Positions 1-64,000 of a stretch of DNA of 64,000 nucleotides are shown piece by piece (within the stretch, counting starts at the first letter, position 1; the number at the start of each line of letters is the position of its first letter). Origin of the DNA: Actinomadura rubteroloni (GTDB taxonomy: Bacteria; Actinomycetota; Actinomycetes; Streptosporangiales; Streptosporangiaceae); contig NZ_MTBP01000001.1 of NCBI RefSeq assembly GCF_002911665.1, positions 1,426,001 through 1,490,000 on the forward strand, given 5' to 3'. Made by a program: the position numbers and the translations under genes. Below the pieces are notes generated by a model. That model was not told where the DNA came from. It ran no database searches and worked only from the letters and a program-made list of their open reading frames with translations.

Positions 1-486
1 GACGCCCGCGTCCGCCGCCTTGGCCGCCAGCCGCTCCACCTCGACCTTGCTCTCGGCGTACGGGCTGGCGGGCAGCGGCGGGTCGGTCTCGCGGCTCGGG
101 CGGGCGCCGGCCGTCCCGTACACCGACGAGCTGGACGCGAGGACGACCTTCGCCCCGGAGTCCCGGCAGGCGTCCAGGAGCCGCCGGGTGGCCTCGACGT
201 TGTCGCGGGCGACGGCGGCGCGTCCGGCGCCCCAGGACGTCCGGACGCCGGGCCGCCCGGCGAGGTGGACGACGGCGTCGGCGTCGGCCACCGCGTCCAG
301 CGGGTCCTCGGCGAGATCGACGTGCGCGGTCGGCACGCCGAGCGCGGCGAAGCGCTCGCGGGCGCGCCCGGGGGTGAGCGAGCGGGCGGGCGCGTCCACG
401 GCGAGCACGTCGTGCCCGGCGCGCGTCAGCGCCGCCACCGCGTGCCCGCCGATGAATCCGGCCGCCCCTGTCACCACCACCCGCAC
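1..486 (-). CDS. NAD-dependent epimerase/dehydratase, partial (C-terminus off the left edge)
   Basis: Reading leftward from a GTG at 486, the protein opens with VRVVVTGAAGFIGGHAVAAL, the Rossmann glycine motif (TGxxGFIG) of extended short-chain dehydrogenases. Further on are a conserved D of the NAD-binding loop, the LASSSSVYG strand, and YAESK, the catalytic YxxxK. About 160 residues are present and the C-terminal substrate-binding half lies outside the window. The family acts mostly on nucleotide sugars in the cytoplasm. The substrate cannot be told from this fragment. The gene is divergent from the HTH/Clp-N gene at 587. Confidence 0.85.
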   Translation of the reverse strand, partial: MRVVVTGAAGFIGGHAVAALTRAGHDVLAVDAPARSLTPGRARERFAALGVPTAHVDLAEDPLDAVADADAVVHLAGRPGVRTSWGAGRAAVARDNVEATRRLLDACRDSGAKVVLASSSSVYGTAGARPSRETDPPLPASPYAESKVEVERLAAKAADAGV

Positions 487-539
487 GATCCGGAACCCTA
501 CCGATCCCGGGACGTACGGATCACCATGAACCGGGCGGG

Positions 540-584
540 GTCAACTCCGGGTTGACGATCCCAAAGCGTCAACTTATGGTTGAC
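540..584. promoter_or_regulatory. Two identical-arm palindromes before the HTH/Clp-N gene
   Basis: GTCAAC-N5-GTTGAC occurs at 540-556 and again at 568-584, with perfect 6-base arms and the same 5-base spacer in both. The copies sit 28 bases apart, and the second ends 2 bases before the ATG at 587. No separate ribosome binding site fits in front of that ATG. A protein bound here would cover the start region, so this looks like a repressor operator. The HTH of the adjacent gene product is the obvious candidate binder. That assignment is inference. Confidence 0.65.
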
Positions 585-586
585 GC

Positions 587-1324
587 ATGGCGAACACTGA
601 CCCGGTCAAGGCGACGGTCCGGCTCGACGAGCTGATCGACGCCATCAAGAACGTCCACGAGGACGCCCTCGAACAACTCTCCAGCGCCGTCGTCGCCGCC
701 GAGCACCTCGGCGACGTCGCGGACCACCTCATCGGCCACTTCGTGGACCAGGCGCGGCGCTCGGGCGCGTCCTGGACCGACATCGGCAAGAGCATGGGCG
801 TGACCAAGCAGGCCGCGCAGAAACGGTTCGTCCCGAAGCCCGCGGCGGACCTGGACCCGAACGAGGGGTTCAGCCGCTTCACGCTCCGGGCGCGCAACGC
901 CGTCATGGCCGCGATGAACGAGGCGCGCACGGCGGGCAACGCCGAGATCCGGCCCGAGCACCTGGTCCTCGGGCTGCTCGGCGACCCCGGCTCACTCGCG
1001 TCGCGGGCGATCGTCGACCAGGGCGTCACGCTGGACGCCGTCCGGGAGGCGGCGACGGCGCGCCTGCCCGAGCGCGTGCCGGACGTCCCCGAACTCGTCC
1101 CCTACGACGCCAAGGCCCGCAAGGCGCTCGAACTCACCTTCCGTGAGGCGCTGCGCCTCGGCCACAACTACGTCGGCACCGAGCACGTCCTGCTCGCGCT
1201 GCTGGAACAGGAGGACGGTGACGGCGTCCTCGCGAGCGTCGGGGTCGGCAAGGACGCCGTGGAGGCGCACGTCCTCGCGAGCCTCGCCGCCGTCCTCGCC
1301 GACCTGGAGAAGAACCGCGAGTGA
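587..1324 (+). CDS. HTH plus Clp N-terminal domain protein
   Basis: 245 residues. Residues 61-82 (around SWTDIGKSMGVTKQAAQKRF) look like a helix-turn-helix. Residues 95-160 and 170-240 are two Clp-N repeats, each with the helix pattern ending in PEHLVLGLL or TEHVLLALL. In ClpA and ClpC this domain takes substrate or adaptor, but here no AAA+ ATPase domain follows, so the protein is not an unfoldase. The likely role is a DNA-binding regulator whose Clp-N part senses a ligand or damaged protein; this is inference. The start lies directly behind two palindromes, which suggests autoregulation. A GTG gene of unknown function follows 22 bases downstream. Confidence 0.85.
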   Translation: MANTDPVKATVRLDELIDAIKNVHEDALEQLSSAVVAAEHLGDVADHLIGHFVDQARRSGASWTDIGKSMGVTKQAAQKRFVPKPAADLDPNEGFSRFTLRARNAVMAAMNEARTAGNAEIRPEHLVLGLLGDPGSLASRAIVDQGVTLDAVREAATARLPERVPDVPELVPYDAKARKALELTFREALRLGHNYVGTEHVLLALLEQEDGDGVLASVGVGKDAVEAHVLASLAAVLADLEKNRE

Positions 1325-1346
1325 ACGGCCGGATACGCTTCGGCGG

Positions 1347-1880
1347 GTGAGCGAGAGCGACCTCCTGCGGCGGATCGAGTCCGACCGGACCATCGCGGAC
1401 CTCCTGGCCTGGCCCGGGGACTTCGACATCGACCGCCGCGACCCCGTCGAGGACCTGCGGCTGCCGAACGGCCGGCCGCTGCACCCGATCGCCGGGGACG
1501 CGGGCGGGGGGACCTACTTCCTCGTCGGCGACCCCGGCGACGCGGACCGGCCCGTCCTGTACGCCGACTCCGAGGGCAGCGCGGGCCTCATCGCCGGCGA
1601 CCTCGCCGAGGCCGTCACGCTGGTCGCCTGCTTCCCCTACTGGCGCGACCTGGACCGCGACGCGACGGACGCCGACGTCGCCGAGCTGGAGGAGATCTTC
1701 CGGGAGGACGGCGACGAGTTCGACACGGCCCGCGCCGAACTCCTCGCCGCCCTCGGCATCACTCCGCCCCCGCGCGAGGAGGCCGTCGCCCGGCTGCACG
1801 CGGCCGTGGCGCGCACCGCGCCCGAATACGTGCCGTCAGCGCCGGGCAACCCGTCCTACGAGCTGCTGTTCCACTACTGA
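1347..1880 (+). CDS. Hypothetical protein, 177 residues
   Basis: GTG start at 1347, 22 bases after the HTH/Clp-N gene, so probably the same transcript. The product is acidic and soluble, with no signal peptide or membrane segment. It contains PNGRPLHPIAGDAGGGTYF and a VLYADSEGSAGLIAGDLAEA stretch, reminiscent of SMI1/KNR4 (SUKH) proteins, which are often immunity proteins. I cannot confirm that family by eye. A pairing with the upstream regulator is possible but unproven. Its stop is four bases from the convergent YceI stop, leaving no room for a terminator. Confidence 0.7.
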   Translation: MSESDLLRRIESDRTIADLLAWPGDFDIDRRDPVEDLRLPNGRPLHPIAGDAGGGTYFLVGDPGDADRPVLYADSEGSAGLIAGDLAEAVTLVACFPYWRDLDRDATDADVAELEEIFREDGDEFDTARAELLAALGITPPPREEAVARLHAAVARTAPEYVPSAPGNPSYELLFHY

Positions 1881-1884
1881 AGCG

Positions 1885-2421
1885 TCAGGCGGGCTCGGTG
1901 TACTGGACGTCGAGCTGAATCTTGATCTTGTCGCCCAGGATCGCCTCCCCGGCGCCGAAGTCGATCCCGAAGTCCGAGCGCTTGATCTCGCCCGTGGCCT
2001 CGAACCCGGCGTGCTTGCCCGGCGCGCCCGGGAAGTCGCCGAGCCCGCCGAACTCCACGTCGAACGTGACGGACCGGGTGACGTCCCCGATCGTCAGATC
2101 GCCGGTGAGCGTGCCCTCGTCGCCGTCGCGCTCGACGCGCGTGGAGCGGAACGACAGCGTGGGGCGCTTGGCGACGTCCAGCAGGTCGGGCTGCAGGACG
2201 TGCGCGTCGCGGTCGGAGTTCCCCGTGTCGAGGGACGCGACCTCGACGTCGGCGGTGACGGCGATGTCGTCGCCGTCCACGGTCAGCGTCGTGGCGAACT
2301 CGCGGAAGGTGCCGCGCACCTTGGAGATCCCGAGGTGGCGGATGACGAAGCCCACCGACGAGTGCAGCGGGTCCACGGCCCACTGACCGTTCTTGAGGGG
2401 AAGTGCCGTTGTCGTAGTCAT
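1885..2421 (-). CDS. YceI family protein
   Basis: 178 residues from the ATG at 2421. The pattern is typical of YceI: WAVDPLHSSVGFVIRHLGISKVRGTF at the N-terminus, then ADVEVASLDTGNSDRDAHV and the FGIDFG segment near the end. YceI proteins form a lipocalin-like barrel that binds a polyisoprenoid or similar amphiphile. There is no signal peptide, so this copy is cytoplasmic, as is usual for the short actinobacterial members. The physiological ligand is unknown. It lies downstream of the XPB gene on the same strand, separated by a hairpin. Confidence 0.9.
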   Translation of the reverse strand: MTTTTALPLKNGQWAVDPLHSSVGFVIRHLGISKVRGTFREFATTLTVDGDDIAVTADVEVASLDTGNSDRDAHVLQPDLLDVAKRPTLSFRSTRVERDGDEGTLTGDLTIGDVTRSVTFDVEFGGLGDFPGAPGKHAGFEATGEIKRSDFGIDFGAGEAILGDKIKIQLDVQYTEPA

Positions 2422-2448
2422 GGCGACCAATCTGCCGCCGCGCCGAGC

Positions 2449-2496
2449 GGCCAGGAAGCCCGCGCTGAGGCTGGTAGCCGCGGGGCCATCCTGGCC
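2449..2496 (-). terminator. Hairpin after the XPB helicase gene
   Basis: The outer arms GGCCAGGA (2449-2456) and TCCTGGCC (2489-2496) are perfect complements, and an inner pair CCCGCG/CGCGGG continues the stem across small internal loops. It begins at the XPB stop codon and ends before the YceI start. There is no T-run, as is common for actinobacterial terminators. Confidence 0.5.
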
Positions 2497-4148
2497 TAGA
2501 ACTCGCCTCCCGAAAGGACGGTGTCGGCGTCCACGATCCGGTACGCGTAGCCCTGTTCGGCGAGGAACCGCTGCCGGTGCGCGGCGTAGTCCTGGTCGAG
2601 CGTGTCGCGCGCCACGACCGCGTAGAACCGCGCGCCCCGCCCGGACGCCTTGGGCCGCAGCAGCCGGCCGAGCCGCTGCGCCTCCTCCTGCCGCGACCCG
2701 TACGCGCCCGACACCTGGACGGCGACGGTCGCCTCCGGCAGGTCGATGGAGAAGTTCGCGACCTTCGACACGACCAGCACGTCGATCTCGCCGGACCGGA
2801 ACGCCGCGAACAGCCGCTCGCGCTCCTTCACCCGCGTCTCGCCCTTGATCACCGGGGCGTCCAGCAGCGCGCCCAGCTCGTCGAGCTGGTCGATGTACTG
2901 GCCGATGACGAGCGTCTGCTCGCCCGCGTGCCGTTTCACCAGCGCCTCGATGAGCCGCGTCTTGGTGCCGGTCGTCGCGCAGAACCGGTAGCGCTCCTCG
3001 GGCTCGGCGGTGGCGTAGGCGAGCCGCTCGGAGTCGGTCAGCGTCACGCGGACCTCCACGCAGTCGGCGGGCGCGATCCAGCCCTGCGCCTCCATGTCCT
3101 TCCACGGCGCGTCGTAGCGCTTCGGGCCGATGAGGGAGAACACGTCGCCCTCGCGGTCGTCCTCGCGGACGAGCGTGGCCGTCAGCCCGAGGCGGCGGCG
3201 GGCCTGGAGGTCGGCGGTCATGCGGAAGATCGGCGCGGGCAGCAGGTGGACCTCGTCGTACAGCACGAGACCCCAGTCGCGGGCGTCGAACAGCTCCAGG
3301 TGCGCGTAGGCGCCCTTCCGGCGCGTCGTCATGATCTGGTACGTCGCGATCGTGACGGGCCGGATCTCCTTCTTCGCGCCGGTGTACTCGCCGATCTCGT
3401 CCTCGGTGAGGGACGTCCGCTTGATCAGCTCCTGCTTCCACTGGTGCGCCGACACGGTGTTCGTGACGAGGATCAGCGTCGTCGCGCGGGCGCGGGCCAT
3501 CGCGGCGGCGCCCACGATCGTCTTGCCGGACCCGCAGGGCAGCACCACGACGCCCGAGCCGCCGTGCCAGAACGCGTCGGCGGCCTCGCGCTGGTAGGGG
3601 CGCAGCTCCCAGCCGTCCTGGGCGAGGTCGATGGCGTGCGCCTCGCCGTCCACGTAGCCGGCGCGGTCCTCGGCGGGCCAGCCGAGCTTGAGCAGCGCCT
3701 GCTTGAGCGCGCCCCGCTCGCTCGGGTGGACGAGCACCGCGTCGTCGCCCAGCCGGTCGCCGATCATGCCCTTGATCTTCTTGGCGCGCAGCACCTCCTC
3801 CAGCACCGACCGGTCCGACGACATCAGGACCAGGCCGTGCTCGGGGTGCTTCTCCAGCCGCAGCCGCCCGTACCGGGCCATGGTGTCGGCGACGTCGACG
3901 AGCAGCGCGTGCGGGACGGGATAGCGCGAGTGCTTGAGCAGCGCGTCCACGACCTGCTCGGCGTCGTGCCCGGCGGCGCGGGCGTTCCACAGCGCGAGCG
4001 GCGTGACGCGGTAGGTGTGGACGTGCTCGGGCGCCCGTTCGAGTTCGGCGAACGGGGCGATGTCCTTGCGGCAGGCGTCGGCGGCCGGGTGGCCGACCTC
4101 CAGCAGCAGGGTCTTGTCGGACTGGACGATGAGCGGACCGTCGGTCAC
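2496..4148 (-). CDS. xpb: DNA repair helicase XPB
   Basis: 550 residues, about the length of mycobacterial XPB. I chose the GTG at 4148 because the protein then opens MTDGPLIVQSDKTLLLEVGH, as mycobacterial XPB does. It has a damage-recognition-like N-terminal region (1-170), Walker A CGSGKT near 205-210, DEVH box at 298-301, RED motif at 328-330 and a second RecA lobe with the QRLGRLLRPK motif VI. XPB is a 3'-5' superfamily 2 helicase; in bacteria its role in repair is only partly worked out. The helicase-associated protein lies just upstream on the same strand, a pairing I know from other actinobacteria. Confidence 0.96.
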   Translation of the reverse strand: MTDGPLIVQSDKTLLLEVGHPAADACRKDIAPFAELERAPEHVHTYRVTPLALWNARAAGHDAEQVVDALLKHSRYPVPHALLVDVADTMARYGRLRLEKHPEHGLVLMSSDRSVLEEVLRAKKIKGMIGDRLGDDAVLVHPSERGALKQALLKLGWPAEDRAGYVDGEAHAIDLAQDGWELRPYQREAADAFWHGGSGVVVLPCGSGKTIVGAAAMARARATTLILVTNTVSAHQWKQELIKRTSLTEDEIGEYTGAKKEIRPVTIATYQIMTTRRKGAYAHLELFDARDWGLVLYDEVHLLPAPIFRMTADLQARRRLGLTATLVREDDREGDVFSLIGPKRYDAPWKDMEAQGWIAPADCVEVRVTLTDSERLAYATAEPEERYRFCATTGTKTRLIEALVKRHAGEQTLVIGQYIDQLDELGALLDAPVIKGETRVKERERLFAAFRSGEIDVLVVSKVANFSIDLPEATVAVQVSGAYGSRQEEAQRLGRLLRPKASGRGARFYAVVARDTLDQDYAAHRQRFLAEQGYAYRIVDADTVLSGGEF

Positions 4149-4246
4149 CGGCGAAGCCTCCGAATAAGGAATGGGGACCGGGCTCACGCACGCTACCCCG
4201 TCGCGCGGCCCACCGGACCCAACGGCGGACCGGCGCCGTGTCTTCC

Positions 4247-6580
4247 CTAGCCCTCGTCCAGCTCGGTGACGCCGGTGATCCGGTGCAGCGCGAACCGGTG
4301 GACGGCCGCGCGCGTCGCGTCGTAGCCGGTGAGGAACCCGCCGTCCACCCGGACGGGCTCCACGATGCGGCTGGACGACTGCCCCTGCTGGTCCAGGTAG
4401 CCGATCCACACGCGCCGGCCGCTCTCGACGGCGCCGCGCAGCCGCTCCACGGTGGCCATCGCGGGGGAGCGGGGCGGCTCCCCGGCCGGTGCGGCGTACC
4501 GGGCGGCCTCGTCCCCGGCCCGCAGCGCGCGCACCGCCGCGTCGATCATGGCGGTGTCGGCGGTGCCCGGCCGCAGCCGGACGATCTCGGTGGACGGTGG
4601 CGGCTCGGCCCGGTGCGCGTCCGGCCGGGTGACGATCACCTCGCCGCCCGGGTGCTCGGCGACGGGCGCGAGGCCGAGGTCGCGCAGCGCGTCCAGCAGC
4701 TCGGTGCGGGGCAGCGCGGACGCCAGCACGGTCGGGGCGAGCCGGAACAGCCGCAGCCCGGCGGCGCGGCGGTCGGCGAGGATCTCGTCCAGCGTCGCGG
4801 CGGCGTCGGTGCGGACGTAGGACGCCAGCGACCCGACGCGGAGCTGCCCGTGCCGCCGCGCGACGTCGTCGATCAGGTAGGCGAGCGGCTGCGGGAGCGG
4901 CCCGGTGGCGTGCCGGCCGAGGAGTTCGGCCAGCTCGGCGGCGGTGCGGCCCGCGTCCAGCGCCCGCCGGACGGAGGCGGGAGTGAACCGGTAGACGGTC
5001 GCGCCGCCGGTGGACTCCACGTCCGCCGCGAGCGCCAGCTCCCGCGCCAGCTCGGCCACCAGCGGGCCGGGCGCGACGGCGGTCAGGTCGGCCTGGATGA
5101 GGATCCGGTCGACCGGCTCGGGCAGGTGCGGTTCCAGCAGCGGTTCGGGGTCGGCGCCCGCGAGCAGCGCGCGGCCGAACGGGGACGGCTCGCCGAACCC
5201 GGTGATGCCGAGCGCGGCGGCCTCGCGCAGCGTCCAGCCGGCCATCCGGTCGCGGAACACGCCGCCGCGCCCGGCGTACCAGCGGGGCCGCAGCCACGCC
5301 AGCCGCGCCCGGACGGCGTCGGCGTCGGCGGACGTCCCGGGCGGCGCGTCCGCCAGCACCGTCAGCGCCGACCGGCGCAGGTCGGCCGCGCCGCCCCGCA
5401 CGACGGCCTCGCTCAGCGCGTTGATCAGCCGGTCCCGGTCGTCGCGCTCGCCCGCCAGGCCCGGGACGCGGTCGGTCCGCAGCCAGCCGCGCGCCAGCTC
5501 CACCCAGCGTCCGGCGATGTCGCGCAGCAGCCACAGGTCGTAGGCGGGCGTCGGCACCCATTCGCCGTCCAGGTCGCCGCTGCGGGTCAGCAGCCCGGCG
5601 GCCAGGGCGGTCTCGGCGAGCAGCGCGGCCCGCCAGTCCTCGACGTCCAGCAGCGTCGCGGCGGCGCGCAGGTCGCGGACGGCGAGGCCGCCGCTGCGCA
5701 GCACCGGGACCGGCGCGAGGCTCCACCGCTCCAGCAGCTCCTCCACCAGCCGGACGGCCGTGAACGCCTCCCCGGCGGCGGCCGTCGCGACCCGGTCCGG
5801 CCGGGGCTCGCGCGGTTCGGGCAGCGGCGGCGGCGCGTCGCAGGGCTCGGCGAACAGGCGTCCGCCGCGCAGGTGCAGGGCGATCTCGCGGGGCAGCGTG
5901 ACGGTCCGGTCGTCCTCGGCGGCGAGCAGGCCGCGCGCCAGCAGCCGTTCGATCGGGGTGACGGCGGTGTCGACCCGGACGGGCCGGCGCGCGTCCGACA
6001 CCCGTCCCGACGGCGGCCCCCACACCAGGCGCTCCAGCGCGGCGCGGGCCTCGGGGCCCGCGTCGTCCACGAGCGGGCCGGGGTCGGCGAGGAGTTCGGC
6101 GAGCCGGGCGAGCAGCCGGCCCGCGTCGGGGAAGCCGTTCTGCTCCTCGCCCGTCAGGTCGGCGACGAGTTCGGCGAGCCGCGCGGGCGCATACCCGGCG
6201 AAGGCCTCGGCGATCGGCGGCCCGAGCCCGGCCGGGGCGGGCACGGCCTGCCGGACGCCCGGCGCGGCGCGCGGCCCCGGCTCGCCCCACACCAGGGCGT
6301 TCTCCGTCAGCGTCGCGACGGCCTCGGCGACGCGTTCGGGCGGCGCGGCGAGCGCGGTGGCCGGGTCGGTGCCGGGCAGGACGAGCACGGCCTCCAGCGT
6401 CGCGAGCGTGAACCGGTCGAGCCGGTCGAGGGCGCGGGAGATCGCGGCGGGGGTGGCGGCGCGGGCCGCGAGCGCGGCGAGGTCGGCCGGGACGGGCGCG
6501 ACCAGTTCGGGCCGTGCGGACAGCAGCGCACGCAGGGCGTCGTCGTCGCGCGCGCGCAGCCAGTCCGCGAAGCTTTCCAT
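4247..6580 (-). CDS. Helicase-associated (XPB/Ssl2-like) protein
   Basis: 777 residues from the ATG at 6580 (MESFADWLRARDDDALRALL). It has no Walker A or DExx motif. The C-terminal third, with EIVRLRPGTADTAMIDAAVRAL and then VWIGYLDQQGQSSSRIVEPVRV, has the WYL-like fold found in this family (Helicase_C_3). The middle is a leucine- and alanine-rich all-helical region. It sits 98 bases upstream of XPB on the same strand, so it is probably an XPB partner or regulator. WYL-like domains often sense DNA ends or nucleotides; a sensor role here is inference. Confidence 0.85.
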   Translation of the reverse strand: MESFADWLRARDDDALRALLSARPELVAPVPADLAALAARAATPAAISRALDRLDRFTLATLEAVLVLPGTDPATALAAPPERVAEAVATLTENALVWGEPGPRAAPGVRQAVPAPAGLGPPIAEAFAGYAPARLAELVADLTGEEQNGFPDAGRLLARLAELLADPGPLVDDAGPEARAALERLVWGPPSGRVSDARRPVRVDTAVTPIERLLARGLLAAEDDRTVTLPREIALHLRGGRLFAEPCDAPPPLPEPREPRPDRVATAAAGEAFTAVRLVEELLERWSLAPVPVLRSGGLAVRDLRAAATLLDVEDWRAALLAETALAAGLLTRSGDLDGEWVPTPAYDLWLLRDIAGRWVELARGWLRTDRVPGLAGERDDRDRLINALSEAVVRGGAADLRRSALTVLADAPPGTSADADAVRARLAWLRPRWYAGRGGVFRDRMAGWTLREAAALGITGFGEPSPFGRALLAGADPEPLLEPHLPEPVDRILIQADLTAVAPGPLVAELARELALAADVESTGGATVYRFTPASVRRALDAGRTAAELAELLGRHATGPLPQPLAYLIDDVARRHGQLRVGSLASYVRTDAAATLDEILADRRAAGLRLFRLAPTVLASALPRTELLDALRDLGLAPVAEHPGGEVIVTRPDAHRAEPPPSTEIVRLRPGTADTAMIDAAVRALRAGDEAARYAAPAGEPPRSPAMATVERLRGAVESGRRVWIGYLDQQGQSSSRIVEPVRVDGGFLTGYDATRAAVHRFALHRITGVTELDEG

Positions 6581-6632
6581 CCGGCTCCAATGTAACGGCG
6601 CGCGGGAGCGGACCGTCCGTCCCCTCCCGGCG

Positions 6633-6649
6633 CGGCGTCCGGAACGCCG
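6633..6649 (-). terminator. Short hairpin after the TetR gene
   Basis: CGGCGT (6633-6638), a five-base loop and ACGCCG (6644-6649) make a perfect 6-bp stem directly after the TetR stop codon. There is no T-run. It is a weak terminator candidate. Confidence 0.35.
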
Positions 6650-6650
6650 G

Positions 6651-7280
6651 TCAGGACGCGGGTTCGCGCGGCAGCCGGTCCGGCCCGGCGACCAGGCCCA
6701 TGCCGAGCCGCGCCCAGCTCTCCACGAACCGCTTCTCGTCGATCCGCGTCGGCGGCTCGTACATCGACTCGTTGGCGAGCCAGTAGTTCACCACGGCCCC
6801 GCCGAGGATGGACGCGATGGCGGGCCAGTCCTCGTCGGCGCCCGCGAACTCCGGCTGCGCCGACAGCCACGCGGCGATGCCGTCGTAGAGCGGGTTGACG
6901 ATCCCCTCGCGCATCTCGGCGACGAGGTTCGGGAACTGGTCGAGGTCGCGGAACAGCACCCGGATGAGGTCCTGCTCCTCGCGCATCTTCGCCAGGCCCG
7001 CGTGGCACGTCATCTTCAGCCGGACGTGGAGCGGACGGTCCTCATAGGCGGAGGCCCCGGCGAGCACGTCGTTGACCTGCTTGCGGGTGCGCTCGATGTG
7101 CTCGCGGATCGCCGACGCGAGCACTTCCTCCTTGGACCGGAAGTGCCGGTACAGGCCGCCCGCGCCCGGCGACAGGCCCGCCGCCGCCTCGATCTCGGCG
7201 ACCGACGTCGCGGCGTAGCCCCGCTCGGCGAACAGGCGCAGCGATTCGGCCACGATCCGCTCGCGCGTAGAACTCGTCAT
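6651..7280 (-). CDS. TetR family transcriptional regulator
   Basis: 209 residues. The first 50 are a classic TetR DNA-binding domain: RERIVAESLRLFAERGYAATSVAEI, then the recognition helix region with LYRHFRSKEEVL. The remaining 150 residues form the ligand and dimer domain, with a GGAVVNYWLANES segment near the end. The ribosome binding site (GGAGGA) lies inside a perfect inverted repeat just before the ATG, which suggests autoregulation. A small membrane protein gene is 45 bases upstream on the same strand and may be co-transcribed. The ligand is unknown. Confidence 0.92.
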   Translation of the reverse strand: MTSSTRERIVAESLRLFAERGYAATSVAEIEAAAGLSPGAGGLYRHFRSKEEVLASAIREHIERTRKQVNDVLAGASAYEDRPLHVRLKMTCHAGLAKMREEQDLIRVLFRDLDQFPNLVAEMREGIVNPLYDGIAAWLSAQPEFAGADEDWPAIASILGGAVVNYWLANESMYEPPTRIDEKRFVESWARLGMGLVAGPDRLPREPAS

Positions 7281-7286
7281 CGTCGT

Positions 7287-7306
7287 GTGTTCCTCCGCAA
7301 GAACAC
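7287..7306. promoter_or_regulatory. Inverted repeat covering the TetR ribosome binding site
   Basis: GTGTTC (7287-7292) and GAACAC (7301-7306) are perfect 6-base arms with an 8-base spacer. Read on the minus strand the spacer contains the GGAGGA of the TetR gene, 7 bases before its ATG. Size and position fit a TetR-type operator. Confidence 0.5.
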
Positions 7307-7325
7307 TAAGGCATGGGCGTCCGGG

Positions 7326-7670
7326 TCACGGTGCGGCGCGGCGGACGAGCGCGACCGCGATCCGGCCCGCCACGAGGTAGACCAGAGCGGCCAGGCCGTA
7401 GTTCACCGCGACGTCCATTTTCGGGTCGCCGGGCCGGAAGACGTCCACGAACTCCCACGCGAGGGTCCGTGCGGCGTCGCCGAACCAGTCCACGATGGGG
7501 TTGCCGGTGTTGGCCTCGAACGCGACGAACACGATGTGGATCGCCAGCACCGCGACGACCAGCGTTGTGATGAGAGACACGGCCGTGGCCACGTATCCGG
7601 TCACTTTGCGGCGCAAAGAGACCCCGGCTTTGCGATGGGCCGCGCGGGTCGTGTCGGGTCGTTCGGTCAT
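7326..7670 (-). CDS. Small membrane protein, 114 residues
   Basis: ATG at 7670. There are two hydrophobic segments: roughly residues 22-45 (VTGYVATAVSLITTLVVAVL and on) and 84-108 (YGLAALVYLVAGRIAVAL). The N-terminus is basic and the C-terminus ends RRAAP. A segment between them (NPIVDWFGDAARTLAWEFVDVF) may be amphipathic. Homologues of this general kind are common and unnamed in actinomycetes. It is upstream of the TetR gene and could be its regulatory partner. I do not know its function. Confidence 0.7.
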   Translation of the reverse strand: MTERPDTTRAAHRKAGVSLRRKVTGYVATAVSLITTLVVAVLAIHIVFVAFEANTGNPIVDWFGDAARTLAWEFVDVFRPGDPKMDVAVNYGLAALVYLVAGRIAVALVRRAAP

Positions 7671-7933
7671 CGGGGCCTCGCCTCCGGGGGATCGGACGCC
7701 GTTTTGCCGCTCCGGGCCTTGGCGGTGACGTTGTTTTTCCAGGTCATGCGGTTTTCGGCAGGGCGGTCGGGTATGGGGTGGATGCGGAGTCCCGCGTCCC
7801 TTCACTCGGATCCCGTCGCATCGCCACTACCGAGGGGACGCGGGATTCTGCTCTGTCCGGCGGATCGGGTCGGGTGAACGTACCCCGGCGGTGCCCGTGC
7901 CGGGAATGGGCGGCGACGGCTTTGTCACGACCG

Positions 7934-7946
7934 TAAAGTGGTGGAG
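7934..7946 (+). promoter_or_regulatory. Possible -10 element for a leaderless HAD transcript
   Basis: TAAAGT at 7934-7939 is followed by six bases and then the GTG start at 7946. That is the spacing expected when transcription starts at the start codon. I see no clear -35 element. The remaining 7671-7933 stretch shows no gene. Confidence 0.4.
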
Positions 7947-8587
7947 TGCTCCCTGATGTCGCCGAAGTGTGCCGGGACGGATACTGCGTCGGGTTCGACC
8001 TCGACCTGACCCTCGCCGACACGCGCACCGCCATCGCCGCCGTCTACGCCGCGCTGGCGGCCGAGACGGGCGTGGCGATCGACACCGAGGCCGTCGTCGG
8101 CCGCATCGGGCCGCCGCTGGAAGAGGAACTGGCCTACTGGTTCCCCGCCGGGCGCATCGCCGCGATGGCCGCCCGCTACCGCGCCCTGTACGCCGACGTC
8201 GCCGTGCCCGTCACGGCCCTGATGCCCGGCGCGCGGGACGCCCTCGCGCACGTCCGGGCCGACGGCGGGCGCGTCGTGATCGTCTCGGGCAAGAACCAGG
8301 CCGACACCGAGCGGACCGTCCGGTTCCTCGGGCTGGACGCCGACGTCGTCGTCGGCGGCCTGTTCGGCGTGGACAAGGGCGTCGTGCTGCGCGAGCACCG
8401 CGCGCTGGCCTACGTCGGCGACCACACCGGGGACGTGGACGCCGCCCGCGCCGCGTCCGCAACGGCCGTCGCGGTCGCGACCGGCGCGTTCGCCGCGGCC
8501 GAGCTGACGGCCTACGGGGCGGACGTCGTCCTGCCGGACCTTCTGGCGTTCCCGGGTTGGCTCGGCGGGTTCCGCGTCCCGCGCTGA
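7946..8587 (+). CDS. HAD family hydrolase
   Basis: 213 residues from the GTG at 7946. Motif I is FDLDLTLADT (residues 17-26) with both catalytic aspartates; motif II is VIVSGKN; motif III/IV is YVGDHTGDVDAA. The helical cap between motif I and II is the small phosphoglycolate-phosphatase type. The enzyme should remove phosphate from a small metabolite in the cytoplasm. The substrate cannot be read from sequence. Placement before the cold-shock gene recurs in actinomycetes as far as I recall. Confidence 0.88.
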   Translation: MLPDVAEVCRDGYCVGFDLDLTLADTRTAIAAVYAALAAETGVAIDTEAVVGRIGPPLEEELAYWFPAGRIAAMAARYRALYADVAVPVTALMPGARDALAHVRADGGRVVIVSGKNQADTERTVRFLGLDADVVVGGLFGVDKGVVLREHRALAYVGDHTGDVDAARAASATAVAVATGAFAAAELTAYGADVVLPDLLAFPGWLGGFRVPR

Positions 8588-8727
8588 AGATCATCTACCG
8601 TGATTTTCGGGTGCTTTCCGGGTGGTTCGAGGGTACGTTCTGTCCGTCCGCGGCGGCATTATGCCGGGGCGTGACGTGACGCTAATCTTGAGGGCCGATC
8701 CAGGACGAGAGCTGAACGAGGTCTCCC

Positions 8728-9123
8728 GTGCCCACTGGCAAGGTGAAGTGGTACGACGCCGACAAGGGGTTCGGCTTTCTCACCCGTGACGACGGCGGTG
8801 AGGTCTTCGTGCATTCCTCCGCGCTGCCGGGCGGCGTCCAGGCGCTCAAGCCCGGCCAGCGGGTGGAGTTCGGCGTCGTGGAGGGCCGGCGCGGGCAGCA
8901 GGCGCTGTCGCTGCGCGTCCTCGACACGCTGCCGTCGGTGGAGAAGACCATCGCCAAGCAGCGGCGCAAGAAGCCGGACGAGATGGTGCTGATCACCGAG
9001 GACCTCATCAAGCTGCTCGACGGCATCTCCGAGACCTACCGGCGCGGCAAGCACCCCGCCCCGGCGGAGGCCAAAAAGATCGCCACGGTCCTGCGTGCCG
9101 TGGCCGACGACCTGGCACCATAA
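8728..9123 (+). CDS. Cold-shock domain protein with C-terminal extension
   Basis: 131 residues from a GTG start. The first 66 residues are a cold-shock domain (PTGKVKWYDADKGFGFLTRD) with RNP1-like KGFGFL at 13-18 and RNP2-like VFVHS at 26-30. An additional 65 residues, charged and helical (KQRRKKPDEMVLITEDLIKL), replace the usual short end. It should bind single-stranded RNA or DNA. The extension is typical of one actinobacterial Csp class and may mediate dimerisation; that role is inference. TAATCT at 8683-8688 is a possible -10 box. Confidence 0.93.
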   Translation: MPTGKVKWYDADKGFGFLTRDDGGEVFVHSSALPGGVQALKPGQRVEFGVVEGRRGQQALSLRVLDTLPSVEKTIAKQRRKKPDEMVLITEDLIKLLDGISETYRRGKHPAPAEAKKIATVLRAVADDLAP

Positions 9124-9180
9124 CCCGGCGCGGCGGGGCGGTGTGTCCGTTCGCGTCCTCCGATGGGTGAGAATTGAGGC

Positions 9181-9969
9181 GTGAGCCCACTGTCTCGGTC
9201 CAGTTCCGCACGCCGCACCCGCCCGCCCGCCGTCGATCCGGCCTGCGCGGCGGCCGTCGACATCGCCCGCGCCGCCGCCGAGGAGACGGCCCGGCCGGGG
9301 AAGGTGGGCGACCATCTGGGGCTGCGCGCCGAGGCCGACCGGGTGGTCACGCACGCGTTCGCCTGCCTGGACCCGGCCTATCAAGGCTGGCACTGGGCGG
9401 TGACGGTCGCGCGGGCGTCCCGGTCCAAGGTCGTCACGGTGGACGAGTGCGTGCTGCTGCCCGGCGACGGCGCGCTGCTCGCGCCCGAGTGGGTGCCGTG
9501 GCTGGAGCGGCTGCGCCCCGGCGACCTCGGCCCCGGCGACCTGCTGCCGACCGCGCCCGACGACGTCCGGCTCGCGCCGGGGTTCGCCGCCGTGGACGAC
9601 GAGCTGGACCGGCAGGAGCAGTACGAACTCGGGCTCGGGCGCGTCCGGGTGCTGTCGCGCGAGGGCCGCGACGAGGCCGCCGCGCGCTGGTACGAGGGCC
9701 CGGCCGGGCCGCACGCGTCGATCGCGACCGCCGCGCCCGCGCAATGCTCCACCTGCGGCTTCTACACGCTTATGGCGGGCGAGCTACGGCAGATGTTCGG
9801 GGTGTGCGCCAACGAGTACGCGCCCGACGACGGCCGTGTGGTCTCCGCCGACCACGGGTGCGGCGCGCATTCGGAGGCGGTGTCGGTGCCGCTCGCGTCC
9901 GAGCACGGCCCGCCGGTCATCGACGAGCTGGGCTACGAGATCGTGGCGCCCGGCGACACCGGCGACTGA
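9181..9969 (+). CDS. DUF3027 domain protein
   Basis: 262 residues from a GTG start. It matches the actinobacterial DUF3027 pattern: VGDHLGLRAEADRVVTHAF, then YQGWHWAVTVARA, and a late cysteine cluster QCSTCGFY with VCANEYAPDDG and DHGCGAHSE. The cysteines and histidines suggest a bound zinc. Function is not known for the family. It lies between the cold-shock gene and the sacsin-like gene, 7 bases from the latter, so they are probably one operon. Confidence 0.85.
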   Translation: MSPLSRSSSARRTRPPAVDPACAAAVDIARAAAEETARPGKVGDHLGLRAEADRVVTHAFACLDPAYQGWHWAVTVARASRSKVVTVDECVLLPGDGALLAPEWVPWLERLRPGDLGPGDLLPTAPDDVRLAPGFAAVDDELDRQEQYELGLGRVRVLSREGRDEAAARWYEGPAGPHASIATAAPAQCSTCGFYTLMAGELRQMFGVCANEYAPDDGRVVSADHGCGAHSEAVSVPLASEHGPPVIDELGYEIVAPGDTGD

Positions 9970-9976
9970 CCGCGCC

Positions 9977-12874
9977 GTGGCCGCCGACGACCCGTTCGGC
10001 ACCGCCGGGCTGCGCGCCCGGGTTCTGCGCGCCTGGACGGAGTCCCCGGCGCGGTTCCGCGAGGACGCCAACACCGAGGAGGACCACGCCCTCGGCGGCT
10101 ACCGCGACCGCGTCGTGGTGGAGCTGGCGCAGAACGCGGCCGACGCCTCGGCGCGTGCGGGCGTGCCGGGACGGCTCCGGTTCGTCCTGCGCGGCGGTGA
10201 GCTGACCGCCGCCAACACGGGCGCGCCGCTGGACGCCGCCGGGGTCGAGGCGCTGTCCACGCTGCGCGCGTCGGCCAAGCGGGACACTTCAGACTCGGTC
10301 GGACGGTTCGGCGTCGGGTTCGCGGCCGTCGCGGCGGTGAGCGACCGGCCGTCGATCGTGTCGGCGGACGGCGGCGTCCGCTGGTCGGCGGCGGAGTCGC
10401 GGGCGCTCGTCGCCGCGATCCCCGCGCTGGCCGGCGAGCTGGAGCGCCGCGCGGGCCAGGTCCCGGTGCTGCGGCTGCCGTTCCCGATCGCGGCGGACGG
10501 TGTCCCGGACGGTTTCGCGACCGAGGTCCGGCTGCCGCTCCGCGACGAGGCCGCGCGCGAGGCCGTGGCGGGGCAGCTCGCCGCCGTCGGGCCCGCGCTG
10601 CTGCTGGCCCTGCCCGCGCTGGACGCGGTCGAGATCGACGTGGACGGGTCGTCGCGGACGGTCGTGCTGGACGCGTCCGCGTGGCGGACCGTCGCCGCGC
10701 ACGGGACGATTCCCCCCGAACTGCTCGCGGACCGTCCGGTGGAGGAGCGTTCGCGGGCCACGTGGTCGGTGCGGTGGGCGCTCCCGGTGGACGGCGTGCT
10801 GCCCGAAGGGACCGCGTCCGTCCTGCACGCGCCGACGCCGAGCGACGAGCCCGTCGGCCTGCCCGCCCTGCTCATCGGGACGTTCCCCCTCAACCCGGAC
10901 CGGCGCCGTGTCGCGCCCGGCCCGCTCGCCCGCTTCCTCGCCGACCGCGCCGCCGACGCGTACGTGGAACTGCTGCGCGAACTGGCCGGGGACCCGGCCG
11001 TGCTGGACCTCGTGCCGGGGCCGGTCGCGTCCGGCGAGGTGGACGCGGCGATCCGGCACGCGGTGCGGGAGCGGCTGCCGGACGTCCCGCTGCTGCCCGG
11101 CGGCCTGCGCGGACGCGACACGACCGTGATCGACGGCCCCGGCCCGCTGCTGGACCTGCTCGGCGGGGACGTCGTGCCGAACCTGCTGCCGTCGTCCTGG
11201 CCCGTCCGGCACCGGGCGCTGACCGCGCTCGGCGTCCACCGCGCCGAGATAGCCGACGTCGTGGACGCGCTCGCCGCCCTCGACCGTGAACCCGCCTGGT
11301 GGCACGGGCTGTACGAGGCGCTGGCCGGGGTGCCCGCCGACGCGCTCGGCGCGCTGCCGGTGCCGCTGGCGACCGGCCGCCTGGTGCGCGGGCCGCGCGG
11401 GCTGCTCGTCGCGACCGGCGCGGCGCCGCCCGGCGCGGACGTCCTGGACCTGCGGTTCGTCGACCCCGCCGCCGCGCATCCGCTGCTGCTGCGGCTCGGC
11501 GCGGTGGAGGCGGGGCCGCGCGAGGTGCTGACGAGCGCGCCCGTGCGGCGGGCCGTCGCCGAGTCGTTCGACGCCGACGATCCGGGCGCGGTCGCCGAGG
11601 CCGTGCTGGGGCTCGTCGCCGCCGCGCGGCTCGATCCCGGCGAGGAGGACTGGCTCGCCGACCTCGCGCTGGACGGCGCCGACGGCGACCTCTACCCGGC
11701 CGGTGAGCTGCTGTTCCCCGATAGCCCGTTGCGGACGATCATGGCGGACGACGCGCCGTTCGGCGTCGTCGCGGACGACCTGCTCGCCCGGTTCGGCGCC
11801 GAGGCGCTGGCCGCGTGCGGGGTCCTGGCCGGGTTCGCGCTCGTCCGGGCCGAGGACGCCGAACTCGGCGACGCCACCTTCGACCTGGACCGGGAAGAGG
11901 ACTGGGCCGACGACGTCCTCGACCTGGTCGGGCCGGGGATGCCGCCGCTCGTGCCGGAGTTCCTGGCCGTCCGGGACCTCGAACTCGTCGCCGACTGGGA
12001 CGCCGCCCTGGGCCTGCTCGCCGCCCCGCCCTGGCGCGCGGCGGTCACCGAGCCGCTGCGGGTCGTCCATGAGGGCCGCCGGGTCGAGGTGCCGTCGTAC
12101 ACGGCGTGGTGGTTGCGGCGGCATCCGGTGCTGGACGGGCGCCGTCCGGGCGGGTTCCGCGCGCCCGGCGCCGATCCGCTGCTCGCCGGGCTGTACGACC
12201 CCGCGCCGTCCGGGCTCGATCCCGAGCTGCTGCGGGCGCTCGGCGTCCGGACGTCGCTCGCCGCGCTGCTGGACGAGCCCGGCGGCGCCGCCGAACTGCT
12301 GGACCGGCTCGCGGACCCGTCCCGCCCGGTGGACCGGACGGTGCTCGGCGCGCTGTGGACCGAACTGGCCCGCGTCCCCGGCCTGGACGTGGACCCGCCC
12401 GAGCGCGTCCGCGCGATCGTGGACGGCGCGGTCGAGGTGGTGGACGCGGGCGACGCGCTCGTCCTGGACCGTCCGGACCTGCTCCCGCTGCTCACCGGCC
12501 AGCCGCTGCTGATCCCGGCACCGGGCGACGCGGCGGCGCTGGCCGACGCGCTCGACCTGCCGCTCGCCGGGGACGAGGTGGCCGGGGAGATCGGGTCGGC
12601 GGGGGAGCGGCGGCCCGTCCCGGACGCGGCGCGGGCGGTGCTGCCGGACGCGCCCGCGTCCTACGTCGCGCACGACCCGCTCGTGGTGGACGGCCGTGCG
12701 GTGCCCTGGTGGGCGGGGGACGGCGAGCCCCACGCGTCCGGCCCCGAGGGATTGGCCCGCGCGCTCGCGTGGCTCACCGGCCGCTGGCCGGACCGGCTGC
12801 TCGTCGCGGCCGTCCTGCGCGATCCCGGCGACCTGGCGACCCTGCTCGCCGAAGCGGACCTGGAGGACCGTTAG
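9977..12874 (+). CDS. Sacsin-like / HSP90-type ATPase protein
   Basis: 965 residues from the GTG at 9977. The N-terminal 250 residues are a GHKL ATP-binding domain like that of HSP90 and sacsin: VVVELAQNAADASARAG has the ELxxNAxDA box and GRFGVGFAAVAAV the G1 loop. The remaining 700 residues are leucine- and alanine-rich, built of repeated modules with no named domain I recognise. The family may act as a chaperone; the bacterial role is unproven. It follows DUF3027 by 7 bases, and its last four bases overlap the convergent DUF2530 gene. Confidence 0.85.
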   Translation: MAADDPFGTAGLRARVLRAWTESPARFREDANTEEDHALGGYRDRVVVELAQNAADASARAGVPGRLRFVLRGGELTAANTGAPLDAAGVEALSTLRASAKRDTSDSVGRFGVGFAAVAAVSDRPSIVSADGGVRWSAAESRALVAAIPALAGELERRAGQVPVLRLPFPIAADGVPDGFATEVRLPLRDEAAREAVAGQLAAVGPALLLALPALDAVEIDVDGSSRTVVLDASAWRTVAAHGTIPPELLADRPVEERSRATWSVRWALPVDGVLPEGTASVLHAPTPSDEPVGLPALLIGTFPLNPDRRRVAPGPLARFLADRAADAYVELLRELAGDPAVLDLVPGPVASGEVDAAIRHAVRERLPDVPLLPGGLRGRDTTVIDGPGPLLDLLGGDVVPNLLPSSWPVRHRALTALGVHRAEIADVVDALAALDREPAWWHGLYEALAGVPADALGALPVPLATGRLVRGPRGLLVATGAAPPGADVLDLRFVDPAAAHPLLLRLGAVEAGPREVLTSAPVRRAVAESFDADDPGAVAEAVLGLVAAARLDPGEEDWLADLALDGADGDLYPAGELLFPDSPLRTIMADDAPFGVVADDLLARFGAEALAACGVLAGFALVRAEDAELGDATFDLDREEDWADDVLDLVGPGMPPLVPEFLAVRDLELVADWDAALGLLAAPPWRAAVTEPLRVVHEGRRVEVPSYTAWWLRRHPVLDGRRPGGFRAPGADPLLAGLYDPAPSGLDPELLRALGVRTSLAALLDEPGGAAELLDRLADPSRPVDRTVLGALWTELARVPGLDVDPPERVRAIVDGAVEVVDAGDALVLDRPDLLPLLTGQPLLIPAPGDAAALADALDLPLAGDEVAGEIGSAGERRPVPDAARAVLPDAPASYVAHDPLVVDGRAVPWWAGDGEPHASGPEGLARALAWLTGRWPDRLLVAAVLRDPGDLATLLAEADLEDR

Positions 12875-13113
12875 TCGCGCTTCGTCTGCCGGACGCGGGC
12901 GGACTGGAGCCGGGGGATGTACCACATGGCGAACAGGCCGATCACGACGCCGGCCCCGCACACCCAGAGCCACCAGCGGTCGTCGTCGGGGAGCCCGACG
13001 ACGGCGAGGACGACCAGTGCGACGGCCCACGCGCCCGTCCCGACGGCCGCGATCTTGACGTCGTCGGTCGGCATCGGCGGCGGATCGGGCCGCCGTGCCC
13101 TCGGCTCGCTCAT
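12871..13113 (-). CDS. DUF2530 membrane protein, 80 residues
   Basis: It starts MSEPRARRPDPPPMPTDD and has two transmembrane segments, about 23-42 and 50-66 (GAWAVALVVLAVVGL and LWVCGAGVVIGLFAMWYIPR). The pattern and length match DUF2530. The C-terminus is basic and probably cytoplasmic. Function unknown. It overlaps the sacsin-like gene tail to tail by four bases. Confidence 0.85.
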   Translation of the reverse strand: MSEPRARRPDPPPMPTDDVKIAAVGTGAWAVALVVLAVVGLPDDDRWWLWVCGAGVVIGLFAMWYIPRLQSARVRQTKRD

Positions 13114-13128
13114 CGCCCGCCCCCTCGT

Positions 13129-13180
13129 CCACGGTCCCCGTCGCCGCCCAGGCTAACCGGCGGGGGTGACGGTCCCGTGG
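13129..13180. other. Imperfect hairpin upstream of DUF2530
   Basis: CCACGG (13129-13134) pairs with CCGTGG (13175-13180), and inside them CGTC/GACG and CCGCC/GGCGG can pair too. It lies in the DUF2530-MarR intergenic stretch. It could be a structured leader for either gene or chance in GC-rich DNA. Confidence 0.25.
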
Positions 13181-13279
13181 GGAGCCCCGTTCCCTGGCAC
13201 GATGGAAGGCCAGCGGGAAGAGAGGGAAGAAGTCGGACGCCGTGTGACGGTATGGCGGAATACGTCCCCGCCCGATACC

Positions 13280-13307
13280 GTTAGCAAAGGCAATGACTTC
13301 TGCTAAC
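13280..13307. promoter_or_regulatory. MarR operator candidate
   Basis: GTTAGCA (13280-13286) and TGCTAAC (13301-13307) are perfect 7-base arms with a 14-base spacer. The repeat ends 4 bases before the MarR ATG at 13312, in otherwise GC-rich DNA. This is the usual place for an autoregulatory MarR site. Confidence 0.6.
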
Positions 13308-13311
13308 GATC

Positions 13312-13773
13312 ATGACGCCATCGACCAGTGGCCGCCCGGCGGCCCCCACCCTGGCCGAGGAGCTGCGCATCTCGATCGCGCGGCTGTCCCGGCGCCTGCG
13401 CCATCTGCGCCTGGCCGAGCCGGGCACGGAGGACGAGCGCCTCTCGGTCACCCAGTTCGCCGCGCTCGCGGCCATCGAGCGGCACGGCTCGATGACGCCG
13501 GGGGAACTGGCCCAGCACGAGAAGGTCCAGCCGCCGTCGATGACGCGGGTGATCGCGTTCCTGGAGGAGCAGGGGCTCGTGAACCGGGCGCCGCACCCGA
13601 CGGACGGCCGTCAGGTGGTGATCAGTGCGACCCCGGCGGGCGGGGAGCACCTGGCGCGGGAACGCCGCCGCAAGGAGGCGTGGCTGGGCCGGAGGCTGGC
13701 GGAGCTGAGCCCGGACGAGCGGGAGGTCCTGCGCCGGGCCGCCCCGATCCTGGACAAGATCAGCCGAGCCTGA
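13312..13773 (+). CDS. MarR family transcriptional regulator
   Basis: 153 residues. The winged helix is clear: LSVTQFAALAAIERHG, then MTPGELAQHEKVQPPSMTRVI as the HTH and the wing HPTDGRQVVISAT. The flanking helices form the dimer interface. It is followed 53 bases later by an MFS pump on the same strand, a regulator-pump pair typical of drug or metabolite export. The inverted repeat at its start suggests control of both genes. The inducer is unknown. Confidence 0.93.
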   Translation: MTPSTSGRPAAPTLAEELRISIARLSRRLRHLRLAEPGTEDERLSVTQFAALAAIERHGSMTPGELAQHEKVQPPSMTRVIAFLEEQGLVNRAPHPTDGRQVVISATPAGGEHLARERRRKEAWLGRRLAELSPDEREVLRRAAPILDKISRA

Positions 13774-13826
13774 CGCCCGCCCGGGAGGTCGGTCGGGGTC
13801 GGTCGGTCGGGGCGAACAGAGCCGGC

Positions 13827-15062
13827 ATGTTCCGGTCGCTGCGCGTCCCGAACTACCGGCGGTACGCGACCGGGACGGTCGTGTCCAACACCGGCACGTG
13901 GATGCAGCGCGTCGCGCAGGACTGGCTCGTCCTGGAACTCGCGGGCAAGAGCGGCGGCACCGCGCTCGGCATCACGACCGCGATGCAGTTCCTGCCGCTG
14001 CTGCTGTTCGGGCTGTGGGGCGGCGTCCTCGCCGACCGGTACCCCAAGCGCCGGCTGTTGATGCTGACGCAGATCGCGATGGGGCTGCTCGCGCTCGTCC
14101 TCGGCGTGCTCGCCCTCACCGGCACCGCGCAGGTCTGGCACGTCTACGTGCTCGCGTTCGGCCTCGGCCTCGCGACCGTCGTGGACAACCCGGTGCGGCA
14201 GGCGTTCGTGGTCGAGATGGTCGGCCGCGAGGACGTCCCCAACGCCATCGCGCTCAACAGCGCCAGCTTCAACGGCGCCCGGCTGCTCGGCCCGGCCATC
14301 GCGGGCGTGCTCATCGCCGCGTTCGGCACCGGCCCGGTGTTCCTGGTCAACGCGGCGTCGTTCGCGGCCGTCCTCGTCGGGCTGGCGCGGATGCGGACGG
14401 ACGAGCTGCACGTCGCCGACATCGTCCCGCGCGCGAAAGGCCAGCTCATCGAGGGCCTGCGCTATGTCAAGGGCCGCCGCGACCTGTTGATGACGCTCGT
14501 GCTCATCGGGCTCGTCGCGACCTTCGGCATGAACTTCCAGATCACGATCGCGCTCGTCGCCCGGCAGGTCTTCCACACCGGGGCGTCGTCGTTCGGGCTC
14601 GCGTCGTCCATGCTGGCCGTCGGGGCGCTCACCGGCGCGCTGCTGGCCGCCCGCCGCACCGCGCGGCCCCGGCAGCGCGTGCTGCTCGGCGCCGCGGTGC
14701 TGTTCGGCGTGCTGGAGGCGCTGACCGGGCTGATGCCGTCGTACTGGTCGTTCCTGGTGCTGCTCGTCCCGACCGGCATCGCGCTGATGACGTTCGTGAC
14801 GTCGGCGAACGCGCGGATGCAGCTCGGCGTCGACCCCGCGATGCGCGGCCGCGTCATGGGCCTCTACATGTTCGTGTTCCTCGGCACCAACCCGCTCGGC
14901 GCGCCCGCCGTCGGCTGGATGGCCGAGAACTTCGGGCCCCGGTCGACGCTCGTCGCGTGCGGCGGGATCGCGCTCGGCGCCGCGCTGGCCGTCGGGCTGT
15001 TCATGGCGCCGCGCGGGTCCCTGTTGCCCACCGTCCGCCGCGTCCTGCGGCCGTCCGCCTGA
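13827..15062 (+). CDS. MFS transporter (MFS_3, EntS-like)
   Basis: 411 residues, about twelve membrane helices. It begins MFRSLRVPNYRRYATGTVVSNTGTWMQRVAQDWLVLEL, the hallmark of the MFS_3 exporters. The loop 2-3 motif is FGLWGGVLADRYPKRRLLM. A second GRVMGLYMF-like stretch sits after helix 10. It should export a small molecule across the cytoplasmic membrane using the proton gradient. The MarR gene directly upstream is the probable regulator. A GTG 24 bases earlier is also possible as the start. Confidence 0.92.
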   Translation: MFRSLRVPNYRRYATGTVVSNTGTWMQRVAQDWLVLELAGKSGGTALGITTAMQFLPLLLFGLWGGVLADRYPKRRLLMLTQIAMGLLALVLGVLALTGTAQVWHVYVLAFGLGLATVVDNPVRQAFVVEMVGREDVPNAIALNSASFNGARLLGPAIAGVLIAAFGTGPVFLVNAASFAAVLVGLARMRTDELHVADIVPRAKGQLIEGLRYVKGRRDLLMTLVLIGLVATFGMNFQITIALVARQVFHTGASSFGLASSMLAVGALTGALLAARRTARPRQRVLLGAAVLFGVLEALTGLMPSYWSFLVLLVPTGIALMTFVTSANARMQLGVDPAMRGRVMGLYMFVFLGTNPLGAPAVGWMAENFGPRSTLVACGGIALGAALAVGLFMAPRGSLLPTVRRVLRPSA

Positions 15063-15143
15063 CGGGCGGCTTGACGCTCAGTGGCCCGTGGACATCGGAC
15101 ACGGCGGGTGCGAGGCTGAGCCTGTGCCGGACCCGGAGCGTGG

Positions 15144-15737
15144 ATGAGACTGTTCGCGGCGCTCGTTCCGCCGCCCGCCGTGCTGGACGCCGTGGAGCGT
15201 TTCACCGCGCCGCTGCGCGCCGGAACACCGGACGGGTCGCCCGACCTGCGCTGGATCGGCCGTGACCTGCTCCACGTCACGCTCGCGTTCTTCGGCGACC
15301 TCGACGCCGGCGCGCTCGACGTCCTCGTCCCGAAACTGGAGCGGGCCGCCGACCGGCATCCCTGCATGCGGCTGACGCTGGCCGGGGGCGGCGCGTTCCC
15401 GCTCGGCGGCCAGCACGCCCGCGTCCTGTGGGCCGGGCTCTACGGCGACCGGCGCGCCCTCGCCGGGCTCGCCGCCGAGACCGCCGCCGCCGGGCACCAC
15501 GCGGGCGCCGCGCCCGACCACCACCGCGGCGACCAGCACCGCGCCTACCGGCCGCACCTCACGCTCGCGCGCAGCCGCGGCCCGGTGGACGTCCGCCCGC
15601 TCCTGGAACCCCTCGCCACGTTCGCGACCAAGCCGTGGACGGCCGACGCGTTCCATCTCGTCCGCAGCCACCTGCCCGGCGCCGACCGCCCGCAACCCGA
15701 GTACGAACCACTGACGACCTTCCGCCTGCGCGGCTAG
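15144..15737 (+). CDS. thpR: RNA 2',3'-cyclic phosphodiesterase (2H family)
   Basis: 197 residues. Both catalytic HxT motifs of the 2H superfamily are present: HVT at 44-46 (DLLHVTLAFFGD) and HLT at 138-140 (YRPHLTLARSRG). The N-terminal MRLFAALVPPPAVLD is characteristic of ThpR/LigT. The enzyme hydrolyses 2',3'-cyclic phosphate on RNA ends and may seal tRNA halves in reverse. The histidine-rich stretch HHAGAAPDHHRGDQH before the second motif is an unusual insertion. Its stop is next to that of the convergent gene. Confidence 0.92.
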   Translation: MRLFAALVPPPAVLDAVERFTAPLRAGTPDGSPDLRWIGRDLLHVTLAFFGDLDAGALDVLVPKLERAADRHPCMRLTLAGGGAFPLGGQHARVLWAGLYGDRRALAGLAAETAAAGHHAGAAPDHHRGDQHRAYRPHLTLARSRGPVDVRPLLEPLATFATKPWTADAFHLVRSHLPGADRPQPEYEPLTTFRLRG

Positions 15738-15738
15738 C

Positions 15739-17772
15739 TCAAAGCTCTGGCGGGGGCGGGACGGGGCGGGCTTCGTCCGGGGGGCCCCAGGGCAGGCCGT
15801 AGCGTTCGCACGCGCGGCGCAGTTCGCGCAGGTCGGGCGGGAACGTCACCTGCCGCAGGACGCGGCCGGACGGCCCCCACACGACGAGGCGCGGCATCCG
15901 GTCGCCGGACTCGTCGATGCCGACGCCGCCGACGCGCTCGCGGGCCAGGTCCCACTCGACCCGGCCGCGCCGCGTGACGACCGCGACGCCGTCCACCGAG
16001 ACCTTGAGCTGCGCGCGGTTCCGGTCGTACAGCCACGAACCGGCGAGCGCCGCGACGAGCCCGGCCGGGACGGACCAGCCCGCAGTCCGGGCGAACCCGC
16101 CGAGGTCGGGGCCGATCCACAGCGCGCCGAGCACCGCGACGACCTCGCACAGCAGCACGCTGAGCGAGGCGGCGAGGATCCGGGACCGGCGCGTCGCGTC
16201 CAGCAGGACGCCCGGCACCGGATCGGGGCGCGGCGCGGGCTCCGGCTCGGGCACCGACAGCGCCGACACGGCCGCGTGGAACGCCGCGCTCATGTAGGCG
16301 TCGTACTCGGCGTCGGTGACGGGCAGGCCCGCCTCCCGCGCCTTCTCGCGCAGGTCCGTCCGGGAGATGCGCAGGGCCGACAGGGGGGCGGCGAAGAACT
16401 CGTCGCCGTCGGTGTCGTAGAGGCGCACCCACGCGTGCCCGCTGATCGTCAGCAGCTCGACGCCGCCGATGCGGTCCTCGGGCATGCGCAGCACGACGTC
16501 GCCCGCCGCGTCCGCCCAGCCGAGGCCGCCGTCGGCGACGACGAGCCGCCCGCCGGGGACGCGCGCGAAGATGTCGGGCAGGCCGTCCACGCCGTAGTGG
16601 GGGAGCCGGGGCGGCGGCGCGCCCGGCGTGATCACCGTGTAGCCGTGCTCGTCGAGGGCGTGCGCGAGCTGGAAGGCGTCCATGCCGTGCGCGGGCAGCC
16701 GCGCGATCAGGTCCAGCGCGTGGTCGAACACGAGCACCGACAGCTCGGTCGCGCGCGGCGCCCCGGTCAGCGGGTCCGGCCGCAGCCCCGGGCCGACGAT
16801 CACCGCCGCGACGCGGGACGCCGCGACCGTGGTCCGGCCCGCGCCGCGCCGCCGGGACTCGGCCGGACGGGACCGCACGGCCAGGCCCTCGGCCGAGATC
16901 GTCCACTCGACCCGCCCGGCCGTCAGCAGCCGCCGCCGCGCCAGCAGGCCCGCCGCGCTCGCCATCAGCGCCCAGCAGCCCGCCGCGACGCGGTCGCCGA
17001 TCGCGTCCGCGCCGTCCACCGCGACCCGCGCGACCATCGCCACGCCGATCACCGCCGCCAGCACGCCGAGCGCGACGATCCGGTGGCGGCTCGGCCGCGG
17101 CGCGGGCGACGCCAGCCGCACCGGCCGCGCGCCGCGCTCGGGATCGGGGACGGTCGCGGGCTCGTGCGCCGCCGCCAGCAGCCGCGCCTCCTGGTCCAGC
17201 AGCCGCTGCTCGGCGGCCTGGTCGCGGGGCAGCGGGCCGAGGCCGGTGAGGACGGTGTCACCCGTCGGAAAGCGAGGGCTCTCGTCGGCGGCGGGGTCGA
17301 GGAGGTCGGCGGAGTCGCCGTCCAGCACATGGACCGGGACGCCGAGCCGCCGCGCCGCGACGAACAGCGCGATCGGCTCCATGCCGAGCGTCGCCAGCGG
17401 GCCGGCCGCCGTCCGGCCGAACTTGTGGAAGACGGTCAGGACGTCGTCGCCCGTCGTGATCGCCAGCGCCTCGATCCGGGACCGCTCGTACCGGACCAGG
17501 CTCAGCCCGCCCGGCCCGACGCGCTCCAGGCCGTCCGCCGACAGCCGCCAGTACGGCCGGTGCCGGCGCGGACGCCCGTCCGGGACGGCGCCGAGCGCCC
17601 ACGGGACCGCGGCCACGACGGTGATCAGCCCGGCCCACAGCCACACCGGGCGGATCGGCGGCAGCGCGAGCACCACCGCGAGCAGCGTGAACGGCCCCGC
17701 CGCGACCGGCCGCCACCGTCCACCCGGCCCGCGCAGGCCCGCAAGCTCATGCTCCACAGTCCGCATCCTCAC
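15739..17772 (-). CDS. Large membrane protein with repeated PH-like modules
   Basis: 677 residues. I see no named enzyme domain. Three or four similar modules alternate with hydrophobic hairpins: WRLSADGLERVGPGG near residue 75, WTISAEGLAVRSRP, VVADGGLGWADAAGDVV, and LKVSVDGVAVVTRRGRVEWDL near 600. Each is followed by a strand ending in a hydrophobic acidic turn, like bacterial PH-domain proteins. Membrane pairs lie at about 25-55, 235-280 and 530-575. A scaffold or sensor role at the membrane is a guess. The start is either the GTG at 17772 or the ATG at 17766. Confidence 0.7.
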   Translation of the reverse strand: MRMRTVEHELAGLRGPGGRWRPVAAGPFTLLAVVLALPPIRPVWLWAGLITVVAAVPWALGAVPDGRPRRHRPYWRLSADGLERVGPGGLSLVRYERSRIEALAITTGDDVLTVFHKFGRTAAGPLATLGMEPIALFVAARRLGVPVHVLDGDSADLLDPAADESPRFPTGDTVLTGLGPLPRDQAAEQRLLDQEARLLAAAHEPATVPDPERGARPVRLASPAPRPSRHRIVALGVLAAVIGVAMVARVAVDGADAIGDRVAAGCWALMASAAGLLARRRLLTAGRVEWTISAEGLAVRSRPAESRRRGAGRTTVAASRVAAVIVGPGLRPDPLTGAPRATELSVLVFDHALDLIARLPAHGMDAFQLAHALDEHGYTVITPGAPPPRLPHYGVDGLPDIFARVPGGRLVVADGGLGWADAAGDVVLRMPEDRIGGVELLTISGHAWVRLYDTDGDEFFAAPLSALRISRTDLREKAREAGLPVTDAEYDAYMSAAFHAAVSALSVPEPEPAPRPDPVPGVLLDATRRSRILAASLSVLLCEVVAVLGALWIGPDLGGFARTAGWSVPAGLVAALAGSWLYDRNRAQLKVSVDGVAVVTRRGRVEWDLARERVGGVGIDESGDRMPRLVVWGPSGRVLRQVTFPPDLRELRRACERYGLPWGPPDEARPVPPPPEL

Positions 17773-17789
17773 ATGTGTCCCGCCGCGCG

Positions 17790-18785
17790 TCAGGATTTCC
17801 TGCGCACCAGTCCATAGCCGACGAGCGCGGCGATCCCGAGGATCAGGGCCAGCGCCACCCGCCGTCCGGACGCGTCGATCCGGCCGTTCTCCGCCTTGGT
17901 GTCCTTTCTGGGCGATGTGCTCGGGGACGGCGCCGCCGGGCGCAGCTCCGGGTCGAGCGGCACCCGGTAGACCGGCTGGTCCGCGCCCTCCGAGCCGACG
18001 AGCACCGCCGCCCCGTCCCGGGTGTAGGTGATCGACTCGCCCTGCTTCTGCGCGGGCAGCGCCAGCGAGCCGAGTGATTTGCCCGGTTTGCCGTCGGTCT
18101 TCATGGTGTAGAGCCGGGCGCCGAAGTACGTCCGGATGACGAAGCTGCGGCCGTCCGGCGCGAACGCCCCGTCCGTCGCGATGGTGGGGGCGCCGCCGAC
18201 CTTGCGCAGCGTGTTGAACCCGCGCGTGCGCAGCTTGGCGGGCGCGGCGTACAGGGACGCGCCGAACAGCTTGCTCGCGATGTAGAGCCGGTTCGTGCGC
18301 GGGTCGATCATCATCGTCTCGGCGTTGCGGGGGCCGTCCTCGTACTTGAACCGGAACGCCGTCGCGCGGACGGTCTGCGACCGCAGTTCGGCGGGCTCGG
18401 GGATCCGGTAGACGGTCACGTACGGCCAGGCGCCGCCCAGATTGTCGCCGATGTCGGCCACGAAGAGGCAGGGGCGGCCCCGCTCGTCCCGTCCGGTCGC
18501 CATCGCCTCCCAGTCGCGGGCGGTGGCCCCGGCCAGGCGCAGCGCGGCGCGCGTCCGGCCGTCCGGGCCGAGCGCGTAGATCACCGGCAGCCCGCCCGAG
18601 TCGTTGTGCGTGTAGACCACGCCGGGATGCCGCGCGCTGACCGCCAGCCCGCTGGCCTCGGTGATGCGCGGATCGGTGACGCGGAACATCACGGCGTCGT
18701 CCGCCGCCGCGCCGGTCGCCGCGACGGGCACCAGCAACCCCGCCGCCACGGCCCCGGCCCCCGCTCTCCTCGCCCAGGCGGTCAC
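17790..18785 (-). CDS. Secreted/membrane-anchored propeller-like protein
   Basis: 331 residues from the GTG at 18785, chosen because it gives a signal peptide (RRAGAGAVAAGLLVPVAATGAAA). The body has repeated blade-like segments: ITEASGLAVSARHPGVVYTHNDSGG, CLFVADIGDN, ETMMIDPRTNRLYIASK, DGAFAPDGRSFVIRTY and AAVLVGSEGADQPVY, typical of beta-propeller proteins. After a Pro/Ser stretch a C-terminal helix (VALALILGIAALVGYGLV) ends RRKS, so it is anchored with the propeller outside. Function unknown. The tiny upstream frame overlaps it by four bases. Confidence 0.75.
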   Translation of the reverse strand: MTAWARRAGAGAVAAGLLVPVAATGAAADDAVMFRVTDPRITEASGLAVSARHPGVVYTHNDSGGLPVIYALGPDGRTRAALRLAGATARDWEAMATGRDERGRPCLFVADIGDNLGGAWPYVTVYRIPEPAELRSQTVRATAFRFKYEDGPRNAETMMIDPRTNRLYIASKLFGASLYAAPAKLRTRGFNTLRKVGGAPTIATDGAFAPDGRSFVIRTYFGARLYTMKTDGKPGKSLGSLALPAQKQGESITYTRDGAAVLVGSEGADQPVYRVPLDPELRPAAPSPSTSPRKDTKAENGRIDASGRRVALALILGIAALVGYGLVRRKS

Positions 18786-18865
18786 TTCAGCAGCGCACCG
18801 ACGACCACGGCCAGCACGAGCGCGGTCAGGACGGCGGGGAGCAACCATTGGGGCGCGCGGTTCAC
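18782..18865 (-). CDS. Tiny membrane peptide, 27 residues
   Basis: GTG at 18865 encodes VNRAPQWLLPAVLTALVLAV and on to ALLK, a single membrane helix after a basic-aromatic start. Its TGA overlaps the GTG of the next gene in a GTGA junction, which favours translational coupling. No ribosome binding site is obvious. It may be a real micro-protein or a short leader frame. Confidence 0.45.
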   Translation of the reverse strand: MNRAPQWLLPAVLTALVLAVVVGALLK

Positions 18866-18939
18866 GGAAACGAGCTTATTCGGCCACGCGGGCGCCCTGA
18901 ACCGGTCCCCGTCCGGTGCGGACGGGGACCGGCGCCGCG

Positions 18940-20440
<1,501 letters not shown>

Positions 20441-20518
20441 GGTTCCATGATGACAAATGCGGTTGGGTGCCCGGTAACGCCTGATCTGATCGCCACGGCG
20501 GCCCGAGGAGGACGAGCC

Positions 20519-23356
20519 ATGAGCACGAGCGGCGCCGAGCCGTGGCGGGACCGGCTGGAAGGGCTGGAGAGCCTGTTCGAGCGGCTGCGCGAACGGCCGC
20601 GCGCCCGGACGGGGGACCGGCTGCGGCCTCTGCTCGTCCTGCGCGGCACCGACGAGGACGACCATCTCGTCACCCACCAGCTCGTCGAGCGCTGCCGTGT
20701 GGACGGCGGCCCGGTCGGGCACCTGGCGGGCGAGGACGGCGCGCGGGACCTGCCGCTGGTGCTGCGCCATCTCGTCCGGCAACTGTCGTCGGGCACCCGC
20801 CGGGGCGAGCCCGCCCTGCGGTTCCCGCTGCTCAGCATGGCGCTGTGGCTGCTGGAGGTCCGCGGGATGCGGCTGCTCCAGGACGGCGCCGGACGCGGCG
20901 GCAACGCGGCGTCCAGCGCGCAGCGGCAGGCGTGGCGGGTCGCGGGGGAACTGGCCGCCGCCGAGGAGGAGGCGCACCGCCGCCGGATCCTGCGGCGCGG
21001 GCTGCTGCGCCGCCGCCAGATCGTCGTGCCCGGGGAGCGGCCCGGCCAGCAGGGACGGCTCGCGTCCGCGCTCGGGCACCTGGAGCAGGTCGCGCCGATC
21101 GGCGTCGCGCTGGTCGCGCTCGCGTCCACGACGATCGCGAGCGTGGTGGACCTCGCCGCCGCGCTGCTCGTCGGGGCGCTCGGACTGTCGGCGATCGCCG
21201 GGCAGGTCGCCGCCCGCACCCGCGACCGCGCCGGACGCCGCCGCTATCTCTGGTTCACCTCGGAGAGACAGACCTATCTCCGGGGCAATAGGTCCGACGA
21301 CTTCCTCGGCTTCGCGCTCGACCTCATCTACCGGGACGAGCCGCGCGCCGGACCGGACGAGACCGTCGAGCGCCTGCTCGTCGCCGCCTTCCTCCAGGAC
21401 CTGCGGCAGGCGTACCGGCGCCGGCCGCTGCGCCGGGCCGCGTGGGCGCGCGTCCGTCACCCCGTCGTCGTGCTCGGCCCGTTCGGCGCGGGCGCGGGGG
21501 AGCCCGCGCGGCGGCTGGTCGAGCGCGTCGAGGAGGTCCGCCGCGCCGAACTGCGCTTCGACCCGCTGGTGCTGGTCGTCGCGGTGACGTCGGAGGAGGA
21601 GGCCGCGCGGATCGCCGACGCCGTCCGGATCCCGCTCGGCGACACCGGCCCGGTCGACCTCGGCGCGCTGCGCGAGGCGCCCGACGGGCAGCCGTTCTGG
21701 CACGGGTACGAGGACGAGCGGCGGCGCGCGTCCGTCCAGGGGACCCGCCGGACGATCCGGGTGGACCTGCGGCGCGGCGACGGCGCGTCTACCCTGCCCG
21801 TCTTCCGCGGCCGGCGGCGGCCCCGCGCCGCGCACCCGGCGCTGCCGTGGCTGGCGATGGGCGTGATCCTGGCGGCGTCGGTCGCGGTGATCTCGTTCGA
21901 GGCCGTCCGGTACTGCGTCCCGTTCGACGTGTGGCGGGCCGGGGACGGCGAGTGCGTCGGGATCACCGACGGCTCCAAGGTGTTCGCCGGGCGGCTCGGG
22001 GCGGTCGAGGGGCGCATCCGGCGGCAGAACGACGCGGTCGCCGGGTCCGGCAAGCCGTACGTGACGGTCGTCTACCTCGGCGCGATGACCGTCGACCCGG
22101 CCGACACCAACCCGCAGGCCCAGCTCATGGCCGACACGCACGGCGAGCTGATCGGGCTGTCGATGGCCCAGCAGGAGCGCAACGCCAACGGCGGCCTGCC
22201 GCAGCTCCGCATCCTGCTCGCCAACGCGGGATCACGGTTCCGGTACGGCGCGGACGTCGCCGCCCGCGTCCGCGACCTGGCCGCCCGCGACCGCCACGTC
22301 GTCGCCGTCGTCGGGTTCGCGCAGAGCATGCGGCAGACCAACGACGCCATCGACGTCCTCGGCCGGTCCGCGCTGCCCATGATAGGCACGGCGAGCACCT
22401 ATGACGGGATGGGCGAGCAGAACGGCCGCTTCTCCCCGTACTACTTCCGCCTCGCGCCCCCGAACCGCCGCGAGGCCGAGGTCGCCGCGTTCTGGGCGAA
22501 CAGCGGACGGCTCAGCGTCGGCAACGGATCGGGGACCCGCGCCAAGCGCGCCGACGTGTTCTACGACTCCCGCCCCGACGACCTCTACACCCGCAACCTC
22601 GCCGCCGACTTCGCCCGCGCCTTCCACGGGACCGTCACCCAGCGGCCCTACTCCGATCCGAGCCAGCTTCCCGGCGCCGTCATCGAAGCGTGCAAGAACG
22701 ACGCCGACCTCTTCTACTACGCCGGCCGCTCCCAGGAGTTCCGGCTGTTCCTCGACCGGATCGCCAACACCGGCTGCGGCGGGCGGCGGATCGTCCTCGC
22801 CGACGACGACGTGATCATCTACGTCAGCGACAACGCCGCCGACCTCGGCCGCAACCAGTCCGTCCGCCTCTACGTCACCCCCCACGCCGCCCGGGAGGAA
22901 TGGACGGCCCGCTGGGTGGGCCCCGGCTACGGCGTCCACACCTTCTTCAGCTCGTTCGACACCGTCGTGGACCGTCTCGTCGGCCCCCACGCCCCCGCCA
23001 ACGAACGCCCGTCCCTCTCGCACGCGGCCCTCGGCTTCGACGCCGTCCTGGCCGTCGTCAACGCCGCCGAACGCGTCTACGGCGAACACGGCCGCACCCT
23101 GCCGTCCTCGGCCGCCGTCCTCTCCGAACTCACCCAGCCCGGCCCCGGCGCCCGCCCCCAGGGCGCGACCGGCCCCCTGACCTTCGGCTCCCGAGACGGC
23201 GGCCACGAAGTAGAGGACAAACCCGTCCTGCTCACCCGCCTGGAAGACGGCGGCCGCCTAACCCTCGTGGCAATGTGCGGCGACCTACTAGCCGGCCGCC
23301 GAACCGACGCCCGCCCCTCCCTCTGCCCACCCCACCCCACCAAACCGTCGACCTAA
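20519..23356 (+). CDS. Receptor-like protein: degenerate NTPase-like N-terminus plus PBP type 1 domain
   Basis: 945 residues; ATG at 20519 behind a GAGGAGGAC ribosome binding site. Residues 30-190 start RLRPLLVLRGTDEDDHLV where a P-loop would be expected but has no GKT/S. A hydrophobic hairpin spans about 195-235. A second cytoplasmic region (240-435) has VVVLGPFGAGAGEPARRLVE, again P-loop-like but without lysine. One membrane helix follows (440-462). Residues 475-930 are a periplasmic-binding-protein fold like LivJ receptors (VVYLGAMTVD, VVGFAQSMRQTNDAI, MIGTASTYDG). This suggests an outside ligand sensor with an inside signalling part. No transporter genes accompany it. Confidence 0.75.
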   Translation: MSTSGAEPWRDRLEGLESLFERLRERPRARTGDRLRPLLVLRGTDEDDHLVTHQLVERCRVDGGPVGHLAGEDGARDLPLVLRHLVRQLSSGTRRGEPALRFPLLSMALWLLEVRGMRLLQDGAGRGGNAASSAQRQAWRVAGELAAAEEEAHRRRILRRGLLRRRQIVVPGERPGQQGRLASALGHLEQVAPIGVALVALASTTIASVVDLAAALLVGALGLSAIAGQVAARTRDRAGRRRYLWFTSERQTYLRGNRSDDFLGFALDLIYRDEPRAGPDETVERLLVAAFLQDLRQAYRRRPLRRAAWARVRHPVVVLGPFGAGAGEPARRLVERVEEVRRAELRFDPLVLVVAVTSEEEAARIADAVRIPLGDTGPVDLGALREAPDGQPFWHGYEDERRRASVQGTRRTIRVDLRRGDGASTLPVFRGRRRPRAAHPALPWLAMGVILAASVAVISFEAVRYCVPFDVWRAGDGECVGITDGSKVFAGRLGAVEGRIRRQNDAVAGSGKPYVTVVYLGAMTVDPADTNPQAQLMADTHGELIGLSMAQQERNANGGLPQLRILLANAGSRFRYGADVAARVRDLAARDRHVVAVVGFAQSMRQTNDAIDVLGRSALPMIGTASTYDGMGEQNGRFSPYYFRLAPPNRREAEVAAFWANSGRLSVGNGSGTRAKRADVFYDSRPDDLYTRNLAADFARAFHGTVTQRPYSDPSQLPGAVIEACKNDADLFYYAGRSQEFRLFLDRIANTGCGGRRIVLADDDVIIYVSDNAADLGRNQSVRLYVTPHAAREEWTARWVGPGYGVHTFFSSFDTVVDRLVGPHAPANERPSLSHAALGFDAVLAVVNAAERVYGEHGRTLPSSAAVLSELTQPGPGARPQGATGPLTFGSRDGGHEVEDKPVLLTRLEDGGRLTLVAMCGDLLAGRRTDARPSLCPPHPTKPST

Positions 23357-23357
23357 C

Positions 23358-23600
23358 ACCGCCGATGGACCGTCCGGCCGCACGCTGAGCGCGCGGCTCG
23401 AAGGACTGATCGCGGACCTGCGCGGCAACGCCGGTAGACCGTCCGGCCGCACGCTGGGCGCGCGGCGTCAAAGACTGATCGCGGACCGTGCCCTGCGCCG
23501 CCGGGAGTACGTCCGGCCGCACGTTTCGCTGGGCGCGCGGCTTTAGGGGCTGATCGCGGACCCTGCCCGACACCGCCGGGAGACCGTCCGGCCGCATGGG
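23358..23600. repeat. Tandem repeat tract, about 3.5 copies of 69-75 bases
   Basis: GTCCGGCCGC recurs at 23372, 23441, 23511 and 23586, each time (in the first three) followed by a GCGCGCGG block and CTGATCGCGGACC. The unit length is 69, 70 and 75 bases; the third copy carries extra TTTC. The tract fills the 319-base gap between the receptor gene and citrate synthase. I see no ribosome binding site or convincing gene in it. Reading frames cross it in several phases, which is expected for GC-rich repeats. Confidence 0.75.
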
Positions 23601-23631
23601 GGCGTGGGGCGGGCGCGGTCGGGAAACGGCA

Positions 23632-23655
23632 AGGCCCCCGGATTACCGGGGGCCT
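23632..23655 (-). terminator. Terminator hairpin of citrate synthase
   Basis: A 10-bp perfect stem (AGGCCCCCGG / CCGGGGGCCT) with a four-base loop ATTA lies 21 bases past the citrate synthase stop. On the minus strand TTGCCGTTT follows, a weak T-rich tail. Confidence 0.75.
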
Positions 23656-23675
23656 CATCGGGGGGATCGCGGGTG

Positions 23676-24788
23676 TCAGCCGGCGTTGCGCTTCAGGGCT
23701 TCGGCGGCGCCCGTGACGTTCTCGATGGGACGGGTGCCGGGGCCGGTGTAGCGGGCGCTCGGCCGGACCAGGCGGCCCGTGCGCTTCTGCTCCAGGATGT
23801 GCGCGGCCCAGCCCGCTGTGCGTCCGCAGGTGAACATCGCGGGCATCATCGCGGTCGGGACCTGCGCGAAGTCGAGGATGACCGCCGCCCAGAACTCGAC
23901 GTTCGTCTCGATGGCGCGGTCGGGACGGCGCTCGCGGAGCACGGCCAGCGCCGCGTCCTCCAGCGCCTTCGCCGCCTCGTAGCGGGGGGCGTCCAGCTCG
24001 CGGGCGGTGCGGCGCAGCACGCGGGCGCGCGGGTCCTCCGCGCGGTAGACGCGGTGCCCGAAGCCCATCAGGCGCTCGCCGCCGTCGAGGATGTCGGTGA
24101 CGACCTTGCGGGCGTCCCCGATCCGCTCCACCTTCTCGATCATCGGGAGGACGCGGGCGGGCGCGCCGCCGTGCAGCGGACCCGACATCGCGCCGATCGC
24201 GCCGGAGATGCTCGCCGCGACGTCCGCGCCGGTGGACGCGATGACGCGGGCGGTGAACGTCGACGCGTTCAGACCGTGCTCGGCCGCCGAGACCCAGTAC
24301 GCGTCGATGGCCCGGACGTGCTTGGGGTCCGGCTCGCCGCGCCAGCGGATCATGAAGCGCTCGGTGATGGTGCGGCCGTCGTCCACGCGGCTCTGCGGCA
24401 CCATCGGCACCCCGACGCCGCGCGCCGACTGCGCCACGAAGGACAGCGCCGTGACGGACGTGCGGGCCAGGTCGGCGCGCGCCTCGTCGTCGTCGATGTC
24501 CAGCAGGGGACGCATGCCGTAGGCGGTCGCGAGGGTCGGCAGCGCGGCCTGGACGTCCACCCGCACGTCACCGGACGTGACCGGCAGGATGTGCGGCTCC
24601 GCCGGGGCCAGGCCCGGGTCGAAGCTGTCGTCCACCAGAAGGCCCCAGGCGTCACCGAAGGAGACGCGGCCGACGAGTTCCTCGATGTCGACGCCCCGGT
24701 AGCGGAGGGCGCCGCCCTCCTTGTCCGGTTCGGCGATCTCGGTCTCGAAGGCCACGACCCCCTCGAGACCAGGTTTGAAGTCGGACAT
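23676..24788 (-). CDS. citA: Citrate synthase 2
   Basis: 370 residues from the ATG at 24788. Active-site residues are visible: His171 in AEHGLNAS, His206 in GPLHGGAP, His245 in GFGHRVY and Asp306 in AAVILDF. The short N-terminus and RYRGVDIEELVGRVSFGDAWGLLVDD match the actinobacterial CitA form rather than the longer GltA. It condenses acetyl-CoA with oxaloacetate. The gene is divergent from pdxH, with a 127-base intergenic region holding both promoters. A strong hairpin closes the gene. Confidence 0.96.
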   Translation of the reverse strand: MSDFKPGLEGVVAFETEIAEPDKEGGALRYRGVDIEELVGRVSFGDAWGLLVDDSFDPGLAPAEPHILPVTSGDVRVDVQAALPTLATAYGMRPLLDIDDDEARADLARTSVTALSFVAQSARGVGVPMVPQSRVDDGRTITERFMIRWRGEPDPKHVRAIDAYWVSAAEHGLNASTFTARVIASTGADVAASISGAIGAMSGPLHGGAPARVLPMIEKVERIGDARKVVTDILDGGERLMGFGHRVYRAEDPRARVLRRTARELDAPRYEAAKALEDAALAVLRERRPDRAIETNVEFWAAVILDFAQVPTAMMPAMFTCGRTAGWAAHILEQKRTGRLVRPSARYTGPGTRPIENVTGAAEALKRNAG

Positions 24789-24915
24789 GTCGTCCCTGCC
24801 TTTCGTCTCCCTGAGTGATAAGGCGGTAGCCGTGCCATTGAACCCTGTCCGCCGTACCGTCCAGTACCCCGGTCCTGGTGAAATCGCCAAGACCCAGGTG
24901 AGAGGGTGGAGCGCT

Positions 24916-25614
24916 GTGAACCGCCCAGCCGACCAGCCGGCACACGACCCCGCACGGCTCCGCGCATCCTACGAAAGGGGTCCGTTGACCGAGCAGGGTG
25001 TCCCCGCCGATCCGCTCGCACTGTTCACGGCCTGGTTCGAGGACGTGGTCGCCGAGGGCCTGTCGGAGCCGAACGCGATGGTGCTCGCCACCGCCTCGGC
25101 CGACGGCGCGCCGAACGCCCGGACCGTCCTCCTCAAGGGCTACAGCCCGGCCGGTTTCCGCTTCTTCACCAACTTCACGTCCGCGAAAGGGCGCGAACTG
25201 GCGGAGAACCCGCGCGCGGCGCTCGTCTTCCCGTGGCACGCGCGGGCGCGTCAGGTCCGCGTCACGGGCCCGGTCGAGCGCCTGCCGGATGCCGAGTCCG
25301 CCGCCTACTTCCGGACGCGTCCCTACGGCTCGCGCCTCGGCGCGTGGGCCAGCGAGCACCAGTCCTCGGTGATCTCCGGCCGCGACGAACTGGAACGCCG
25401 CTACGCCGAGGTAGCCTCACACTGGCCGGAACCGGACAATCTGGACGACGATGCCGACGCCGTCCCGCTCCCCGACTTCTGGGGCGGCTACCGCGTCGTC
25501 CCCGAGACGATCGAGTTCTGGCAGGGCCGTCCCAACCGCCTGCACGACCGCATCCGCTACAGCCGAGCCCTCCCGTCCGCCGCCCGCTGGAAGGCAGAGA
25601 GACTCTCCCCGTGA
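24916..25614 (+). CDS. pdxH: Pyridoxamine 5'-phosphate oxidase
   Basis: 232 residues from a GTG start. Typical features are MVLATASADGAPNARTVLLKGY, the RFFTNFTSAKGRELAENPRAALVFPWH FMN-binding segment, and the C-terminal signature RVVPETIEFWQGRPNRLHDR. It oxidises pyridoxine or pyridoxamine phosphate to PLP using FMN and oxygen. Its TGA overlaps the GTG of the MFS gene downstream in a GTGA junction, so the two are coupled. Confidence 0.96.
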   Translation: MNRPADQPAHDPARLRASYERGPLTEQGVPADPLALFTAWFEDVVAEGLSEPNAMVLATASADGAPNARTVLLKGYSPAGFRFFTNFTSAKGRELAENPRAALVFPWHARARQVRVTGPVERLPDAESAAYFRTRPYGSRLGAWASEHQSSVISGRDELERRYAEVASHWPEPDNLDDDADAVPLPDFWGGYRVVPETIEFWQGRPNRLHDRIRYSRALPSAARWKAERLSP

Positions 25615-27161
25615 CCCCTGACCAGGACCCGCCCGAACCCCCCGACACCCCTCCGGCACAACCGGCGACCCCTGACGACACGACCCCCACCCCAGACCCC
25701 GACGCCCGCGAAGGCACACCCGCGATCGCGGGTGTTGCCGGTGACGCGAAGGCTGCGGATGTTGCCGGTGGTGCGGGTAGTGCGGATATTGCTGGTGGCG
25801 CGGATGTTGTGAGTGGTGGCGCGGAGTCGAGTGTTGACAAGGGCGCCAGGGGCACGGAGGCCGAGCGGTCGGGGCTGCGGCGGTTCGCGATTGATACGCG
25901 TCCGCTCGCCTACGGGCCGTTCCGGCGGTTGTGGCTCGGGCACGGGGTGTCGTTCATCGGGTTCCAGGTCACGGCCGTCGCGGCGCCCGTGCAGGTGTAC
26001 GACCTGACGAAGTCCTCGCTGTGGGTCGGGGTGCTCGGGTTCGTCAACCTGGTGCCGCTGATCATCTTCGGGTTGTGGGGCGGGGCCGTCGCGGACGCCG
26101 TGGACCGCCGCCGCCTGCTGTTCGGCTCGTCGTGCGTGATGTGGTGCGCGACGCTCCTGCTGCTGTTCCAGGCGCTGGCCGGGCTGGACAGCGTCGCGTT
26201 CATCATGGTCGTCGTCGCGGTGCAGTCGGTCGGGTTCGCCATCGCGTCGCCCACCCGGTCGGCGATCGTGCCGCGCATCATGGACCGGCCGCTCGTCCCG
26301 GCCGCGAACACGCTCAACTTCACGGCGAGCCAGCTCGGCGGGTTCGCCGGGCCGCTGCTCGCCGGTGTGATCCTCGCGCGCTGGAACTTCTCCGCCGCCT
26401 ACGGTCTCGACGCCGTCCTGTTCACGCTGGCGCTCTACGGAGCGCTGCGGCTTCCGCCGGTCCCGCCGCTCGGGGACGTGAAGTCCGCTCCCGGGCTGCG
26501 CTCGGTGATCGACGGCCTGCGCTTCCTCGGGACGCAGCCGGTGCTCATGATGTCGTTCGTCGTGGACATCATCGCGATGGGCGTCGCGATGCCCCGCGCG
26601 CTGTTCCCCGAGATCGCCGACGCCCGGTTCGGCGGGGACGCCGCCGTCGGCTGGCTGTTCGCCGCGATCTCGATCGGCGCGATCGTCGGCGGCCTGTCGT
26701 CTGGCTGGATCGGACGGGTCCGCAGGCAGGGCGCGGCGCTCATTGCCGCGATCGCCGTGTGGGGGCTCGCGGTGGCGGCGGCCGGTCTCGCGCACTCGCT
26801 CTGGCTGGCGGTCCTGCTGCTCGCGGTGGGCGGCGGCGCCGACCTGATCTCGGCCGTGTTCCGGCAGACGATCCTCCAGACCTACGCGCCGGACGAGATG
26901 CGCGGCCGTCTCCAGGGCGTCTTCACCGTCGTCGTGGCGGGCGGCCCCCGGCTCGGCGACCTGCGCGCCGGGGCGACGGCCGCCGTCGCGGGCGTGACGG
27001 CGTCCTGGGTCGGCGGCGGCGTCGCGTGCGCCGTCCTCGTCGTGGTCGTGGGCCTCGCGGTCCCCGCCTTCCTCAAATACGACACTCGCACCGCGCAGGG
27101 GCCGGATGCGTCGCCTCCCGCCGAGCCGTCTCCCACGGCCCAGAAGCAGACCTCCACCTGA
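25611..27161 (+). CDS. MFS transporter with long low-complexity N-terminus
   Basis: 516 residues. The transporter core (about 95-490) has the MFS_3 pattern: YGPFRRLWLGHGVSFIGFQV, then FGLWGGAVADAVDRRRLLF and a DEMRGRLQGVF stretch. The first 90 residues are Pro/Thr/Asp-rich, then a Gly/Ala repeat (AGVAGDAKAADVAGG and ADIAGGADVVSGG). In that repeat many codons end in T, unlike the rest of the gene. The GTG at 25611 overlaps the pdxH stop; no other start before the repeat is better. Cargo unknown; B6 vitamers are possible by context only. Confidence 0.85.
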   Translation: MTPDQDPPEPPDTPPAQPATPDDTTPTPDPDAREGTPAIAGVAGDAKAADVAGGAGSADIAGGADVVSGGAESSVDKGARGTEAERSGLRRFAIDTRPLAYGPFRRLWLGHGVSFIGFQVTAVAAPVQVYDLTKSSLWVGVLGFVNLVPLIIFGLWGGAVADAVDRRRLLFGSSCVMWCATLLLLFQALAGLDSVAFIMVVVAVQSVGFAIASPTRSAIVPRIMDRPLVPAANTLNFTASQLGGFAGPLLAGVILARWNFSAAYGLDAVLFTLALYGALRLPPVPPLGDVKSAPGLRSVIDGLRFLGTQPVLMMSFVVDIIAMGVAMPRALFPEIADARFGGDAAVGWLFAAISIGAIVGGLSSGWIGRVRRQGAALIAAIAVWGLAVAAAGLAHSLWLAVLLLAVGGGADLISAVFRQTILQTYAPDEMRGRLQGVFTVVVAGGPRLGDLRAGATAAVAGVTASWVGGGVACAVLVVVVGLAVPAFLKYDTRTAQGPDASPPAEPSPTAQKQTST

Positions 27162-27428
27162 CCCGCGCCGAGCCCTCTCCCGCCACCCGGGATCGAACTC
27201 TCGCCCGACCCGCGCCGAGCCTCTCGCGCAGCGCGAGTCCAAGCGCAGGAACAGACGTTCGCCGGGCCGTCCGGGCGGACGGGCAGGCGCTGGGATTCAT
27301 GGGGCGTAGGGGAACAAGCGGGCGGTGCCGGGTGTTGTTCGCAAACCCGGATCGCCCGGTTACTGCTCGGTCCCCTCGCCCGGGGGCGTGAGGAAGTAGA
27401 CTCGGGTGCCCGAACGCTGGAGGGAGCT

Positions 27429-28139
27429 GTGACCTCACACGGCCTGATCGACACCACGGAGATGTATCTCCGGACGGTGTTCGAGCTCGAAGAGGAGGGG
27501 ATCGTCCCCCTCCGCGCGCGCATCGCCGAACGTCTCTCGCAGAGCGGCCCGACGGTGAGCCAGACGGTCGCGCGGATGGAGCGCGACGGGCTGCTCCGGG
27601 TCGAGGGGGACCGGCACCTCGCGCTCACCGAGTCCGGCCGGGACCTCGCCACCCGCGTCATGCGCAAGCACCGGCTGGCCGAGTGCCTGCTGGTCAACGT
27701 CATCGGCCTCCCCTGGGAGGACGTCCACATCGAGGCGTGCCGGTGGGAGCACGTCATGTCGGAGGAGGTCGAGCGCCGTCTCGTCGCGCTGCTCGACAAC
27801 CCGACCACCTGCCCGCACGGCAATCCGATCCCCGGCCTGGACGAACTCGGCGGCCACGGCGACGAGCCGGGCGACGCCGGCACCGCGACCCTGTCGATGA
27901 TGTCCGCGGTGGCGTCGGCGGGCGGCGCTTCGGCCGTCATCCGGCGGATCAGCGAGCAGGTCCAGGGCGACAGCGATCTGATGCTTAAACTCAAGCAGAT
28001 TGGGATACAACCGGGACGACAAGTGACTCTTCGGACAACTGACGACGGGGTGCGGGTGACGGTCGAGGACGAGCCGGACGTGCCGGAGCGGGAAGTGTCG
28101 CGGGACATCGCCCAGCACGTCTTCGTGAGCAGGCGCTGA
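27429..28139 (+). CDS. ideR: Iron-dependent repressor (DtxR/IdeR)
   Basis: 236 residues from a GTG behind GGAGGGAG. The N-terminal HTH (LRARIAERLSQSGPTVSQTVAR) is nearly that of mycobacterial IdeR. All metal ligands are present: Met12, His81, Glu85, His100, Cys104, Glu107, His108, each two residues on from C. diphtheriae DtxR. A C-terminal SH3-like domain follows (IGIQPGRQVTLRTTDDGVRV). With Fe(II) it binds iron boxes and represses iron uptake or activates storage genes. A matching box lies before bfd at 46892. TAGACT at 27397 is a possible -10 element. Confidence 0.95.
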   Translation: MTSHGLIDTTEMYLRTVFELEEEGIVPLRARIAERLSQSGPTVSQTVARMERDGLLRVEGDRHLALTESGRDLATRVMRKHRLAECLLVNVIGLPWEDVHIEACRWEHVMSEEVERRLVALLDNPTTCPHGNPIPGLDELGGHGDEPGDAGTATLSMMSAVASAGGASAVIRRISEQVQGDSDLMLKLKQIGIQPGRQVTLRTTDDGVRVTVEDEPDVPEREVSRDIAQHVFVSRR

Positions 28140-28247
28140 GGTTTGCGGCGAAGCGGCGGGGTGAGCGGCGTGTGCGCTGCGCCGCAAGCGTCTATACCGA
28201 AGATCTCCCCATCCGCGCGCCGCGCTGACGCGTACCCGCCGTCGGTT

Positions 28248-28264
28248 CGTCGTTCAATACGACG
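28248..28264. promoter_or_regulatory. Inverted repeat before the SpoIIE phosphatase gene
   Basis: CGTCGT (28248-28253) and ACGACG (28259-28264) with a five-base spacer lie 64 bases before the ATG at 28328. Perfect but short arms; the binding protein is unknown. Confidence 0.3.
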
Positions 28265-28327
28265 GGAGCCCCCGGCCGTCCGGGGACGCGCTGGGCAGGT
28301 TTCGGGATCGGCCGTCAGGGTGGGCAG

Positions 28328-30568
28328 ATGAAGAGCTCGGAGGACCCGCCGTTCGGTGCGCACCTGCCGCCCGAAACCGTCCTGAACCAGATGGAGATGG
28401 CGGTCGTCGTCTGCGACCGGTTCAGCAACGTCATCTACGGCAACGCCTTCGCCCGCCGCCTCTTCGGCTTCGGCGGGGACGACGACTCGTTCGTCGGCCA
28501 CTCGATCCTGTCGCTCGGGATCGCCGAGGAGGACCACGAGCAGGCCACCGAACTCGCCCGGCACGTGCTCAAGGGCAACGTGTGGGAGGGCACCTTCTGC
28601 AGCATGCGGTCGGACGGGACGACCGTCTACACCCGCGCGCACGCCGTCCCGCTGCGGCACCCGTCCGGGTCGGTCGACGGGATCGTGATCTTCGCGCGGG
28701 AGGCGCTGCGCTCCAACCAGCGCGAACAGGACCGCTACGGCCTGCTGGACCGCATCGGCACCCGGCTCGCGGGCTCGCTGGAGCTGGCGAGCACGCTTCG
28801 GCGCGTGGCGGCCACGCTCGTCCCGCAGTTCGCCGACCACTGCTTCATCGACCTGTTCAGCGGTGACCGCCTGATCCGTCGGGTGTCGCGGCACGCCGAG
28901 GACTGGACGCCCCCGCCCGGCACCTGGCCCGAGGTCGGCGACACGGTCGTCTACCCGCCGGGGCACCTGGCCGAGAAGGCGATGAACCGCGGCGACGCGG
29001 TGCTGGTCGAGGACACGCACCGCGGACGGCCCGGCGAGCACGGCGACGAGATGGGCATCACCTCGGTGATCGCCGCGCCGCTGCTCGTGCGCGGGGAACT
29101 GCTCGGCGTGATGAGCCTCGCGCTGTCGAACCTGACGCGCCGTCCCGACCCGCACTACGACGGGTTCGACCGGGACCTGCTCGGCGCGATCGCCAGCCGC
29201 GTGGCGCTGTCGGTGGACAACGCGCTGCTGTTCGAGCAGGAGCGGGAGACGGCGCTGGCGTTCCAGAAGCACCTGCTGCCCGGCGAGAACCCGCCCCGGC
29301 TGGACGGCCTGGAGATCGCCTGGCGGTACGAGCCGGCCCGTCCCATCGAGTCGCACGGGCACGGCATCCAGACGCAGGTGGGCGGGGACTGGTACGACGT
29401 GATCCCGCTGTCGGCGGGCCGCGTCGGGCTGGTCATCGGGGACGTGGAGGGCCGCGGCGCGCGCGCCGCCGCCGTGATGGGTCAGCTCCGCGCGGCGCTG
29501 CGCGCGTTCGCGCAGGACGATAAGCCGCCCGCCGACATCCTGCGCAAGCTGGACGAGTGGGTGCGGACGATGACCCGTCCCGAGCGGACGCGGTCGGGCT
29601 GGAACAGCGACGAGCTGGTGCGCCCCCCGCTGGTCTCGTGCACGTACTTCGTGTACGACGCGTGGTCGCGGGTGCTGCAGTTCGCGAACGCGGGCCACGA
29701 CCCGCCGCTGCTCGTCGTGGACGGCGAGGTCGGCGAGCTGGGGTTCGAGAGCGAGGGCGCGATGCTCGGCGTCCGCGCGCCGGGGCTCGGCGGCGAGATC
29801 GTCTACAACGAGGAGACCGCCGAGCTGAAGCCCGGCTCGACGCTCGTGCTGTACACCGACGGGCTGATCGACCGGCGCCCGAAGGACGAGGGCGAGCACC
29901 GCACCCGCGAGGAGGCCCGCGAGATGGTGCGGATGGCGGTGGCGGCGGCGGCGAGCGGCGGCGTGGAGGACATCGCGGCGGCGGCCTACCGGGCCGTGCC
30001 GGGGGACATCGCCGACGACGTCGCGATCGTCGTGATCAGGGCGGCCCCGGACGAGCTGTCGGTGCGGGACCGCACGTTCCCCGCCGAGCCGATCATGGTG
30101 TCGGAGGCGCGGCGGCTGGCGGCGGAGGCGTTCGCCGAGTGGAACATGGGCGAGGACCAGCAGGAACTGGCGTGCCTGCTGGTGTCCGAGGTGGTCACGA
30201 ACGTGGTGCTGCACGCGGCGACGACGCCCGCGCCGCGCCGCGAGCTGGTGCTGGACGGCCCGCCGCCGGTCCAGTTCAACCTCGACGCGTTCGACGAGGA
30301 CGACTGGGACATGGGCCTCGGCGGCCGGCTGGGCCGCCGCGAGCCGCCCGCCAAGGAGTTCCGGCTGCGGCTGCGGCGCGGCCGGGAGGCCGTGTGGGTC
30401 GAGGTGTTCGACACCGACATGCGCCTGCCCCGGATCCGGAGCGCGGGCGAGACCGACGAGGGCGGTCGCGGCCTTTACCTGGTGGACCAGCTCGCCACCC
30501 GGTGGGGCGCCCGGCCGACCCCGGACGGCAAGGCGGTCTGGTTCGAGCTTCCGCTGACGGCGCACTGA
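28328..30568 (+). CDS. PAS-GAF-SpoIIE phosphatase with C-terminal HATPase
   Basis: 746 residues. PAS at 15-120 (MAVVVCDRFSNVIYGNAFAR), GAF at 150-310, SpoIIE/PP2C domain at 340-570 with VGGDWYDVIPL and GDVEGRGARAAAVMGQLR carrying metal-binding aspartates, then an anti-sigma-type HATPase from about 590 (LLVSEVVTNVVLHA has the N box, EGGRGLYLV-like GGRGLYLVDQLA the G box). About 50 residues are inserted between the N and G boxes. It should dephosphorylate an anti-sigma antagonist and may also bind a sigma factor or antagonist with its kinase domain. Partners are not in the window. Cytoplasmic; the sensing input is unknown. Confidence 0.92.
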   Translation: MKSSEDPPFGAHLPPETVLNQMEMAVVVCDRFSNVIYGNAFARRLFGFGGDDDSFVGHSILSLGIAEEDHEQATELARHVLKGNVWEGTFCSMRSDGTTVYTRAHAVPLRHPSGSVDGIVIFAREALRSNQREQDRYGLLDRIGTRLAGSLELASTLRRVAATLVPQFADHCFIDLFSGDRLIRRVSRHAEDWTPPPGTWPEVGDTVVYPPGHLAEKAMNRGDAVLVEDTHRGRPGEHGDEMGITSVIAAPLLVRGELLGVMSLALSNLTRRPDPHYDGFDRDLLGAIASRVALSVDNALLFEQERETALAFQKHLLPGENPPRLDGLEIAWRYEPARPIESHGHGIQTQVGGDWYDVIPLSAGRVGLVIGDVEGRGARAAAVMGQLRAALRAFAQDDKPPADILRKLDEWVRTMTRPERTRSGWNSDELVRPPLVSCTYFVYDAWSRVLQFANAGHDPPLLVVDGEVGELGFESEGAMLGVRAPGLGGEIVYNEETAELKPGSTLVLYTDGLIDRRPKDEGEHRTREEAREMVRMAVAAAASGGVEDIAAAAYRAVPGDIADDVAIVVIRAAPDELSVRDRTFPAEPIMVSEARRLAAEAFAEWNMGEDQQELACLLVSEVVTNVVLHAATTPAPRRELVLDGPPPVQFNLDAFDEDDWDMGLGGRLGRREPPAKEFRLRLRRGREAVWVEVFDTDMRLPRIRSAGETDEGGRGLYLVDQLATRWGARPTPDGKAVWFELPLTAH

Positions 30569-30722
30569 TCCTCCCCGGAGATCCCGGACCCTCCCGGCCC
30601 GGACGTCCCGTTCAGCCTCGCCCGCCGCCCACCCGCCCCGCAATCCGCTCCGCAACCTGTGGATAACTCTGCGCGACGACCCGCCCGCCGCGCCGCCCGC
30701 CCGGCGCGGTCGGTTCGGGGCG

Positions 30723-31340
30723 TCACTGCGGGCGGATCGCCACGTGGGCCCAAGATTGGGTGAACCACAGCTCGCCGCCGATGACGCGCGGCCGGGCTCC
30801 GGTGACCGGCCCGCCGTCCACCTCGCGCAGCAGCGTCCGCCGGATCCGTCCGGCGGCGGCCGCGTCGGTGCGCGCGAGCCACGGGTCGAGCGGACGCTCG
30901 GCGGTGAAGGCGTCGACGCGCCCGATCGTCCCGCCCGCCGCCGCGATCAGCCCGGTCAGCGCCGTGACGGACGACCCCGGAGCGGCGTGCCCGGTCGCGG
31001 TGACGTCGCCGCGCACGAGTTCGGCGAGCACGACCCGTCCGTCCGGCGCGCACACGCGCAGCAGCTCCCGCACCAGGGCGGCGGGCTCGCCGAGTGACCG
31101 CAGCGACGGACGGCACGTGACCAGCGAGAACGACCGGTCAGGGTGGGGCAGCGAGCACGGGTCGCCGGGCGCGTCCGCCGTGACGACGCGCCGGACGCGC
31201 TCCCGCAGGGCGTCGGTCAGCTCGGCACAGCCGCCCGCGACGTCCAGGCACAGATCGTCCGGAACGGGCGCGGAGAATTCCAGCAGCCGCCGCAGATGGA
31301 CGGGGAGCGCACCACGCGCGGTGAGGGCCGGTTGGGCCAC
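30723..31340 (-). CDS. Class I SAM-dependent methyltransferase-like protein
   Basis: 205 residues. CLDVAGGCAELTDALRER is the glycine-rich motif I position (DVAGGxAE), VTADAPGDPCSLP resembles motif II, and FSLVTCRPSLRSLGEPAALVRELLRVCAPDGRVVLAE is motif IV plus the post-motif. The N-terminal cap is short. The target is unknown. It is convergent with the SpoIIE phosphatase gene and has no close partner on its own strand. Confidence 0.75.
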   Translation of the reverse strand: MAQPALTARGALPVHLRRLLEFSAPVPDDLCLDVAGGCAELTDALRERVRRVVTADAPGDPCSLPHPDRSFSLVTCRPSLRSLGEPAALVRELLRVCAPDGRVVLAELVRGDVTATGHAAPGSSVTALTGLIAAAGGTIGRVDAFTAERPLDPWLARTDAAAAGRIRRTLLREVDGGPVTGARPRVIGGELWFTQSWAHVAIRPQ

Positions 31341-31452
31341 GGCGAATTCCCCCTCGGCTCGGCAGCGCCGGCCGGCGTCCGCCGGAAGGCGCCCCGGGCC
31401 GGTTTCGCCGGTTATGACGCCGGGGGCCGCGCCGAAGTTCGCAGAACCCCGG

Positions 31453-31617
31453 TCACCCGCCGTTCAGATGACGGCCGAACAGCGCGAGCACCACGATCAC
31501 GAAGACGACCATGATGCTGGACCGGGCGGGCGTGGACATCCGGAGCCGCTGGGCCGTCCACCGGATGACGAACGCGCAGAGCAGCGCCATGACGACCAGC
31601 GCTATGTACCCCTCCAT
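31453..31617 (-). CDS. Small membrane protein, 54 residues
   Basis: ATG at 31617 behind GAGAGGATG (AGAGGA six to eight bases before). The protein opens MEGYIALVVMALLCAFVIRW and, after a basic loop (QRLRMSTPARSS), has a second helix IMVVFVIVVLALFGRHLNGG. Two membrane helices in a tight hairpin with basic residues between them are typical of small bacterial membrane proteins. It ends 112 bases before the methyltransferase-like gene on the same strand. Function unknown. Confidence 0.6.
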   Translation of the reverse strand: MEGYIALVVMALLCAFVIRWTAQRLRMSTPARSSIMVVFVIVVLALFGRHLNGG

Positions 31618-31698
31618 CGGTCATCCTCTCCCGGGAACGGCGTCGCATCCAGAAGCCTAATGGCGCCGGGCCCGGAGCGGCGGGCTACGCTCCCGGAT

Positions 31699-32097
31699 GT
31701 GGCAGATGAGAAGGAAGACACCAAACGGGACCGAGTGGACGTCGCCCTGAAGACCCTGGCGCAGGCCAGGATCGGGCTCGGCGTGGCCGCGTTCGCCGCT
31801 CCCGCGCTCAGCGCGAGGCTCCTCGGACTCGGAGGCGCCGACAACCCCGCCCGCGACTACGCACTGCGGCTGTTCGGTGCGCGGGAGATCGGTCTCGGGA
31901 CCGGTTATCTACTGGGCAAGGGTCCGTCGCGCAAGGTCTGGGCACGGTACGGCCTGGCCGCGGACGTCCTCGACACCGTCGGCGGCCTGAAGGCGCGCGG
32001 CCGGCTGCCGCTGTGGAGCGTCGCGGCCGTGGTCGCGCTCTCCGGCGGCGCTGCGGCGCTGGGGGCCGCGACGGTGGCCCGGGACATCGTCCGCTGA
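31699..32097 (+). CDS. Small membrane protein, DUF4267-like
   Basis: 132 residues from the GTG at 31699. After a charged start (ADEKEDTKRDRVDVALK) there are hydrophobic stretches AQARIGLGVAAFAAPALSARLLGL, AREIGLGTGYLLG, YGLAADVLDTVGGL and a last helix WSVAAVVALSGGAAALGAATVA. The GARExGLG spacing resembles DUF4267 proteins. Function unknown. A hairpin follows the stop. Confidence 0.65.
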   Translation: MADEKEDTKRDRVDVALKTLAQARIGLGVAAFAAPALSARLLGLGGADNPARDYALRLFGAREIGLGTGYLLGKGPSRKVWARYGLAADVLDTVGGLKARGRLPLWSVAAVVALSGGAAALGAATVARDIVR

Positions 32098-32107
32098 AAC
32101 GCTCCGC

Positions 32108-32131
32108 CCGGTGGTCGCCTGATCACCGGGC
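32108..32131 (+). terminator. Terminator-like hairpin after the DUF4267-like gene
   Basis: CCCGGTGGTC (32108-32117) pairs with GATCACCGGG (32122-32131) over 10 bp with one G:U, loop GCCT. It lies 11 bases after the stop codon at 32097. No T-run. Confidence 0.55.
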
Positions 32132-32193
32132 GTGTGGCTAAATCACTCCCGATGGGTAGATCTCTCCCGTAAGCGACATCACGGGGGGCACGG

Positions 32194-34218
32194 ATGGCCG
32201 CGGATCAGGCGAGCGCGGAGACCGGCGCGCAGGACATGCCGAAGGGCCGCGATCTCGCGGTGATCCTCGGGGCGCTGATGCTGTCGATCCTGCTGGCGGC
32301 GCTGGACCAGACGATCGTCTCGACGGCGCTGCCCACGATCGTGAGCGATCTCGGGGGCCTGAACCACCTGTCCTGGGTGGTCACGGCGTACTTGCTGGCG
32401 TCGACGGCGTCCACGCCGCTGTGGGGCAAGCTCGGCGACCAGTACGGGCGCAAACGCCTGTTCCAGCTCTCCATCGTGATCTTCCTGATCGGGTCCGCGC
32501 TGTGCGGCCAGGCCGGGAACATGGCCGAGCTGATCACGTTCCGGGCGATCCAGGGCCTCGGCGGCGGCGGGCTGATGGTGCTGGTGGTCGCGATCGTCGG
32601 GGACGTCGTGCCGCCGCGCGAGCGCGGCCGGTACCAGGGGCTGTTCGGCGGCGTGTTCGGCGTCGCGAGCGTCTGCGGCCCGCTGCTCGGCGGCTGGTTC
32701 GTGGACAACCTGTCGTGGCGCTGGGTGTTCTACATCAACATCCCGATCGGGCTGGTCGCGCTGGTCGTCATCGCGGCGGTCCTGCACGCGCCCACCGAAC
32801 GGCAGGCGCACCGCATCGACTACCTCGGCACGCTGCTCATCGTCGGCTGGTCCGTGGCGCTCGTGCTGCTGACGACGTGGGGCGGCACGACGTACGGCTG
32901 GGGCTCGTTCCCGATCGTCGGGCTCGGTGTCCTCGCGGTCGTACTGATCGCGCTGTGGGCGTTCGCGGAACGACGGGCGGCCGAACCCGTCCTGCCGCTG
33001 CACCTGTTCACCGAGTCGGTGTTCACGCTCAGCGCGGCGATCAGCTTCGCGGTCGGGTTCGCGATGTTCGGCGCGCTGACGTTCCTGCCGATCTTCCTCC
33101 AGGTCGTCCACGGGGTGTCGCCGACGCTGTCGGGCGTGCACCTGCTGCCGATGATGGCGGGCCTGCTGCTGGCGTCGATCGGGTCCGGGCAGGTCATCAG
33201 CCGGACGGGCCGCTACCGGATCTTCCCCGTCGTCGGGACGCCCATCGTCGCGGTGGCGCTGTTCCTGCTATCGCGCGTGGACGAGACGTCCTCCACCTTG
33301 TCGATGAGCCTGCGGTTCGCACTGCTCGGCTTCGGTCTCGGGCTGGTGATGCAGGTGCTCGTGATCGCCGTCCAGAACCGGGTGCCGTACAGGGACCTGG
33401 GGGCGGCGACGTCCGGTGTGACGTTCTTCCGGCAGATCGGCGGCTCGTTCGGTGTCGCGGTGTTCGGTTCGATCTTCAGCAATCGGCTGGCGTCGAACAT
33501 GACGGACCTGGCACGCCGTGGGGAACTGCCGCCGGGATTCGACGCGCGGGCCGTCCAGGGCAACGCGCGTCTCCTGGACAAGCTGCCGTCCAATGTGCGC
33601 GGCCACTTCCTGCACGCCTACTCCGACGCCATCCAGCACGTGTTCCTGTGGGCGGTGCCGGTGGCTGCGGCCGGGTTCGTTCTCGCGCTGTTCCTGCGTG
33701 AGGCGCCGCTGCGGTCCACGGCGGCGGCCCCCGACTACGGCGAGGGCGTCGGCGGCGCGTCGGCGCGCGGCTCGCGCGAGGAGATCGAGCGGGCGCTGAG
33801 CGACCTCATGCGCCGCGACCCGAACGCCCGCGAGGTGCTGGCCCGGCTCGGCCGGCTGGCGGGCGTGGACCTGCCGCCGGGCAGCATGTGGGCGCTGTGC
33901 CGGATCGCGCGCGAGGGGCCGGTCGCGGGGGACGTGCTCGCCCGCCGGGCCGGGGTGGACGTGGAGAAGGGCCGCCCGTTCGTGGACAGACTGGTCGACG
34001 GGGGCTACGTCACGCGCACCGACGCGGGCCTGACGGTCACCGCGCAGGGCCGGGACGCGAGCGAGCGCCTGTTCGCGACCCGCGCGCGGGGTCTCGCGCG
34101 GCATCTGGACGGCTGGTCCCCGGAGGAGAACCCCGAGCTGACGCGCCTGCTGGAGAAGCTGGCGCGCACGACGCTCGGCGACGACGCGTCGGGACGCCAG
34201 GCGCAGGCGGCGGACTGA
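32194..34218 (+). CDS. DHA2-family MFS pump fused to a winged-helix-like domain
   Basis: 674 residues. The N-terminal 500 residues are a 14-helix drug:H+ antiporter: DQTIVSTALPTIVSDLGGL (motif D1), WVVTAYLLASTASTPLWGKLGDQYGRK (motif A) and GGLMVLVVAIVGDVVPPRERGRYQGL (motif C region). From about 530 to 674 there is a soluble, charged domain (REEIERALSDLMRRDPNAREVL, then WALCRIAREGPVAGDVLARR and a wing-like GGYVTRTDAGLTVTAQGRD) that reads like a MarR-type winged helix. It ends in the cytoplasm. Whether it binds DNA or gates the pump is unknown. Confidence 0.85.
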   Translation: MAADQASAETGAQDMPKGRDLAVILGALMLSILLAALDQTIVSTALPTIVSDLGGLNHLSWVVTAYLLASTASTPLWGKLGDQYGRKRLFQLSIVIFLIGSALCGQAGNMAELITFRAIQGLGGGGLMVLVVAIVGDVVPPRERGRYQGLFGGVFGVASVCGPLLGGWFVDNLSWRWVFYINIPIGLVALVVIAAVLHAPTERQAHRIDYLGTLLIVGWSVALVLLTTWGGTTYGWGSFPIVGLGVLAVVLIALWAFAERRAAEPVLPLHLFTESVFTLSAAISFAVGFAMFGALTFLPIFLQVVHGVSPTLSGVHLLPMMAGLLLASIGSGQVISRTGRYRIFPVVGTPIVAVALFLLSRVDETSSTLSMSLRFALLGFGLGLVMQVLVIAVQNRVPYRDLGAATSGVTFFRQIGGSFGVAVFGSIFSNRLASNMTDLARRGELPPGFDARAVQGNARLLDKLPSNVRGHFLHAYSDAIQHVFLWAVPVAAAGFVLALFLREAPLRSTAAAPDYGEGVGGASARGSREEIERALSDLMRRDPNAREVLARLGRLAGVDLPPGSMWALCRIAREGPVAGDVLARRAGVDVEKGRPFVDRLVDGGYVTRTDAGLTVTAQGRDASERLFATRARGLARHLDGWSPEENPELTRLLEKLARTTLGDDASGRQAQAAD

Positions 34219-34346
34219 AGACTGTCGCGGCCGGGAGATACAGGTCACACCGCTTTGCGGGATACTCGGGGGTAACCTCATACTGACTGACCGAATCTGA
34301 CTCGGTTTAGGGACGGAACCCCCAGACCCCTGCTTTTGGAGGCGTA

Positions 34347-35480
34347 GTGGCCGAGGCGTACATCGTCGGCGCGGTCCGTACCCCCGTCGGGACGAAGAAG
34401 GGCGCCCTCAAGGACGTCCATCCCGCCGACCTCGGGGCGCACGTGCTCAAGGAACTCGTCGACCGCACCGGGGTGGACCCGGCCGCCGTCGAGGACGTCA
34501 TCATGGGCTGCGTCATGCAGGTCGGCCCGCAGACGCTCGACATCGCCCGCACCGCGTGGCTGTCGGCGGGGCTGCCCGAGAGCGTGCCCGGCGTCACGAT
34601 CGACCGGCAGTGCGGCTCCTCCCAGCAGGCCGTCCACTTCGCCGCCCAGGGCGTGCTGTCGGGCACGCAGGACCTCGTCGTCGCGGCGGGCGTCGAGCAG
34701 ATGACCAAGGTGCCGATGGGCTCCAGCCTCGTCGCCGGGATGGAGTTCCCGTTCGGCGAGGGCTGGGGCGAGCGCTACGGCCAGCAGGAGATCACCCAGT
34801 TCCGCGGCGCGCAGCTCATGGTCGAGAAGTGGGGCCTCACCCGCGAGGACCTGGAGAAGTTCGCGCTGGAGAGCCACCGCCGCGCGGCCAAGGCCATCGA
34901 GGCGGGCTACTTCGACCGCGAGATCGCCCCGATCGCCGGGCTGAGCAAGGACGAGGGCGCGCGCCCCGACACCACGCTGGAGAAGATGGCGGGCCTCAAC
35001 CCGCTGCGCGAGGGCTGGGCGCTCACGGCCGCCGTCGCGTCGCAGATCTCCATCGGCGCGTCCGCGCTGCTCATCGCGTCCGAGGACGCCGTGCGCCGCC
35101 ACAACCTGACGCCGCGCGCCCGCATCCACACCCTCGCGGTGTGCGGTTCGGACCCCGTCTACATGCTGACCGGGCCGATCCCCGCCACCGAGAAGGCGCT
35201 CGCCAAGAGCAACCTCAAGATCGACGACATCGACGTGTTCGAGGTCAACGAGGCGTTCGCCCCCGTCCCGATCGCGTGGGCGCGCGACACCGGCGCGTCG
35301 CTGGAGAAGACCAACCCCAACGGCGGCGCGATCGCGCTCGGGCACCCGCTCGGCGCGACCGGCGGCATTCTCATGACGAAGATGCTGCACGAGCTGGAGC
35401 GCACCGGCGGACGGTACGGCCTCCAGACGATGTGCGAGGGCGGCGGCCAGGCCAACGCCACCATCATCGAGCGCGTCTGA
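34347..35480 (+). CDS. Thiolase (acetyl-CoA acetyltransferase)
   Basis: 377 residues from a GTG behind GGAGGCGTA. Catalytic residues are in place: Cys89 in DRQCGSSQQA, His333 in ALGHPLGATGG and Cys363 in MCEGGGQAN. N-terminal MAEAYIVGAVRTPVGTKKGAL is typical of FadA-like steroid or fatty-acid thiolases. It cleaves 3-ketoacyl-CoA or condenses acetyl-CoA units. No partner hydratase or dehydrogenase lies next to it; an IclR regulator is convergent downstream. A weak ACCGA-N7-TCGGT repeat sits at 34290-34306. Confidence 0.93.
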   Translation: MAEAYIVGAVRTPVGTKKGALKDVHPADLGAHVLKELVDRTGVDPAAVEDVIMGCVMQVGPQTLDIARTAWLSAGLPESVPGVTIDRQCGSSQQAVHFAAQGVLSGTQDLVVAAGVEQMTKVPMGSSLVAGMEFPFGEGWGERYGQQEITQFRGAQLMVEKWGLTREDLEKFALESHRRAAKAIEAGYFDREIAPIAGLSKDEGARPDTTLEKMAGLNPLREGWALTAAVASQISIGASALLIASEDAVRRHNLTPRARIHTLAVCGSDPVYMLTGPIPATEKALAKSNLKIDDIDVFEVNEAFAPVPIAWARDTGASLEKTNPNGGAIALGHPLGATGGILMTKMLHELERTGGRYGLQTMCEGGGQANATIIERV

Positions 35481-35499
35481 CGCGCGCCGGCCGGCCGGA

Positions 35500-36261
35500 T
35501 CACCCGAGCGTCAGCGTGAGCGTCCGCTCGATCCGGTCGGCCGCGGCGCGCAGCCGGTGCGCCGACCGCTCCACCTCCGGCAGGCGGGGCGCCGGGCACG
35601 ACACCGCGAGCGCGCCCGTCACGCCGCCCGTCGCGTCCGTCACCGGGACGGCGGCGCAGACCGTCCCGAGCGCGTACTCCTCGCGGTCCAGCCAGAGGTC
35701 GCGCGGGGCGCGCAGCGCGGTGAGGAAGCGGTCCGGGTCGGTGATCGTCCGGGGCGTCAGGTCGGCGAGGACGCGCCGGGTGACGTAGGAGCGCCGCCAT
35801 TCCTCGTCGGCCTGCGAGAGCACGCACTTGCCGATCGCGGTGGCGTGCGCGGCGTCGGCGAAACCCGCCCACAGGTCCACGCGCGGGGCCCGCGGGCCGT
35901 CGGCGATGTCGAGGATGCGGATCTCGTCGTCCACCCGCATCCCGAAGTAGGCGGCCATGCCGAGTTCGTCGCGCAGCGCGGTCAGCGTCGGGCGGATCCG
36001 GGTCAGCAGCCGGTGCGGACGGCTCCCGCCCTCCAGCGCCCCGACACGATCGCCGAGGACCCACAGCCCGTCGGGCAGCCGCGCCGCGTAGCCCTCGTGC
36101 GCCAGTGTCCGCAGCAGGTGGTAGGCCGTGCCCAGCGGAATGCCGGACTCGCGCGCGAGCTGCTTGGCGGGCGCCCCGCCCGGATGGGACGCGACCGTCT
36201 CCATCAGGTGCAGGGCACGGCGCACCGACGCGATGAGCGTGGGCCTGCGTGTCTCCTCCAT
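35500..36261 (-). CDS. IclR family transcriptional regulator
   Basis: 253 residues from the ATG at 36261. Winged HTH at 12-75 (IASVRRALHLMETVASHPGGAPAKQLARESGIPLGTAYHLLRTL) and the IclR effector domain from about 90 (RVDLWAGFADAAHATAIGKCVL). These regulators usually sense small organic acids. The neighbouring thiolase is convergent, so a direct operon is excluded. An in-frame upstream ATG would add 12 residues and is less likely. Confidence 0.92.
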   Translation of the reverse strand: MEETRRPTLIASVRRALHLMETVASHPGGAPAKQLARESGIPLGTAYHLLRTLAHEGYAARLPDGLWVLGDRVGALEGGSRPHRLLTRIRPTLTALRDELGMAAYFGMRVDDEIRILDIADGPRAPRVDLWAGFADAAHATAIGKCVLSQADEEWRRSYVTRRVLADLTPRTITDPDRFLTALRAPRDLWLDREEYALGTVCAAVPVTDATGGVTGALAVSCPAPRLPEVERSAHRLRAAADRIERTLTLTLG

Positions 36262-36376
36262 CACCGACAGCGAACCCCGCGCGCCGTCCCTGGTCAAGCC
36301 GTCCGCCGATACTCGCCCGCACGGCCCGGCCCGCCCCCCGGACGTCCGCCGCCCGGTGCCGCCATATGAAAATCAT

Positions 36377-36394
36377 CGGCATGTGATCATGCCG
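36377..36394. promoter_or_regulatory. Inverted repeat in the IclR-methyltransferase intergenic region
   Basis: CGGCATG-TGAT-CATGCCG, perfect 7-base arms, at 36377-36394. It lies about 115 bases upstream of the IclR ATG. It may be an IclR site. Confidence 0.4.
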
Positions 36395-36493
36395 TGCCGT
36401 CGGTATGTTGCGGGACCGAGCCCCGTTCCGGGGCGCGGCACCCGGCCCGTGCGGCCGGTCTCCCCTCCGCCGCGTCCCGGGACGGCCCGCGTT

Positions 36494-36513
36494 CACGACA
36501 CGTACATGTCGTG
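36494..36513. promoter_or_regulatory. Second inverted repeat upstream of the methyltransferase
   Basis: CACGACA (36494-36500) and TGTCGTG (36507-36513), perfect 7-base arms and a 6-base spacer. It lies about 145 bases before the methyltransferase ATG. Confidence 0.4.
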
Positions 36514-36655
36514 TTCGCTCTGGCACTCGCCGTCATAACGACGGTGGGAACGTTGCGCGGACGTCGTCGCTAGACTGTCCGGACTCCATCGCAGGGACGG
36601 GTCTCCCCGAGACGACGGTCCCCTTCGCGGACGCACGCATCTACGAGCGGACACC

Positions 36656-37459
36656 ATGCAGTCACGAGGTCAGAAGAAAACCCTTACCGCCAGGCTTCTC
36701 AACCTCCTCAGCACACGCCAGGCACCTCCGGCGCACGACGGCGACGTCGTCCAACCCGCCGCGGGGGACGGGGCGCTGGAGAACCACCTGGGCGGCGACG
36801 AGGCCCGCAACTATCGTCAGTACGAACACGACACGGTCGCTCCCTACGTGGGACGGTCGATGCTGGAGATCGGCTCCGGACTGGGGCACTTCTCCGAGAA
36901 CTTCGCCGGACGGCTCGACTACCTGGCCGTCAGCGACAACGACCCCTACTGCGTCGGGGAACTGCGCAAGCGGTACGCCGACTCGGCCGACGTCGAGGTC
37001 ATCGACCTGGAGCTGCCCGCCGAGATCGGCATCCGGCAGAAGGTCGACACGGTCGTGATGATGAACGTCCTGGAGCACATCAAGGACGACGTCCAGGCCC
37101 TGCGCGACCTCGCCGCCGTCACACAGCCGGGCGGCCGGATCGTGATCTGGGTGCCCGGCTACATGCAGCTCTACGGCGACTTCGACCGCAAGGTCGGGCA
37201 CGTCACCCGCTATACGCCGGCGACGCTCCGCGCGTCCGTCGAGGAGGCCGGGCTGAAAGCCGAGGTCCTCAAGCCGATCAACTTCCTCGGCGGCATCGCG
37301 TGGTGGGTGGCCGTGCGGCGCGGCGGGACGGGCTATCCCGATCCCAGGCTCGTCCGGATCTACGACCGGACGGTCGTGCCGCTCACCCGGCTGATCGAGC
37401 GCTTCGTCCGGCCGCCGTTCGGCCAGACCGTGCTCTGCGTGGCGCGCGTTCCGTCCTGA
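36656..37459 (+). CDS. Class I SAM-dependent methyltransferase
   Basis: 267 residues. SMLEIGSGLGHFSENFA is motif I, YLAVSDNDPYCVGELRKRY motif II, and VDTVVMMNVLEHIKDDVQALRDLAAVTQPGGRIVIWVPG covers motifs IV to VI. The C-terminal third (YDRTVVPLTRLIERFVRPPFGQTV) resembles methyltransferases in polysaccharide or lipid clusters that sit near glycosyltransferases. Target unknown. Between its stop and the LuxR gene are 268 bases with a long hairpin and no gene that I can support. Confidence 0.85.
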   Translation: MQSRGQKKTLTARLLNLLSTRQAPPAHDGDVVQPAAGDGALENHLGGDEARNYRQYEHDTVAPYVGRSMLEIGSGLGHFSENFAGRLDYLAVSDNDPYCVGELRKRYADSADVEVIDLELPAEIGIRQKVDTVVMMNVLEHIKDDVQALRDLAAVTQPGGRIVIWVPGYMQLYGDFDRKVGHVTRYTPATLRASVEEAGLKAEVLKPINFLGGIAWWVAVRRGGTGYPDPRLVRIYDRTVVPLTRLIERFVRPPFGQTVLCVARVPS

Positions 37460-37673
37460 CCCGGATACCGAGGCGCGCGGCGGCCATGAGTCTCCGCGCG
37501 TCTTTAGGTATGCCGATACGGGTGGATCCGGATGGCGGGCGGGTCGTGCCGCGGCGAGACTGGCCGCAGGCCGGACGGGTCGGGGGCCGCCCCTCCCAGT
37601 GGAGATGACCGTGTCATCCGCGGCGCCCGACCGGGACGGCCGGCCACTGAAGTTCCCGTGTGGCCCGATGGCC

Positions 37674-37711
37674 CGGGGACGGGGATCCGGGAGGGGAGAT
37701 CCCCGTCCCCG
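37674..37711 (-). terminator. Long hairpin after the LuxR gene
   Basis: CGGGGACGGGGATC (37674-37687) pairs perfectly with GATCCCCGTCCCCG (37698-37711), a 14-bp stem with a ten-base loop. It lies 17 bases past the LuxR stop on the minus strand and also faces the methyltransferase, so it may serve both directions. Confidence 0.65.
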
Positions 37712-37727
37712 CGGCCCACGGCACGGG

Positions 37728-40598
37728 TCAGCGGGACGGTTCCGGCTCGGTGAACAGCGCCATGCGGTGTGCCGTGGCCGCCGCCTCGCCCCGCGTCGCG
37801 ACGCCCAGCTTGGCGAGGATGTTCGAGACGTGGACGCTCGCCGTCTTCGCCGAGATCGACAGCTCCGCCGCGATGGCGCGGTTGCTGCGGCCCGCAGCGA
37901 CATGGCGCAGCACTTCGTGCTCGCGCGGCGTCAGCCCGAGCGGGGCGGCGTCGCGGGGGCCGCGCAGGCGGCGCGCCAGCTCGTCCAGCCGTCCGCACAG
38001 CGGGTGCGCGCCGAGCGTGCGGGCGAGAGCGGTCGCGGTGCCGATACGCGCGACGGCTCCGTCGCGGTCGCCCGCGGCGAGCGTCGCGAGCGCCGCGCGT
38101 TCCAGCGCCTGCGCCCGCTCGTAGGGGCGTTCCAGGGCCTGCCAGGCGGCGGCGACGTCGTCCCAGGCCGCGCCGTCGCGGACGCCGCGCGCGTACGCGG
38201 CCTCGGCGCGGAACGTCGCGAGCCACGCGGCCTGCGCGCCGCCGCGCACGGCGAGGCCGTCCGCGCGTGCCTCCAGGGGCGCGAGCGCGGCGTCGGGGTC
38301 GTCGAGTTGGCCCGCCGCCCGCGCGCCGAGTACGAGCGCGGGCAGTGCGTACCGGGCGTCGTCGGGCAGGCCGGGGATCTCCACGACGCGGGCGATCGCC
38401 GCCAGCGCCTCTTCGGGGCGTCCCTCGGCGAGCGCGATCCCGGCCTGGAGCCGCAGCGTCGCGAAGTAGTCCTGCGTCTTGCGCCAGCGCGCCTTCGGTC
38501 CCATGACCTCGGCGGCGGACGCCAGATGCCCGGCGGCCGTCGCGACGTCGCCCCGGCCGAGCGCGATTTCGCCGTCCAGGACGTGCAGGGACGTCCGGAT
38601 CGTGATGGCCGGGTCCTGCTCGTAGGCCTCGCGGAGCACGTCGGCGGCGTCGTCCCAGCGGCCGAGGGACACGAGCGGTTCGGCGCGGTTGATGCAGAGG
38701 AAGCTGCCCTGCGTCCGGGCGACGCCGAAGTCGCGGGCCTGCTCGATGCCGCGCCGGGCGACGGCGGCGGCCTCGGCGTGGCGTCCGACGCCCTCCAGAT
38801 AGTGGGACTCGATGACGGAGAGCCGCAGGATCGCGCTGTGCGCGCCGCCCGCCCGCCGGACGGCCGCCGAGATCTCCGCGAGCTGCCCGAGGTCGTCGCC
38901 GTAGTCGACGTCCACGCAGAACAGCGTGACGAGCGCGTGCGTCTCGGCCGAGCCGTCGCCGAGCCGGCGCGCGATCTCCAGCGACTCGGTGGCGGCGGCG
39001 CGGGCCTCGTCGATGCCGGTCGTCAGGCGGCCGTACTGGGCGAGGGTGGAGAGCGCCCGTGCGCGCAGCACGGTCGGCTCGTCCAGCGCCGCGACGGCGT
39101 CGCGCAGGTCCTCGATGAAGCCGGGCCGGGCGAGCTGGTGCAGCATGGCGCCGCGCAGCATGTGGAGCGCCGCGCGCCGCTCCCGAGCGCCGTCGTCGTC
39201 GGCCAGCGCGCGCAGGGCCGCGCCGACGAGCTTGATCCCGCGCTCGTACTCGCCCGCCATCTCGGCCGCCGACGCGGCCTGTTCCAGCACCTCGACGTGG
39301 TCGGCCTCGATGCGCTCGGCGGCGTCCGGGACGCGCTCCCACAGCTCCAGCACGCGCGACAGCATCGCCAGGCACTCGGCGTACGCGACGGCCTTGCGCG
39401 CGTCGGCCGCCGCCCGCCACGCGCTGACGAGCGCCCAGGTCGCGTCGTGGGCGGCGAGCCAGTGGTGGCTCAGCTCGACCCAGACCCGTCCGGCCGGGAC
39501 GAGCCCCGGATCGCGTTCCAGCGCCTCGGCATAGCGGGTGTGCAGGCGCGTGTACTCGCCGGGCAGGAGGTCGTCGTGCAGCGCCTCGCGGATCAGGGCG
39601 TGCCGGAAGGCGTAGCCGTCGCCGTCCACGACGAGCACGTTCGCGGCGACGGCGGGCCGCAGGACGCGGGTGAGCGCGCGGTCGTCCAGGCCGGAGACGG
39701 CCGACAGCAGCCGGTGCTCGATGCGGGTGCCGCCGCCCGCCGCGTCCCGCAGGACCTCCTGCGTCTCCTCGGGGAGCCGCTGGACGCCCGCGAGCAGCAG
39801 GTCGCGCAATGATTCGGGCAGCTCGCACGCCAGGGTGCCGTCGGCGTCGAGCAGGGCCTCCACGAACAGCGGGTTGCCCTCGCTGCGGGCGTGGATGCGG
39901 CCGACGAGATCGTGCGACGGGTCGGTTCCGAGGATCCGTCCGGCCAGCTCGGCGACCTCGGGGCGGGTGAGCCGCTCCAGGTCGAGGCGGCGGACGCGCT
40001 CCAGCCGGCCCAGCTCGGCGAGCAGCGGGCGGAGCGGATGGGCGCGGTGCAGCTCGTCGGTCCGGTACGTGACGACGATCAGCAGCGGCACGGCGCCGAG
40101 GTTGCGGATGAGGAAGGCCAGCAGGTCGCGGGTGGAGCGGTCCGCCCAGTGGGCGTCCTCCACGACGAGCACGACGGGCCCCTGCCCGGCCAGGCCCTCC
40201 AGCAGGATCAGGACCAGCTCGAACAGCCGGGCGCGCTCCTCGCCGGACGCCGCGTCGGTCTCCGGCTCGCCGAACTCCGGCAGCAGCCGGGCGAGGCCGC
40301 CGGTGTCGCCGCGCGGCAGGAACTCGGCGATCCCGTCGGCGCCGATGGACCGGACGAGCCCGCGCAGCATGGTCGTGAACGGGGCGAAGGGCAGGCCGTC
40401 GGAGCCCAGCTCCAGGCAGCCGCCGACGAGCACGCGGCCGGCGAGCCCGGCGCGGAACTCGCGGATCAGCCGGGTCTTGCCGAGCCCGGCCTCGCCGCCG
40501 ACGAGGACGGCCCCGGGCGCGTCGGCGAGGGCATGGCGCAGCTCGGCCAGCTCGGCGCCGCGGCCGACCAGCACGGGGCTCGCCAGTGGGGTGGTCAC
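37728..40598 (-). CDS. Large ATP-binding LuxR regulator (LAL family)
   Basis: 956 residues. Walker A is GEAGLGKT at about 35-42, Walker B VVLVVEDAHWAD, then sensor and winged regions of a STAND ATPase up to about 350, a helical repeat (TPR-like) region, and a C-terminal LuxR HTH (LGLTPREHEVLRHVAAGRSNRAIAAELSISAKTASVHVSNIL) near 888-950. These MalT-like activators bind an inducer and ATP. Their targets are often secondary metabolite genes or nearby operons. The adjacent gene downstream in direction is the amidohydrolase upstream at 41588, 69 bases away. Confidence 0.93.
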   Translation of the reverse strand: MTTPLASPVLVGRGAELAELRHALADAPGAVLVGGEAGLGKTRLIREFRAGLAGRVLVGGCLELGSDGLPFAPFTTMLRGLVRSIGADGIAEFLPRGDTGGLARLLPEFGEPETDAASGEERARLFELVLILLEGLAGQGPVVLVVEDAHWADRSTRDLLAFLIRNLGAVPLLIVVTYRTDELHRAHPLRPLLAELGRLERVRRLDLERLTRPEVAELAGRILGTDPSHDLVGRIHARSEGNPLFVEALLDADGTLACELPESLRDLLLAGVQRLPEETQEVLRDAAGGGTRIEHRLLSAVSGLDDRALTRVLRPAVAANVLVVDGDGYAFRHALIREALHDDLLPGEYTRLHTRYAEALERDPGLVPAGRVWVELSHHWLAAHDATWALVSAWRAAADARKAVAYAECLAMLSRVLELWERVPDAAERIEADHVEVLEQAASAAEMAGEYERGIKLVGAALRALADDDGARERRAALHMLRGAMLHQLARPGFIEDLRDAVAALDEPTVLRARALSTLAQYGRLTTGIDEARAAATESLEIARRLGDGSAETHALVTLFCVDVDYGDDLGQLAEISAAVRRAGGAHSAILRLSVIESHYLEGVGRHAEAAAVARRGIEQARDFGVARTQGSFLCINRAEPLVSLGRWDDAADVLREAYEQDPAITIRTSLHVLDGEIALGRGDVATAAGHLASAAEVMGPKARWRKTQDYFATLRLQAGIALAEGRPEEALAAIARVVEIPGLPDDARYALPALVLGARAAGQLDDPDAALAPLEARADGLAVRGGAQAAWLATFRAEAAYARGVRDGAAWDDVAAAWQALERPYERAQALERAALATLAAGDRDGAVARIGTATALARTLGAHPLCGRLDELARRLRGPRDAAPLGLTPREHEVLRHVAAGRSNRAIAAELSISAKTASVHVSNILAKLGVATRGEAAATAHRMALFTEPEPSR

Positions 40599-40667
40599 TC
40601 CCCCAGAATGCCAGCCGAATGCGACAAAACGCCTCCTTATTTTCCGGCGGGACCGTGAACCGGCCGG

Positions 40668-41588
40668 TCAGCGGGCCAGCCGGGGGAACAGTTCGGCCGC
40701 GCCGTCCCGGCCTGAGGACGGGAATCCGGCCGCGACGACCACCTCGTCGGTCATGAACGGGAAGTCGGTGCCGGTGAGGATGTGGGAGTCGTCCGTGACT
40801 TCACGTAAGCATTCGATAACCGCGGGCGACGCGGATTGGGCGGTGTCGTAGTACAGGCCGTGCAACGCCGCGTCGACCGCATCGGGCGCGGCGTGGACGT
40901 CGCCCGCCAGCACCCATGTCCCGGCGAGCGCGAACCGCCGCGCGAGATACGGGACGGCCCCGCCCGCGTGCGCGACGATCAGCTTCAGGCGCGGGCAGCG
41001 GCGCAGCGTCCCGCCGAAGACCAGGCCCGCCACCGCGCGCGTCGTGTCCAGCACGAAGTCCACCAGCGGCGGCGGGACCGACGGCCCCGCGCACCGGCAC
41101 GCGACGCTCGGGTTCGGGTGGACGAGCGCGACGGCCCCGCGCCGGTCCAACTCGTCGAAGACCGGGACGAGCGACACGTCGGCGAGGGTCCGGCCGTCGG
41201 GCAGGCTGGCGGGGAGCACGACGCCGTCCATGCCGAGGACGTCCAGCGCGAAGCCGATCTCCAGCAGCGTGCCGTCGGGGTCGTCCAGCGGCAGGCAGGC
41301 CAGCGCGCCGAACCGGCCGGGACGGTCCTCCGCCAGGCCCGCCGTGCCCTCGTTGACCGCGCGCACGAGCGGCCCGGACGGCCGCGCGAACGCCGCGTCC
41401 GGCAGCGGCGCCGACAGCACGGCCCCGGCGAGCCCGGCGCGGTCCAGCAGGCGCAGCGAGTCGTCGGGCTTCCAGTCCGGCAGCGGCACGCCGGGCGCCA
41501 GCTCGGCCACGCCGAGATCGCGCAGCGCGGCGGTCAGCGCCGGGGGATAGGCGTGGTGGTGGACGTCGATCGGGCCGGCCGGGCGCAT
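40668..41588 (-). CDS. Amidohydrolase (metal-dependent, ACMSD-like)
   Basis: 306 residues from the ATG at 41588 behind AAAGGAGCAG. DVHHHAYPPAL (HxH near residue 8) is the metal site of amidohydrolase-2 proteins; VALVHPNPSVACR, LIVAHAGGAVPYLARRF and ILTGTDFPFMTDE follow, supplying later His and Asp ligands. These enzymes decarboxylate or hydrolyse aromatic or cyclic acids. The substrate is unknown. It is divergent from the adenylation enzyme and may share its regulator. Confidence 0.88.
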   Translation of the reverse strand: MRPAGPIDVHHHAYPPALTAALRDLGVAELAPGVPLPDWKPDDSLRLLDRAGLAGAVLSAPLPDAAFARPSGPLVRAVNEGTAGLAEDRPGRFGALACLPLDDPDGTLLEIGFALDVLGMDGVVLPASLPDGRTLADVSLVPVFDELDRRGAVALVHPNPSVACRCAGPSVPPPLVDFVLDTTRAVAGLVFGGTLRRCPRLKLIVAHAGGAVPYLARRFALAGTWVLAGDVHAAPDAVDAALHGLYYDTAQSASPAVIECLREVTDDSHILTGTDFPFMTDEVVVAAGFPSSGRDGAAELFPRLAR

Positions 41589-41664
41589 CGCTGCTCCTTT
41601 CGGGGCCCCCACCCTAGGAACGCGGCGGGGACGCCGTCGTCGGGAGAAAGGACCGGGCGTCCCC

Positions 41665-41694
41665 TCACTTCGGCCCGTCCGCTCATCACTTCGG
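41665..41694. promoter_or_regulatory. Direct repeat TCACTTCGG, 21 bases apart
   Basis: TCACTTCGG at 41665-41673 and 41686-41694 lies between the divergent amidohydrolase and adenylation genes. The 21-base spacing equals two helical turns, so one protein dimer could bind both on the same face. TACGCT at 41744-41749 is a plausible -10 box for the rightward gene. Confidence 0.45.
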
Positions 41695-41756
41695 GGGGAG
41701 CGAATCCGGCATTCAGGACGAGGACAGGGCGCGGCGGGCGCTCCTACGCTGGCGCC

Positions 41757-41816
41757 GTGGATCTCGATCAGCTCGTCCGCGTCCCCGCCGCGCGACGTGC
41801 CGGACCGGGGCGCTGA
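41757..41816 (+). CDS. Short leader reading frame before the adenylation enzyme, 19 residues
   Basis: GTG at 41757 encodes VDLDQLVRVPAARRAGPGR and its TGA (41814-41816) overlaps the ATG (41816) of the next gene as TGATG. A TACGCT box ends 7 bases before the GTG, so the transcript may start at or next to it and be leaderless. Coupled translation is plausible. Whether the peptide itself matters is unknown. Confidence 0.45.
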   Translation: MDLDQLVRVPAARRAGPGR

Positions 41817-43261
41817 TGCGCGTCGCCCGGCTCGACCGGCTCGTCCGCGAGCAGGCCCGCGTCTCGCCCGGCGCGATCGCGATCGACGCCCCGGACGGCC
41901 ACTGGACCTACGCCGAACTCGACGCCGCCGCCGACGGCGTCGCCCACGCCCTGGCCCGGCTCGGAGTGCGGCGCGGCGACCGGGTCGTGCTCTGGCTGCC
42001 CAAGAGCGCCCGCGCCATCGCCGCGATGCAGGGCGTGCTGCGGCTCGGCGCGGCGTACGTGCCGGTCGACCCGCTCGCGCCCGCCGACCGGGCCGCGCTG
42101 CTGGTCGCTGACTGCGCCCCGCGCGCCGTCGTCACCGATCCGGGCCGGGCGCCGCAGCTCACGGCGGCGGGCGTCCGGGTCCCCCTGCTGACGGGCCGCA
42201 CCGGGCCGGCCGGACCCGTCCCGGACGTCCCCGGCCGCCGCGAGGACGACCTCGCCTACATCCTCTACACGTCCGGCACGACCGGGACGCCCAAGGGCGT
42301 GTGCCTGTCGCACCGCAACGCGCTGGCGTTCGTCACCTGGGCGGCGGCCGAGCTGCGCGCGACGCCCGGCGACCGGTTCGCCAACCACGCGCCGTTCCAC
42401 TCCGACCTGTCCGTCCTCGACCTGTACGTGGCGTTCGCGGCGGGCGCGTCGGTGCATCTCGTGCCGGAGGACGCCGCGTTCGCGCCGCGCCGGCTCGTCG
42501 AGTACGTCACGGGCCGCCGGATCACGGTCTGGTACTCGGTGCCGTCCGCGCTGGTGCTCATGGTGCGCGAGGGCGGCCTGGCCGGCGCCGGACCGGCGGC
42601 GCTGCGAGCCGTATTGTTCGCGGGGGAGCCGTTCCCGCCGGGCCCGTTGCGCCGGTTGCGCGCCGCCCTGCCGGACGCCCGGCTGCTCAACCTCTACGGC
42701 CCCACCGAGACCAACGTCTGCACGTTCCACGAGGTCACCGCCGTGGACGGTCCCGTGCCCCTCGGCCGGGCGTGCTGCGGGGCCCGCGTCCGGGCCGTCG
42801 GTCCGGACGGCGCCGAGGCCGCCCCCGGCGAACCGGGCGAACTGGTCGTGGACGGCCCGACCGTCATGCTCGGGTACTGGGGCCGTCCGCAGCGCCGCGG
42901 CCCGTTCGCCACCGGCGACCGCGCGGTGCTCCGCGACGGCGTCTACCACTACCTCGGCCGCGACGACGCCCGGGTGAAGCTGCGCGGGGACCGGATCGAG
43001 CCCGGCGAGATCGAGGCCGTCCTCGCGTCGTGCCCCGGCGTTGCGGAGGTCGCCGTCGTGGTGGCGGGCACCGGGGCCGACGCCCGGCTCGTCGCGCACG
43101 TCGTGCCCGAGGGGGAGCGCGGGCCGGGGCCGCTGGAGATCCGGCGGCACTGCGCGCCGGTGCTGCCCCCGGCCATGATCCCCGGCGACGTCCGGCACGT
43201 GCCGGCCCTGCCCCGGACGTGCGCGGGCAAGACCGATCGGCGGCGCCTTGCCGCGTCCTGA
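41816..43261 (+). CDS. Stand-alone amino-acid adenylation enzyme
   Basis: 481 residues with the complete set of adenylation core motifs: YTSGTTGTPKGV (A3), NLYGPTETNV (A5), YLGRDDARVKLRGDRIEPGEIE (A7-A8) and RTCAGKTDRRRL (A10, catalytic Lys). An Asp occupies the place that binds the amino group in alpha-amino-acid-activating enzymes (FHSDLSVLD). There is no carrier protein, condensation or thioesterase domain, and no carrier gene nearby. It could load a carrier elsewhere or form an acyl-adenylate for another purpose. Substrate unknown. Confidence 0.85.
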   Translation: MRVARLDRLVREQARVSPGAIAIDAPDGHWTYAELDAAADGVAHALARLGVRRGDRVVLWLPKSARAIAAMQGVLRLGAAYVPVDPLAPADRAALLVADCAPRAVVTDPGRAPQLTAAGVRVPLLTGRTGPAGPVPDVPGRREDDLAYILYTSGTTGTPKGVCLSHRNALAFVTWAAAELRATPGDRFANHAPFHSDLSVLDLYVAFAAGASVHLVPEDAAFAPRRLVEYVTGRRITVWYSVPSALVLMVREGGLAGAGPAALRAVLFAGEPFPPGPLRRLRAALPDARLLNLYGPTETNVCTFHEVTAVDGPVPLGRACCGARVRAVGPDGAEAAPGEPGELVVDGPTVMLGYWGRPQRRGPFATGDRAVLRDGVYHYLGRDDARVKLRGDRIEPGEIEAVLASCPGVAEVAVVVAGTGADARLVAHVVPEGERGPGPLEIRRHCAPVLPPAMIPGDVRHVPALPRTCAGKTDRRRLAAS

Positions 43262-43262
43262 C

Positions 43263-43988
43263 TCAGCGCCCGTCGCGCGGCACCGGCCACCGGGACAGTT
43301 CCGGCTGCGTCGCGCCCACCTCCACGAGCCTGCTCTCGTAGGCGTAGATGACCACGGCGACGCGGTTGCGCAAATTCAGTTTGTTGAGCAGGTTCTGCAC
43401 GTGCGATTTCACGGTGCTCTCACTCAGCGAAAGGTCTTTGGAAATCTCGGCGTTCGTCCGGCCGCGCGCGAGAAAACGCAGGACGTCCAGTTCCCGTTCG
43501 GTCATGGCGGCGGCGTCGGCCGGGCCGTGCGCGGGACCGCCCGCCGACGGCGCGGCGAACGAGTACCCCGCCGCCAGCATCCGGACGGCGGCGCGGAAGT
43601 CCTCCGGTTCGCAGCTCGTCAGCAGCACGCCCGCCCGGTCCGGCGGGACGCACCGGACCTGCCCCGGTACGTCGCTGAGCAACAGGAACCGTCCTGACCA
43701 GGCGGGATGCTCCACGCGCAGCCGGGCGGCGACCCGCGCGGGCTCGACCCGGCCGTCGAGCTGCCCGAGCACGAGAACGTCCGGCGCGGTGGCGGCCACG
43801 GCCCGCGTCAGCGCCGCGTAGTCGTGTGCCTCGCCGACGAGCGCCAGGTCACGGGACTGTTCGACGCTCTCGCGCAGGCCCGCCCGCAGCAGGCCGCGCC
43901 GGTCGCCGACGAGGATCGTGACCGTACGGTTCCTCCGCTCCTCGACGCCTCGCCGTTCGACGCGGACGCCCTCCACCGGTGCTCGCAT
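43263..43988 (-). CDS. NarL-type regulator with atypical receiver
   Basis: 241 residues. The C-terminal HTH is normal for NarL/LuxR (TERELDVLRFLARGRTNAEISKDLSLSESTVKSHVQNLLNKL). The receiver-like N-terminal part has VTILVGDRRGLLRAG where DD is expected, and APDVLVLGQLDGR where the phosphorylated Asp should follow VLVL; that position is Gly75. So it probably cannot be phosphorylated in the normal way. No histidine kinase is adjacent. It is convergent with the adenylation gene and divergent from birA. The start is uncertain within the first 25 residues. Confidence 0.85.
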   Translation of the reverse strand: MRAPVEGVRVERRGVEERRNRTVTILVGDRRGLLRAGLRESVEQSRDLALVGEAHDYAALTRAVAATAPDVLVLGQLDGRVEPARVAARLRVEHPAWSGRFLLLSDVPGQVRCVPPDRAGVLLTSCEPEDFRAAVRMLAAGYSFAAPSAGGPAHGPADAAAMTERELDVLRFLARGRTNAEISKDLSLSESTVKSHVQNLLNKLNLRNRVAVVIYAYESRLVEVGATQPELSRWPVPRDGR

Positions 43989-44057
43989 GTGATCGAACCC
44001 CGAAATACACGCTCGATGACCAGTGCCAGGCTATTGAACCCGTGGAGTCGAGGCGGA

Positions 44058-44074
44058 GTCAAGGCCGACTTGAC
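44058..44074. promoter_or_regulatory. Palindrome between the NarL-like gene and birA
   Basis: GTCAAG-N5-CTTGAC with perfect 6-base arms at 44058-44074. Arm length and spacer equal those of the two palindromes at 540-584, differing in one base per arm. The bases after it (TTGACGCATG) repeat those after the second of those palindromes. Confidence 0.5.
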
Positions 44075-44135
44075 GCATGAATTCGGGTGGCCGCCCGGCC
44101 CGGGCGCCGCCGGGCCCATGAGGTTGGATGGGGAG

Positions 44136-45005
44136 ATGAGCGAGTCACCGTACGCCGACCTCGACCGGCCGCCGCTGCACGAGGCGGCGCTGCGCCGGGC
44201 GCTGCTGCGTCCCGGCGGGCTGTGGACGGATCTGCGCGTCGTCCCCGAGACCGGCTCCACCAACGCCGACCTGGTCGTCGCCGCGAAGAACGGCGTGCCG
44301 GAGGGAAGCGTGCTCGTCACCGAGGCGCAGACGGCCGGCCGGGGGCGCCTCGGCCGTGTCTGGACGGCCCCGCCGCGCTCGGGCCTGACGTTCTCGCTGC
44401 TCGTCCGCCCGGACGTGCCGGTCACCCGGCTGAGCTGGGCGCCGCTGCTGACCGGCGTGGCCGTCGCGGCGGCCGTCCGCCGCGTCACCGCGGTCGGCGA
44501 GCGGGAGGACCGGTTCCGCTCCGGTGGCGACACCGCCGTGGACGCCCGCCTCAAGTGGCCCAACGACGTCCTCGTCGGCGACCGCAAGCTCGCAGGGATC
44601 CTGGTGGAGAAGGTCGGCGACGCGCTGATCGTCGGCATCGGGCTGAACGTGAGCTCGGCGGCCGGGGAACTGCCCGTCCCGACCGCGACGTCGCTGCGCG
44701 CCGAGGGCGCCGCGCTCGCCGACCGCGCCCCGCTGCTGCGCGCGATCCTGCGCGAGTTCGAGATTTTGTACCGGGAGTGGACGCGGCACGGCGGCGATCC
44801 CGAGGCGTCCGGCCTGCGCGCCGCCTACACCGAGGTCTGCGCCACGCTCGGCCGGACCGTCCGGGTCGAGCTGCCGGGCGACCGGACGCTCACCGGACCC
44901 GCCCGCGACATCGACGACGAGGGTTGCCTCGTCGTCGCGGGCCCGGACGGCGAGCGGAGCGTCAGCGCGGGAGATGTGGTCCACGTGCGACCCGCCGACG
45001 GCTGA
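44136..45005 (+). CDS. birA: Biotin-[acetyl-CoA carboxylase] ligase
   Basis: 289 residues from the ATG at 44136; an ATG at 44118 is also possible. There is no N-terminal HTH, so it is the enzyme-only type. The biotin-binding signature is ETGSTNADLVVAAKNG and QTAGRGRLGRVWTAPP (GRGRxGR); KWPNDVLVGDRKLAGILVE holds the catalytic lysines. A C-terminal SH3-like domain follows. It links biotin to carboxylase subunits via biotinyl-AMP. The birA-gtrA-purK-purE neighbourhood follows the mycobacterial order as I recall it. Confidence 0.95.
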   Translation: MSESPYADLDRPPLHEAALRRALLRPGGLWTDLRVVPETGSTNADLVVAAKNGVPEGSVLVTEAQTAGRGRLGRVWTAPPRSGLTFSLLVRPDVPVTRLSWAPLLTGVAVAAAVRRVTAVGEREDRFRSGGDTAVDARLKWPNDVLVGDRKLAGILVEKVGDALIVGIGLNVSSAAGELPVPTATSLRAEGAALADRAPLLRAILREFEILYREWTRHGGDPEASGLRAAYTEVCATLGRTVRVELPGDRTLTGPARDIDDEGCLVVAGPDGERSVSAGDVVHVRPADG

Positions 45006-45048
45006 TCTGTCACGATATGTCGCGCAAGGGAACGGGCGGAGGGGGCAA

Positions 45049-46083
45049 ATGACGTCACCGGAGTTGCCGGATCCCCGACATGTCGAAGAGATGCTGCTCG
45101 GCGGCGAACTGCGGTACACGCGCCGGGACGCGGTGCGCCTGTCCGGCGTCACCCGCGAGTTCTCCGGCCGGGTCTGGCGCGCGTTCGGCTACCCCTCGAT
45201 GCCGGACGACACCGTCGCCTACACCGAGGGCGACGTCGCCGCGCTCGGCCGCATCCGCGCGCTCATCGACGACGGCGTGCTGGACGAGGACAGCGCGATC
45301 CGGCTCGTCCGGGCCTTCGGGCAGACGATGGCACGGCTCGCCGAATGGCAGGTCAACCTGCTGGTCGCGATGCTCGGCGACCGTCCCGACGACGCCCCGA
45401 CTCCCGAGTCCGTCGACCGCATCCTGCGGATCGCCGACGAGTACATCACCGAGTTCGAGCCGCTCGTGCTGCACGCGTGGCGGCGCCAGCTCGCCGCCGC
45501 CGCCACGCGCGGCATCGCGACGGCCGAGGCCCGGGGCGGCGAGACCGGCCCGCTGCGCCCGCACGTCGCGATCGGGTTCGCCGACATGGTCTCGTTCACC
45601 CAGATGAGCCGCGAGGTGGACGAGATCGAACTCGCCCGCGTCGTGGAGTGGTTCGAGGAGACCGCGTCCGACATCATCGCCTCGTGCGGCGGCCGGCTCG
45701 TCAAGACGCTCGGCGACGAGGTGCTGTTCAGCGCCGAGACCCCGCGCGTCGGGGCGGAGATCGCGCTGACGATCGCCGCCGAGATCAAGGACGAGACCGA
45801 GATCCCCGACGTCCGGGTCGGGGTGGCCTACGGTCCCGTCCTCGCGCTCATGGGCGACGTGTTCGGCACCACCGTGAACCTCGCGGCCCGGCTTACCTCG
45901 CTGGCCCGTCCGGGCACCGTCGTGGTGGACGAGGAGCTGGCGCGGCTGCTGGACGCGTCCGACGAACTGGCCCTGACCCGGATCGTCCGGCGGCCCGTGC
46001 GCGGGCTCGGGATCGTCCAGCCGTACGTGCTGCGCCGCTCCCCGCCCCCGGAGAAGCCCGCCGACGTCAGTTGGCGCTCGTGA
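45049..46083 (+). CDS. Class III adenylate cyclase
   Basis: 344 residues from the ATG at 45049 behind GGAGGGGG. The catalytic domain is about 172-330. Metal aspartates are Asp179 (FADMVSFT) and Asp223 (LGDEV); Lys219 and Asp270 are the adenine-selecting pair; Asn277 and Arg281 (TTVNLAARLTS) stabilise the transition state. All six are present, so it should make cAMP as a homodimer. Residues 1-165 are helical and resemble the autoinhibitory domain of mycobacterial Rv1264. No membrane helix. Its last 17 bases overlap the bacterioferritin gene tail to tail. Confidence 0.93.
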   Translation: MTSPELPDPRHVEEMLLGGELRYTRRDAVRLSGVTREFSGRVWRAFGYPSMPDDTVAYTEGDVAALGRIRALIDDGVLDEDSAIRLVRAFGQTMARLAEWQVNLLVAMLGDRPDDAPTPESVDRILRIADEYITEFEPLVLHAWRRQLAAAATRGIATAEARGGETGPLRPHVAIGFADMVSFTQMSREVDEIELARVVEWFEETASDIIASCGGRLVKTLGDEVLFSAETPRVGAEIALTIAAEIKDETEIPDVRVGVAYGPVLALMGDVFGTTVNLAARLTSLARPGTVVVDEELARLLDASDELALTRIVRRPVRGLGIVQPYVLRRSPPPEKPADVSWRS

Positions 46084-46564
46084 CGTCCTTGCCCGGCGCC
46101 TCGGTCAGCCGCAGCAGGTAGTTCTGCTCGCCGAGCTGCTCCAGCAGGAACAGCTCGGTCTCCAGGTAGTCGATGTGCTCCTCCTCGTCGCGGAGGATGT
46201 CCTCGAAGAGGTTCGCCGAGGTGATGTCGCCGCGCGAGCGCATCAGCTCGATGCCGGGCCGCAGCCGCGCGACGGCCTCCAGCTCGACCTCCAGGTCGGC
46301 GCGGAGCTGCTCGACGACGGTCTGCCCGATGCGGAGCGTGCCGAGCTTCTGGTAGTTCGGCAGCCCCTCCAGGAACAGGATCCGGTCGGTGATCCGCTCC
46401 GCGTGCCGCATCTCGTCGATCGACTCGTGGCGCGTGTGCGCGGCCAGCCGCGCGTACCCCCAGTTCTGCTGCATCTTCGCGTGCAGGAAGTACTGGTTGA
46501 TCGCGGTGAGTTCGGCCGTGAGCTGCTCGTTCAGCAGCGCGATGATGTCCCTGTCGCCTTCCAT
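46067..46564 (-). CDS. bfr: Bacterioferritin
   Basis: 165 residues. All ferroxidase ligands are in place: Glu18, Glu51, His54, Glu94, Glu127, His130. Met52 is the axial haem ligand. It forms a 24-subunit shell storing ferric iron in the cytoplasm. Bfd lies 63 bases upstream on the same strand, so iron storage and release genes are probably co-transcribed. Overlap with the convergent cyclase gene is 17 bases, which leaves no terminator between them. Confidence 0.96.
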   Translation of the reverse strand: MEGDRDIIALLNEQLTAELTAINQYFLHAKMQQNWGYARLAAHTRHESIDEMRHAERITDRILFLEGLPNYQKLGTLRIGQTVVEQLRADLEVELEAVARLRPGIELMRSRGDITSANLFEDILRDEEEHIDYLETELFLLEQLGEQNYLLRLTEAPGKDVTSAN

Positions 46565-46627
46565 AGCGGATCATGCTCGCATGAGGCGACGTGTTTGGAC
46601 AGGCACCGAGTGCCCGTGTCGCGCGGT

Positions 46628-46837
46628 TCAGCCCGCGACGGCGGGAACGGGCTCGCTGCCGGCCGGGTGCTCGTCCCGTTGCTCGCCGAGCAGGCACGCG
46701 AGGCGCCGGGTGCACGAGCCGCAGCCGGGCTTCATGCCGCAGGCGGCCTTGACGTCGCGGACGGTCCGGCACGCGCCCCGGGCCATGTGGCCCCGGACGT
46801 CGTCCTCCGTCACGGCGTGGCAGACGCACACGTACAT
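46628..46837 (-). CDS. bfd: Bacterioferritin-associated ferredoxin
   Basis: 69 residues. MYVCVCHAVTEDDVRGHMARG and AACGMKPGCGSCTRRLACLL carry Cys4, Cys6, Cys39 and Cys42, which bind a [2Fe-2S] cluster as in E. coli Bfd. It docks on bacterioferritin and passes electrons to release stored iron. A DtxR-type iron box sits 55 bases before the ATG at 46837, so transcription should rise when iron is low. Confidence 0.94.
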   Translation of the reverse strand: MYVCVCHAVTEDDVRGHMARGACRTVRDVKAACGMKPGCGSCTRRLACLLGEQRDEHPAGSEPVPAVAG

Positions 46838-47270
46838 GGGACGGGCAACCTCTCGGCTGGTGGACGTCGGCGCAGGTCGGAGCCTCGCCGCTAAGGTTAG
46901 GCTCCCCTAAGGTAACCGACGGATGCCCGTTCTGGCCAGTGGCGCCCCCTCCGGTGTGATGTACCCCGCACGGGCAGTCGGAGGTCACCGCCGAGGTTGC
47001 CCGGGACGTCATGACTTGCCCCCGACACGCCGAAACGGGCGGTCAGCGCGGCCCTTCTGGTGATGTTTCACGCAATGCCGGTGCGCGGGGGCCGCCCGGA
47101 ATGTCCGACTCATGGACGCGCTCCACCGGGCGACCGAGGGTAATAAATACTGTCATCTGGGCATTCGGGGCGAGTTATCCGTGTTCGTGGAAGTACTACG
47201 AGTGGCAAACCGCAGGTCAAGAGCGCGGATCACGCCGGGAAACGTTCATGAATGGCCATACGATCGGTTC
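46838..47270. other. 433-base intergenic region between bfd and the two-component regulator
   Basis: Besides the iron box I see an A/T-rich patch GGGTAATAAATACTGTCATC around 47138-47157 that may contain a promoter, and direct repeats GTTCATGA at 47244-47251 and 47267-47274, 23 bases apart, the second overlapping the ATG. Several ATGs in this stretch open only short frames without a good ribosome binding site. No gene or known riboswitch that I can support. Confidence 0.55.
46892..46910 (-). promoter_or_regulatory. Iron box (IdeR/DmdR site) before bfd
   Basis: TAAGGTTAGGCTCCCCTAA matches the 19-base DtxR/IdeR consensus (TTAGGTTAGGCTAACCTAA) at 16 of 19 positions by my count. It sits upstream of bfd, a gene of iron release, and the window also encodes IdeR. 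Confidence 0.75.
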
Positions 47271-47942
47271 ATGACCTCAGTACTGCTCGCCGAGGACGAC
47301 ACGTCCATCTCCGAGCCTCTCGCCCGTGCGCTGCGGCGCGAGGGGTACACCGTCGAAGTGAGCCCGGACGGGCCGCAGGCCCTGGAGCGGGCGCTCGGGG
47401 GCGGCGTTGATCTCATCGTCCTCGACCTCGGGCTGCCCGAGCTGGACGGGCTCGAAGTGGCGCGCCGGGTCCGTGCCGAGGGCCACGGGGTGCCGATCCT
47501 GATCTTGACCGCCCGGGCCGACGAGGTCGATACCGTCGTCGGGCTGGACGCCGGTGCCGACGACTACGTCACCAAGCCCTTCCGCCTGGCCGAGCTGCTG
47601 GCGCGCGTCCGCGCCCTGCTGCGCCGCGGGAGCACCGAGACCCCGATCGTGCAGGGCGTCCGGATCGACGCCGAGTCGCGCCGGGCCTGGATGGGCGACC
47701 AGGAACTCCAGCTCACCACCAAGGAGTTCGACCTGCTGCGCGTCCTCGTGCGCGACGCGGGCAAGGTCGTGACCCGAGAACAGATCATGCGCGAGGTGTG
47801 GGACACCAACTGGTGGGGCTCCACCAAGACCCTCGACATGCACATTTCCTGGCTGCGCCGCAAGCTCGGCGACGACGCCGGCAGCCCCCGCTACATCACG
47901 ACCGTGCGGGGCGTCGGCTTCCGGTTCGAGCGCGGGGACTAG
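47271..47942 (+). CDS. OmpR-family response regulator
   Basis: 223 residues. Receiver domain 1-115 with acidic residues in LLAEDDTSIS (Glu8-Asp10), the phosphorylated Asp52 (LIVLDLGLPELDG), Thr in LILTARAD and Lys in VTKPFRL. C-terminal winged helix (LTTKEFDLLRVLVRDAGKVVTREQI, WDTNWWGSTKTLDMHISWLRRKLGDD, and a TTVRGVGFRFE wing). The histidine kinase 99 bases downstream is the cognate partner. Signal unknown. Confidence 0.95.
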   Translation: MTSVLLAEDDTSISEPLARALRREGYTVEVSPDGPQALERALGGGVDLIVLDLGLPELDGLEVARRVRAEGHGVPILILTARADEVDTVVGLDAGADDYVTKPFRLAELLARVRALLRRGSTETPIVQGVRIDAESRRAWMGDQELQLTTKEFDLLRVLVRDAGKVVTREQIMREVWDTNWWGSTKTLDMHISWLRRKLGDDAGSPRYITTVRGVGFRFERGD

Positions 47943-48040
47943 CCGCACCGTTCCCCTGGTCCCGCGGCCGGGCCCGCCGTCCCGAGCGGCGATCCCCGGC
48001 CCGGCCGCGCGGTCACGGCACAGATCCGAAGGAGCCCTCG

Positions 48041-49318
48041 ATGAGGCGCCGACTGCTGCTGTCGACGCTCGCGGTGGCGATCGTCGCGATCCTGCTGCTC
48101 GGCATACCCCTCGCCTACGCCATGCACAGGCTCGTCTACGAGGAGGCCCGCCAGTCGCTCGGCCGGGAGGCCGCCTCGATCCTCGGCGGGGTCGCCCTGA
48201 ACCTGGAGGCCCGGGAGAGATTGGACGAGCAGAAGATCGCGCGCGCATATCCGGGACGGTTCATCACCATCACGCTGCCGGACGGCCGGACCGTGACGGC
48301 GGGGCGCCGGCACAAGCGCGGCACGAACGTCCTCACCGCCGCCGGGACCGCGGGTCCGGTGAGGGTGCGGGTGGACCGCCCCGCCGCCGAGGTGCAGGAC
48401 GAGGCGCTCCGCCAGCTCCTGCTGATCGGGAGCCTCGCCGCGCTCGGCGTGGCCGTCACGGTGGGCCTCGCGATGTTCCAGGCCCGCAAGCTGACGCTCC
48501 CGCTGGTCGACCTCGCCGAGACCGCTGACCGGCTTGGCAGCGGCAACGCCCGGCCGCGCCGCCGCCGCTACGGAATCCCCGAGGTGGACCGGGTCGCCGA
48601 GGTGCTGGACCGCAGCGCCGTCCGCATCGCCGACCTGCTGGCGGCGAGCCGCGAGTTCGCGTCCGACGCCAGCCACCAGCTCCGCACGCCGCTGACGGCG
48701 CTGTCGATGCGGCTGGAGGAGATGATCGACGCGGCGGACTACCCCGAGGTCGTCCGGGAAGAAGGGGCGGCGGCCATCGCGCAGGCCGAGCGCCTCGTCG
48801 CGGTGGTGGAGCAGTTGCTGGCGCGGGCGCGGCACGACCGCACCGGCGACGCCGTCGCCGCCCCGATCGACCGGATCATCGCCCAGCAGGTCGAGGAGTG
48901 GCGGCCGATCTTCCGCCGGGACGGCCGGGACCTGCGCGTCACCGGCGACGACGGGCTCGTCGGGCTGACCAGCCCGGAGGGCCTGTCGCAGATCGTCGCG
49001 ACGCTGCTGGACAACTCGCTCGTCCACGGCGCGGGGACGGTCACGATCAGCACCAAGCAGGGCGCCAGCTCGGTCGTCGTGGAGATCGGCGACGAGGGGC
49101 AGGGCATCCCGCCGGAGCTGGAGGCGCGCGTGTTCGAGCGGAGCGTGAGCAGCGGGAAGGGGACCGGGCTCGGGCTCTACCTGGCGCGCTCGCTGGCCAT
49201 CGTGGACGGCGGCCGGCTCGAACTGATCAACTCGCGGCCGGCGGTGTTCGGGGTGTTCCTGCGTCCGGCGGCGGACGCGCTGCTGGCGGTGGAGCGGGTG
49301 GTCAGCGGCCCGGCGTGA
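48041..49318 (+). CDS. Sensor histidine kinase
   Basis: 425 residues from the ATG at 48041 behind GAAGGAG. Membrane helix 1 is about 6-26; an extracytoplasmic domain of about 100 residues follows, with a second helix near 133-152. A HAMP-like linker leads to the phospho-accepting His212 in FASDASHQLRTPLTALS. The ATP-binding lobe has LLDNSLVHG (N box), GDEGQGIP (G1) and GKGTGLGLYL (G2). It should phosphorylate Asp52 of the upstream regulator. Its last 17 bases overlap the convergent gtrA gene. Confidence 0.94.
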   Translation: MRRRLLLSTLAVAIVAILLLGIPLAYAMHRLVYEEARQSLGREAASILGGVALNLEARERLDEQKIARAYPGRFITITLPDGRTVTAGRRHKRGTNVLTAAGTAGPVRVRVDRPAAEVQDEALRQLLLIGSLAALGVAVTVGLAMFQARKLTLPLVDLAETADRLGSGNARPRRRRYGIPEVDRVAEVLDRSAVRIADLLAASREFASDASHQLRTPLTALSMRLEEMIDAADYPEVVREEGAAAIAQAERLVAVVEQLLARARHDRTGDAVAAPIDRIIAQQVEEWRPIFRRDGRDLRVTGDDGLVGLTSPEGLSQIVATLLDNSLVHGAGTVTISTKQGASSVVVEIGDEGQGIPPELEARVFERSVSSGKGTGLGLYLARSLAIVDGGRLELINSRPAVFGVFLRPAADALLAVERVVSGPA

Positions 49319-49856
49319 TCGAGGTCGGCCGGGAGAACTCGGCCTGGCCCTGCGGGCTGGGCGGCGCGAGCGGCCCGGTGATGCCGCCGGTGACGGGCTG
49401 CGCGCCCGTGTCCTCGCGGTCCTCGGTGGGCAGGAACACCCAGCGCTTGTACGACCAGTACCGGAACAGGGTCGCGGCGGCCGTCCCGATGACGAGCGAG
49501 CCGTTGTAGGCGACCGGTCCGCGCATGTCCAGGCCGAACTTGACCACGCCCTGGAACAGCCAGGTGATGAGCAGCCCGACGCCGTTCAGCGCGAAGAAGA
49601 TCATGTACTCGCGGCCGAGGCCGGACTGGTCGCGGTGGCGGAACGTCCAGTAGCGGTTGGCGACGTAGGCGAACGTGGCCGCGACCACCGTCGCGAGGCC
49701 GGTCGACGTCAGCTCGCCGAGCTTGAGGGGGCCGAGGTGCAGCGCGTTGCCGACGCCGAACGTGATGACGGCGGAGATCGCGCCGATGCTGCCGAACTTC
49801 GCGAGCTCGTGCACGATGTGCGCGAATCGCCGGTAGAGATGGACGAGCCGACTCAC
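49302..49856 (-). CDS. GtrA family membrane protein
   Basis: 184 residues from the GTG at 49856 behind GGAAGGACG; a TTG at 49910 is an alternative. Four membrane helices: FGSIGAISAVITFGVGNAL, STGLATVVAATFAYVANRYW, YMIFFALNGVGLLITWLFQG and SLVIGTAAATLFRYWSYKRWVF. The NRYWTFR and YWSYKRWVF motifs are typical of GtrA. It is thought to flip or handle polyprenyl-linked sugars in cell envelope glycan assembly. In M. tuberculosis a GtrA protein also lies next to purK, as I recall. Confidence 0.92.
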   Translation of the reverse strand: MSRLVHLYRRFAHIVHELAKFGSIGAISAVITFGVGNALHLGPLKLGELTSTGLATVVAATFAYVANRYWTFRHRDQSGLGREYMIFFALNGVGLLITWLFQGVVKFGLDMRGPVAYNGSLVIGTAAATLFRYWSYKRWVFLPTEDREDTGAQPVTGGITGPLAPPSPQGQAEFSRPTSITPGR

Positions 49857-50067
49857 GAAGCGTAACCGTCCTTCCGGCCCCCCGGCCGTGGTGAACTCCC
49901 CGAATGACAAGCTGGCGCCTTATTGGCAAGGCACATTGAGAATAGACGCCCTTCGCGCCCGGTTCGGCGGAACGCCATAGGTCCCGTCGTGTTCCTCTCC
50001 GTCCGTCATGCCCGGTTCACGGACGGTCACGCGCACGGGCGGACGACCTTTGGTCCACACCTGCGGA

Positions 50068-50084
50068 TAACCTTGCTGTCCGTG
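50068..50084 (+). promoter_or_regulatory. Possible -10 box for a leaderless purK transcript
   Basis: TAACCT at 50068-50073 is followed by 8 bases and the GTG at 50082. No ribosome binding site is visible between them, which suits a leaderless mRNA. Confidence 0.4.
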
Positions 50085-51248
50085 ACAGATGCAGTGCACG
50101 TCCCGGTGGTCGGGATGGCGGGCGGGGGACAGCTCGCCCGGATGACCCAGCAGGCCGCGATCGCGCTCGGCGTGCCGTTGCGCGTCCTCGCCGGTGACCC
50201 GGCGGAGTCGGCCGCGCAGGTGGTGGCGGACGTCCGGCTCGGCGACGACCGGTCCCTGCCCGACCTGCTCGCCTTCGCCAAGGGCTGCGACGTGGTCACG
50301 TTCGACCACGAGCACGTCCCCGGAGCGCACATCGAGGCCGTCGAGGCGGCGGGCGTTCCGTGCCGTCCGGGCCCGGAGGCCCTGCTCAACGCGCAGGACA
50401 AGGGCGTGATGCGGGAGCGGCTGAGCGCGCTCGGCGTGCCGTGCCCGGCGTTCGCGCGCGTCCCCGCCGACGACCCCGCCGGGTTCCTCGCCGCGTTCGC
50501 CCGCGAGCACGGGTCCCCGTTCGTCCTGAAGGCGGCGCGGGGCGGCTACGACGGCAAGGGCGTCTGGGTGACCGGCGACGTCGCGCTGGCCGCGCGGCTC
50601 CAGGCCGAGGGCGTCGACCTCCTGGTGGAGGAGAAGGTGCCGTTCCGGCGGGAGCTGGCCGCGCTCGTCGCGCGCTCCCCGTACGGGCAGGGCGCGGCGT
50701 ACCCGGTGGTGGAGACCGTCCAGGAGGACGGCATCTGCGTCGAGGTCATCGCACCCGCCCCGGGCCTGTCGGAGGAACGGTCCGCGCAGGCGCAGAGCCT
50801 CGCGCTGGACGTCGCCGAACGGCTCGGCGTGACCGGGCTGCTCGCCGTCGAGCTGTTCGAGACGGCGGACGGCGTGCTGGTCAACGAACTGGCGATGCGC
50901 CCGCACAACTCCGGGCACTGGACGATCGACGGGTCCCGGACGTCCCAGTTCGAGCAGCACCTGCGGGCCGTCCTGGACCTGCCGCTCGGCTCCACCGAGC
51001 CGACCGCTCCCTACACCGTCATGGCGAACGTGCTCGGCGGCGACGACCCGGACGTCTTCCCGCGCTACTTCCACGTGATGGCGCACGACCCGGGCGTCAA
51101 GATCCACCTGTACGGCAAGGAGTCGCGGCCCGGCCGCAAGATCGGGCACGTGAACGTGTCCGGATCCGACCTTTCGGACCTGCGGGAGCGCGCGCGGCAC
51201 GCCGCCGACTTCCTGCGCTGGGGTCCGGCGATGGAGGGGAAGCGATGA
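50082..51248 (+). CDS. purK: N5-carboxyaminoimidazole ribonucleotide synthase
   Basis: 388 residues from the GTG at 50082. [17 protein letters not shown] is the N-terminal PurK signature; [16 protein letters not shown] is the ATP-grasp loop; [16 protein letters not shown] holds the conserved RPHNSGH. It carboxylates AIR with bicarbonate and ATP in purine synthesis. Its TGA overlaps the purE ATG by three bases (ATGA). Confidence 0.97.
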
Positions 51249-51736
51249 GCCCGGTCGTGGGCGTGGTGATGGGCAGCGACTCGGACTGGCCCGTCATGGA
51301 GGCCGCCGCCGACGCGCTGGCGGAGTTCGACGTGCCGTTCGAGGCGGACGTCGTCTCGGCGCACCGGATGCCGCAGGACATGATCGCCTACGGCGAGTCC
51401 GCCGCCTCCCGCGGTCTGCGCGTGATCATCGCCGGGGCCGGCGGCGCGGCGCACCTGCCCGGCATGCTCGCCTCGGTGACGCCGCTGCCGGTGATCGGCG
51501 TGCCGGTGCCGCTGAAGTACCTGGACGGCATGGACTCGCTGCTCTCGATCGTCCAGATGCCCGCCGGAGTCCCGGTCGCCACGGTGGCCGTGGGCGCGGC
51601 GCGCAACGCGGGCCTCCTGGCGGTCCGCATCCTCGCCGCCTCCGACCCCGCGCTCCAGACCCGCATGCGGGACTTCCAGCAGGACCTCTACGCCCAGGCC
51701 AAGGCCAAGGGCGAGCGCCTCCGCCAGTCCCTCTGA
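51245..51736 (+). CDS. purE: N5-carboxyaminoimidazole ribonucleotide mutase
   Basis: 163 residues. [18 protein letters not shown] and [11 protein letters not shown] (conserved SAHR catalytic region) are diagnostic of class I Pur[16 protein letters not shown] follows. It moves the carboxyl group of N5-CAIR to C4, acting after PurK. Start overlaps purK, so translation is coupled. Confidence 0.97.
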
Positions 51737-51833
51737 CCCGGCCCGCACCCGCCGCCCCGCCCGCCCCGTCCATCCGCCGACGCCGAGCGACGCACCTGCC
51801 TGTGCAGGGCGGCGTGCCCGTGTGGGGCGGGGG

Positions 51834-52247
51834 TCAGCGCGGGGCGCGGCGGTGGCGCTCGACGGCGGGGCAGCGGTTCATGACGACGTCGAGCCCCGCC
51901 GCCTTCGCGCGTCGCGCGGCGGCCTCGTCCACGACGTCGAGCGGCGTCCAGACGGCCCCGGCCCCCACCGCGACGGCCTGGTCGATCACCGCGCCCGCGA
52001 ACTCCGACCGGCGGTAGACGGCGACGACGTCGATGGGCTCGGGCACCTCGTCCAGCGACGCGTACGCCGTCTCGCCGAGCACGTCCTTCCCGTCCGGATG
52101 CACCGGGATGATGCGGGCCCCGGCCCGCTGCGCCAGCCGCGCCTGCCGGTACACCTCGCGCAGCGGATTGCCGTCCAGCCCGACGAAGGCCCACGTCTTC
52201 GCTTCGAGCAGCTTCCCGATGACCACGTCGTCCGCGAACTCGCTCAT
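51834..52247 (-). CDS. CoA-binding (Rossmann) protein
   Basis: 137 residues. KTWAFVGLDGNPLREVYRQARLAQRAGARIIPVHPDG and YASLDEVPEPIDVVAVYRRSEF fit the YccU/CoA_binding_2 type, a Rossmann fold related to succinyl-CoA synthetase alpha. Cysteine sits near the end (NRCPAVE). The biological role is not settled. It is convergent with purE across 97 bases; CCTGC/GCAGG at 51795-51808 is a weak hairpin there. Confidence 0.88.
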   Translation of the reverse strand: MSEFADDVVIGKLLEAKTWAFVGLDGNPLREVYRQARLAQRAGARIIPVHPDGKDVLGETAYASLDEVPEPIDVVAVYRRSEFAGAVIDQAVAVGAGAVWTPLDVVDEAAARRAKAAGLDVVMNRCPAVERHRRAPR

Positions 52248-52287
52248 ACCGGAACCAACCCGCCGGACGCCCCGCCTGTTCCGGTGG

Positions 52288-53622
52288 TCAGGGCCGGCCG
52301 AGGGCTCGGTAGGTCCAGCCGGCGGCGCGCCAGGTCTCGGGGTCGAGGGCGTTTCGGCCGTCCACGATCTTGCGTTCGGCGACGGCGCCGGCGAGGGTCG
52401 CCGGGTCCATGTCGCGGAACTCGCGCCATTCGGTGAGGAGCAGGACGGCGTGGGCGTCGCGGACGGCGTCGAGCGCGGACGCGCCGAATTCGAGGGTCGG
52501 TTGCGCGCGGCGGGCGTTCTCCATCGCCTGCGGGTCGTAGACGGTGACCTTGGCGCCCTGCGCGCGGATCGAGGCCGCCACGTCGAGGGCGGGGGAGTCG
52601 CGGACGTCGTCGGAGTTCGGTTTGAACGCCGCGCCGAGGACGCCGACCGTCCGGCCGATGAAGGAGCCGCCGAGCAGGTGGCGGGCCAGATCGACCATGC
52701 GGATGCGGCGGCGGATGTTGATCTCGTCCACCTCGCGCAGGAACGTCAGGGCCTGGTCCACGCCGAGTTCGCCCGCGCGGGCCATGAACGCGCGGATGTC
52801 CTTGGGCAGGCAGCCGCCGCCGAAGCCGAGGCCGGGGCCGAGGAACTTGCCGCCGATCCGGTCGTCGTGGGAGAGGGCCTCCGACAGCTTGGTGACGTCG
52901 GCGTGCGCGGCCTCGCAGACCTCCGCCATCGCGTTGATGAAGGAGATCTTGGTGGCGAGGAACGCGTTCGCCGACACTTTGACCAGCTCGGACGTCGCGT
53001 AGTCGGTCGTGATGAACGGCGTCCCGACCGCGAGCGGGTTGGCGTAGACCTCGCGCAGCGCCCGCTCGGCCCGCTCGGCGGACTCGGGGTCGGGCGGCAG
53101 GCCGACGACGATCCGGTCGGGCCGCTCGGTGTCCTGGACGGCGTAGCCCTCGCGCAGGAACTCGGGGTTCCAGGCGAGCAGGACGTCGTCCCCGGCGGGA
53201 GCGAGCTTGGCGACCCGGGCGGCGAGCCGCGCGGCCGTCCCGACCGGGACGGTCGACTTCCCGACGATGATCGCCGGGCGGCGCAGCAGGGGCGCGAGCG
53301 CGGTCACGGCGTCCTCGACGTAGGTGAGGTCGGCCGCGTACTCGCCGGCCCGCTGCGGGGTGCCGACGCACAGGAAGTGGACGTCCCCGAACTCGGCCGC
53401 CTCCGCCACCGACGTCGTGAAGCGCAGCCGCCCGTTCTCCAGGCCCCGGCGCAGCAGCGGCTCCAGTCCGGGCTCGTAGAACGGCAGGTCGCCGTTCGCG
53501 AGCCGCGCGACCTTGCCCGCGTCCACGTCGAGCCCGACCACCTCGAACCCGAGGTCGGCCATGCACGCGGCGTGGGTCGCACCCAGGTAGCCGGTCCCGA
53601 TGACCGTCAGGCGAAGCGCCAA
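52288..53622 (-). CDS. ugd: UDP-glucose 6-dehydrogenase
   Basis: 444 residues. The best start is a TTG at 53622: GAGAGGAAG lies 6 bases before it, and the Rossmann motif VIGTGYLGATHA then begins at residue 7. Lys215 and Asn219 (ELVKVSANAF) and the thioester Cys271 (GFGGGCLPKDI) are the catalytic set. It oxidises UDP-glucose to UDP-glucuronate with two NAD+. The product feeds envelope polysaccharides. It is divergent from the acyl-CoA dehydrogenase across 79 bases. Confidence 0.93.
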   Translation of the reverse strand: MALRLTVIGTGYLGATHAACMADLGFEVVGLDVDAGKVARLANGDLPFYEPGLEPLLRRGLENGRLRFTTSVAEAAEFGDVHFLCVGTPQRAGEYAADLTYVEDAVTALAPLLRRPAIIVGKSTVPVGTAARLAARVAKLAPAGDDVLLAWNPEFLREGYAVQDTERPDRIVVGLPPDPESAERAERALREVYANPLAVGTPFITTDYATSELVKVSANAFLATKISFINAMAEVCEAAHADVTKLSEALSHDDRIGGKFLGPGLGFGGGCLPKDIRAFMARAGELGVDQALTFLREVDEINIRRRIRMVDLARHLLGGSFIGRTVGVLGAAFKPNSDDVRDSPALDVAASIRAQGAKVTVYDPQAMENARRAQPTLEFGASALDAVRDAHAVLLLTEWREFRDMDPATLAGAVAERKIVDGRNALDPETWRAAGWTYRALGRP

Positions 53623-53701
53623 GGCGACTTCCTCTCTCTGCCGTGTCTCCCTGCGGAGACGGGCCGGTACGGCCCTGATACTCCCGGGTAGCATTCCCGG
53701 T

Positions 53702-54871
53702 ATGAGTTCCGACTTTCCTGCTTACGCGCCGTCGGAGGAGCACGAACTGCTCCGGCGGACGGTACGCGAGCTCGCCGACGCCAAGATCGCCCCGCACGCC
53801 GCGGAGGTCGACGAGGAGTCCCGGTTCCCGCAGGAGGCGCTGGACGCGCTGGTGCAGAACGACCTGCACGCCGTCCACGTCCCGGAGCAGTACGGCGGTG
53901 CCGGCGCCGACGCGCTGGCCACCGTGATCGTGATCGAGGAGGTGGCGCGCGCGTGCGCGTCGTCCTCGCTGATCCCGGCGGTCAACAAGCTCGGCACCGT
54001 TCCGGTGCTGCTGTCCGGAGCGGACGAGCTGAAGAAAAAATATCTGACTCCGGTGGCGCGCGGCGAGGCGATGTTCTCCTACGCGCTCTCCGAGGCCGAC
54101 GCGGGCTCGGACGCGGCGGGCATGAAGACCCGCGCGGTGCGCGACGGCGACCACTGGGTGCTGAACGGCGCCAAGATGTGGATCACCAACGCCGGGGTGT
54201 CGGAGTACTACACGGTCATGGCCGTGACGGACCCCGGCAAGGGCGCGCGCGGCATCTCGGCGTTCGTCGTGGAGAAGTCCGACGAGGGCGTGTCGTTCGC
54301 GCCGAAGGAGCGCAAGCTCGGCATCAAGGGGTCCCCGACGCGCCAGGTGATCCTGGAGAACGTCCGGATCCCCGCCGACCGGATCATCGGCGGCGAGGGC
54401 ACCGGGTTCAAGACCGCGCTGGCCACGCTCGACCACACGCGCATCACGATCGCCGCGCAGGCGCTCGGCATCGCGCAGGGCGCGCTGGACTACGCGCTCG
54501 GCTACGTCAAGGAGCGCCGCCAGTTCGGGAAGCCGATCGCCGACTTCCAGGGCGTCCAGTTCATGCTGGCGGACATGGCGATGCGGCTGGAGGGCGCGCG
54601 GCAGCTCACCTACCACGCGGCGATCAAGTCCGAGCGGGCCTTCCACGGCGAGACGATCCCCGACCTCACGTTCGTGTCGTCGGCGTGCAAGGCGCTGGCC
54701 TCCGACGTCGCGATGGACGTGACGACCGACGCCGTGCAGCTCCTCGGCGGCTACGGCTACACCCGCGAGTTCCCGGTGGAGCGCATGATGCGGGACGCGA
54801 AGATCACCCAGATCTACGAGGGCACCAACCAGATCCAGCGGATGGTCATCGCGCGCCAGCTCCTCAAGTAG
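53702..54871 (+). CDS. Acyl-CoA dehydrogenase
   Basis: 389 residues. FSYALSEADAGSDAAGMKT (FAD/substrate loop), KMWITNAGVSEYYTVMAV and the catalytic Glu373 in IYEGTNQIQRMVIARQLL match short- or medium-chain acyl-CoA dehydrogenases. It introduces a trans-2 double bond into acyl-CoA with FAD. It occupies the place of fadE25 beside purE and cpsA in mycobacteria, as I recall. Its stop is 2 bases from the convergent LCP gene. Confidence 0.94.
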   Translation: MSSDFPAYAPSEEHELLRRTVRELADAKIAPHAAEVDEESRFPQEALDALVQNDLHAVHVPEQYGGAGADALATVIVIEEVARACASSSLIPAVNKLGTVPVLLSGADELKKKYLTPVARGEAMFSYALSEADAGSDAAGMKTRAVRDGDHWVLNGAKMWITNAGVSEYYTVMAVTDPGKGARGISAFVVEKSDEGVSFAPKERKLGIKGSPTRQVILENVRIPADRIIGGEGTGFKTALATLDHTRITIAAQALGIAQGALDYALGYVKERRQFGKPIADFQGVQFMLADMAMRLEGARQLTYHAAIKSERAFHGETIPDLTFVSSACKALASDVAMDVTTDAVQLLGGYGYTREFPVERMMRDAKITQIYEGTNQIQRMVIARQLLK

Positions 54872-54872
54872 G

Positions 54873-56522
54873 TCACTTGCAGAGCTTCTTGGTGGCGGTG
54901 TCGGTCTGGAGCGTGTTCGCGGACGGCGTCGCCGCCGGGGCCGGGGCGGACCCGAGCTTCGGCTTCTGCGCGCCGTCCCAGTCGGAGCCGACGAGCACCT
55001 GCACGCGCGACCCGAGTGCGGCGACCTTCTTGGTCTTCACGCCGGGCAGCGCGGCGGCGAGGGTCTTCGCGGCGTCCTCCTGACCGGGGCCGTACTGGAT
55101 CTGCGTGTGGGCGAGGCCGCGCCGCGCGACGCCCGGCACGACGACCGTCCGGAACCCGACGTCGCGCAGGTCCCCGGCGGCGCGCGCCGCGAGGCCCTGC
55201 GTCCCGACCGCGTTCAGCACCCGCACCGTGACGGCGGACGGCCGGACGGTCGGCAGATCGGACGCGGGCGCGGACGGCGACGCCGTCGGGCTCGCCTTCG
55301 GCTCCGGCGCGAGCGGCCGGTCCCGGCGGAGGCGGGAGAACAGGTCGTCGGCGCGGTGGTCGTCCCACAGGACCGTGGACTGCGGGGTCGCCGCGTTCCA
55401 CAGGATCGCGTTGTAGTTGTCGTTGGCGAGCGGCACCTTCGCGAACGTGACGCTGTCGGTGGACAGGTCCTGCATCTGGTTCGCGAGCTTCGGCAGGTTC
55501 TTGGCCAGCTTGTCGTCGACCCGGAGCGACTTCAGCGCGGCGTTGAGGAACCGCGCCGACTTCACCGGGTCGCTCAGCGTCTTGGACGACAGCGCCTGCT
55601 TCATCATCTGCGCCAGGAGCTGCTGCTGCCGGTCGATGCGGCCGAGGTCGCTGCCGCCGGTGAGCGTGTACCGGGCGCGGGAGTAGCCGAGCGCCTTCAG
55701 GCCGTCCAGATGGGACTTGCCGGCGGGCAGCTTCAGGCCGCTCTTGGCGTCGTCGATGGGCTGCTCGGTGCAGACGTCCACGCCGCCGAGCGCGTCCACC
55801 ATGTTCACGAAGCCGTAGAAGTTGACCTCGACGTAGTGGTCGATCGGGACGCCGGTCGCCTGCTTGATCGTCTTGACCGTCAGGTCCGGGCCGCCGAACT
55901 GGTACGCCCAGGTCAGCTTGCCGCGCCGGGCCGGGACCTGCGCGCCCTTCGCGCCCTCGGTGCCGTTGGACCGGTGACTCGGGATCATGACGTTGGAGTC
56001 GCGCGGCAGGCTCACCACCGACACCTTGTCGTGGTCCTGGGAGATGTGGACGAGCAGCATCGTGTCCGACCGCTCGCCCGCGTCGTGCCCGAGCTTTGCG
56101 GCGTGCTGCTGCTCGCGGGTCAGGCCCTCGCGGCGGTCCACGCCCGCGACGAGGATCGTCATCGCGCCCTTCGGCCCGCCGTCGGAGCCGAGCCCGCCGA
56201 CCGACACCCGGTCGATCGCGCCGGTCACATAGTTCTGGAACGCCCACGCGCCGCCCGCCGTGAGCAGCACGAACGCCGACATCACGCCCGTCGTCGTGAG
56301 GAACCGGCGCTGCCGCCGGGCCGCGACCGCCGCGCGCGGGCTGAGCGTCGGGCCCGGCCGCCGCGGGCCGCGCGGCGTCTCCACCGACACCCGGGGCGCG
56401 GGCGCGCCGTCGATCGTGACGCCCTCGCCCGGGGCGTCGTCGGCGGGCGCGCCGCCCGGACGCGGCCGGAAGTAGCGCTCCAGCGGGTCGGCGCCGTCCC
56501 CCGCGTCGTGCCGGTCTGCCAT
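54873..56522 (-). CDS. LytR-CpsA-Psr (LCP) family glycopolymer ligase with LytR_C domain
   Basis: 549 residues from the ATG at 56522. A cytoplasmic Pro-rich N-terminus of about 75 residues is followed by one membrane helix (76-96). The LCP domain (about 115-290) has VAGVDRREG, RSDTMLLVHI, VVSLPRDSNVMIP, VDALGGVDV and the late YSRARYTLTGGSDLGRIDRQQQLL with conserved arginines. A LytR_C domain lies near 445-530. LCP enzymes attach undecaprenyl-linked glycopolymers to peptidoglycan outside the cell. Fits with ugd, GtrA and the ExoA-like glycosyltransferase around it. Confidence 0.94.
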   Translation of the reverse strand: MADRHDAGDGADPLERYFRPRPGGAPADDAPGEGVTIDGAPAPRVSVETPRGPRRPGPTLSPRAAVAARRQRRFLTTTGVMSAFVLLTAGGAWAFQNYVTGAIDRVSVGGLGSDGGPKGAMTILVAGVDRREGLTREQQHAAKLGHDAGERSDTMLLVHISQDHDKVSVVSLPRDSNVMIPSHRSNGTEGAKGAQVPARRGKLTWAYQFGGPDLTVKTIKQATGVPIDHYVEVNFYGFVNMVDALGGVDVCTEQPIDDAKSGLKLPAGKSHLDGLKALGYSRARYTLTGGSDLGRIDRQQQLLAQMMKQALSSKTLSDPVKSARFLNAALKSLRVDDKLAKNLPKLANQMQDLSTDSVTFAKVPLANDNYNAILWNAATPQSTVLWDDHRADDLFSRLRRDRPLAPEPKASPTASPSAPASDLPTVRPSAVTVRVLNAVGTQGLAARAAGDLRDVGFRTVVVPGVARRGLAHTQIQYGPGQEDAAKTLAAALPGVKTKKVAALGSRVQVLVGSDWDGAQKPKLGSAPAPAATPSANTLQTDTATKKLCK

Positions 56523-56684
56523 GCCGCCCGCCGCCTCCTGGAATCGCCGGTCGTGGAACGCGAACGCCCACCACTTTAAGGTGGGGAAGGGCGGACCGTT
56601 CGTTAGCCAGGGCCTGTGTCCCCTTCTTCCGGTAACGTTGCGCCGTCTCGACCGCACCCGGCGATGCCGGGGCCGTGGACGCCA

Positions 56685-57782
56685 GTGAGCAAGAGAGGAA
56701 TGGGGCGAACCGCGCCCGCGAGTATGAATCCGTCTCCCCACGCGCAGAGCGCCCACCCGGACCGGGAACCGGGCGCAGGGCCGGCCGCGGGCGACCGCAC
56801 CTGGCCCGCCGTTTCGGTGATCATGCCCGTCCTCAATGAGGAGCGTCATCTCACCGACGCCGTCCGGCGCATCCTCGACCAGGACTATCCGGGCGAACTG
56901 GAACTCGTGCTGGCCGTCGGGCCGTCCCGGGACCGCACGGAAGAGATCGCGTCCCGGCTGTCGGCCGAGGATCCGCGGCTCGTCGTCGTCCCGAACCCGA
57001 CCGGACGCACCCCGCAGGGCCTCAACATCGCGATCAAGGCTTCCCAGTACTCGATCATCGTCCGGGTGGACGGGCACTCGCTGCTGCCCGGCGACTACGT
57101 CCGCGCGGCGGTCGAGACGATGGAGGAGACCGGGGCGGACAACGTCGGCGGGATCATGGCCGCCGAGGGGACGACCCCGTTCGAGAAGGCCGTCGCGCGC
57201 GCGATGACGTCCAAGCTCGGCGTCGGCAACGCCCGCTTCCACACCGGCGGCGAGGCCGGCGAGGTCGAGACCGTCTACCTCGGGACGTTCCGCCGCAGCG
57301 CGCTGGAGCGCGTCGGTTATTACGACGAGACGTTCGTCCGCGCGCAGGACTGGGAGATGAACCACCGCATCCGGCAGACGGGCGGGCGGATCTTCTTCAC
57401 GCCCCGGATGCGCGTGACGTACCGTCCCCGGCCGAACCTGCGCGCGCTCGCCCGGCAGTACTTCCACACCGGCCGCTGGCGGCGCGTCGTCGGCCGCGAG
57501 CACCAGGGGACGCTGAACGTCCGCTACCTCGCCCCGCCGTTCGCCGTCGCCGGGATCATCGTCGGGACGGTCGCCGGCGCGGCCGGGTTCTGGCCCGCGT
57601 TCGTCCTGCCCGGCGGCTACGCTCTCGCGATCATCGCGGGCGCGGCCGTGGAGGGCCGGGGGCTGCCGGTGTCGGCGTGGCTGCGGCTGCCGCTCGTCCT
57701 CGCGACGATGCACCTGTCGTGGGGCGTGGGCTTCCTGACGAGCCCGCCGCGCCTCGGCCAGCCGACTCCCGCCAAACCCTGA
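56685..57782 (+). CDS. Family 2 glycosyltransferase (ExoA-like)
   Basis: About 365 residues from the GTG at 56685; ATGs at 56700 or 56725 are possible. VSVIMPVLNEERHLTDAVRR is the nucleotide-binding start, RVDGHSLLPGDY carries the DxD-like DGH, and VETVYLGTFRRSALERVGYYDE plus AQDWEMNHRIRQTGG supplies the acceptor side and ED-like catalytic region. Two C-terminal membrane helices (VAGIIVGTVAGAAGFW, LPGGYALAIIAGAA) anchor it. Similar to ExoA of succinoglycan synthesis. Divergent from the LCP gene. Confidence 0.9.
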   Translation: MSKRGMGRTAPASMNPSPHAQSAHPDREPGAGPAAGDRTWPAVSVIMPVLNEERHLTDAVRRILDQDYPGELELVLAVGPSRDRTEEIASRLSAEDPRLVVVPNPTGRTPQGLNIAIKASQYSIIVRVDGHSLLPGDYVRAAVETMEETGADNVGGIMAAEGTTPFEKAVARAMTSKLGVGNARFHTGGEAGEVETVYLGTFRRSALERVGYYDETFVRAQDWEMNHRIRQTGGRIFFTPRMRVTYRPRPNLRALARQYFHTGRWRRVVGREHQGTLNVRYLAPPFAVAGIIVGTVAGAAGFWPAFVLPGGYALAIIAGAAVEGRGLPVSAWLRLPLVLATMHLSWGVGFLTSPPRLGQPTPAKP

Positions 57783-57856
57783 ACCTGGGGCCTGGGCCTG
57801 GCGTCTGACCTCCTGGGACGGAATCATGACGATTCGTCCGGCTAAGGAGGTCGTCC

Positions 57857-58657
57857 ATGTCGAACGGAGCGCGGCACGCCCTGGGCGTCGTCGCCGGTGT
57901 CCTGGTGACGGTGGTCAGCCTCGGCTGCATGCTCTTCGCGCTCGACCGGGCGCAGCGCATGTACGTGTACTTCCGGCTGGGGGCCGGTGACAAGGCGCTG
58001 GTGACGCTCGCGATCGTCGTCGCGGGGCTGCTGCTCGGGCTCGCGGCGGGGTCGCGGCTGTCGCCGTTCGCGTCGCTGGTGCCCGGCGTCGTGTACGGGA
58101 CGGTCGGGCTGGTGTACGTCCTCGCGCCGACGCAGGCGCTGCACTGGTTCATGCACGTCAAGCCCGCGCGGTACGCCCGCGGGTTCACCACGCTCGGGAC
58201 GCTCGGGGTCTTCCTGCTGCTCGGCACGGCGCTGTTCGTCGCGTCGCTGCCGCCGTCGCGCTGGCAGGGCCGCCGCCGTCCGGCGCACGGCGGGCCGCTG
58301 CCGGGCGGACGTCCGCTGGCGCAGCCCCCGCACCAGGCCCGGCACCAGGCACCGCCGCCCGCGCTGCCGCAGTACGGCCCGCCGCGCGCGCCCGAGGCCC
58401 CGCAGCCCTACGCGCCGCCGTCCGCGCCCGGCGCGTACACGCCGCCGTCCGGCGCGCCCGAGGGACAGCCGTTCACGCCGCCCGCGTCCGACGCGCCGCC
58501 GCCCTACGCGCCGCCGTCGGTCCCGCCCGGCCCGCCGCAGCCGTACACGCCGCCGTCCGCGTCCGAGGCGCCGCCCGCCGCGCCGCCCGCCGGGCGCAAG
58601 CCCGGGGACGACGAGGAGCCCGGCGAGTGGACGCGGATGTACGGGGGGAACCGCTAG
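57857..58657 (+). CDS. Membrane protein with proline-rich tail
   Basis: 266 residues. Four membrane helices in the first 130 (LGVVAGVLVTVVSLGCMLFAL, VTLAIVVAGLLLGLAAG, VPGVVYGTVGLVYVLAP, LGTLGVFLLLGTALFVASL), then a 130-residue Pro/Ala-rich tail with repeats of the type YAPPS, YTPPS. A conserved VTLAIVV stretch follows a YFRLGAGDKAL loop. The tail is probably cytoplasmic and disordered. No enzyme motif. Its TAG shares the bases CTAG with the convergent stop. Confidence 0.75.
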   Translation: MSNGARHALGVVAGVLVTVVSLGCMLFALDRAQRMYVYFRLGAGDKALVTLAIVVAGLLLGLAAGSRLSPFASLVPGVVYGTVGLVYVLAPTQALHWFMHVKPARYARGFTTLGTLGVFLLLGTALFVASLPPSRWQGRRRPAHGGPLPGGRPLAQPPHQARHQAPPPALPQYGPPRAPEAPQPYAPPSAPGAYTPPSGAPEGQPFTPPASDAPPPYAPPSVPPGPPQPYTPPSASEAPPAAPPAGRKPGDDEEPGEWTRMYGGNR

Positions 58658-59406
58658 CGGCCGAGCGCCGCGAGCACGCCGGGGATCTCGTTGACGACCA
58701 TCGCGTCCACCCCGGCGTCGGCGTAGCGCGCGGCCTCGGCCGCCTTCGGGCACCAGACCATGACGTCGAGCCCGGCCTCGTGCGCGGTCGCGACGTTGTG
58801 CTCCAGCGACCGCAGCCGCGTGTCGGGGTGGTCGAACCCGCAGGACGCCGTGTGCAGCGCGACGGCCTGGAGCCCGAGCCCGGCGGCGGCCGACACGCCG
58901 TGCCAGAGCGGGAACCGCAGCCAGGTCAGCAGCCCGAGCGGCACCCCGGGCAGTTCGTCGCGCAGGAAGGCCAGAAGGCCGGGGTCGAACGACGTCACCA
59001 TCAGCCGGCGCCGCGCGGCCTCGCGGCGCAGCAGCGGCAGCAGGAGCGCGCCGGTCCGCCGGGACGGGGCGTCCACGGCGTCCTCCAGGACGGTCTTGAC
59101 GTCCAGATCCAGCGCGATGTCCGTCGGCGTCGCCGCGAAGATCTCCTCCAGCGACGGCAGCCCGGACGCCTCCGCGCTGCCCTCCACGAGGAAGCTCCCG
59201 TCCGGCCCGGTCGGGTCGTGCCGCAGGACGAGCCGGTCGTCGGACGTCCGGGTCACGTCGATCTCGACCCACGACAGCCCGGCCTCGGCGGCGGCGAGGA
59301 TCGAGGCGAGGGTGTTCTCGGCGACCGTTCCGCGCCCGGGGACCGGGACGTCGCCCGAGCCCGCGCCGCGGTGGCCGATGACGGTGGGGGTCTGCTCGAA
59401 GATCAC
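58654..59406 (-). CDS. Glycerophosphodiester phosphodiesterase
   Basis: 250 residues from the GTG at 59406, overlapping the previous stop in a GTGA junction. VIGHRGAGSGDVPV has the HRGxx motif with the catalytic His, ENTLASIL gives the metal Glu, and VEIDVTRTSDDRLVLRHD the Glu/Asp pair with a second His. No signal peptide, so it acts in the cytoplasm. It cleaves glycerophosphodiesters to glycerol 3-phosphate, or here possibly to a related polyol phosphate. Translationally coupled to the cytidylyltransferase. Confidence 0.9.
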   Translation of the reverse strand: MIFEQTPTVIGHRGAGSGDVPVPGRGTVAENTLASILAAAEAGLSWVEIDVTRTSDDRLVLRHDPTGPDGSFLVEGSAEASGLPSLEEIFAATPTDIALDLDVKTVLEDAVDAPSRRTGALLLPLLRREAARRRLMVTSFDPGLLAFLRDELPGVPLGLLTWLRFPLWHGVSAAAGLGLQAVALHTASCGFDHPDTRLRSLEHNVATAHEAGLDVMVWCPKAAEAARYADAGVDAMVVNEIPGVLAALGR

Positions 59407-60101
59407 ACGGTCTCCGTCTCGGTGGCGAGGTGTTCGGCGATGACGATGTCGAGGGGGTGGGTGACCTTGAGGTTGCGCTCGTCGCCCGCCACGACGCGGA
59501 TCGGGACGTCCGGCAGGTAGCGGTGGACGATGCCGCAGTCGTCGGTGGCGTGCAGCGCCGGGTCGGCGAGCGCCCGGTCGTAGGCGGCGCGGATGAGGCC
59601 GAGCCGGAAACCCTGCGGCGTCTGGAACCGGACGAGCGTGTGCCGCGCGGGCATCGCGGCGACCGTCCCGTCGGCGACCTCCACGATCGTGTCGGCGGAG
59701 GGGACTCCGACCGCGACCGCGTCCGCCTCGTCCAGGGCGGCCAGCACCCGGTCGATGGTGGCGGCGTCCACGAACGGGCGGGCCGCGTCGTGGAACAGGA
59801 CCTTCGCGTCGTCGTGCTCGGCGGCCAGCGCGGTGAGCGCCGCGACGGTCGACGCCGTCCGCGTGTCGCCGCCCTCGACCACGGCGGCGACCTTCCCGTA
59901 CGGGGCGGTGAGCGCGGCGGCGGCGCGCAGGTGACCGGCGGCCATGACGACGACGACCGCATCCACGCCGGGATGGGCGTCGAACGCCGCGACGGCGAGG
60001 GACAGGATGGGCCGCCCGCCGACCTCCAGGAACTGTTTGGGCCGCCCCGCGCCCATCCGCTGCCCGATCCCGCCGGCGAGCACCACGGCGACCGTTCGCA
60101 T
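59403..60101 (-). CDS. ispD: IspD-family cytidylyltransferase
   Basis: 232 residues from the ATG at 60101. AVVLAGGIGQRMGAGRPKQFLEVGGRPIL is the CTP-binding start (LAGGxGxRMG-x4-PKQ), FHDAARPFVDAATI and TLVRFQTPQGFRLGLI follow. IspD makes CDP-methylerythritol; TarI and DarP-like relatives make CDP-ribitol and share the same motifs. There is no ispF next to it, and the gene pairs with polyol-phosphate genes, so a CDP-polyol product is a fair alternative. It is divergent from the CDP-alcohol phosphotransferase. Confidence 0.85.
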   Translation of the reverse strand: MRTVAVVLAGGIGQRMGAGRPKQFLEVGGRPILSLAVAAFDAHPGVDAVVVVMAAGHLRAAAALTAPYGKVAAVVEGGDTRTASTVAALTALAAEHDDAKVLFHDAARPFVDAATIDRVLAALDEADAVAVGVPSADTIVEVADGTVAAMPARHTLVRFQTPQGFRLGLIRAAYDRALADPALHATDDCGIVHRYLPDVPIRVVAGDERNLKVTHPLDIVIAEHLATETETV

Positions 60102-60180
60102 CGACATCTCCCGGGACCCTCGTGACCGAACCGCTACGCTGTGCAACCGTGTGCGACGAGACCGCCGGGCGGAGGCGCCG

Positions 60181-61548
60181 ATGACCGTGGCCGTGATCGT
60201 CGCGACCGCGCGGGACGCCGACCCGGCCGCGCTGACCGGCCTGGTGGACGCCCTCGCCGACAGGCTCGCCGCCCTCAACGTACCGGACCAGCGCGTCCTG
60301 GCCCGTCCGGACGTCGCACCCGCGCTGCGCGCCGTCGGCCGGGCGGTGACCGAGTGTGCCGGCGAGACCGCCGTCCTGCGGGAGATCGCGCGGCTGGCGC
60401 GGACGGCGCGCGACGGGCTCGCGGTGCTGCCCGGCGACCTCGCGACGGGCGGCGAGGTGCTGGCCCGGCTGCTGGCGGCGCGGGGCGCGGGCGCGCTGAC
60501 CGTCCCGCCCGGCGACGGGACGGTCCCGGTCCGCACGAGCGCGGGCCTCGTGGTCGCGGCGGGCTCGGCGACGCACCGCGTGACGGCCCCCGACGGCGGC
60601 TTCCCCGGCGCGCTGTACGTCTCCGGCGACCGGACGGGCTTCCTCGCCGTCCTCGCCGACCGCATCGCGGGGCTCGTGGACGACGGCGTGCTGCGCGTCC
60701 AGGACCCGGTTCCGCTGCTGCTCGTGGGGCTCGTCCGGGCGGGGGAGCCGGTGACCGCGTGCCGGGCGGGCGCGCTGCCCTGCCTGCGCCCGCGCACCGG
60801 GGACGCGGCGGACGCGGCGCTGCGGGCCGTCGCCGCCGCCGACGAGGACGCCGCCCGGCTCGCCGCCGCAGTCCGCCGCGACGACGGGTCGCTGCCCGCC
60901 CGCGCGGTCGGCGCGGTCAGCCCGCGCTTCGTCCGGTGGGCGGCCGGACGGGACCTGACGCCGCACGCCGTCACGGCCATGTCGGCGGTCGCGGCGGCGC
61001 TGGCCGCGCTCTGGTTCTCCGGCGGCGACCGCGCCGGGCTCGTCGTCGGCGGCGCGCTGCTGCTCGTCGCGTTCGCGCTGGACTGCGCGGACGGCCAGCT
61101 CGCCCGCTACACCGGCACCGCCACGCCGTTCGGCGCCTGGCTGGACGCCACGGCCGACCGGGGCAAGGAGGCCCTCGCCTACGCGGGCCTGGCGGCCGGC
61201 GCCGCCGACGCCGGGGTGTGGCGGCTCGCGGTGGCCGCGCTGGTCCTGCCCGCCGTCCGGGACCTGATCTCCGTCCGCGCGCCGCGCGGCCCTCGCGCGC
61301 GGTCGATCGTGGACCCGTTCGACGCGAGCGTCCCCGAGCCTGGCGGGGACTGGCTGCGGCGGCTGATCGTCCTGCCGTCGGGGGAGCGGTTCGTGCTGGT
61401 CGCGGTGCTCGCGGCGGCGACGGACGCGCGCCGCGCGCTCGCGGTGCTGGTCGCCTGGAACGCCGTCGCGGCGGGCTACGCGCTCGCAGCGCGGCTCCTC
61501 CGCTCCGCGCCCCGCCGCCCGTCCACCGCACGGATGGCCGTCCGATGA
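60181..61548 (+). CDS. CDP-alcohol phosphotransferase with N-terminal NTP-transferase-like region
   Basis: 455 residues. Residues 250-455 are the membrane enzyme: DCADGQLARYTGTATPFGAWLDATAD holds the full D-G-x2-A-R-x8-G-x3-D-x3-D signature, followed by five or six helices. Residues 1-220 open TVAVIVATARDADPAALTGLVDALADRL and look like a nucleotidyltransferase fold without a clear GGxGxR loop. It would transfer a phosphoalcohol from a CDP-alcohol to a second alcohol. The layout recalls the archaeal IPCT-DIPPS fusion. Coupled to the next gene (ATGA). Confidence 0.88.
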   Translation: MTVAVIVATARDADPAALTGLVDALADRLAALNVPDQRVLARPDVAPALRAVGRAVTECAGETAVLREIARLARTARDGLAVLPGDLATGGEVLARLLAARGAGALTVPPGDGTVPVRTSAGLVVAAGSATHRVTAPDGGFPGALYVSGDRTGFLAVLADRIAGLVDDGVLRVQDPVPLLLVGLVRAGEPVTACRAGALPCLRPRTGDAADAALRAVAAADEDAARLAAAVRRDDGSLPARAVGAVSPRFVRWAAGRDLTPHAVTAMSAVAAALAALWFSGGDRAGLVVGGALLLVAFALDCADGQLARYTGTATPFGAWLDATADRGKEALAYAGLAAGAADAGVWRLAVAALVLPAVRDLISVRAPRGPRARSIVDPFDASVPEPGGDWLRRLIVLPSGERFVLVAVLAAATDARRALAVLVAWNAVAAGYALAARLLRSAPRRPSTARMAVR

Positions 61549-62174
61549 CCGCCCCCGCCGCCGTGACCGCTGCCGCGCCTGGTGTGGTGTCGCGGGAGCG
61601 GGACGACGGGTTGCTCTGCCGGGCGCTCGGGCATGCGGCGCGCGGGCAGATCCCGCCGCTGCCCGGTGCGCTCGTCGCGCTGGCCGCGACGGCGGTGCTG
61701 CTCGCCGCCGGGATCGGGGCCGAGCACGGGGTCGCGCTGTTCGCGCCCGTCGTCGTCCTGCTGCTCACCGGCCCGGCGGCCGGGCATGCCCATGATGGGC
61801 GCATCGACTGGCTTGTCCCGCCCATCGTGCGCGCGATCGAGTATGGTTACCTCGCTGTCCTGGGGTTCGCACAGGGCGTTCGGCCGCCGTTCATCTTCGT
61901 GCTGCTCGCCGTGCTCGCGTTCCACCACCACGACATCGTGTACCGCGCCCGCCAGGGGCTCCGGACGCCGGAGCGGGCCGTCCTCGCCGGACTCGGCTGG
62001 GAGGGCCGGATGCTCGCGGCGGCCTTCGCGGGCCTCTTCGGACATCTTCCGTTCGCGTACGCTTCCCTCGCCGTCTACCTTGGCGTGGTGTTCGCCGTCG
62101 CGAGCGTCCGCACCTGGGCGCGGACCGGTCGCGGCGACGGCGTGACGATCGACCGGGAGGAAGGGAAAGCATGA
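61545..62174 (+). CDS. Small multi-helix membrane protein (DUF5941-like)
   Basis: 209 residues. ATG at 61545 overlaps the preceding stop. Hydrophobic segments: ALVALAATAVLLAAGIGAE, GVALFAPVVVLLLTG, IVRAIEYGYLAVLGFAQG, FIFVLLAVLAFHHHDIVYRAR and a last pair near 175-200. FHHHDIVYR and LGWEGRMLAAAFAG recall DUF5941 proteins, which in Streptomyces I believe are fused to the phosphotransferase. It may be a partner of that enzyme. Its TGA overlaps the start of the next gene. Confidence 0.65.
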   Translation: MTAPAAVTAAAPGVVSRERDDGLLCRALGHAARGQIPPLPGALVALAATAVLLAAGIGAEHGVALFAPVVVLLLTGPAAGHAHDGRIDWLVPPIVRAIEYGYLAVLGFAQGVRPPFIFVLLAVLAFHHHDIVYRARQGLRTPERAVLAGLGWEGRMLAAAFAGLFGHLPFAYASLAVYLGVVFAVASVRTWARTGRGDGVTIDREEGKA

Positions 62175-62902
62175 TCGGGATGGTGCTGGCGGCGGGAGCC
62201 GGCCGCAGACTACGGCCCTACACCGACACGCTCCCGAAGGCGCTCGTGCCGGTCGACGGCGACACCACCATCCTCGACATCGCCCTCGGCAACCTGTCCG
62301 CGGTCGGTCTCACCGAGATCGTGATCGTCGTCGGGTACTGCGCGCAGGCCGTCGAGGAGCGCAAGGCGGCGCTGGAGGAGCGCTACGGCGTGTCCATCAC
62401 GCTCGTCCACAACGACAAGGCCGAGGAGTGGAACAACGCCTACTCCATGTGGCTCGCCCGGGAGTACTTCGCCGAGGGCGTCCTCATGGTGAACGGCGAC
62501 ACCGTCCACCCGGTCGGCGTCGAGAAGACCCTGCTCGCCAACCGCGGCCCGGACATCCTGCTCGCGGTGGACGACGTCAAGAAGCTCGCCGACGAGGAGA
62601 TGAAGGTCATCCTCGACGGCGCCGGCCACCTGAGCCGGATCACCAAGCTCATGGACCCGGCGGACGCGGCCGGCGAGTACATCGGCGCCACGCTCATCGA
62701 GCCCGGCGCCGCCGAGGCCCTCGCCGACGCCCTCAAGGCGACGTGGGAGGCCGACCCCGACCAGTACTACGAGGACGGCTACCAGGTCTACGTCGGCCGG
62801 GGCGCGAAGATCGCCGTCGCGCCCATCGGGGACGTGGCGTGGGTCGAGGTCGACAACCACGACGACCTGGCGAAGGCCCGCACGATCGCGAAGACCTACT
62901 GA
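62171..62902 (+). CDS. LicC/GlmU-type nucleotidyltransferase (probably cytidylyl- or NDP-forming)
   Basis: 243 residues. MIGMVLAAGAGRRLRPYTDTLPKALVPVDGD is the NTP-binding start (GxGxR...PK), VMVNGDTVHPVG carries the metal Asp (GD), and a late VEVDNHDDLAKA the second. Best resemblance is to phosphocholine cytidylyltransferase LicC and related small NTP transferases. It activates an alcohol phosphate with a nucleotide. Start overlaps the DUF5941-like gene, so three genes are coupled. Confidence 0.88.
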   Translation: MIGMVLAAGAGRRLRPYTDTLPKALVPVDGDTTILDIALGNLSAVGLTEIVIVVGYCAQAVEERKAALEERYGVSITLVHNDKAEEWNNAYSMWLAREYFAEGVLMVNGDTVHPVGVEKTLLANRGPDILLAVDDVKKLADEEMKVILDGAGHLSRITKLMDPADAAGEYIGATLIEPGAAEALADALKATWEADPDQYYEDGYQVYVGRGAKIAVAPIGDVAWVEVDNHDDLAKARTIAKTY

Positions 62903-62907
62903 CCCGC

Positions 62908-62933
62908 GTCCGGGGCGCCGCCGCGTCCCGGAC
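62908..62933 (+). other. Hairpin between the nucleotidyltransferase and dehydrogenase genes
   Basis: GTCCGGG (62908-62914) and CCCGGAC (62927-62933) form a perfect 7-bp stem with a 12-base loop. It may attenuate the operon or be chance. Confidence 0.3.
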
Positions 62934-62980
62934 CGGACCGCACGGACGACGTTCCCGGCCGCGCGCCGAGAGGGAGGCCC

Positions 62981-64000
62981 ATGCCCCTGCTGACACGGAT
63001 GCTCACCGCGCCGCTGTCCATCGACGTCCGGCGCGGCGCCGTGGTCGGCCTCGGTGAGCTGCTCGCCGACCGCCGCATCGCCACCGAGGGCCGCGTCGCC
63101 ATCGCGGTCGGCCCCGGCCAGGGCGAGAAGATCGCCGACGACGTTCGCGCGTCGCTCTCCACCTGCGAGGTCTTCCAGGTGGAGAGCGGGACGGTCGACG
63201 CGGCCGTCGCGCTCGGCTCCAAGCTGCGCGCCGGGTCGTACGAGGCCGTCGTCGGGATCGGCGGCGGGCGCACCATCGACGCCACCAAGTACGCCGCGAC
63301 CCTGTCGGGCATCCCGATGGTGTCGGTCGCGACGAACCTGTCCCACGACGGGATCTGCTCGCCGGTCGCGTCCCTCACCCACGAGAAGGGCAAGGGGTCG
63401 TTCGGCGTCGTCATGCCGCTCGCGATGGTCGTGGACCTCGACTACGTCCACGCGGCGCCGCCCCGGCTCGTCCGGGCCGGGATCGGGGACGTCGTCAGCA
63501 ACCTGTCCGCCGTGGAGGACTGGCTGCTCGCGGCCGAGAACGTGGGCGAGCAGATCGACCGGATGGCGCTGACCGTCGCGCGGACCGCCGCCGAGGCGCT
63601 GCTGCACCAGCCCGGGACCATCGACTCCGACCGCTTCCTGACCGTCCTCGCCGAGGGCCTGGTCCTGTCGGGGCTGGCGATGTCGTTCGCGGGCGACTCG
63701 CGGCCCGCGTCCGGCGGCGACCACGAGATCCTGCACGCGATCGACCGGCTCTACCCCGGCACGGCCAACCACGGCGAGCTGGCGGGGATCGGCGCGGCGT
63801 TCTGCTACCACCTGCGCGCGACGCACCTCGGCGACGGCGCGGACCGCCTCGCCGACATCATCGCCTGCCTGGACCGGCACGGCCTGCCGAAGCTGCCCGA
63901 GGACGTCGGCCTCACCGCCGAGGAGTTCACGGCGGCCGTCCGGTACGCCCCGCGCACCCGCCCCGGCCGCTATACGATCTTGGAGCATCTCGACCTCGAC
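62981..64000 (+). CDS. sn-Glycerol-1-phosphate dehydrogenase-like enzyme, partial (cut at right edge)
   Basis: 340 residues in the window, start ATG at 62981 behind GAGGGAGG. VVGIGGGRTIDATKYAA is the NAD(P)-binding GGGxxxD motif, and MVSVATNLSHDGICSPVASLTH is the signature of G1P dehydrogenase (EgsA/AraM). Metal ligands are the Asp in GIGDVVSN, the His in SGGDHEILHAID and the His in ANHGELAGIG. It would reduce dihydroxyacetone phosphate to glycerol 1-phosphate, the archaeal enantiomer also used by a few bacteria. The C-terminus lies beyond 64000. Confidence 0.88.
   Translation, partial: MPLLTRMLTAPLSIDVRRGAVVGLGELLADRRIATEGRVAIAVGPGQGEKIADDVRASLSTCEVFQVESGTVDAAVALGSKLRAGSYEAVVGIGGGRTIDATKYAATLSGIPMVSVATNLSHDGICSPVASLTHEKGKGSFGVVMPLAMVVDLDYVHAAPPRLVRAGIGDVVSNLSAVEDWLLAAENVGEQIDRMALTVARTAAEALLHQPGTIDSDRFLTVLAEGLVLSGLAMSFAGDSRPASGGDHEILHAIDRLYPGTANHGELAGIGAAFCYHLRATHLGDGADRLADIIACLDRHGLPKLPEDVGLTAEEFTAAVRYAPRTRPGRYTILEHLDLD

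Follow-up and report, generated by a model that had tools for sequence, protein, structure and literature searches.

A gene set common to many soil actinobacteria that looks like a pathway activating archaeal-handed glycerol phosphate for cell-wall polymers

The window analysed here, a stretch of 64,000 nucleotides from an Actinomadura, ends inside a compact plus-strand operon. Its first gene, PT1 (60181-61548; PF01066, 40.3 bits, and motif), encodes a CDP-alcohol phosphotransferase, and is followed by a DUF5941 gene (61545-62174; PF19365, 89.4 bits), a LicC-like nucleotidyltransferase gene, NTase (62171-62902; PF00483, 50.5 bits), and the gene of an EgsA/AraM-like Fe-ADH resembling glycerol-1-phosphate dehydrogenase (G1PDH-like, 62981-64054; PF13685, 111.6 bits). 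The first three genes are joined by four-base overlaps (61545-61548 and 62171-62174) and a 78-base gap separates NTase from the G1PDH-like gene, 340 of whose 357 codons lie inside the window, with the last 54 bases beyond it. The locus continues past position 64000: the end of the G1PDH-like gene is followed in the same operon by PT2 (L004:10032-10883), a phosphotransferase gene with an atypical active site, and by a GT2 glycosyltransferase gene (L004:10894-11823), next to which a helD-like ORF was read on the opposite strand. Divergent from the operon, on the minus strand, are the genes of a GDPD-family phosphodiesterase (58654-59406; PF03009, 77.8 bits) and an IspD/TarI-family cytidylyltransferase (59403-60107; PF01128, 185.9 bits). 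Two recurrent neighbours lie farther upstream, namely a GT2 glycosyltransferase gene, GT2a (56616-57782, plus strand; PF00535, 71.9 bits), and a LytR-CpsA-Psr (LCP) gene (54873-56480, minus strand; PF03816, 166.9 bits), whose family attaches glycopolymers to peptidoglycan. All six genes that had been named from the letters were recovered by Pfam or profile matches and the PT1 motif; a promoter and terminator scan found nothing. In 50 named loci, chosen by G1PDH similarity, the G1PDH-like gene was always accompanied by NTase, PT2 and GT2b, so that the grouping is not a matter of chance, and GT2a and the LCP gene were each present in 43. The conserved module is PT1-DUF5941-NTase-G1PDH-like-PT2-GT2.

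The earlier note had placed two nucleotidyltransferases and the phosphodiesterase in one candidate pathway. The IspD-like protein scores above the cut-off of TIGR00453 (192.6 against 181.3 bits) and below that of the stricter PRK00155.2-3 (155.9 against 253), and in a tree it groups with the domains of IspD-SDR fusions at 94/95, a value under the mark for firm support and accompanied by long-branch warnings. It is the sole PF01128 match above 40 bits in the genome, where ispF adjoins a carD-like ORF (read by eye) with no ispD in between, and no IspD-like match was seen in the stretch around the module of genome G056 (L047, L055). As this genome has no other strong IspD and none was seen in the G056 stretch, the gene was kept outside the core and the idea of two nucleotidyltransferases in one pathway was dropped, NTase alone keeping its place beside the G1PDH-like gene. 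The IspD-like protein is probably, or also, an enzyme of the MEP pathway. The phosphodiesterase gene, which overlaps it, is indeed a frequent companion (44 of the 50 loci, again chosen by G1PDH similarity), and was likewise left outside the core as a neighbour of uncertain role.

Against NCBIfam PRK00843 the G1PDH-like protein reached 242.4 bits, with the next family at 60.3; the cut-off is 413, and the protein is thus named G1PDH-like rather than a PRK00843 equivalog. Its best PDB chain is 3ce9, named a glycerol dehydrogenase (4.9e-43), followed by the G1PDHs 4rgq, 4rfl and 5fb3 (9.3e-40 to 9.5e-36), and alignments show an SRPASG signature and Asp-His-His motifs common to the query, 3ce9 and 4rgq. 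The motifs with D123, H248 and H264, which we take to be metal ligands, are all kept in 111 of 120 homologues (among the matches listed, 120 of 5626). The enzyme is predicted to convert DHAP into sn-glycerol-1-phosphate. The sub-threshold score and the name of 3ce9 would also suit another polyol or ketose phosphate as substrate, in which case the dehydrogenase and NTase would supply the polymers with some other CDP- or NDP-polyol; the broad substrate range of the NTase family (LicC, AglF, IPCT and others) and the different NTases at similar loci (L113-L115) point the same way. The retention of the motifs around SRPASGxxH and HGE speaks against it, as does the name of PF04464, which refers to CDP-glycerol although the family includes ribitol enzymes as well, and we consider this alternative quite unlikely. 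The G1PDH homology could further mean that glycerol-1-phosphate is supplied for prenyl-glyceryl phosphates, as by AraM in Bacillus, a route proposed as possible for Streptomyces in the available part of one paper (PMC6431249). However, a search of this genome found no PF01884 (PcrB/GGGPS), so nothing in it points to the ether-lipid route of Bacillus, and such a route leaves the nucleotidyltransferase pairing unexplained; an archaeal-type ether lipid was set aside for this genome as a highly improbable product. The genome also carries three PF04464 (TagF-type) proteins over the cut-off and gave no TIGR01518 (TarD) match at 1e-10, the NTase belonging to PF00483 instead.

The PDB chain nearest to NTase is LicC, a CTP:phosphocholine cytidylyltransferase (1jyk, E 6.6e-15), and the protein carries an intact AAGAGRRLRPYTDTLPKAL motif. 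Among 296 genomes of the class, 72 of the 74 NTase matches lay directly upstream of a G1PDH gene, on the same strand and within 300 bp, and 71 genomes carried both genes (cassette genomes). Partial pieces and G1PDH matches scoring below 400 bits (G152, G302, G303, the second G306 match and two G118 pieces) had been excluded before counting. Given this strict pairing within a CDP-alcohol phosphotransferase operon, a donor of the CDP-glycerol-1-phosphate type is the natural reading, and NTase is predicted to be a CTP:glycerol-1-phosphate cytidylyltransferase. The CDP-activated glycerol-1-phosphate pathway suspected from the letters is in part supported by genomic context, the chemistry being predicted.

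PT1 gave no match when the protein alone was searched against Pfam, the PF01066 score coming from a separate search, nor did a PDB sequence search return one. Its translation holds the canonical CDP-alcohol phosphotransferase motif, D1xxD2GxxAR...GxxxD3xxxD4, with Asp at D4 in 119 of 120 homologues (among the matches listed, 120 of 127). In a predicted model of the fused homologue P0171, residues 1-168 match the IspD fold and residues 1-395 match Archaeoglobus AF2299, which suggests a degenerate IspD-fold N-terminal domain ahead of the phosphotransferase domain. DUF5941, on which a literature search found no paper, had been taken for a separate partner of PT1. The two are split here and fused in G056 and many homologues, and the model of the phosphotransferase domain with DUF5941 aligns to the eukaryotic CHPT1/CEPT1 over 308-315 residues at 10-12% identity, although this fold match is barely tested, just four PDB entries spanning that half. 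The partner enzyme was accordingly dropped: DUF5941 is probably the C-terminal half of a single CHPT1/CEPT1-like phosphotransferase with a predicted donor and acceptor. PT2 lacks D4, the presumed catalytic base of these enzymes according to the available part of one source (PMC6506517), and has His instead in 120 of 120 close homologues (among the matches listed, 120 of 2341) and in 17 of 18 copies from more distant loci, with Ala in G056; it keeps the fold and D1-D3, and may work differently.

The resemblance of PT1 to AF2299 and to IPCT-DIPPS, with which it shares the N-terminal cytidylyltransferase fold as well as the phosphotransferase, together with a weak match of PT2 to archaetidylinositol phosphate synthase (38.8 bits), could indicate soluble solutes. 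The phosphotransferases would then couple inositol phosphate or glycerol phosphate with CDP-glycerol, in the manner of the archaeal routes to DIPP and to glycerophosphoinositol, the latter of which uses CDP-1-Gro (PMC8262930, available part). Yet the active GxGxR motif of bifunctional IPCT-DIPPS occurs within the first 60 residues in only 1 of 120 PT1 homologues, so that 119 lack the nucleotidyltransferase motif (among the matches listed, 120 of 127), and the recurrent neighbours (LCP, GT2, ABC exporter genes, TagF) belong to wall polymers. We regard soluble products as very unlikely. PT1 also differs from the two Archaeoglobus proteins in having DUF5941 as an added extension.

The distribution of TagF-type proteins points to such polymers. 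PF04464 was found in 68 of the 71 cassette genomes (the exceptions, G137, G199 and G282, counting against a link) and in 48 of the 225 others, or by genus in 28 of 29 against 24 of 86. Not one of the 71 cassette genomes held a TarD-like protein of at least 100 bits, a threshold of our own choice; of the 48 genomes with PF04464 and no cassette, 14 did. Counted over PF04464 genera, the figures are 0 of 28 with the cassette and 5 of 24 lacking it (p = 0.016). Two points weaken this co-occurrence: it is phylogenetically clustered, and TIGR01518 matches below 100 bits were set aside in 33 of 55 genomes with matches, including 11 of the 71 that carry the cassette (49.7-68 bits).

Physical linkage was variable. 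In some genomes the NTase/G1PDH pair adjoins TagG/TagH-like and TagF genes: locus L109 reads NTase, G1PDH, ABC permease, ABC ATPase and a GT2-PF04464 fusion (by Pfam), and L119 holds LCP, GT2a, GDPD, NTase, G1PDH, two ABC-like ORFs, PT1, PT2, GT2b and a GT2-PF04464 fusion. At least five G1PDH-PF04464 pairs lie within 15 kb (G075, G090, G107, G172, G308). On the other side, the three PF04464 genes of the Actinomadura genome are far from its module, beside which no TagG/TagH was noticed among ORFs read by eye (L004/L005, L146/L147), the cassette of L107 adjoins a GlfT2-like transferase rather than TagF, and the scanned neighbours in G137 (L108) are GT4 and a GH5-like protein. The earlier note knew of no proven bacterial product for this gene set; the TagF co-occurrence and the TagG/TagH-like and LCP neighbours now allow a predicted class to be named, teichoic-acid-type polymers, while the product itself, its stereochemistry and its acceptors are inferred.

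The reading that we consider probable, if only by a little, is that the cassette makes a CDP-1-glycerol donor for these polymers. The G1PDH would reduce DHAP to sn-glycerol-1-phosphate, NTase would couple this to CTP, and the resulting CDP-1-glycerol would replace TarD-made CDP-3-glycerol as the donor that TagF-type polymerases use to build a wall or lipoteichoic polymer. PT1-DUF5941 (CHPT1-like, with the canonical motif) and PT2 would then take the polyol phosphate of a CDP-polyol and pass it to an acceptor lipid in the membrane, for anchoring or priming. Gene content, pairing, co-occurrence and fold assignments are observed here; substrates, stereochemistry, order of steps and acceptors are proposed from them. 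Natural phosphatidylglycerol has the handedness of sn-1 glycerol, and PT1-DUF5941 might instead be the main user of CDP-1-glycerol, forming lipoteichoic anchors or head groups of the phosphatidylglycerol type directly on diacylglycerol or a glycolipid. Against this, 13 of the 75 full-length G1PDH matches have no strong PT2 nearby, including L109 with its ABC genes and TagF-type protein, and in L121, a locus without G1PDH, an IspD-SDR (TarIJ-like) fusion is found close to PT2 and suggests that CDP-ribitol is used at that locus. A mainly lipid route is unlikely in our view. For the CDP-1-glycerol polymer reading speaks that PT2 (matches under 240 bits set aside) lies within 100 bp of 59 of the 75 G1PDH matches; against it counts that PT2 also occurs in 36 genomes without G1PDH and hence is not specific to glycerol-1-phosphate.

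The favoured polymer pathway is alike in its CDP-glycerol donor logic to the TarD/TagD and TagF wall teichoic acid (WTA) pathway of Bacillus subtilis 168, and related clusters share its TagF-type polymerase, ABC exporter and LCP genes, whereas the donor would here come from the G1PDH-like enzyme and a LicC-fold NTase, with sn-1 stereochemistry. By profile the dehydrogenase belongs to the family of B. subtilis AraM and archaeal EgsA, and differs in being paired with a nucleotidyltransferase. In the available parts of the sources, CDP-1-glycerol was described in 2021 as a compound that bacteria probably lack (PMC8262930), a paper of 2026 already connects comparable synteny in Streptomyces with teichoic acid, and lipoteichoic acid (LTA) synthesis in actinobacteria without LtaS is stated to be an open question (PMC3196553); to the same extent, literature searches found no paper stating that an NTase and a G1PDH-like enzyme form a CDP-1-glycerol teichoic pathway. 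If the cassette does make CDP-1-glycerol, the teichoic acids of Streptomyces and its relatives would not share the handedness of Bacillus WTA, with consequences for hydrolases that read stereochemistry, such as GlpQ. Many bacterial G1PDHs would also be given a purpose that does not involve archaeal-type lipids, a point of relevance to arguments on the lipid divide that draw on the distribution of G1PDH. A bolder version, which we find possible and rather doubtful, is that roughly one in four of the sampled class genomes (71 of 296, with Streptomyces included) make CDP-sn-1-glycerol and build a poly(glycerol phosphate) mirroring Bacillus WTA in its stereochemistry, and that the CHPT1-like PT1-DUF5941 charges membrane lipids directly with the same donor. 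Such charging would explain LTA in bacteria without LtaS.

The TarIJ system for CDP-ribitol of Streptomyces griseus and others is, likewise, a dehydrogenase and cytidylyltransferase pair beside TagF at the rplU/rpmA locus, these two genes being the anchors of the S. griseus WTA locus (PMC13274773, available part). The cassette differs from it in protein families and in the predicted polyol. Since the S. griseus WTA is of the ribitol type with terminal glycerol phosphate (same source), a TagF-type gene need not imply a glycerol polymer, which counts against the reading that we favour. The second cassettes of G202 and G308 are located just upstream of rplU and obgE, which speaks for the polymer reading. 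Besides L121, an IspD-SDR fusion lies beside PT1 in L124.

All genes that the earlier note had claimed at the end of the window were present, as judged from ORF translations and profile searches. On the reverse strand, a GDPD gene (58654-59406) overlaps an IspD-family gene (59403-60107), which was assigned by profile search. On the forward strand follow the CDP-alcohol phosphotransferase PT1 (60181-61548) and, both from profile searches, DUF5941 (61545-62174), probably the C-terminal half of PT1, and a LicC-like nucleotidyltransferase (NTase, 62171-62902), and then a glycerol-1-phosphate-dehydrogenase-like gene (G1PDH, 62981-64054) that ends past the window. When the locus was traced beyond 64000, as that note had asked, a second CDP-alcohol phosphotransferase (PT2, L004:10032-10883 in the fetched downstream stretch) was found just past the window end, followed by a GT2 gene (GT2b, L004:10894-11823), and profile searches placed LCP and another GT2 (GT2a) upstream of the locus. 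The G1PDH of Actinomadura rayongensis is 99% identical to the window protein, and together with the other G1PDH homologues it assigns the window to Actinomadura. The proposed pathway to an activated glycerol-1-phosphate-type polyol stands in part, and in a sharper form: the locus most likely comprises a predicted CDP-1-glycerol cassette (NTase plus G1PDH) that would serve teichoic-acid-type polymers, together with two membrane phosphotransferases. Some 18 kb beyond position 64000, a third CDP-alcohol phosphotransferase adjoins an acyltransferase-3 gene and an ORF reading as LCP (L005:7861-8865 and L005:9118-10359).

Conservation of the core was gauged across 50 named loci that had been retrieved by similarity to the G1PDH-like protein, presence being a BLAST match of at least 50 bits and at least 35% coverage. 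NTase, PT2 and GT2b were each found in 50 of the 50, IspD-like in 48, GDPD in 44, and LCP and GT2a in 43 each; DUF5941 reached 39/50 and PT1 30/50. PT1 diverges fast, and contig ends cut several loci. In G056, a genome taken for a Streptomyces, the order is fused PT1-DUF5941, NTase, G1PDH, PT2 and GT2b, followed by ORFs that read by eye as ABC permease, ATPase, hpnC and hpnD; the synteny in the excerpted part of PMC13118837 agrees with this order. No IspD-like or GDPD match was detected in the G056 stretch fetched around the module.

We then profiled 296 genomes of the class for PT2, G1PDH, TarD (TIGR01518), TagF-type proteins (PF04464) and NTase. With weak matches removed, G1PDH gave 75 matches and NTase 74, each in 72 genomes, and G1PDH lay directly downstream of NTase in 72 of the 74 cases; of the two NTases left over, the G136 copy sits where its contig stops, and the G118 copy shares its contig with a G1PDH that is not adjacent. 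PT2 was within 100 bp of G1PDH in 59/75 cases, within 15 kb in 3 more and not near in 13, and 36 genomes carried PT2 without G1PDH. PF04464 occurred in 68/71 genomes with both cassette genes versus 48/225 others, and in 28/29 cassette genera versus 24/86 others, kinship being ignored in both counts. TarD-like matches of at least 100 bits, an author-set threshold (only 3 genomes pass the curated TIGR01518 cut-off), were found in 0/71 cassette genomes versus 22 others, 14 of them with PF04464; among PF04464 genera the figures were 0/28 with and 5/24 without the cassette (p = 0.016, kinship ignored). TIGR01518 matches of 49.7-68 bits in 11 cassette genomes were taken for other nucleotidyltransferases.

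The genomic contexts of the cassette vary. In L109, NTase and G1PDH precede an ABC permease, an ABC ATPase and a GT2-PF04464 fusion (336.7 bits), and L119 reads LCP, GT2a, GDPD, NTase, G1PDH, two ORFs reading as ABC genes, PT1, PT2, GT2b and GT2-PF04464 (325.9 bits). In L106 a further CDP-alcohol phosphotransferase (32.7 bits) comes after the cassette, in L107 a GlfT2-like transferase and ABC genes adjoin it, and in L108 (G137, without PF04464) a GT4 and a GH5-like protein are nearby. Two genomes of the G056 genus carry a second cassette (L110:7801-9599; L111:8426-9565, its NTase ending just before) upstream of rplU and obgE; the opposite flank has rne in L110 and galU in L111. In PMC13274773, rplU/rpmA served as anchors for the WTA locus of S. 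griseus, where TarIJ and TagF are neighbours and the polymer is of the ribitol type. IspD-SDR fusions, the TarIJ architecture, lie near PT2 in L121 and adjoin PT1 in L124, which also has the cassette. We infer from these contexts that the donor modules are interchangeable and serve a single type of polymer system. In L113, L114 and L115, where the PT1/PT2 clusters have no G1PDH match, the NTase is another LicC-like one (28-30% identity) that may act on a further polyol or a choline-type head group.

Excerpts of earlier work bear on the product. Bacillus WTA is sn-3 and LTA sn-1, which GlpQ discriminates (PMC7086022), and in the cited literature on CDP-1-Gro, as excerpted, one TagF-like polymerase takes this donor and another does not. 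Passages of PMC3196553 describe poly(glycerol phosphate) LTA made by Streptomyces despite no clear LtaS orthologues, the authors favouring machinery common to wall teichoic acid. PMC6431249 took G1PDH, GGGPS and DGGGPS as grounds for considering that Streptomyces might have archaeal-like lipids; a profile search of this Actinomadura genome found no PF01884 (GGGPS). The bacterial G1PDH set in PMC5059525 includes a Streptomyces sequence.

The IspD-like gene is the sole PF01128 match above 40 bits in its genome, and judged from sequence it probably does the MEP step and may also act on a CDP-polyol; ispD was not found beside ispF there, and ispF adjoins an ORF reading as carD. Among 18 same-genus genomes, 15 had one strong match and G005, G008 and G012 two, the second being of about 465 residues, the IspD-SDR fusion length, as judged by length alone. 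In the tree the window protein grouped with the IspD domains of SDR fusions and not with canonical IspDs (94/95, below the tool's firm-support mark, with long branches), and its IspD-versus-ribitol score gap was intermediate between the two. A gene displacement in the MEP pathway is possible, given that the only strong IspD groups with TarIJ-like fusion domains.

The window's genome encodes three large PF04464 proteins (L146:8600-12091, L146:12287-15829 and L147:8973-12524), two in tandem and all with N-termini reading as GT2; they are candidate users of the cassette's donor. PT1-type and PT2-type motifs occurred together in 11 of the 25 loci scanned. PT2 belongs to a CDP-alcohol phosphotransferase subfamily in which His (Ala in G056) replaces the fourth catalytic Asp.
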